IMG/VR virus record: IMGVR_UViG_3300047585_000086
Coordinates: 1 to 24,212 of that record
Strand: one strand, 5' to 3'
DNA from: a virus
DNA: 24,212 bases
The notes below the pieces were generated by a model. The model worked only from the letters and a program-made list of their open reading frames with translations. It did no database searches and was not told the origin of the DNA. Both the position numbers and the translations under genes were made by a program. Shown piece after piece: positions 1 through 24,212 of the stretch (the first letter of the stretch is position 1; each line of letters starts with the position of its first letter).

Positions 1-1
1 A

Positions 2-514
2 TCGGGGATGAGTATCACTGTAATCAATAGTGCTATTTTGCCGATGCAAGTTTTTGGCCAAGGTACTGATACCATTAATGGTAATACTGACACCGTTGGG
101 GTTTCTCAATTGCCAGGTTCCGTAGTGAGATATGTCTGTTATGTGGCGGGGACTTGGGTTTCTCAAGATGTGATGTTCGGTACAAGTACAAATCTGCCAT
201 TGTTCTCTTACACAACGGGGATCACTGCACATGCGGGTGGTGGACAAGCAAGCGCGGTGTTACTTACAACAGTTCTAAATACAGTTACAACGGTTACTAC
301 CGCTGCTGACTCTGTCAAGCTACCTGTGGGTGTTGCGGGTATGTTTATGGTGGTTAGTAACTTTGGTGGTGGGGATTCAATGGATCTCTATCCAGCGACG
401 GGCGGTACAATCGGTGCTGGTAGCGCGAATGCTGCTTATGCGATTGCTTCTGGCATAACAGCCTTCTTAACTTGTGTGGCTGCAAATACTTGGCAAGCAA
501 TTTCCGGTTCTTAA
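2..514 (+). CDS. Head decoration/fibre-like virion protein, 5' end outside window
   Basis: The reading frame is open to the left edge of the window, and the ATG at 8 is probably an internal Met. The visible protein holds two copies of one beta-rich module. The first runs from about SITVINS through PMQVFG, GTDTING and VSQLPGS to AGTWVS. The second runs from TTAADSVKLPVG through SMDLYPATGG to AANTWQAIS. Copies of this module in other phages usually begin with a segment like TTVATAGDSVLLP, which is present before copy 2 but cut off before copy 1. That supports a longer gene. Its position before tail tubular protein A fits a head-surface or decoration protein encoded after the capsid gene. The family assignment is from memory of similar phage proteins, so the exact role is inferred. 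Confidence 0.6.
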   Translation, partial: SGMSITVINSAILPMQVFGQGTDTINGNTDTVGVSQLPGSVVRYVCYVAGTWVSQDVMFGTSTNLPLFSYTTGITAHAGGGQASAVLLTTVLNTVTTVTTAADSVKLPVGVAGMFMVVSNFGGGDSMDLYPATGGTIGAGSANAAYAIASGITAFLTCVAANTWQAISGS

Positions 515-537
515 GGAAAATGACGGCCAAAATAACC

Positions 538-566
538 AATAAGGGGCTTAAATGCCCCTTATTTTT
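538..566 (+). terminator. Rho-independent terminator
   Basis: A perfect 10-bp stem (AATAAGGGGC, 538-547, with GCCCCTTATT, 554-563) encloses a 6-nt loop and runs into TTTTT. It sits directly after the head-protein stop codon and before tail tubular protein A. It probably trims or attenuates transcription between the head and tail genes. The stem is partly bidirectional because it begins with AATAA. Confidence 0.85.
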
Positions 567-580
567 ATCAAGGATTGAAA

Positions 581-1156
581 ATGGCATTACCTATCGCTAA
601 GATTGATGTGATTAATCAGGCTCTGATGGAACTCGGCAGATTGCCGGTTATTAATGAGCATGACAGTCAGGATGCCCAGCTTATTTCAGCTAAACTCGAT
701 GTATTATTACCACTATTAATGCTTTGTACCACTTGGAACTTTGGGTTAGGGTTTGTGAACTCCAATACTCCTCTCACAACTACGCTCACACCAGATTTTG
801 AATATAATTATTTGTTGCCGTTCAACTTTGGCAGATTTTTTAAATGGTCTACTAATAGCTTTCCGTTGTACTACGAGATTATGGACGGTATATTGATGTG
901 CAATATTAAACCTGTTCAGTACTATTACGTACTGAATAATGTTTCTTATAGTGCTATTGGAGCTTCTTTCTATAGAGCTTTAGCGCTATTTGCTGCCAGT
1001 GATACGTGTATGGCGCTTACACAAAATGCAGCTTTGACGACTTATTTACGGGGCAAATACTTAGAAGAGAAAAGTAATGCTATTTTGCTTAATGATATGG
1101 AGAGGGATGTCGTAAGTACCCCCTATAATGACTTTGATCGTCAGACATACATCTAA
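581..1156 (+). CDS. Tail tubular protein A (T7 gp11-like)
   Basis: A 191-residue protein that in the T7 family forms the ring joining the portal to the tail nozzle. The family pattern is visible: an N-terminal IDVINQALMELGRLPV helix, a DSQDAQLISAKLDVLLPLLM segment followed by a TTWNFGLGFV stretch (the usual hPWxFA region), a YNYLLPFNFGRFFKW segment in the middle, and a C-terminal helical part with FYRALALFAASDTCMALT and YLEEKSNAI. The length is close to T7 gp11 (196 residues). I chose ATG 581 because AAGGA at 570-574 lies 6 nt upstream; a TTG at 575 in the same frame lacks this spacing. The next gene is the tubular B homologue, as in T7. Confidence 0.85.
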   Translation: MALPIAKIDVINQALMELGRLPVINEHDSQDAQLISAKLDVLLPLLMLCTTWNFGLGFVNSNTPLTTTLTPDFEYNYLLPFNFGRFFKWSTNSFPLYYEIMDGILMCNIKPVQYYYVLNNVSYSAIGASFYRALALFAASDTCMALTQNAALTTYLRGKYLEEKSNAILLNDMERDVVSTPYNDFDRQTYI

Positions 1157-1238
1157 CCAAGTATTTTTCTTAAGATTATCAACAGATAAGCCAAACTGTC
1201 ATAACTAAGTTATAATTAATCAAACAGTAAGGTTCACA

Positions 1239-3269
1239 ATGTCGAAAAGACCTAATACCGCAATGGTCCGCCAAACGATGTTCACTACCGGTCAGGTTGA
1301 CCCCGTGAACTGGAAACGTACCGACTTCCCGGATTATCTAACAGCGGCCCAGAGTTTACTCAATGTGGAAGTAGGAACTACCGGTTTAGCCAAGAAGCGT
1401 AAGGGCACGCAGTGGCTGTTCGATCCAAGCGCCTATTCAGTGCCAACCTCACAAATATACGAATTTGAAGATAACAATGGTAATTTTTATATCTTAGAGT
1501 CCACTAATGCGGCTTTTAATGTGTTTAATATAGACGCTACGACGGGAGATGTGACGTTCTACCAAACTATCAGCGATACACCGTACCAAGCTGCCGATTT
1601 GCCTTATTTGGACTATGCGAATGATAATGATGTTATTACGTTTGTTCACCCAAACTATCCGCCAGCTAGAATATACGTCAGTTCTTATTCGCCAGACATT
1701 GTTTTCAGCTATCAGGTGCTCACTATTTATCCTATGCCAGCATTTGATTTTGGCAATATTAATTATAATGGTTTTACAGTGTCATCTTCACAGACAGGAA
1801 GCGTATTAACATTCTCATTTACAGGTGTAGGCGCAAATCCAGGTTATACAAATGCGTGGATAGGTGGCCAGATTGTGGGTGCCGGCGCATCAGTTAATGA
1901 GCCAGTGGGTTATGCGATCATTACTGCAGTCTCTTATTCTTCTGGTGGTGGTGGAACGGTTACATTCACAGGCGCAGTACAGCTTAACTTCGCTAGTCCT
2001 GGATCAACTTCAGGTGCTCAATATTCTGTGCGGCAACCGGCGTTTAGTTCTACATTGGGGTATCCTACAGCGGTACTTTTCTATCAAAACAGATTATGGT
2101 TCGCTAACACTAAAAGTTTGGATAATACTGTATTTGGTTCTAGCACAAACAGTCCTCTAAACTTCGACGTAGGTGTGGGTGGTGATACAAATGCTATTAT
2201 TTACACGATAGGTCAGACCAACTCAGGAGGCATATTGTGGCTTAATGGAGGAAAACAACTTGAAATATATTGTCAAAATTTTGAGTTTGCAGCGCCTCAG
2301 GAACAAAATATCGGACTTACTCCTAGCACTTTCTCAATTCGTCAGCAATCCGCCTATGGGGCCAGTAACAATCTTAAGCCTATTACTTATATCAATGATT
2401 CTTATTATGTCACCAAAACTGGCAAATCTATTATTAACTTTCATTTTAACGGAATAGGTCAAACCTATACATCTAGTAACATTTCTGTGCCCAGTCAATT
2501 GTTGGTTAAGAATCCTAAGAATCGTGCGCTGTTACGCGGTACAGAAGAATCACAAGACAACTTTGTTTACTTCTTGAATCCTGATAGTACAATTACGGCT
2601 TTCCAGTTTGCTACGGAATATAAATTAGCAGCATTAACGCCGATAATATTTGGTAGCGAAGATAATCCTGTTCAAGTTTATGATTTGGCATCTATTAACA
2701 ATCAAATATATATGCTGAAATATTATACTTTGACAAATACCTATGCTTTTGAGAAGTTTGTCACTGACTTTAAAGTGGATGGTTATATTGATGCGACAAT
2801 GGCTGATACAGGCGTTGTTACAGGGTTGGCACAATTCAATGGGTATAATGTACAAGTTATATACAATAATCAAGATTTTGGTCAGTATATTGTGAGCGGT
2901 GGCATTATTACCGTCTATAATCCTAATAGTTATACCGGTACCGTACAGATAGGGTTTCTCTATCCAATGGAAATTAGACCCATGTTTCTATTCGCCGGTG
3001 ATGTGCAAGCAGATTACACCAAGAAAATCAGTCGTATTTATGTGGATTATTATAATTCGCTTAATTTTTACGTGAATGATACATTAGTTAATTATCAATA
3101 TTTTAATCAGATTCAGCAAGGATTCCCTTTAATGCCACAGTCTGGAACAGCCGTTATATCCCCCGTACTTGGATGGGAAAGATTCCAGACATTTAATATA
3201 TCTCAGAATTCACCATTCGATTGTCAGATTTTGGGAATAGCCTATCAAATTGAAGCGACAATCGTATAG
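1239..3269 (+). CDS. Tail tubular protein B (T7 gp12-like nozzle)
   Basis: A 676-residue beta-rich protein, expected to form the hexameric tail nozzle below the tubular A ring. The N-terminus has the recognisable family signature: FTTGQVDPVNWKRTDFPDY, then LNVEVGTTGLAKKRKGT, equivalent to the usual G-E-hsP...R-hD...Y...hxN....gG...RRpGT pattern. Later AVLFYQNRLWFANTK and FGS are typical of the beta-propeller part, and RPMFLFAGDVQADYTKKISRIYVDYYNS resembles the C-terminal region. T7 gp12 is 794 residues, so this version is shorter. The 82-nt gap upstream contains TATAAT at 1211-1216 but no convincing -35 element, so a promoter there is only possible. The next gene starts 7 nt after the stop. 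Confidence 0.88.
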   Translation: MSKRPNTAMVRQTMFTTGQVDPVNWKRTDFPDYLTAAQSLLNVEVGTTGLAKKRKGTQWLFDPSAYSVPTSQIYEFEDNNGNFYILESTNAAFNVFNIDATTGDVTFYQTISDTPYQAADLPYLDYANDNDVITFVHPNYPPARIYVSSYSPDIVFSYQVLTIYPMPAFDFGNINYNGFTVSSSQTGSVLTFSFTGVGANPGYTNAWIGGQIVGAGASVNEPVGYAIITAVSYSSGGGGTVTFTGAVQLNFASPGSTSGAQYSVRQPAFSSTLGYPTAVLFYQNRLWFANTKSLDNTVFGSSTNSPLNFDVGVGGDTNAIIYTIGQTNSGGILWLNGGKQLEIYCQNFEFAAPQEQNIGLTPSTFSIRQQSAYGASNNLKPITYINDSYYVTKTGKSIINFHFNGIGQTYTSSNISVPSQLLVKNPKNRALLRGTEESQDNFVYFLNPDSTITAFQFATEYKLAALTPIIFGSEDNPVQVYDLASINNQIYMLKYYTLTNTYAFEKFVTDFKVDGYIDATMADTGVVTGLAQFNGYNVQVIYNNQDFGQYIVSGGIITVYNPNSYTGTVQIGFLYPMEIRPMFLFAGDVQADYTKKISRIYVDYYNSLNFYVNDTLVNYQYFNQIQQGFPLMPQSGTAVISPVLGWERFQTFNISQNSPFDCQILGIAYQIEATIV

Positions 3270-3276
3270 GATAGTT

Positions 3277-3729
3277 ATGGCCGATCCAGTCACAGCACTG
3301 TATATTATTGGCGCAGTTTCCGCCGGCAGCGCAGTTGTTAAGAGTCAGCAACAATCCGTTGCCGCTAAAGAACAGATTCGCGCGTTAGATTTACAGGCTA
3401 AACAGAATACGCTTGCATATCAACAGAAGAGTGTATCTAACTTAGATGTCACTAAGCGCGTATTAGATAGACAAATTGCGCAATCTACCGTCAGAGGTAT
3501 CAAGCCAAGTTTATCCCCAAGTTTTAATGCTTTACAACGAGATACGTTAAATACTGCAGCTAAAACCGAAAGAAATTCGGAGCTAGAACAAAATTTAATG
3601 CAGCAAAACATTGATATCGAGAAACGTAACGTGAAAAACACACTCTATGCGCAACTTTTTGGTAATGCAGCAGATGTAGGGTTATCCTTCGCGCGCTTAC
3701 AAAACAAGATGCCTTCATACGGAGAATAA
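3277..3729 (+). CDS. Internal virion protein (T7 gp14-like candidate)
   Basis: A 150-residue protein with an N-terminal hydrophobic stretch (about residues 5-20, ALYIIGAVSAGSAVV). It is followed by long Gln/Lys-rich helical segments likely to form coiled coils (SQQQSVAAKEQIRALDLQAKQ, and later NLMQQNIDIEKRNVKNT). In T7-like phages a small protein with one N-terminal hydrophobic segment and a helical body lies at this position (gp14) and is ejected to form the outer-membrane part of the DNA conduit. I chose ATG 3277 because AGGA at 3268-3271 precedes it by 5 nt; the longer TTG start lies inside the upstream gene. It ends in Tyr-Gly-Glu, whose codons supply the GGAG ribosome site of the next gene. 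Function is inferred from position, size and shape. Confidence 0.65.
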   Translation: MADPVTALYIIGAVSAGSAVVKSQQQSVAAKEQIRALDLQAKQNTLAYQQKSVSNLDVTKRVLDRQIAQSTVRGIKPSLSPSFNALQRDTLNTAAKTERNSELEQNLMQQNIDIEKRNVKNTLYAQLFGNAADVGLSFARLQNKMPSYGE

Positions 3730-3730
3730 T

Positions 3731-5941
3731 ATGCCATCATTTCAAGGTTTGACACAACAAAAATCTGAAGGCGAAGCAGGCGGAATAGGTGAGTTCTTAA
3801 GGGGACCAGAAAGCAAAGCATTAACCCCGCAACAAGTTAATAGTAAAGCTAAAGGATTTGACGAATTAGCCAATGTATTTGGGCAGATGTCGCGTGCTGG
3901 ATTTCAGCAAGCGGAGTCGATGGCAGAGGAGATTAGTACGGACGCATTATTACAAGCAAATAGTGCGTTAGACGATGTTTTCACAAAAAGTAGACTAGAA
4001 ATAATGGCAGATTCTTCACCGGATGGAGTCGCATCAGCTGTTAAACGATATCATAGTCAGATTGATTCTATCACCAAAAATACACGTATCAATAAAGGTG
4101 ATCGCCGCAAATTAGATCAGATGCTCAATTCAAGAAAGAATAGTTTAGATTTACATGCTGGCGAATTAATTATAAAGAATCAGAAAGAAGCCAAAAGAAC
4201 TAACTTTTATACTTCATTGCCAGGAAATATGAATACAGTTGATAATTTTATCAATAAATATGAATTTGAAGAAGCCGCAGAATTAGGAGAAAAGATATAT
4301 AAAAATGCTGTTGACTTGTATTCAAACAAGATGATAACTGCCAATGAATTAATGGTTATTCAACGTGCAGCTGCTCAAGCACTCCATAAGTCTAAGAGGT
4401 TAATGGAGTCATTGGGTGAAGACCCTAATGCTTTAGATTATCAAAATTTAATTTCTTCACCATTTGGTATGGGAAGCGATGCCACTCAGCGCGTCGGACA
4501 ACCTCACGATATTAGTACAGGATATTTATATAATACCCACTTAACTGATGCTAGTACTACAGGTCAAGAAGCCGCCGCTATACAGACCGGCAAAATCAAT
4601 ATAATGGATTATTCAAATTTAGAGCCAAAACAACAAGAAAAAATATTCGCATTAAGTGAAGGTTCTATAGCTGCTGAGAACTATATTATATCTAACTCTA
4701 ATTGGAATGAAGTATTAGTTAAATATGATGATCTTAAAGATAGACCGTCGGAAACATTAACTATGCAGGAAAAAGGAATGAAAGGCCGACTTGAATACAT
4801 GATTCAACGTTTCAAATCTGGTAATTATAATGAGATAATTTCTGATACAGTTATGGGTGCAAATATCGAACAACAAAGACAGTTAGAGTTGACTGTAATT
4901 AACGATGGACAAACCTATAATACTTCCACACCAGAAGGTCAACAACAAGCATATTATGCGAACACACAAAGCTATAATAATTATATAAATAAAAAAATAG
5001 CTTTAGGTATAGCAATGCATCTTCCTGCAGAATGGATTCAACCTTTTGACCAACAATTTGCAAATACTATTAAAGCTTCTTTTAAACCTAATGGTGACTA
5101 TAATGCTACGATTGAGAATATACGCACACTGGCACCTGAGCAAAGAGTTTATGCGATCAATACAGTATCCAAACCAAATCAACAAGAAAGCTTAAGAACT
5201 GTTACACTTGCTCGTCAATCAAATTCAATAGAATTTTTACAAGATATGATTATTGCAAATCAAGAAGGTATAAATTTTGATGTATTAAAACTAAAAGATA
5301 CGCAATCTGACATGAAACTGAAAACCGCAATAACATCAGAACTGTCAGAAATATATGATTTTCAAATTAGGAATGGAAATTCAACGACCATGTTGAATAA
5401 AAATATAGGTTCTTATGGGGAAGGTCAAACTGAGCAAGGAGGACTTCAACGTATATCGGGTATGACAGAGGCAGCAGTAAATTATGTTAAATTTCAAGCA
5501 ATTAAGAATAATGATTTGGAAATGCGTAATGCTGATAAGTATATCAGAAATATGGTTAAAGAAATGAACATTGGGTATGACATTAAGAGTGGTTTAAACT
5601 ATTCATTTAATAATACAAATTTAGTTATGGAATTAAGCAATAGAGATGCTTCATATGTTGCGCAATTTGCAATTAAACACGCCAAGGAACGACTTAAAGA
5701 ACATACTTCAGAATCACAATTTGTAGATATATTAGACAGAAATCCTTTGTTTATGACAATAGATCAGTTCAATAATATAATCGTTACTGATACAAAAACT
5801 AAATCTATAATTTATACTATTCCTTTCAGTGCAAATTTTGTCGAAGCTGCATTACATGAACACGAGAAAGAAAAACAAGAATACAAAGAAAATTTTCCGT
5901 CTCCTTTTTCAGTTCCATTTAGAGCGGGAGGAATTTATTAA
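3731..5941 (+). CDS. Large internal virion protein (T7 gp15-like candidate)
   Basis: A 736-residue, predominantly alpha-helical protein rich in Gln, Asn, Lys and Glu, with no signal peptide or obvious enzymatic motif. T7 gp15 is 747 residues and occupies the same slot between gp14 and gp16, where it forms the periplasmic part of the ejection tube. Visible landmarks are a Gly-rich N-terminus (GEAGGIGEFLRGPES), long Ala/Glu/Lys helices between about residues 40 and 240, and a C-terminal tail FPSPFSVPFRAGGIY. The stop codon overlaps the next start (TAATG), and the next gene's Shine-Dalgarno GGGAGGA is encoded by the last Ala-Gly-Gly codons, so the two are translationally coupled. Much of this gene is strikingly AT-rich: 12 G+C in the 60 bases at 5221-5280. 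Identity rests on synteny and length. Confidence 0.62.
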   Translation: MPSFQGLTQQKSEGEAGGIGEFLRGPESKALTPQQVNSKAKGFDELANVFGQMSRAGFQQAESMAEEISTDALLQANSALDDVFTKSRLEIMADSSPDGVASAVKRYHSQIDSITKNTRINKGDRRKLDQMLNSRKNSLDLHAGELIIKNQKEAKRTNFYTSLPGNMNTVDNFINKYEFEEAAELGEKIYKNAVDLYSNKMITANELMVIQRAAAQALHKSKRLMESLGEDPNALDYQNLISSPFGMGSDATQRVGQPHDISTGYLYNTHLTDASTTGQEAAAIQTGKINIMDYSNLEPKQQEKIFALSEGSIAAENYIISNSNWNEVLVKYDDLKDRPSETLTMQEKGMKGRLEYMIQRFKSGNYNEIISDTVMGANIEQQRQLELTVINDGQTYNTSTPEGQQQAYYANTQSYNNYINKKIALGIAMHLPAEWIQPFDQQFANTIKASFKPNGDYNATIENIRTLAPEQRVYAINTVSKPNQQESLRTVTLARQSNSIEFLQDMIIANQEGINFDVLKLKDTQSDMKLKTAITSELSEIYDFQIRNGNSTTMLNKNIGSYGEGQTEQGGLQRISGMTEAAVNYVKFQAIKNNDLEMRNADKYIRNMVKEMNIGYDIKSGLNYSFNNTNLVMELSNRDASYVAQFAIKHAKERLKEHTSESQFVDILDRNPLFMTIDQFNNIIVTDTKTKSIIYTIPFSANFVEAALHEHEKEKQEYKENFPSPFSVPFRAGGIY

Positions 5942-7359
5942 TGGATAATATCCCTCAAACTTTTTCACGACTTTCTCCCATAGATCGTATTATTAGTGGA
6001 GCAGAAACCACTGAACCATCTCAATTTAAGATGTTAACTCAAAGATTTGTGTTCGGTTTAGGTGGAATTAATGCCGCTATAGGCGCTGCTGTGTTAGGGC
6101 CAGAATCTGAACAAGCACATGTTTATGATTTTATGAAAGAATATGTAGATATTAGTACACATTATCCTGGCCAAGGACTTCTATCAAAAGGTGTCAATGA
6201 AGTAGCAGAACTTGTTGGAGCGGCTTTAAATCCAATTAATGCACTTACCGCCAGAGCTGGATTAGCTGTTGGAACAGGCATAAATTATGTAGGCAAGAAA
6301 GTTATAGGTGAAGCTGTAACAGCTGGTTTGGCTGATACTACGAACGCATTACTAATGGAAGCTCCTAAGATAAAAAGAATAACAAATGCAGCAGGACGTA
6401 CTACGGAACTATTTACGCAAGGCGTTGGCTATGCAGCTCCATTTTCCTTTGTAGAAAATGTTAATAAAGGAAAGGTAGATTGGCAGAATTTCGCTATAGG
6501 AAGTGCAGCTGGTGGCGCTCTCAATATAGCCTTTCATGCGACAGGTTATATGCTAGGGATAGTGCATGGTAAATATAAAGCCGCTAAAGCCGCTAAATTA
6601 GAGGAAGCTTCCATTGAAGAGTTGATGAAAGCTGGATTATCGGCTGATGAAGCAAAATGGTTTCATGTTTGGAAAAATAACCCTGACGCAAGAGAAACAG
6701 CTGAATTTGCTGCAGATATATTGTTAAAAAAGGGTCATAATGTTGATGTGGCTGAGCTGAAGGTTGTTCAAGAATTATTGACAGAATCGGAAATGCGGCA
6801 ATTAAATACTTTTATGTTTAATGAAGCAGGAGCGAATTTAGAAACAAATAAAAGAGCTTTATCACAATTTATATTAGGCAATGCATCTCATCGAATGAAA
6901 AGAAATCCTGATGTCTATTTTGGTGTTGAAGGTGTTTTAAATTGGGTTAATAATAGAATTAAAAATGTATCTGTAGGGCCTCAGACAGAGAAAGAGTTGT
7001 CTAGGCTTAAATCTTATTCTGATTTACTGTCTTTAATGTCTAAAGTTATACAAACAAACTTTATAGATATTGCAGATAATCAGAAAGTAATAAATTATCT
7101 TAAAGAGCAGTTAGATCAAAGGCTGCCTAAGATAGTTAAACAAAGGCCAACTTTAGAGAAAATTGAAAAAGATATATCTAAAATTCCATCTGACTTAGAG
7201 GCTGATTTAGCTGAAACTTATAATTCTCTGAAAGGCGCCCCGACAGAAGAATTAAAGCAGGAATTAGAAGAAGTTACATTAAAATTTAAAGAGTTTAAAA
7301 ACAATCCAACTGTATTTGAGAATCTAATTAAGTGTGTTTTGGGGGGATTAAATGGCTAG
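5941..7359 (+). CDS. Internal virion protein, N-terminal half of a split gp16-type ejection protein (candidate)
   Basis: A 472-residue protein. The N-terminal third has Gly/Ala-rich, amphipathic or membrane-prone stretches (FGLGGINAAIGAAVLGPESE; GAALNPINALTARAGLAVGTG; FAIGSAAGGALNIAFHATGYMLGIVHG). The rest is charged and helical, with a coiled-coil-like C-terminus (TLEKIEKDISKIPSDLEADL, then EELKQELEEVTLKFKEFK). I see no lytic transglycosylase signature, which T7 gp16 carries at its N-terminus. The stop overlaps the next ATG by 8 nt (ATGGCTAG). Together the two products total 1269 residues, close to T7 gp16 (1318), so they may be a naturally split equivalent. That is inference from length and order. 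Confidence 0.55.
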   Translation: MDNIPQTFSRLSPIDRIISGAETTEPSQFKMLTQRFVFGLGGINAAIGAAVLGPESEQAHVYDFMKEYVDISTHYPGQGLLSKGVNEVAELVGAALNPINALTARAGLAVGTGINYVGKKVIGEAVTAGLADTTNALLMEAPKIKRITNAAGRTTELFTQGVGYAAPFSFVENVNKGKVDWQNFAIGSAAGGALNIAFHATGYMLGIVHGKYKAAKAAKLEEASIEELMKAGLSADEAKWFHVWKNNPDARETAEFAADILLKKGHNVDVAELKVVQELLTESEMRQLNTFMFNEAGANLETNKRALSQFILGNASHRMKRNPDVYFGVEGVLNWVNNRIKNVSVGPQTEKELSRLKSYSDLLSLMSKVIQTNFIDIADNQKVINYLKEQLDQRLPKIVKQRPTLEKIEKDISKIPSDLEADLAETYNSLKGAPTEELKQELEEVTLKFKEFKNNPTVFENLIKCVLGGLNG

Positions 7360-9745
7360 AATCAATCCTGAATGTATTAGCGCCGCCAGAGAAGTGCTTG
7401 GGAAAATAACTGCACAAGAACTTAAAGATTATACAAACAATGTGTTTTCAAAAGCTAGAAGTTATGATGCGCTGTATGGTAAAGCCGCTATTGATAGAGC
7501 GATTAAAGAAGTAAATAACTCGGTACTTCAAGACCTATACGAAGAAGCTATGATAAAAGTCAATAATACAAACAAATACGATAAAATATCTAGTCTTATA
7601 AAGAAAGGTGTTGAACTAAAGAACATTATAATCAGAAGAACTACAAATCTGGATTACAATATAGAGTCAGCGCAACGTGCAGCCAGATTAAGGTTACATA
7701 ATGAATTCTTTAAAGAATTGAGTGACGAAGAAGCGTTATATATTATACAAGGTGCAAATGATATAGAAATTGCTATGGCCATAGATGGTGAAGAAACATC
7801 TGCTATTGCTAAAAGTATAGCTAAGAAGCATTACAAATATATAGATTCGAGATCAGCTGCTATAGTCGACTCGAATGCATTGCCGTTGAGTTATATCAAT
7901 AAAGACAGAAGTTTCAGGGCATCTCATGATAGACGAAAAATGATTAATGGAGGGGCTAGTCTGTATCAGCAAGGCAAAGATTTTATACAACGTATCGTTA
8001 AAGTAGATTATAAAAAATCATGGCGTGAATTTATTAAAGAACATTTGAATTTAGAGGGTACCTTTGACGGTTCTAGTGCTATGGATTTGAATGGCAAACT
8101 AGATATGGCTGAAGTGGATGTTATGCTTGATCGTATATACGACAATATAGTCAATGGCCGTAGCGAGATATTTACACATTCTACAGTAGCAAATGATGCT
8201 GAAGCAATCAGAAGAAAGTCACGAATGTTTTTTCAATGGAAGAACATGCAGAGCTATATGACTTATCAGCAAAAATATGGACATGGCAATTATTTCTCTG
8301 CGTTAATGTCTGATATAGAGGCTTCTGCCAATAAAGTTGGTATGGCTGAAATCATGGGAGGCAATCCTACTTCTATGTTTAATGCGATAAAAATAGAAGC
8401 ATTTGAAGCAGGAACTCTTAAAAATCTCAAAAGCCATGTGCTAGATAACTATTACAAACAAGTATCAGGTGAAAGTAATGTTGCTGTTTCACCTACAATG
8501 GCTGCCATGGGTTCAAACATTAGATCTTATGCCGGTATGGCTCGCTTAGGTAGACTAACAATACAAAGTTTAGGCGATACAGGAAATGTTATAACCTTTG
8601 CAACTGAGTTTGGGGCTGATTACTATAAAGCTTATAGTACTACACTTACGAACATGTTTGATAAGATTCCTAATGCTGAGAGAGAATATATAGCAAAACT
8701 ATTTAAACTAAATGTTGATTCTCACATGGGTTACATGGGTAAATTTATAGATGCGGCTACGACAGGAGATATCACAAAAAAGGTTTCATCCTGGTATTAT
8801 AAAGTGATTGGATCTGAAGCATTTGATCGCGGTAACAAGTTAAGTTCAATGCAAATTATAGCGTCACACTTATTTGAAGTTTCCGAGAAGGACTTCCATC
8901 AACTTTCGACAGCTACGAGAGATAGTCTTGAGAAGTATGGCATAACGGCAAACGAATGGAATGTTTTAAAAACTAAAAATAATAATAAATTATTTACAAT
9001 AGATAATGTAGAATCCTTAAGTGAATTAGAAATAAAAGAATTATATGAAGCTAGCAATAAGTTTATACCTTTGCACGATTACCGGAACTATTTATTTAGA
9101 AAAGTGTATAGTATGTTTGATGTGGCATCTGAAGATTCAATTTTAGCACCTAATGCTTTTTCAAGAGCTTGGATGACTTTGGGTACAAGATCAGGCACAT
9201 ATCTAGGAGAAGGTATGCGGTTTATGACCCAATTCAAAGGCTATCCATTACGATACCTGGAAAGATATTGGAGATTGTTTGCTAATGCTGATTCGGCGAC
9301 CGCTAAAATGATATTTGCTACTCAAATGATGGTAGCTACTATTCCTATGAGTATCTTATCTCATAAGCTTGATTATTTATCTCGCGGCAAATCTATGCCA
9401 GATATTACAGAGATGAATTATGCAGAAGCATTATCATACTCACTGGCTATTACAGCACCAGGAATTGGAGTATTTGCTAAGATATTAGATCCTCAAAATC
9501 AAGGCAAAGACTTGATAGCTGGATTATTAGGGGGTCCTGGGTTACAAACCCTCTCAGATTTTTGGTCATTAATACCTGAGTTAGCAGCTGGGAATACAAA
9601 AGGTTTTAGTAAATCTATGAAAAATTTAGTTACAAAAGATTTTCTTCCTTTAGAGAGTTTCCCTATTATATCCCCACTAATACGTAAAATGATGGGTGAA
9701 GAAGCATTTTTACAACCGGGTCAAGTTCAATACTATGGAGAATAA
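7352..9745 (+). CDS. Large internal virion protein (T7 gp16 C-terminal-like candidate)
   Basis: A 797-residue helical protein with hydrophobic segments near the C-terminus (about residues 650-720: MIFATQMMVATIPMSILSHKL and ALSYSLAITAPGIGVFAKI), consistent with insertion into the host inner membrane during DNA ejection. Other landmarks are LPLSYINKDRSFRASHDRRKM around residue 180, RLGRLTIQSLGDTGNVITFATEFGADYYKAY around residue 400 and GEGMRFMTQFKGYPLRYLERYWRLF around residue 625; the last two resemble conserved parts of large phage internal proteins. Its GGGGGGA ribosome site lies in the 3' end of the upstream gene, 4 nt before the ATG. A TAA codon lies immediately before the ATG in this frame (7349-7351), so it is a separate translation unit. 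It ends in Tyr-Tyr-Gly-Glu, whose codons carry the GGAG site for the tail fibre gene. Confidence 0.62.
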   Translation: MARINPECISAAREVLGKITAQELKDYTNNVFSKARSYDALYGKAAIDRAIKEVNNSVLQDLYEEAMIKVNNTNKYDKISSLIKKGVELKNIIIRRTTNLDYNIESAQRAARLRLHNEFFKELSDEEALYIIQGANDIEIAMAIDGEETSAIAKSIAKKHYKYIDSRSAAIVDSNALPLSYINKDRSFRASHDRRKMINGGASLYQQGKDFIQRIVKVDYKKSWREFIKEHLNLEGTFDGSSAMDLNGKLDMAEVDVMLDRIYDNIVNGRSEIFTHSTVANDAEAIRRKSRMFFQWKNMQSYMTYQQKYGHGNYFSALMSDIEASANKVGMAEIMGGNPTSMFNAIKIEAFEAGTLKNLKSHVLDNYYKQVSGESNVAVSPTMAAMGSNIRSYAGMARLGRLTIQSLGDTGNVITFATEFGADYYKAYSTTLTNMFDKIPNAEREYIAKLFKLNVDSHMGYMGKFIDAATTGDITKKVSSWYYKVIGSEAFDRGNKLSSMQIIASHLFEVSEKDFHQLSTATRDSLEKYGITANEWNVLKTKNNNKLFTIDNVESLSELEIKELYEASNKFIPLHDYRNYLFRKVYSMFDVASEDSILAPNAFSRAWMTLGTRSGTYLGEGMRFMTQFKGYPLRYLERYWRLFANADSATAKMIFATQMMVATIPMSILSHKLDYLSRGKSMPDITEMNYAEALSYSLAITAPGIGVFAKILDPQNQGKDLIAGLLGGPGLQTLSDFWSLIPELAAGNTKGFSKSMKNLVTKDFLPLESFPIISPLIRKMMGEEAFLQPGQVQYYGE

Positions 9746-9747
9746 TT

Positions 9748-11472
9748 ATGTCTGATCTACCGCAACAAACTACTATTAATCAGTATTTAGCCGATGGGGT
9801 TACGACTATTTATGATTATTCATTCTTGATATTGAGTGCCACTAATACGGAAAATGATATATCGGTTTATGTGACTTTGTCTGGTAATACCGCCAATCCT
9901 TTAGTGGATATCCAGCCATTGAACACAGCTTACACAGTTCAGAATGTTGGTAACGTATCCGGTGGCACAATTACCTTTCAACCAGGATTTGTGCCCCCTA
10001 TTAGCTCTGTGGTGACTATAGTGCGAACTATGGCAGTATCGATAGATACAGAGTTTTCTCAGGCTCAGAATTTTAATGGGGCTAATTTGGATTACGCATT
10101 TGAGAGAGTTGTTCTCATCATGCAACAGTTAAATACTTACTATATGAATAATGCGTTGTCTTATGTTATTAATAGCTATCTTCCTACGCTTGGCCAAAAT
10201 TTTCTACCAGTATTGACAAACATCAATAACCAGGTGTGGATATCTCAAGGTGGCGTTATTATCGCTGCAGCGCTTGTAGAAGACAATATGTCTACGTTGA
10301 GAGCACAACTGGCTAGCGCTGCACCCGGTGGGGACGGAGCTTCCTTGATCGGCTTCTATGATACTGTAAATAATGATTCTACCAATTTAGATATATTCTT
10401 AAATACATTTCCGAGACCAAATTATGGGAATATAATTATTGGCGGCAATATGACTACGAATCCTTTTCAAAGAGGAACAACATTCTCTGATTTAACTGGG
10501 GCACAATATGTGGCTGATAGATTTAAATATATTACTGCTGGAACACCTACCGCTACAGTTGCTTCTAGTGTAGAGAATGATTCCCCTACTGTGCAGCAAT
10601 CTGGCTTATTTGGTACACAATCTTTAATGTTAGCATGCTCTACAGCGCAAGCCACTATTACAGCCGCACAATATATGGGATTGCAATACATAATTGAGGG
10701 TTATGATTTTGTATATATCGCACAAAGAAATTTTACATTTTCATTCTGGGTAAAGACAAACTTGCCAGGGACCTATTGTGTTACGTTTGGAGACTCTAAT
10801 GCAAGTCAATCTTATGTAGCACCTTTTATTATAAGTGGTTCTCAAGTATGGCAACAAATTAGTATTACGGTACCGGCGTCACCTGTTTCTGGCACGTGGA
10901 ATTATACCAATGGGGCTGGATTAATTATAACATTCACACTTGCTGCCGGATCAAACTATCAAACAAGTGGGAATGCTTGGGCGGCTGGTAACTATGGTTC
11001 AGTTTCTTCTCAAATAAACTTTATGAGTTCTAATACGAATGAAATAAGATTTGATAGATTCCAAATTAATCCAGGCAATTTAACGACACCGTGGATTTCT
11101 CGGACTATTCAAGAAGAATTGGCTTTGTGTCAACGGTATTTTCAGATGACTTATGATTTGGGGACGGTTCCTGGCACAGCTACAGGTGCTGGTCAAAGAT
11201 TTTATTCGCCACCTGCTGATATTGGGAATTCTTCTCTTATTACGTCGGATAATTTTTCTCAAATTTTAAGAGTCAATGCAGCTACGACTGTATTTTATTC
11301 GCCTTCTTCAGGTTCGGCGGGTTATATTTACGATCCGACAGCAGGCGGAGATGTTGCTGTTGTTTCGTCAGGTTCAACAATGAATCAATATGGTATTAAT
11401 ACAGGTTCTGGCGCAAGTGTTTCGGATGGGGATATATTACATTATCACTATACTGTCAATGCTGATTTTTAA
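9748..11472 (+). CDS. Tail fibre protein with T7 gp17-type N-terminal domain
   Basis: A 574-residue fibre or adaptor. Residues 1-150 match the virion-anchoring domain of T7 gp17: YLADGVTTIYDYSFLIL, ISVYVTLSG, then YTVQNVGNVSGGTITFQPGF, SSVVTIVRTM and LDYAFERVVLIMQQLN. A central helical region (about 150-215) is followed by a C-terminal module starting IIIGGNMTTNPFQRGTTF, YVADRFKY, FSFWVKTNLPGTYCVTF and ISRTIQEELALCQRYF. This arrangement is common in phage tail-fibre C-termini and looks like a carbohydrate-binding jelly roll. It probably binds the host surface directly or anchors the second fibre (13411-15162). GGAG from the upstream stop region precedes the ATG by 6 nt. The anchor domain is secure; receptor specificity is unknown. 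Confidence 0.85.
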   Translation: MSDLPQQTTINQYLADGVTTIYDYSFLILSATNTENDISVYVTLSGNTANPLVDIQPLNTAYTVQNVGNVSGGTITFQPGFVPPISSVVTIVRTMAVSIDTEFSQAQNFNGANLDYAFERVVLIMQQLNTYYMNNALSYVINSYLPTLGQNFLPVLTNINNQVWISQGGVIIAAALVEDNMSTLRAQLASAAPGGDGASLIGFYDTVNNDSTNLDIFLNTFPRPNYGNIIIGGNMTTNPFQRGTTFSDLTGAQYVADRFKYITAGTPTATVASSVENDSPTVQQSGLFGTQSLMLACSTAQATITAAQYMGLQYIIEGYDFVYIAQRNFTFSFWVKTNLPGTYCVTFGDSNASQSYVAPFIISGSQVWQQISITVPASPVSGTWNYTNGAGLIITFTLAAGSNYQTSGNAWAAGNYGSVSSQINFMSSNTNEIRFDRFQINPGNLTTPWISRTIQEELALCQRYFQMTYDLGTVPGTATGAGQRFYSPPADIGNSSLITSDNFSQILRVNAATTVFYSPSSGSAGYIYDPTAGGDVAVVSSGSTMNQYGINTGSGASVSDGDILHYHYTVNADF

Positions 11473-11487
11473 GGTTCCCCGTAGAAT

Positions 11488-12963
11488 ATGCAGTTAAGCG
11501 CCATAGAAGCACGATTTAATAAGATTACTGAGATTGTGGAGCAGACTTCTGCTACTAAGTATACAACTTATCGTGATGAATCTGGTAATTTGATAATTCA
11601 GTTTAATTCTGGCGAATGCATTAAATTGCCGATGGTGCCTTTTAGACCTTATCAGATGGAAGTTCAGAAAGCTTTGTTTGTAGATGGTATACGACGAATA
11701 CTATTACAAAGGCCAAGGCGATCCGGTAAAGAATTAGAGTCTTGGAACCTGCTTGTTGAAGGCGCTATAATTGAGCCGGGTTTATATCTTGTGATTTATC
11801 CTACTAATGTTAGAGCCAAAGCTATTTTGTGGGACGGCGCGATTCTTTTGCCAGGTAATGTAAGTGTTAAATTTAGAGATATGATACCTAAGCGATTTGT
11901 GTTGGGCAAACCGAACGAACAAGAAATGAAGATTAAGTTGACCAATGGATCGATAATATGGATCGTTGGTTCTGACATTGATCCGGATAAATTACGGGGA
12001 ACGAATCCGCGTGGAATTGTTTTAGCTGAATTTGCGTTTTGTGATCCAAGAGTATTTTATATTATGTTGCCGGTACTTAGGCAAAATGGTGGATGGTTAT
12101 TGGGGCAATCTACCTATAATGGGATGAATCATTTCTATCGATTAATAGATAATAATAAAGATGATCCTTTGTGGTATTGCCGCAGTGATAGTATTGAAAA
12201 CCTTGTAGATGAGAAAGGTGAGAGATATATCACTGATGCCATGATAGATGAAGATCGTCGGGCCGGAATGCCGGAATATTTGATTCAGCAAGAATATTAT
12301 GGGAAGGTTCAGTTAAATCAAGAAAGTATATATTTCTCTAATGAAATGAATAATATCTACAAAAATGAGAAAGTTATTTCTGATTTATATATGCGTGGCA
12401 AGAGATGTTATGCATTTTATGATATAGGCATGAATGATTGCACATCAGTGTGTATTGTTCAAATAGATGAGCGTGGGGATCCAATCATTATTAATTACTT
12501 TGAAGCTAATAATAAGCCCTTTAGGCATTATGTGTCATTAGCGCATAACTTTGCTAATAGTTTAGGCATTAGGTTACATTGCCATTATGTGCCGCATGAT
12601 GGTAAGAAGCGGGATTGGAACACTGGGAAGAACACGGTTGATTATGGTTATGAAATGGGTGAAGAAGTCCATATAGTGCCCAAGCCTTTGAGTAAGATAA
12701 ACTCGATAGAAGCTATGCGGCAGATGCTTTATCGCGTTAAGTTTAATAAAGAGAATTGTTCTAGGCTTTTGGATTGTTTATCGAACTACGGTAAAGAGTT
12801 TGATGAGAAGAATAATGTTTATAAAGATGCGCCTTTGCATAATTGGGCGTCTCATGGGGTAGACAGCTTTCAAACATTAACATTGGCTATTGATGGCGGT
12901 ATGATTAATGAAAAAACATGGGATGTAGTCTATACTAATACCCAACCGGTAGGAGGTTTTTAA
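11488..12963 (+). CDS. Terminase large subunit (TerL), packaging ATPase-nuclease
   Basis: A 491-residue DNA packaging motor and nuclease. Visible parts: a Q/adenine-motif region around FRPYQMEVQ (52-60); a Walker A-like P-loop QRPRRSGKE (74-82); Walker B GIVLAEFAF (176-184), keeping the catalytic Glu181 but with Ala180 where Asp is usual; motif III GQST (206-209). The C-terminal RNase H-like nuclease has candidate acidic residues Asp312 (FYDIG), Asp371 (PHDG) and an Asp in HGVDSF near 465. In T7 TerL also follows the tail fibre, but T7 has the small terminase between them and here nothing fits. A small-terminase candidate lies at 23598. The upstream ribosome site is weak (GGTTCC, no clear SD). 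The TAATG junction couples it to the next gene. Confidence 0.92.
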   Translation: MQLSAIEARFNKITEIVEQTSATKYTTYRDESGNLIIQFNSGECIKLPMVPFRPYQMEVQKALFVDGIRRILLQRPRRSGKELESWNLLVEGAIIEPGLYLVIYPTNVRAKAILWDGAILLPGNVSVKFRDMIPKRFVLGKPNEQEMKIKLTNGSIIWIVGSDIDPDKLRGTNPRGIVLAEFAFCDPRVFYIMLPVLRQNGGWLLGQSTYNGMNHFYRLIDNNKDDPLWYCRSDSIENLVDEKGERYITDAMIDEDRRAGMPEYLIQQEYYGKVQLNQESIYFSNEMNNIYKNEKVISDLYMRGKRCYAFYDIGMNDCTSVCIVQIDERGDPIIINYFEANNKPFRHYVSLAHNFANSLGIRLHCHYVPHDGKKRDWNTGKNTVDYGYEMGEEVHIVPKPLSKINSIEAMRQMLYRVKFNKENCSRLLDCLSNYGKEFDEKNNVYKDAPLHNWASHGVDSFQTLTLAIDGGMINEKTWDVVYTNTQPVGGF

Positions 12964-13265
12964 TGTACACAAAAGGTTTTAGTTGTCAGGTTTCAGGTTA
13001 TATCACAAATGGAGTCGCGTTCACCGCGCCACAAACATCTTCTAATCAAATTGTATCGTCGACTTATATTGCTATACCTACGAATGGTACTGAAGGAGTC
13101 ATTGTATATGTTAATCCTCAGGGAAGCACCTGTGTTTGGCCTTATGCTTTTATTGGGTACAATCCTATTTCTGCTACACAGATTTTGAGTAGCGCGACAA
13201 TAGATGATGTAGTTTACACAACTACGGCTACCCCGCTGTATTGGGGTGGTACCACGGGAATATAA
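12963..13265 (+). CDS. Hypothetical beta-rich protein, probably virion-associated
   Basis: A 100-residue protein rich in Thr, Ser, Ile, Val and Tyr with few charged residues, a composition typical of all-beta virion proteins. I do not recognise the family. Its start codon overlaps the TerL stop (TAATG), and its GGAGG ribosome site is encoded in the final Gly-Gly codons of TerL, so it is translated in step with TerL. Lying between TerL and the second tail fibre, it could be a fibre accessory, tail spike base or decoration protein. No TM segment or signal peptide is evident. Confidence 0.7.
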   Translation: MYTKGFSCQVSGYITNGVAFTAPQTSSNQIVSSTYIAIPTNGTEGVIVYVNPQGSTCVWPYAFIGYNPISATQILSSATIDDVVYTTTATPLYWGGTTGI

Positions 13266-13266
13266 T

Positions 13267-13407
13267 ATGCATCGGCATCAAGATAAATGGCTACTGTTCT
13301 TTACACTTCTGCTTGAGATTAGGCCAACACATCCTCAGTATCAACCTTTGCTTACTGAGACTTTTATTGATATTTTAACTGAAAATGATCAAACAATATT
13401 GGTGTAG
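13267..13407 (+). CDS. Small hypothetical protein (46 aa)
   Basis: A short frame, ATG to TAG, that fills the gap between two coding genes: it begins 1 nt after the upstream stop and ends 3 nt before the fibre ATG. The product starts MHRHQDKWLLFFTLLLEIRP and ends TENDQTILV. It has a short hydrophobic stretch (WLLFFTLLLEI) too short for a secure TM helix. No strong SD is seen, so it may be translated by coupling or reinitiation. The tight fit argues for a real gene; the function is unknown. Confidence 0.5.
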   Translation: MHRHQDKWLLFFTLLLEIRPTHPQYQPLLTETFIDILTENDQTILV

Positions 13408-13410
13408 AAT

Positions 13411-15162
13411 ATGCCACGAATAAGCGCGCTACCCACTGTCCCAACAGCTACTCTTGCTGATTTAATTCCAGCTGTACAAAGTGGGGTCACAGTTCAAGAG
13501 ACTTTGCAGCAAGTATTGACTTTATTTAATGCTAGTATACAAATCTCTGAAGGCCAGGTTACTAATCTTACAAGTGATTTGGCGGCGCGATTATTGAAAT
13601 CCGCAAATCTTTCTGATTTGCCGTCTGCTTCCACCGCTAGAACTAATCTGGGGTTGGGAACGGCAGCCGTTCAAAATGCCAACTACTTTTTGCAGGTAGC
13701 TAATAATTTATCGGATGTCGCTAGTGCATCCACTTCTTTGACTAATTTGGGCGCTCTAGCGATAGCCAAAAATCTTTCTGATTTGGCCTCTGCGCCTACT
13801 GCTAGAACCAATCTGGGATTGGGCACCGCTGCCGTTCAAGCCGCTGGATATTTTTTGCAGGTGGCTAATAATCTTTCTGATTTGAATAATGCTGGGACGG
13901 CTAGAACCAATCTGGGATTAGGCACCGCTGCCGTTCAAGCCGCTGGATATTTTTTGCAGGTGGCTAATAATCTTTCTGATTTGAATAATGCTGGGACGGC
14001 CCGCACAAATTTAGGACTTGGGAGCGCTTCAACTTATGCGGCAACCGCGTTTTTGCAGAAGGCTAATAATCTTTCTGATTTGGCTAGCGCTTCTACAGCT
14101 GTTTCAAATTTAGGACTTGGTACCCCTACGGGAACAGGGAATGTTGTTTTACAGACGTCTCCTACCCTTATAACCCCCGCATTAGGCACGCCATCAGGTG
14201 GCGTATTAACATCCTGCACTGGTCTACCTTTAACGACCGGTGTTACAGGTAATTTGCCTGTCTCTAATTTGAATAGTGGCACATCCGCTAGTTCTTCTAC
14301 GTTTTGGCGCGGAGATGCAACTTGGGCTAGTCCTTCTGGTTCTGGGACTGTTAATTCTGGCACACAATATTATTTAGCTTATTATGCCACGACTGGGACA
14401 GCCGTCAGCGGATTGAGCACGGCTAATTCAGCGGTATTAGTGACTAGTTCAGCAGGAATTCCTAGTTTATCGACGACATTTCCTAGCGGATTATCAGCAA
14501 CTAATTTGACATTAACGACACCCGCATTAGGTACGCCACAATCGGGTAATTTAATAAATTGCACTGTTACTGGACCTACCACGCAACAATTTACTGTTGC
14601 CGGTTCGGGTACATATACAACGCCAGCAAATGTGAAATATTTAAAGGTTCGTGTTTTTGGTGCCGGCGCAGGCGGCACAGGATCCGGAACTGGCACAGGG
14701 GGAGGAGCTGGTGGAACCGGTGGAACAAGTTCATTTGGAACTTCGCTTTTAAGTGCAACGGGTGGTAGTGCTAGTGGCGGTGGAGATGGTTCAGGAGGAT
14801 TTTTAAATTCTATGGGTGGTGGCCCGATAGCAAATAGTACATCCAGTACTAGTTTGACTAGTTCGGGCGGCGCTGGTTCTCCAGGCGTCCTAGGCGGTGG
14901 TGGCGCAACGGGTGTTTCTGCCGCTGGCGGTAATGGAGAAGCATACGGGGCAGGAGGGGGGGGAGCTGGAGGAGGAGCAACCGCTCTAGCTGGCGATGGC
15001 GGAGCAGCTGGAGGATACACAGAGGCTTATATTAATTCTCCTGCAGCAACTTATGCATATGTAGTGGGTGCCGCTGGAACAGCCGGAACAGCCGGAACAA
15101 GTGGCGCTCCCGGTGGTGCGGGATGTGCTGGCGCTGTAATTGTAGAAGAATTTTATCTCTAA
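13411..15162 (+). CDS. Second tail fibre / receptor-binding protein with repeats and glycine-rich C-terminus
   Basis: A 583-residue fibre. Residues about 65-240 are tandem fibre-shaft repeats of about 33 residues built on [20 protein letters not shown] and YFLQVA. These are followed by shaft motifs common in phage fibres: [29 protein letters not shown], and [18 protein letters not shown]. From about residue 390 comes a glycine-rich tip: [20 protein letters not shown] then RVFGAGAGG and many GGG/GAGG runs, resembling glycine-rich adhesin domains packed as polyglycine helices in some phage receptor-binding tips. It ends [11 protein letters not shown]. It lacks the gp17-type N-terminal anchor of the 9748 fibre, so it may attach to that protein. 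No clear SD precedes the ATG. The antisense long frames here are mirror images of the Gly/Ala-rich coding. Confidence 0.85.
13801..13998 (+). repeat. Two near-identical 99-bp tandem units in the fibre shaft
   Basis: Units 13801-13899 and 13900-13998 differ at a single base (13821 G versus 13920 A). More diverged copies flank them, for example starting near 13636 and after 13999. Each unit is exactly 33 codons, so gain or loss of a unit keeps the frame and changes fibre length. The near identity, beside diverged neighbours, points to a recent duplication or gene conversion. Confidence 0.92.
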
Positions 15163-15176
15163 TATTAATTTTATGT

Positions 15177-15386
15177 TTAAGGCCTATTTAACTCAGCCCA
15201 ATGAGTTACAATAACTTTATTTTTTGGGTAAGATCTATAATAGATAAGCCACTCTTCAGGTCCGAATAGTGTGCCTAAGCTTATTTCTACAGGCTGCCTA
15301 TCATCGTCTAAATCATAGTTATAACAGACTAAAACGTCTTTTCTTATAATGGGTGATTCATCGTCTACGTGTATCCAATCGATCAT
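15177..15386 (-). CDS. DUF551-like small protein
   Basis: A 69-residue protein starting MIDWIHVDDESPIIRKDVLV and ending VIVTHWAELNRP. The N-terminal W-I-x-V-x-x-x-x-P...DVLV and the C-terminal THW-x-x-L-x-x-P pattern match the DUF551 family of small phage and prophage proteins, whose function is not established. It is the last gene of the leftward group; its ATG overlaps the TGA of the preceding small gene (ATGA). It ends 14 nt from the convergent tail fibre gene, and no clear terminator is seen between them. Confidence 0.75.
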   Translation of the reverse strand: MIDWIHVDDESPIIRKDVLVCYNYDLDDDRQPVEISLGTLFGPEEWLIYYRSYPKNKVIVTHWAELNRP

Positions 15387-15514
15387 TTCTTTTTCTTCTT
15401 TACATGTTGGGGCAATTTCTTGCCTTTTGGGGTGGCTTCTTCAAATTCTTTAGCTAATTCAGGATGTTGGGAATACATGAATTTACGCTGAGCTTGGCTT
15501 TTGAATGGGGGCAT
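15383..15514 (-). CDS. Small basic phage protein (43 aa)
   Basis: A frame of 43 codons starting MPPFKSQAQRKFMYSQHPEL, containing AKEFEEATPKGKKLP and ending in five lysines. It matches a widely distributed tiny phage protein with the pattern F-K-S-x-A-Q-R-x-x-M-Y...H-P-x-x-A-x-x-x-x-x-x-T-P-x-G-x-x-L-P; the function is unknown. AGAGGA lies upstream at good spacing, and the TGA overlaps the next gene's ATG. The conserved pattern makes this a confident call despite its size. Confidence 0.85.
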   Translation of the reverse strand: MPPFKSQAQRKFMYSQHPELAKEFEEATPKGKKLPQHVKKKKK

Positions 15515-15536
15515 ATCGATTCCTCTTCATTAAAAG

Positions 15537-15568
15537 GACGGCCAATGTTGTAAGGACCACTGGCCGCC
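15537..15568 (-). other. Hairpin in the gap between leftward genes
   Basis: CGGCCA (15539-15544) pairs with TGGCCG (15561-15566) around a 16-nt loop, with one further G-C pair past a mismatch. It lies between the lysine-rich gene and the 43-aa gene. Read leftward it is followed by a short T-rich stretch (CCTTTTAAT), so it may be a weak terminator or attenuator, or an mRNA-processing hairpin. Confidence 0.4.
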
Positions 15569-15586
15569 AAAACGGACTTATGTTTA

Positions 15587-15886
15587 TTATACTTTACGTT
15601 TCGTGTATTTGCGCTTAACTTTTTTGTCTTTGTCTTTGTCTTTGTCTTTCTTAGGCTTTATGACTTCTGCCACATCTTGGGTAATTATAGCAACTTTCCA
15701 GAAATGATTTGGATCTGGCACAAAAGAAGTATTGACTTTTATGTCGACTCTGCTTGATTGTTTTTTACCAACCACCTCAACGACTTGTATCAATGTAAAT
15801 GTTTTGACAATCCAGCCACCCATGACTTGTAGTCTGTCGGTGCGGTTTTGTTTATCTTCGCTAAATTGGATAATTTGCCATTCCAT
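15587..15886 (-). CDS. Hypothetical protein with lysine-rich C-terminal tail
   Basis: A 99-residue protein starting MEWQIIQFSEDKQNR. I prefer ATG 15886, with AAGGAT upstream, over longer in-frame starts that overlap the DUF669-like gene deeply; with this start the two genes are 1 nt apart. The first 75 residues look like a compact alpha/beta domain (GGWIVKTFTLIQVVEVVGK). The end is a Lys-Asp repeat (KPKKDKDKDKDKK) and a basic tail KVKRKYTKRKV, suggesting nucleic acid binding. It is transcribed with the RecT/YqaJ operon, so a recombination accessory role is plausible but unproven. Confidence 0.75.
   Translation of the reverse strand: MEWQIIQFSEDKQNRTDRLQVMGGWIVKTFTLIQVVEVVGKKQSSRVDIKVNTSFVPDPNHFWKVAIITQDVAEVIKPKKDKDKDKDKKVKRKYTKRKV
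15623..15646 (-). repeat. Hexanucleotide repeat TTTGTC x4 (Lys-Asp repeat)
   Basis: Four perfect TTTGTC units on the plus strand encode the alternating Lys-Asp stretch of the 15587-15886 gene. The unit is two codons, so slippage would change tail length without breaking the frame. Confidence 0.9.
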
Positions 15887-15887
15887 T

Positions 15888-16319
15888 TTAAAATCCTTGT
15901 ATTTCATTGATTTGATTTTCAAAGCCATCATTGGCTTCCACCTTTTTAGGAACTATATAATCCTTAACAGAATTTTTTAGTTCGCCGTTTTTGTCTATTC
16001 GATGGATTAAATCAAATTCAAATTCTTTACCATCGCAGTCTTGCGGGTATAATTTACCTGAATTGTATTTATCCATCATTCCTGTGGCTTCACAGAAGTG
16101 CTTTAGTTTATAGAACATTTTTCCCTCAAACAAGAGAGCATCGAAGATCGTGCCCACTTTATTTGTTTCAATGTTCCGGGCGCGAATTTTTAAATTGAAG
16201 TAATCATTACCCGTGTTGGAATTTTTGTGGTCAGCTCGTGAAACTGTCCCATGGTATCTTCCTGGTGGTAATAGATTCATCTCTCTAATTTCCGAATCAG
16301 ACATTGGCTTGAAATCCAT
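15888..16319 (-). CDS. DUF669-like putative ssDNA-binding protein
   Basis: A 143-residue protein. The layout resembles the DUF669/phage SSB-like group: LLPPGRYHGTVSRADHKNSN, then GNDYFNLKIRARNIE, VGTIFDALLFEG, and FYKLKHFCEATGM, followed by GKEFEFDLIHRIDKNGELKN and VKDYIVPKK. Such proteins commonly sit beside RecT and YqaJ genes in phages and are thought to bind ssDNA in an OB-like fold. The ATG at 16319 lies inside the 3' end of the RecT gene (23-nt overlap) with GAGGAG upstream, so the genes are coupled. The family call is by pattern only. Confidence 0.68.
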   Translation of the reverse strand: MDFKPMSDSEIREMNLLPPGRYHGTVSRADHKNSNTGNDYFNLKIRARNIETNKVGTIFDALLFEGKMFYKLKHFCEATGMMDKYNSGKLYPQDCDGKEFEFDLIHRIDKNGELKNSVKDYIVPKKVEANDGFENQINEIQGF

Positions 16320-16959
16320 TTTGATTCTCCTCAGTTGTGAAAATTGCCTCTTCAGCTAATCCTAATGATTCTTTAAGTCCTTGTATACCTTTAGTTTTAG
16401 TGACATGCATTTTTTTAATGGGCGTGATATCTCTGGCTTCATCTTCTGCCAATAGACCGAACAATGCATCGGGAAACAGATCTCTAGCGCAGAAAGTTCT
16501 TGCTCGATGCTGCAACATTCTTAATGGGTATTCCATCCATGGACCAGGTTTTGTTGATAATCCCGCTCTGACAGCGTCATGATACGAAAAACTTCTTGTC
16601 TGTTCTGTTTGACCTTTACGCCACATTGTGCAATAAGCCGTTGAAAATCCTTTTTCACCGGTTTCGATCCATTCCTTCATATCTTGAAAGTCTTTGTGTT
16701 TTTTGACTAGCGCCAACAGACCATCTCCATAAATTATCGGCTTGCCATTGATACAGCCAATCGTTCTCAATGCTTGCATAGGCTGCAATCCAACTTCATA
16801 GCCAGTTTGAATGATGATTACAACATCGCCTGCCCGTCCTCGTAAAGAGTCTGGGCAGATACTCGAATTTGCAACCATAGAGCCTAATCTTTCTAACTCT
16901 TCAAAACTTTTAGGAGCTAGATTAAATGGCTTGTTTTCATAGACTTGCATATCTCTCAT
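16297..16959 (-). CDS. recT: RecT-family single-strand annealing protein
   Basis: A 220-residue recombinase that anneals complementary single strands after exonuclease resection. Family signatures: AGDVVIIIQTGYEVGLQPMQ followed by ALRTIGCINGKPIIYGDGLLAL (about residues 42-82), then SYHDAVRAGL, GPWMEYPLRMLQHRARTF, CARDLFPDALFGLLAEDEARD (about 123-175). This is the usual RecT core, with W-x-x-Y-P-x-x-M-L-x-x-R-A near the end. The C-terminal 45 residues are variable. The ATG overlaps the YqaJ stop (ATGA), with AAGGAAA upstream. It should work with the adjacent exonuclease, like lambda Exo/Beta. Confidence 0.88.
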   Translation of the reverse strand: MRDMQVYENKPFNLAPKSFEELERLGSMVANSSICPDSLRGRAGDVVIIIQTGYEVGLQPMQALRTIGCINGKPIIYGDGLLALVKKHKDFQDMKEWIETGEKGFSTAYCTMWRKGQTEQTRSFSYHDAVRAGLSTKPGPWMEYPLRMLQHRARTFCARDLFPDALFGLLAEDEARDITPIKKMHVTKTKGIQGLKESLGLAEEAIFTTEENQNGFQANV

Positions 16960-17798
16960 GATTGATTTCCTTTCATTCGTAACGACCTTACGCCAATCTT
17001 ATTTGCAATAAATGACGCCACAATATCGTCACCTTCTTTAATGCCGTCACTGGAACCGATGAGTTTAATTAACTCAAATTCGTTTTTTTCCTTGTAACCC
17101 GTAGTGGTCTTAATATGCTCTTTATTTAATCTAAGCGCTTCCATCAGTAGAGCTATATGCGGCGTTTTTTCTATATAATGCCCTTCGTTGACCGGGTAAA
17201 TGAGCTTCAAATCACCTCGCGTTGTCGGCTCTGGAGAAATATCTCTTTTGATATGATAGTTCCAAAAGTGATTGACCTTCTCAACAATCGTTTTGATAAG
17301 ATCTTCGTCACGCTTAAACGGATAGATTCTTAAATCTGTCGTACCTCGAAAAACAATCAAATCCGCTTCATTCCAACCGGTTACAGCAAGTTGCTGTTGA
17401 ACTTGTGCGATATAATGCAATGGAACCTCATCTGTCCCCTCATTACCCCACTCTTTGGAAAAAGGGTTAGCCGTTTTAATTTCGACTGCCTTTTGCTCTC
17501 CTAGAATCTTTCTATCTAAATGACAGATGATATGGGGAAAGTCTTTATGCTTTAGTGCGCGATTGACTCTAGCCACTTTAGTGCCTGTTAATTGCGCATA
17601 ACGCTTCGCTATGACGGGTTCCAACAAGTTGCCCATAATGACGGCGGCATTCTGCGATAAGTCGTCTGGCTCTTTTCTGCCTGTCTTTTCAAGCCAAAGT
17701 TCGTAGGGTGTTTTGTAAGGATTTATCCCTAAAACAATACTACATTCACTGGCGCCGATGCCGTCTTTTAGCTCGTTAGATTGTGAAAGGTTTAACAT
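16956..17798 (-). CDS. YqaJ-type viral recombinase (5'-3' exonuclease)
   Basis: A 280-residue nuclease of the lambda Exo/YqaJ family (PD-(D/E)XK fold). It resects double-strand ends to give tails for RecT. Motifs: IGASECSIVLGINPYKTPYE (14-33, DNA-end/phosphate binding Ser/Glu segment), MGNLLEP with Glu60, ICHLDRK with Asp95, VEIKTA with Glu106 and Lys108, and IAQVQQQLAVTGW with the Gln cluster 132-136. Spacing agrees with lambda Exo Glu85, Asp119, Glu129, Lys131 and Gln157. GGGGGA precedes the ATG by a few bases inside the upstream gene (23-nt overlap). All catalytic positions appear intact. Confidence 0.92.
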   Translation of the reverse strand: MLNLSQSNELKDGIGASECSIVLGINPYKTPYELWLEKTGRKEPDDLSQNAAVIMGNLLEPVIAKRYAQLTGTKVARVNRALKHKDFPHIICHLDRKILGEQKAVEIKTANPFSKEWGNEGTDEVPLHYIAQVQQQLAVTGWNEADLIVFRGTTDLRIYPFKRDEDLIKTIVEKVNHFWNYHIKRDISPEPTTRGDLKLIYPVNEGHYIEKTPHIALLMEALRLNKEHIKTTTGYKEKNEFELIKLIGSSDGIKEGDDIVASFIANKIGVRSLRMKGNQS

Positions 17799-18123
17799 AC
17801 AGTCCCCCAGAATTGTTGACGTCTTTGATACTTGCGCGATCTTCGTAAGCTTCGTATAACTGCTTTTCGAAGTATTTAATCGCGTGGTCCTTTACGCTAT
17901 TCGCGAATCGCAAATCCAACAGAGCGATCTCATGACACATTGAAGCTCTTAATATAGACATAAGTTCTTCAGAATTTTGTGTAATACAATCAAGCTCTTC
18001 GTTTTCATGCGCTCGCATGTACGCTGCCGTTAACTCCTGTTTTAAAGGTTTCGGCAGAGCATAATAGGATTTGTAATTTCTATCGATTAGATCGTCTATA
18101 TGTCGTCTTAGGCTTTCTTTCAT
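17776..18123 (-). CDS. Hypothetical helical protein, first gene of the recombination operon
   Basis: A 115-residue, mainly helical, charged protein beginning MKESLRRHIDDLIDRNYKSY. No motif or family is recognised; there is no TM segment or signal peptide. GAGG lies upstream of the ATG. It overlaps the YqaJ gene by 23 nt and follows the divergent control region, so it is the first gene expressed in this operon. By position it could be an early regulator or recombination accessory, but this is a guess. Confidence 0.78.
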   Translation of the reverse strand: MKESLRRHIDDLIDRNYKSYYALPKPLKQELTAAYMRAHENEELDCITQNSEELMSILRASMCHEIALLDLRFANSVKDHAIKYFEKQLYEAYEDRASIKDVNNSGGLYVKPFTI

Positions 18124-18302
18124 AGTGTCCTCACATTAATAAATGGTTAATAGTTAAATTATAGTCTACATTTCAGTCATTTACGACTTATAAAAAACAG
18201 TATATATATTTATATTGATTTAGTCAAGTATTATTTTAATATTCTTTCTATTGTTCCAAATATACGCTATAATAGATCTTTACTTAAAAAGGAGACTTTA
18301 TT
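18124..18302. promoter_or_regulatory. Divergent control region between recombination operon and HTH regulator
   Basis: This 179-nt AT-rich gap separates divergent genes. Rightward, a TATAAT at 18268-18273 lies about 30 nt before the regulator ATG, and GGAG at 18291-18294 serves as ribosome site. Leftward, the complement of 18158-18163 reads TATAAT, 35 nt before the leftward ATG. Neither has a good -35 element, so activation may be needed. An inverted repeat AGTC-N6-GACT at 18175-18188 and repeated GTTAA words (18146-18157) are candidate operator parts for the HTH protein encoded next door. Confidence 0.5.
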
Positions 18303-18518
18303 ATGAGTATGGCTACAACAGCTTTAGAACTGCGAAAAAAATTAAATTTATCGCAAACAGGAATGGCTTATTTTGCCGGCGTGAGTTTGCCGCAAGTCGG
18401 TAAAGTTGAACAAGGGAAGGCTTTTTATTCGGTTAAAGCGATTAGACGATTGGTTAATCTCGCGGCTGAAAAAGGAATTACAGTGACGTGGAATGACTTT
18501 ATGGAAGACACTGATTAA
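18303..18518 (+). CDS. Small HTH (XRE/Cro-like) transcriptional regulator
   Basis: A 71-residue protein that is almost entirely one helix-turn-helix domain: ELRKKLNLSQTGMAYFAGVS then LPQVGKVEQGKAFYSVKAIRR (about residues 9-49). The S-Q-x-x-x-A-x-x-x-G-V-S-x-x-x-V-x-x-x-E-x-G pattern is typical of the Cro/CI and XRE families. It has no C-terminal dimerisation or self-cleavage domain, so it is more like Cro or an antitoxin-type regulator than a full CI repressor. It sits at a divergent promoter next to the recombination operon and would be expected to control it and itself. No toxin partner is seen nearby. Confidence 0.85.
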   Translation: MSMATTALELRKKLNLSQTGMAYFAGVSLPQVGKVEQGKAFYSVKAIRRLVNLAAEKGITVTWNDFMEDTD

Positions 18519-18565
18519 TTCCTGACCGGTTCTATAGGTCATTAAAAAAACAATAAAATAAGCTT

Positions 18566-18611
18566 TTATCCACAGATTTTTGATGGAGTTATCCACTGAA
18601 TTTGTGGATAT
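18566..18611. other. Cluster of three DnaA boxes upstream of the initiator gene
   Basis: TTATCCACA at 18566-18574 is a perfect consensus DnaA box; TTATCCACT at 18589-18597 and the reverse-strand ATATCCACA at 18603-18611 each differ by one base. Three boxes in 46 bp are far above chance. They may recruit host DnaA to the replication region or tie expression of the initiator gene to DnaA. Confidence 0.8.
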
Positions 18612-18672
18612 CTTTTTTGAAAATGCTTGAGATCTTGATTTTAGGGGACTAGTGTTAATGATTCTTTAAGAT

Positions 18673-18703
18673 TTCCGGGCGGTGAGTTTAGCTCCGCCCG
18701 GAA
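18673..18703 (+). other. GC-rich hairpin (terminator-like, no U-tract)
   Basis: A perfect 10-bp stem (TTCCGGGCGG, 18673-18682, with CCGCCCGGAA, 18694-18703) has an 11-nt loop and stands out in an AT-rich gap. It is not followed by a T-run (TAGGAGTATT), so it is a poor intrinsic terminator. It could be an RNA processing site, a pause or attenuation structure in the initiator mRNA leader, or a structural element of the replication region. Confidence 0.6.
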
Positions 18704-18720
18704 TAGGAGTATTAACGAAC

Positions 18721-18807
18721 ATGAATATCCCTAGTGTACTAAAAAAACAAACCCAAAAACAAGAACTATATTTAAGTTTATTTACGGAGACTATATATGT
18801 TAACTAA
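18721..18807 (+). CDS. Possible 28-aa leader peptide
   Basis: A short frame starting MNIPSVLKKQTQKQELYLSL lies in the initiator leader, ending 19 nt before the initiator ATG. AGGAG at 18705-18709 is 11 nt upstream of its ATG, a long spacing. It fills part of the 308-nt interval between the HTH gene and the initiator, which otherwise contains the DnaA boxes and the hairpin. Coding is weakly supported; it may be chance. Confidence 0.25.
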   Translation: MNIPSVLKKQTQKQELYLSLFTETIYVN

Positions 18808-18826
18808 TTAACAACAAGGAGGTTAT

Positions 18827-19432
18827 ATGCCAAACAGTAATCACGTCGTAGATAGATTTTTAAGAAAAGAAGCCATAGAAAAAAAGTTTAAACTAACCCA
18901 CTGTGAATATATTGCACTTCGAACCCTCGCTAGCTATTGCGGACCACGCGATCATTATATCGTAGATAAAACAACCTTTGCACGCGACGCATTTATGTCG
19001 CGCAGAAATCTCTACTACACATTGAAATCCTTGCGCGCAAAAGGTCTCATCAGTTACGACGAAAACGTAAGTACCAGAAATCTATACAGATTAGAGATTA
19101 GATTGATGCAATTTTATGCTGAAAAAAAGTTATCCACAGGGGGTGCAACCAATTCACAACCTCCAGAACCGTGTGCAATGGTTGCACACTCATGTGCAAT
19201 GGTTGCACAGAAACCAATTGAAAGTGTGCAACCATTGCACCCATATACTAAAACTCTTAAACTAAAAGAAACTAAAAGAGATTTGGCTTCGCCGCCCCCT
19301 GTGGATAACTTTAAAGATGAGGAAGTTGAAGAACAAAGATTGAACGGTGCTTTCCCCCTGCAAATGCATTTAGACAAACTCAAAGGTCACATCACGTTCG
19401 CCACCATAAAAGAGAGTAATGATGCCAACTGA
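18827..19432 (+). CDS. Replication initiator with internal origin (lambda O-like organisation)
   Basis: A 201-residue protein. Residues 1-95 look like a winged-helix DNA-binding domain: NHVVDRFLRKEAIEKKFKLT, then YIALRTLASYCG, VDKTTFARDAFMSRRNLYYT, LKSLRAKGLISYDE, and NLYRLEI. The wing and recognition-helix order is like phage and plasmid initiators. Residues about 105-138 are encoded by four iterons, which give the repeated peptide CAMVAHSCAMVAQ. The C-terminus is charged and probably flexible, as expected for a segment that contacts a helicase loader. A near-consensus AAGGAGG at 18816-18822 precedes the ATG by 4 nt, implying strong translation. No helicase loader or helicase gene is visible. 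The next gene overlaps its 3' end. Function is inferred from fold pattern plus internal origin. Confidence 0.72.
   Translation: MPNSNHVVDRFLRKEAIEKKFKLTHCEYIALRTLASYCGPRDHYIVDKTTFARDAFMSRRNLYYTLKSLRAKGLISYDENVSTRNLYRLEIRLMQFYAEKKLSTGGATNSQPPEPCAMVAHSCAMVAQKPIESVQPLHPYTKTLKLKETKRDLASPPPVDNFKDEEVEEQRLNGAFPLQMHLDKLKGHITFATIKESNDAN
19130..19308. other. Putative replication origin: four iterons flanked by DnaA boxes
   Basis: Inside the initiator gene lie four copies of a 15-bp near-palindrome, GTGCAA-NNN-TTGCAC: 19143-19157 (two mismatches), 19173-19187, 19194-19208 and 19226-19240. The two inner copies read TGG in the centre; the outer two read CCA, so the array is symmetric. A perfect DnaA box TTATCCACA (19130-19138) lies on the left and an inverted perfect one (19300-19308) on the right. 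Between iteron 4 and the right box is an A-rich purine stretch with repeated CTAAAA words (about 19247-19281), a candidate unwinding element. The arrangement parallels lambda ori, where iterons and an AT-rich block lie within gene O. Confidence 0.8.
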
Positions 19433-19781
19433 GGCAGAGGAACAAGAATGGTTGTTTGAATGGCTGAGGCTCAAAGGCATTCCTTCGTACCACGTCCCCA
19501 ACGAAAGTCTGCGCTCAGACGCCTACCGCGCTATTCTTTACCGTAGGGGCTTAGAACCGGGGATCGCTGATATCTGTATACCCCGGGCAAATAAACGTCA
19601 CCACGGGCTTTATATTGAGCTTAAGCGGGTAAAGGGAGGTAGACTTTCCCCGGCACAAGCGGAATGGGGACGGATTTTAATCGCAGAAGGGTATTATTGG
19701 GCTGTTTGCAAGGGCTGGCTGGCCGCCTCGGTATTGGTTGAACAGTACTTGTCAAATTCTGTAGATTTGCCTATGCTCTAG
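19419..19781 (+). CDS. VRR-NUC domain nuclease
   Basis: A 120-residue stand-alone VRR-NUC protein (PD-(D/E)XK superfamily; phage forms act as structure-specific or nicking nucleases in replication and recombination). Motifs: TEAEEQEWLFEWLRLKG (helix with the first acidic residue), HVPNES (25-30), EPGIADICIP with Asp51, LYIELKRV with Glu67 and Lys69, LSPAQAEW with Gln80, then EGYYWAVCKGW. Length matches phage members. It overlaps the initiator gene by 14 nt. ATG 19419 is immediately followed by a second ATG at 19422, either of which could start. Base use is clearly richer in G+C than the virion genes: 34 of 60 bases at 19501-19560. Confidence 0.9.
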   Translation: MMPTEAEEQEWLFEWLRLKGIPSYHVPNESLRSDAYRAILYRRGLEPGIADICIPRANKRHHGLYIELKRVKGGRLSPAQAEWGRILIAEGYYWAVCKGWLAASVLVEQYLSNSVDLPML

Positions 19782-19795
19782 GCAAGGAGCTTTTC

Positions 19796-20221
19796 ATGCT
19801 AGACATCAGTCCCGAAACGGAATCGAAGCTTAAAACAATGCTCGAACTACAAGAAGGTAATAAACAGTTTGCTTACTACGATAATAAGGGCAATCTCACG
19901 ATAGGGATTGGTCATAACCTCACTTCTGCAGGGTTGCCACCGACTATCGTTGACGCGTTGTATGCGGCGGACATTGCGCTTTGTAAGAACGAACTGATGG
20001 CGCATGTCGTCGAATATATAAAACTCGATGATGCGCGTAAAGCCGTATTATTAAATATTATTTTTAATTGTGGGCTTGCTGGTATACTCGGGTTTAAGAA
20101 AATGCTGGGTTTTATTAGCCAGCAAATGTATCAAGAGGCCGCGCAAGAAATATTGAATTCAAAGATAGCGCCTAATCGGGCGCATGCATTAGCGCAAGTC
20201 ATGGAAACAGGAATAATTTAA
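19796..20221 (+). CDS. Endolysin, T4-type lysozyme (GH24)
   Basis: A 141-residue muramidase that cuts the peptidoglycan glycan chain at lysis. The active-site segment LELQEGNKQFAYYDNKG followed by NLTIGIGHNL carries Glu20, Asp29 and Thr35, with exactly the spacing of T4 lysozyme Glu11, Asp20 and Thr26. Later VLLNIIFNCGLAGILGFKKM matches the family substrate-binding part. It is shorter than T4 lysozyme (164). There is no N-terminal signal or SAR-type TM segment, so export would need a holin. No obvious holin or spanin lies beside it; the only two-TM small protein is at 21770-21940 on the other strand. AAGGAG lies upstream of the ATG. Confidence 0.93.
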   Translation: MLDISPETESKLKTMLELQEGNKQFAYYDNKGNLTIGIGHNLTSAGLPPTIVDALYAADIALCKNELMAHVVEYIKLDDARKAVLLNIIFNCGLAGILGFKKMLGFISQQMYQEAAQEILNSKIAPNRAHALAQVMETGII

Positions 20222-20506
20222 ATGGCAGAATTAAAAATGACGCAAGAAGAAATTCGAAAGGCAGCTGAAGCAGAGGTTTTAAAAACTGAAACAGAAGCAC
20301 AGCGACAATTATTGATTAAAGCGGAAATTACAAAGATTCAAAAAGAGAAAGATTTGTTAATTAAAACTAAAAAGGAAGCTGAAGACAAAGCCTCACATGC
20401 CAAAACAATTGCTGGCATTCGTAAGTTTCATGGGCAAACTATGCGCACGGTTGGCAATAAATTTTCAGCGGATAGTAAACCATTTTTTGTAGATAAAGGA
20501 CTCTAA
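20222..20506 (+). CDS. Hypothetical coiled-coil protein
   Basis: A 94-residue protein whose first 65 residues are a continuous charged helix rich in Glu, Lys, Ala and Gln (EEIRKAAEAEVLKTETEAQR, KAEITKIQKEKDLL). It ends in a short non-helical region, SADSKPFFVDKGL. It starts directly after the endolysin stop (TAA-ATG) with AGGA upstream, so it is in the same transcript. There is no TM segment, so it is not a holin. The N-terminus resembles scaffold-like or tail-assembly helices, but no family is recognised. Confidence 0.75.
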   Translation: MAELKMTQEEIRKAAEAEVLKTETEAQRQLLIKAEITKIQKEKDLLIKTKKEAEDKASHAKTIAGIRKFHGQTMRTVGNKFSADSKPFFVDKGL

Positions 20507-20507
20507 A

Positions 20508-20711
20508 ATGAAAGATATGCATCGATATGGCTCAATGGTTCGCGCGAATGGCGAAGGTTACCAAGGTAGCGGTGGACCCGTTGAATTAACGCAAGGTAAA
20601 CTCGGGGCCGGCATGGGTTCAGAAGTTCGTTCGAAAGCCCCGACGTATGGGGTCCATGGGATCGTGCAATCGGTGGTCCATGGACACCGAGAAGTTGGCC
20701 CTAAGATTTGA
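20508..20711 (+). CDS. Hypothetical glycine-rich small protein
   Basis: A 67-residue protein rich in Gly, Val, His and Ser with little predicted regular structure (GEGYQGSGGPVELTQGKLGA; VHGIVQSVVHGHREVG). It starts 1 nt after the coiled-coil gene, with AAAGGA upstream. It is the last gene of the rightward group, and its 3' end overlaps the convergent gene 20701-20991 by 11 nt. I do not recognise the family; a structural or virion-associated role would fit the composition but is not shown. Confidence 0.68.
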   Translation: MKDMHRYGSMVRANGEGYQGSGGPVELTQGKLGAGMGSEVRSKAPTYGVHGIVQSVVHGHREVGPKI

Positions 20712-20991
20712 TTGCTTTAGATTTGATTGCTTCTCTGAATGTGTGTGCTTGTATTTTTACGTTAGTTAAAAATTCTTTTACGATTTTTTCAAATACAACA
20801 TCACTTTCGAATGTATGAATTTCTGCCAATATATTCCCGCAAAAATTAACGAGTAAGCGCTCTCTTAAAATGTCAAATTCTTCGACGGAAATTATGTTGA
20901 CAGCAATACTTAGAAAGAATTCTTCTTTGAGACGTATAATGCCTTCGAAGAGAATCAAGTTCATTTCTTCTTTTGTTAATTCGTGTGTCAT
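20701..20991 (-). CDS. Hypothetical helical protein, paralogue A
   Basis: A 96-residue helical protein starting MTHELTKEEMNLILFEGIIR. It aligns along its length with the upstream neighbour (20988-21260): LT-x-x-E-x-x-x-I near residue 5, S-x-x-V-x-x-I-x-x-E-E around 30-38, and L-x-N-F around 47-50. The two look like diverged tandem duplicates. GGAGGAAA lies before the ATG, and the ATG overlaps the paralogue's TGA. Its last codons come from a 15-bp duplication, ending KAIKSKAIKS. Function is unknown; it is the promoter-distal end of the leftward small-gene cluster. Confidence 0.72.
   Translation of the reverse strand: MTHELTKEEMNLILFEGIIRLKEEFFLSIAVNIISVEEFDILRERLLVNFCGNILAEIHTFESDVVFEKIVKEFLTNVKIQAHTFREAIKSKAIKS
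20704..20733. repeat. 15-bp tandem duplication at convergent gene ends
   Basis: AGATTTGATTGCTTT (20704-20718) is followed by AGATTTGATTGCTTC (20719-20733), 14 of 15 identical. The first copy contains the TGA stop of the rightward gene and lies in the last codons of the leftward one. The duplication has thus added five residues (KAIKS) to the leftward protein and touched the end of the other. Confidence 0.9.
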
Positions 20992-21260
20992 GATATTTCC
21001 TCCGTGGTATGGATGGAATGATTTTTTATACCGTTAACGATAGTTTCTATATCTTTGAAATAATGTTTATCTTTTATTTTTTGATTGGCACCCCATACAG
21101 TGTACACAACGAAATTTATTAAAATGGTTTTAGCAACCCTACCCATCTCTTCTTGAGGTATAGTTTCAACTGGAACACTTTCGATTAAAGTGCGGCGTAA
21201 AGCATTAATGCACTCATGTGTAATAATTGTTATCTCACTATCAGTTAATTTTTTATCCAT
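20988..21260 (-). CDS. Hypothetical helical protein, paralogue B
   Basis: A 90-residue protein starting MDKKLTDSEITIITHECINA. I chose ATG 21260 because AAGGAT stands upstream at good spacing; the longer frame would overlap the zinc-ribbon gene fully. It shares a pattern with paralogue A: LT-x-x-E, a helix ending in Glu, S-x-P/A-V-x-x-I-x-x-E-E and L-I/V-N-F, then F-x-x-I-x-x-x-V/F. No known family is recognised. The ATGA overlap with its neighbour suggests coupled expression, possibly as a heteromer. Confidence 0.75.
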   Translation of the reverse strand: MDKKLTDSEITIITHECINALRRTLIESVPVETIPQEEMGRVAKTILINFVVYTVWGANQKIKDKHYFKDIETIVNGIKNHSIHTTEEIS

Positions 21261-21406
21261 TTTAATATCCTTTTGAAAATGCTTTGTTTTGGTTTTTGAG
21301 CGGTCATTCGGCCACAAGTGCCGCATTTATAGATTGTAATCAAGCCGTCATCTGTGTAGATGTCGCCGTTGCAGCATTCGCTGTTACACTTAAATTTTTG
21401 AGTCAT
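21245..21406 (-). CDS. Small zinc-ribbon-like protein (53 aa)
   Basis: A 53-codon frame starting MTQKFKCNSECCNGDIYTDD, with KCGTCGRM further on. Cysteines at 7, 11, 12 and the pair 28/31 (C-x2-C) form a likely zinc ribbon, with a basic C-terminus (KRILKWIKN). It overlaps the next gene by 16 nt and has GGAAAA upstream. Tiny zinc ribbons in phages often bind host RNA polymerase or other host proteins, but no target can be read from the sequence. Confidence 0.7.
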   Translation of the reverse strand: MTQKFKCNSECCNGDIYTDDGLITIYKCGTCGRMTAQKPKQSIFKRILKWIKN

Positions 21407-21443
21407 TGCTTAACTTTTCCTTTAATAGATTAAATGTGATAGT

Positions 21444-21758
21444 CTATCTCTTTGTTAATTCTAGTAGAATCTCATTTCTCTTTTGTCTATTGATTGCATA
21501 GTTTTCTTTTATATTGTCGAGGAAAGCGTTAAAGCTGGTAATAGACATGCCACGAGTGCAATCTCTTGATTCAAAATCGCGCAAATGATACTCTATTATA
21601 GCCATTGCCAGAATATTTCCGACTGCGTCAAAATTATCATTCCTACGGCCTGAATCTATTTGTATTTGTAACCTATTTATTTCATCGAGCGAATCAAGTA
21701 TTTTCTGTGTATACTCATTACAAATATTTATTACTTCTTCGAGACTACATTTCGTCAT
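21444..21758 (-). CDS. Hypothetical helical protein (104 aa)
   Basis: A 104-residue, mostly helical protein starting MTKCSLEEVINICNEYTQKI. A central segment FDAVGNILAMAIIEYHLRDF is amphipathic. AGGAG is placed well before the ATG, 11 nt downstream of the two-TM gene's stop. Its size and helical layout resemble the paralogue pair A/B, but I cannot align it convincingly with them. There is no TM segment or enzymatic motif. Confidence 0.75.
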   Translation of the reverse strand: MTKCSLEEVINICNEYTQKILDSLDEINRLQIQIDSGRRNDNFDAVGNILAMAIIEYHLRDFESRDCTRGMSITSFNAFLDNIKENYAINRQKRNEILLELTKR

Positions 21759-21769
21759 AATTTATCTCC

Positions 21770-21940
21770 TTATTTTAAATAATAATTTAGCAAAATTGTC
21801 ATATTATAGCCAGCAACTAGACAACCAGAAATGAACAATAATTCTTGGATTATATTTTTTGGATTATGATGGATTTTGATTAAAATAGGTAAGATATAAA
21901 TCAAAGTACCGATTGAAAAAGAAATTTGTAATAAATGCAT
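21770..21940 (-). CDS. Small two-TM membrane protein (56 aa), holin-like candidate
   Basis: A 56-codon frame with two hydrophobic segments: LLQISFSIGTLIYILPILI (about 3-21) and ELLFISGCLVAGYNMTILLN (about 33-52), separated by a short polar loop KIHHNPKNIIQ. AGAGGA upstream of the ATG and AGGAG-linked spacing to the next gene support translation. The topology fits a short class II-type holin or an inner-membrane effector. It lies in the leftward small-gene cluster rather than beside the endolysin, which argues somewhat against a lysis role. No other holin candidate was found. Confidence 0.65.
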   Translation of the reverse strand: MHLLQISFSIGTLIYILPILIKIHHNPKNIIQELLFISGCLVAGYNMTILLNYYLK

Positions 21941-22055
21941 CTTTAATTGTCCTCTTTAATTTTTGTTAACATGATTTAGCGTCTATTTATACCCTCGAAA
22001 AAACGTGAGTGCGGGAGTCTATCTCTATTTTATATATTAAATCAAGTGTTATTTT

Positions 22056-22319
22056 TTATTCATAGACGTCTAAAAATTTTCGACACTCTTCAATGCCAAA
22101 AATTTTTAATACGCCTTCTTCAAATGTATCGACGCCGGATGGGATAAGATCTTCCCCTTCATATGTAATCCAAAAATCATACCTTGAAAAATCATAAGCC
22201 GCAAGATAGAAATCTTCAAAAGATTTTTGTTGACTCATCATGTGTTTTCTAGTTGACAACCATACGCCCCCCTTTACCTCCAGAAAGCCGTCTCTTATTA
22301 ATTGTGATTCTAAGCTCAT
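22056..22319 (-). CDS. Hypothetical protein (87 aa)
   Basis: An 87-residue acidic protein starting MSLESQLIRDGFLEVKGGVW, with several aromatic residues (FEDFYLAAYDFSRYDFWITY). The layout suggests a compact alpha/beta fold; no family or motif is recognised. AAGGAAA lies upstream of the ATG. Downstream, between its stop and the two-TM gene start (22055-21941), is a 115-nt AT-rich gap with no gene that I can support. Confidence 0.72.
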   Translation of the reverse strand: MSLESQLIRDGFLEVKGGVWLSTRKHMMSQQKSFEDFYLAAYDFSRYDFWITYEGEDLIPSGVDTFEEGVLKIFGIEECRKFLDVYE

Positions 22320-22350
22320 AGTTTAGTTTCCTTTTGTTGATTAGTTTATA

Positions 22351-22464
22351 TTAAATAGATTGACGCATGTGCTCAATGCAAACTCTATACTTGTAGCCGC
22401 AATCTAAATAATGTTGTTGCACAAATTCACTTAATTTTTTTGCTTCTTCAGTATGTAAACTCAT
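22351..22464 (-). CDS. Small hypothetical protein (37 aa)
   Basis: A 37-codon frame starting MSLHTEEAKKLSEFVQQHYL and containing DCGYKYRVCIEHMRQSI. GAGGA upstream of the ATG has the same GAGGANNATTAA-like leader seen before the neighbouring gene at 22728. It fills the space between two leftward genes. Two Cys and two His could bind a metal but the spacing is not a known motif. Confidence 0.5.
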   Translation of the reverse strand: MSLHTEEAKKLSEFVQQHYLDCGYKYRVCIEHMRQSI

Positions 22465-22479
22465 TTTGTTAATCCTCAT

Positions 22480-22728
22480 CTATGTGTTATGTTCAAAATA
22501 TCCGGTTGAAATATAATCTATACGTCCGATTTTTTTGGGACGTTTCATTTTTATGGGACGAACTGTCCACTCGCTGTTTTTCAAAAACCAGCCAGTATCT
22601 CTTTTGAAATCCTTTTCTTGTGTAAATTTTTCAGCCTCTTCCAACGTCTCAAATAGCACTTTATTGCCCCAATGATCCGTAGCAAGCATTTTTTTCTTAT
22701 CATCTTTATGTGTCAAACCGTACAGCAT
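22480..22728 (-). CDS. Hypothetical protein (82 aa)
   Basis: An 82-residue basic protein. I chose ATG 22728 (MLYGLTHKDDKKKMLATDHW) because GAGGA lies at good spacing upstream; the longer in-frame start would run through the intergenic hairpin at 22749-22765. The fold looks small and beta-rich (KVLFETLEEAEKFTQ; TGWFLKNSEWTVRPIKMKRP), resembling phage proteins that read out a surface of a host protein, but nothing specific is recognised. Confidence 0.72.
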   Translation of the reverse strand: MLYGLTHKDDKKKMLATDHWGNKVLFETLEEAEKFTQEKDFKRDTGWFLKNSEWTVRPIKMKRPKKIGRIDYISTGYFEHNT

Positions 22729-22748
22729 TTTAATCGTCCTCGATGTTG

Positions 22749-22765
22749 TGCCCCTGTTCGGGGCA
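22749..22765 (-). other. Intergenic hairpin in leftward cluster
   Basis: A perfect 6-bp stem, TGCCCC with GGGGCA, has a 5-nt loop. It lies in the gap between the leftward genes at 22795 and 22728, just upstream of the latter's ribosome site. It has no U-run. It could be an RNA-processing site or a 5' stabilising stem; the related hairpin at 23016-23031 is in the next gap. Confidence 0.55.
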
Positions 22766-22794
22766 GTGTGGTTAATCATGTTGTGTTTGTTAAA

Positions 22795-22992
22795 TTATAT
22801 TGCTGTAACAGCGTATTTGTCCCAATCACAAGCGTCACATTCCTCGCATTCCGCGTTGTGATCTAATATTTCCCAGCGCACCATATATTCCGCTCCTAGC
22901 GAGTCGGTTGCATGTGCTGCGTAATAAGCCCCGAAAGCGTCTTGCGTTATATATGCTTGTGCTGTTAACTGTATATTTTGTCCAATTATCAT
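22795..22992 (-). CDS. Hypothetical acidic protein (65 aa)
   Basis: A 65-residue acidic protein starting MIIGQNIQLTAQAYITQDAF, with YMVRWEILDHNAECEECDAC and ending DWDKYAVTAI. Net negative charge and three closely spaced Cys (C-x2-C-x2-C) near the C-terminus are notable and could bind metal. AAGGAA lies upstream of the ATG. The small acidic form is common among phage DNA-mimic and host-inhibitor proteins, but this is not evidence of that role. Confidence 0.7.
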   Translation of the reverse strand: MIIGQNIQLTAQAYITQDAFGAYYAAHATDSLGAEYMVRWEILDHNAECEECDACDWDKYAVTAI

Positions 22993-23015
22993 AATATTAT
23001 TCCTTACATTATTAA

Positions 23016-23031
23016 GCCCCCATGAGGGGGC
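23016..23031 (-). other. GC-rich hairpin between first two leftward genes
   Basis: GCCCCC (23016-23021) pairs perfectly with GGGGGC (23026-23031) around a 4-nt loop. Read leftward it is followed by TTAATAAT, only weakly T-rich. It lies just after the stop of the 23039-23236 gene, so it may partly terminate transcription or protect the end of an upstream mRNA, making the first gene more abundant than those downstream. Confidence 0.6.
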
Positions 23032-23038
23032 CGGATGG

Positions 23039-23236
23039 TTACAGAGAGTAGCCCATAATTTCGTCGGCTGTTTTCAAAATCTTAACGAGTTCTTTCAAAT
23101 TTTTGGCTTTCCATATTTTTAAATCAAGGCTACGGATGAGATCTGAAAATTCATTTTCGGCCATTTTTGTTGCTTTCAGCCAATCCGATTTTGTCAAAAT
23201 TAAACCTGTTGTCATCGCTTTGTATAATTGTGTCAT
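23039..23236 (-). CDS. Hypothetical protein (65 aa), first gene after leftward promoter
   Basis: A 65-residue helical, lysine-rich protein starting MTQLYKAMTTGLILTKSDWL, with KAKNLKELVKILKTADEIMG at its C-terminal end. AAGGA lies upstream of the ATG. It is the first gene after the near-consensus promoter at 23323-23351 and so is probably the earliest and best-expressed protein of the cluster. No family recognised. Confidence 0.72.
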   Translation of the reverse strand: MTQLYKAMTTGLILTKSDWLKATKMAENEFSDLIRSLDLKIWKAKNLKELVKILKTADEIMGYSL

Positions 23237-23322
23237 GTCCCTAGTCCTTACGTTGTTAAAAGTTTCAGTTTTTTGATTGTCTGTCTGTCGCTTTCTGCCG
23301 ATCCGCTACAATCAATATAAGC

Positions 23323-23351
23323 AGTATATCTCAAAGAAAGGGGTGCGTCAA
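23323..23351 (-). promoter_or_regulatory. Near-consensus sigma70 promoter, leftward
   Basis: On the minus strand, TTGACG (complement of 23346-23351), a 17-nt spacer and TATACT (complement of 23323-23328) form a -35/-10 pair with one mismatch each. Transcription would start near 23316, giving a leader of about 80 nt before the 23236 ATG. It is the best host-type promoter in the window and would drive the 20701-23236 cluster early. Confidence 0.8.
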
Positions 23352-23353
23352 GC

Positions 23354-23400
23354 ATTATTTTAAAATAATTTTAAATATTATATAAATAAATTATATTAAT
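23354..23400. other. 47-bp A/T-only tract with 16-bp palindrome
   Basis: No G or C occurs from 23354 to 23400. The tract starts with the perfect palindrome ATTATTTTAAAATAAT (23354-23369). It lies between the leftward promoter and the phased TTAAG array, within the 361-nt gene-free interval 23237-23597. It would melt easily and could act as an UP-element-like region for the promoter or as an unwinding element. Confidence 0.75.
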
Positions 23401-23417
23401 TGTATATAGTTCTATTC

Positions 23418-23485
23418 TTAAGGCTTTATTAAGAGATTATTAAGGAATTATTAAGATTATTGAGCAATCTTAAGGAAGTCTTAAG
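23418..23485. repeat. Helically phased TTAAG array
   Basis: TTAAG occurs at 23418, 23429, 23440, 23451, 23470 and 23481: steps of 11, 11, 11, 19 and 11 bp. Three copies (first, fifth and sixth) are the palindrome CTTAAG. Copies four and five also form an inverted repeat, TTAAGATT (23451-23458) with AATCTTAA (23466-23473), 7 bp apart. The near-helical spacing puts the sites on about one DNA face, as expected for a cooperatively bound protein: a phage regulator, a small terminase at a packaging site, or an initiator. A weak rightward promoter (TTGAGC 23460-23465, 17 nt, AAGAAT 23483-23488) overlaps it. Confidence 0.8.
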
Positions 23486-23541
23486 AATCCTCTAGTGGTC
23501 TATAGATGTAATAATGTGCTAAGATCTAGGGAGTTATGCGG

Positions 23542-23561
23542 AGATCGACGAAGATCGACGA
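23542..23561. repeat. 10-bp tandem direct repeat
   Basis: AGATCGACGA is repeated exactly in tandem (23542-23551 and 23552-23561), between the phased array and the G-rich leader. It contains two GATC sites 10 bp apart. It could be a protein-binding site in the same control region. Confidence 0.85.
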
Positions 23562-23567
23562 AGTTGC

Positions 23568-23588
23568 GGGGAGATGGGAGGGGGTGGG
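23568..23588 (+). promoter_or_regulatory. G-quadruplex motif in the leader of the small-terminase-like gene
   Basis: Four runs of three or more G (23568-23571, 23576-23578, 23580-23584, 23586-23588) are separated by loops of 4, 1 and 1 nt on the coding strand, a strong G4 pattern in an AT-rich genome. It ends 9 nt before ATG 23598 and also supplies the purine-rich ribosome site, so folding in the mRNA could control translation; in DNA it could mark a packaging or replication site. Confidence 0.65.
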
Positions 23589-23597
23589 ATAAAATAG

Positions 23598-24071
23598 ATG
23601 GTAGAACACTCAACAATTACTCATAAAGGTATGAGGGACGCGAATAAAGCAAAACCCGAACGCGCGACTACACGTCAACAATTCTTAAAATTATATTTAT
23701 TGCCGCGACGCCGAGAATTATTAGATAAAGCGATTGAATTAGCACTAAATGGCGATCAAATAATGCTCAAATTTTTATTAGAAAGATTATTACCGCAAAA
23801 AATCCAAGAAGAACCATTGGAGCTAGGTTATGCCGCACAGCAAGTGACGCGTAGTGTTATCGAGTATGTGGCAGAAGGCGAACTTACAGCGGACGAAGCC
23901 ATTAAAATCTCCTTAATCGCACACAAAGCGGCAGAAATCGAAAATCAGGCTATAATGATCAATAAGTTAAACGCGCTGGAAAGCAAGATTGATGATACAT
24001 TCCAATCCGACATTAATATCAAACCAGGATTAACCGAAAATGGTCAAGAAGTGGATCCAAGAAGCGATTAA
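23598..24071 (+). CDS. Small-terminase-like (DUF5681-type) protein
   Basis: A 157-residue protein. The N-terminus is basic (KAKPERATTRQQFLKLYLLP). The segment RRRELLDKAIELALNGDQIM followed by LKFLLERLLP resembles the GD-x-x-x-L-x-x-x-L-x-R-L-x-P motif of DUF5681-like phage proteins. It continues with AEGELTADEAIKISLIAHKA and a helical, Gln/Asn-containing tail (MINKLNALESKID). Such proteins are often encoded near terminase and portal genes and are suspected small terminases or DNA-binding accessories. The large terminase here is 12 kb away on the window map, but no other TerS candidate exists. The leader contains the G-quadruplex motif; upstream is the phased array. It overlaps the next gene by 32 nt. 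TerS function is inferred. Confidence 0.6.
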   Translation: MVEHSTITHKGMRDANKAKPERATTRQQFLKLYLLPRRRELLDKAIELALNGDQIMLKFLLERLLPQKIQEEPLELGYAAQQVTRSVIEYVAEGELTADEAIKISLIAHKAAEIENQAIMINKLNALESKIDDTFQSDINIKPGLTENGQEVDPRSD

Positions 24072-24212
24072 GCCGTCCCATAAAAGCGCGTTGCGCAAGA
24101 AGTTAGGCGCGAAAGACGGCGAACCAATCCCCGAAGCTAAGATTAAGAAAGCCGAGCACTCAAAGAACCCTACAACCGCTAAACAGGCAAGGCTAGCCGA
24201 GACTCTTAAGAA
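24040..24212 (+). CDS. Small basic phage protein, 3' end outside window
   Basis: The frame opens at ATG 24040, inside the 3' end of the previous gene, and runs off the window. The product starts MVKKWIQEAIKPSHKSALRK and continues with KLGAKDGEPIPEAKIKKAEH, then NPTTAKQARLAETLKK. The W-I-Q-x-A-I-K...G-A/x-L-R-K-x-L-G...K-x-A...R-L-A-x-T-L pattern matches a small, very basic protein found in many phages near portal or head genes; its role is unknown. This suggests that the head genes follow to the right. Confidence 0.8.
   Translation, partial: MVKKWIQEAIKPSHKSALRKKLGAKDGEPIPEAKIKKAEHSKNPTTAKQARLAETLK

Follow-up and report, generated by a model that had tools for sequence, protein, structure and literature searches.

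The gene at positions 18,827 to 19,432 (transcribed rightwards) of the window, by which we mean the whole 24,212-nucleotide stretch of viral DNA analysed here, very probably contains a lambda-like replication origin embedded in its own coding sequence, where host DnaA is a probable helper. A preliminary description of this DNA had proposed a lambda-like origin within an initiator gene, and comparison with other phages bears this out for the iterons, the A-rich block and the winged helix, but not for kinship in the narrow sense, no lambda P having been found and the gene product not being a close relative of lambda O. The iterons, the A-rich block and both flanking DnaA boxes all lie, as described, within this single open reading frame, which codes for a predicted initiator of 201 amino acids with a predicted winged helix.

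The gene contains the four reported GTGCAA-N3-TTGCAC iterons, three of them exact and one with two mismatches: the degenerate iteron 1 (GTGCAACCAATTCAC, 19143–19157), iterons 2 and 3 (both GTGCAATGGTTGCAC, 19173–19187 and 19194–19208) and iteron 4 (GTGCAACCATTGCAC, 19226–19240), none being assigned to a strand. Their centres run CCA, TGG, TGG, CCA, in the order given previously, and an overlooked feature is that two codon frames are used, iteron 4 lying in a different frame from iterons 1–3. Among 20,000 versions of the gene recoded synonymously, none had as many as three palindromes and 146 had at least two DnaA boxes; these elements are not there by chance.

The A-rich repeat block 3' of the last iteron is also present as described (19241–19290, plus strand; A 0.46 and AT 0.72 over 50 nt) and is the probable unwinding element, such an AT-rich element adjoining the last iteron being characteristic of lambda-type embedded origins. 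It includes a tandem pair of AAACTAAAAG (19259–19268 and 19269–19278, plus strand) and has a 10-nt periodicity that none of 300 shuffles equalled. The same composition is seen in other initiators with this iteron: in 44 of 46, the 50 nt past the last iteron have a higher coding-strand A content than the remainder of the gene (mean excess 0.13, standard error 0.013), with the flank upstream of the iterons nearly neutral in A content. Tandem repeats of 10–14 nt are significant downstream of the iterons in 20 of these 46 genes, against 0 of 46 upstream controls, and the AAACTAAAAG pair is one case among them.

Two perfect DnaA boxes (TTATCCACA) bracket the iteron array in opposite orientations, at 19130–19138 (plus) and 19300–19308 (minus), in agreement with the preliminary description. 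Two further features had been missed. The bracketing boxes form the core of a perfect inverted repeat with 18-nt arms (left arm AAAGTTATCCACAGGGGG, 19126–19143, plus; right arm, 19295–19312, minus), the arms of which are absent from relatives that retain the iterons, and a second cluster of boxes lies just 5' of the gene, with one perfect box (TTATCCACA, 18566–18574, plus) and two with a single mismatch (TTATCCACT, 18589–18597, plus; ATATCCACA, 18603–18611, minus). The window has three perfect boxes where a first-order Markov model expects 0.17, and all three lie within 743 bp together with the two one-mismatch boxes, as would be seen at a DnaA-dependent origin. In the leader 5' of the initiator gene there is also a perfect inverted repeat (TTCCGGGCGG...CCGCCCGGAA, 18673–18703) that resembles a terminator or attenuator hairpin.

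The AlphaFold2 model of the predicted initiator has a confident winged helix at about residues 11–104 (18857–19138, plus strand; pLDDT about 80–97 over most of it), a low-confidence stretch to about residue 178, and a C-terminal helix at residues 179–194, predicting a layout of winged-helix DNA-binding domain, disordered linker and short C-terminal helix. The protein has no Pfam match above the cut-off, RepA_N (PF06970) included; HTH_36 (PF13730), which relatives do match, is not among its Pfam matches at E values up to 0.1, and direct protein searches of viral contigs, phages and plasmids returned no close relative. A profile built from iteron-bearing initiators with the window protein left out retrieves it at E=4e-9, and there is a weak O-like match in PHROG (phrog_678, E=0.0021). 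By fold, the closest replication proteins are RepA_N N-domains (Z 9.2–9.3; 4pql_B at 9.3 and 4pt7_B at 9.2, with 5kbj_H at 8.4) and the DnaD N-domain (Z 8.0–8.4), and a replication protein O is among the matches to viral models; winged helices being a common fold, such a match alone proves little. We place the protein in a group defined in the present analysis, the HTH_36-like initiators with GTGCAA iterons, as its winged helix fits the profile of that group and the GTGCAA-N3-TTGCAC copies lie directly behind it. As judged by sequence, its kinship is clear only with the O-like set that bears these iterons, and it is not a close relative of O.

The iteron, which the preliminary description did not recognise, is not private to this phage and recurs in many others, including JBD68. 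A pattern scan of IMG/VR found GTGCAA-N3-TTGCAC at 43 loci compared with 2 for the reversed pattern, and most of the loci found lie in O-like initiator genes with HTH_36 domains. Seventy-nine viral loci have at least two exact copies, and in 65 of them a matching winged-helix open reading frame covers the palindromes. Removal of near-duplicates left 51 initiators, 48 of which have every exact iteron immediately C-terminal to the winged helix; the loci were chosen for having the iteron, and these counts describe where it is placed and not how frequent it is. It had been suggested that iterons might persist in relatives despite codon drift, and they are indeed kept across the 51 initiators while reading frames change. 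More than one frame is used in 37 of 47 genes with at least two copies, and the same palindrome DNA is read as VQPLH at one site and as AMVAH at another; it is therefore the DNA that is conserved and not the peptide, which points to selection on the iteron sequence. The centre triplet is not the same from phage to phage, but the copies of any one phage mostly have it in common, directly or inverted.

Among named phages, JBD68 and vB_Pae_U2 of Pseudomonas aeruginosa have two exact copies each, in a gene annotated as coding for a hypothetical or replication initiation protein. The O-like initiators of LESphi3, PseuP_222, PhluffyCoco and Pavtok embed repeats of other sequence, making GTGCAA just one of many specificities. 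Nor is the iteron a universal mark of HTH_36 proteins: in two less biased samples it was found in 0 of 30 from Clostridia and in 1 of 22 from gammaproteobacteria. A palindrome scan of GTDB does not in itself reveal initiators, with a winged-helix open reading frame over the sites in just 15 of 80 loci, and many of the others are promoters of HTH and nucleotidyltransferase genes. In Lachnospiraceae (e.g. L144, L170 and L192) paired GTGCAA-N3-TTGCAC sites lie directly 5' of HTH and MNT-like nucleotidyltransferase genes, where the palindrome apparently serves as an operator. Iteron spacings cluster at 22–23 nt and no period near 10.5 stands out, giving no sign of helical phasing. The palindrome 15-mers were found in no paper, in a search that is thin on subscription journals, such that an earlier description is possible; 9-mer matches were unrelated.

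The genes adjoining the relatives' initiators are largely those of replication. DnaB genes adjoin them in L043 and L101 (with weaker matches in L077, L084 and L089), genes for AAA+ DnaC/IstB-like loaders in L079 and L127, and a weakly G39P-like protein is encoded beside the initiator in L030; in vB_Pae_U2, which is JBD68-like, the initiator is followed by an annotated DnaC-like loader and DnaB. In three relatives the neighbor codes for DnaA domain IV (PF08299, E values 1e-17 to 5e-19), the gene overlapping or abutting the initiator stop (L014, 5696–6235; L020, 8955–9482; L051, 2126–2665). No DnaA ATPase domain was reported for these three proteins, and they look like phage-borne DnaA-box binders beside a GTGCAA-type origin. 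One relative has a plasmid-replicon look, with two adjacent winged-helix open reading frames, the second with GTGCAA iterons, and then a ParA gene (L199, 5610–7832). In the window the next gene is a VRR-NUC nuclease (19419–19781, plus strand; PF08774, E=2.2e-7); a similar gene that appeared likely by eye 3' of the L070 iterons had no Pfam match. Genes for a RecT-like annealing protein and a YqaJ exonuclease lie on the opposite strand (16297–17798), a recombination module also seen in sister phage G008.

The sister phages, which share the tail module of the window, lack the iteron. In G008, locus L216 is syntenic with the window (initiator, VRR-NUC with PF08774 at E=6.6e-8, lysozyme), and its O-like initiator has a palindrome of its own, CTAGGCTC-N5-GAGCCTAG. 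Copies 1 and 2 of the embedded iteron set of L216 (CTAGGCTCACTATGAGCCTAG, 3949–4040) have a perfect DnaA box between them. G004 codes for a plasmid Rep_3 initiator (L214, 5559–6593; PF01051, E=4.5e-25) with 21–22-nt iterons and an adjacent DnaA box, which suggests a phage-plasmid. There is also a perfect box in the stretch past a small winged-helix open reading frame in L215, and one inside a structural gene in L213 that is probably irrelevant. In G010 three TTGGACTCACAGTCCAA-like palindromes come after a short winged-helix open reading frame and lie outside it, with no DnaA box (L117, 8601–10300), possibly an origin of a third type. DnaA boxes thus recur beside sister-phage initiators although these initiators differ from that of the window.

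In the iteron family the picture is different. A DnaA box near an iteron is no commoner than a reversed-box control in IMG/VR (6 versus 11 loci), which rules out the box as a general partner and means that DnaA boxes do not belong to the iteron family. TTWTNCACA is just about twice background around the relatives' initiators, and a search with a DnaA box on the far side of the iterons found L070 alone. Direct participation of DnaA is plausible as a feature of the lineage and not of the iteron family, and we put the chances of a DnaA role in this origin at about even.

It is possible, if somewhat doubtful, that the origin is embedded as proposed but that the boxes are regulatory, acting in DnaA-controlled transcription or titration, or inert, with the initiator alone recruiting the host helicase. 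The missing enrichment in the iteron family fits this, as do the three boxes 5' of the gene, which could affect its promoter, and DnaA in lambda works via transcription from pR (PMC7466680); the short C-terminal helix seen in the model could recruit a host factor. Against it, the array is framed precisely by the two perfect boxes at the core of the 18-nt inverted repeat, and boxes are also found at the initiator repeats of sister phages with different initiators.

Three other explanations do without an embedded origin of this kind. That the palindromes are operators, and the winged-helix protein a transcription regulator of a promoter inside or behind the gene, is improbable: the fold is also common to MarR-type regulators, and in Lachnospiraceae chromosomes the palindrome pair stands outside any winged-helix gene, but in phages the palindromes follow the winged-helix domain, are accompanied by an A-rich repeat block and adjoin helicase, loader or DnaA-domain genes, and the best PHROG matches of the relatives are O-like replication families. 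It is very improbable that the repeats are a centromere of plasmid type to which a winged-helix partition protein binds; the fold matches do include TubR and the centromere-binding protein of pNOB8, and a ParA gene follows L199, yet MarR-like folds are common, neither ParA nor TubZ lies beside the window gene, and most relatives adjoin replication genes. We give equally little credence to the region acting as a structured single strand (a primase or single-strand initiation site) through the 18-nt stem and the palindromes. Its predicted single-stranded DNA fold is far more stable than those of shuffles (z -9.2), but palindromic iterons alone yield such stability and iteron-keeping relatives lack the 18-nt arms.

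Of the well-described systems, the lambda origin has inverted-repeat iterons and an AT-rich element midway along the initiator gene, whose product has an N-terminal DNA-binding domain and an origin-encoded linker (PMC7466680). The window shares with lambda O and its Stx phage relatives the iterons and AT-rich element within the initiator gene and the linker encoded by the origin, and differs in iteron sequence, in the weakness of its O-like match and in having no detected lambda P gene. Because of the different iteron and the lack of a detected lambda P, we do not class it with the lambda O/P modules. It differs too in the boxes around its array; we know of no DnaA boxes bracketing the iterons of lambda ori. 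RepA_N plasmids have four Rep boxes central in the rep gene and a linker encoded by the origin, no DnaA boxes were detected in the staphylococcal plasmids, and the initiator of plasmid pPR9 has an HTH_36 N-domain (PF13730) resembling a phage replication protein (PMC5703833). The winged helix of the window is similar in fold to the N-domains of RepA_N initiators (pSK41, pTZ2162; 4pql, 4pt7), but the window protein has no RepA_N match in Pfam and the window has DnaA boxes. With the HTH_36 or O-like GTGCAA initiators such as JBD68 gp54 it has in common the palindrome behind a like domain and the A-rich block, whereas JBD68-type phages have their own loader and DnaB (as annotated in vB_Pae_U2) and no DnaA boxes there; in the window, boxes are present and no helicase was detected. 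Rep_3-type DnaA-assisted plasmid origins combine iterons with adjacent DnaA boxes, as does the window and exactly as in sister phage G004, but the window initiator is not of the Rep_3 type and its iterons are inside the gene.

From these elements we infer binding, melting and origin activity as follows. The N-terminal winged helix would bind the GTGCAA-N3-TTGCAC palindromes, probably as one dimer per site, and the bound array would strain and open the A-rich repeat block just downstream. The iterons, the A-rich block and the right-hand DnaA box would encode nothing but the disordered linker, leaving this stretch free to accommodate DNA signals. No match to DnaB, IstB/DnaC-like loaders, DnaA_C or lambda P (PF06992) was found in the window or in five sister records, which may be incomplete, and the helicase is therefore most likely supplied by the host; since the 24-kb record is of uncertain completeness, a helicase gene could sit outside the window. 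The bracketing boxes probably let host DnaA help to open the origin and load DnaB, and the lack of such matches suggests that the window phage and its sisters may borrow the host's helicase-loading machinery.

More broadly, and tentatively, the locus may be a hybrid origin, in which an O-like array and host DnaA boxes act jointly in opening the DNA and loading the host helicase. As part of the same tentative reading, this clade of phages would swap initiator-plus-iteron cassettes (at least two O-like types and a plasmid Rep_3) and keep the DnaA boxes, which suggests that using host DnaA is a trait of the phage clade or its host and not of the type of initiator; GTGCAA-N3-TTGCAC, likewise, would be a recurrent initiator specificity among very divergent phages of many bacterial phyla. 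Origins are seldom identified in metagenomic phages, and a short palindrome at a constant position behind a winged helix, together with an A-rich repeat block, offers an easy way of recognising the origins and initiators of uncultured phages, useful where phage proteins have no close database match.
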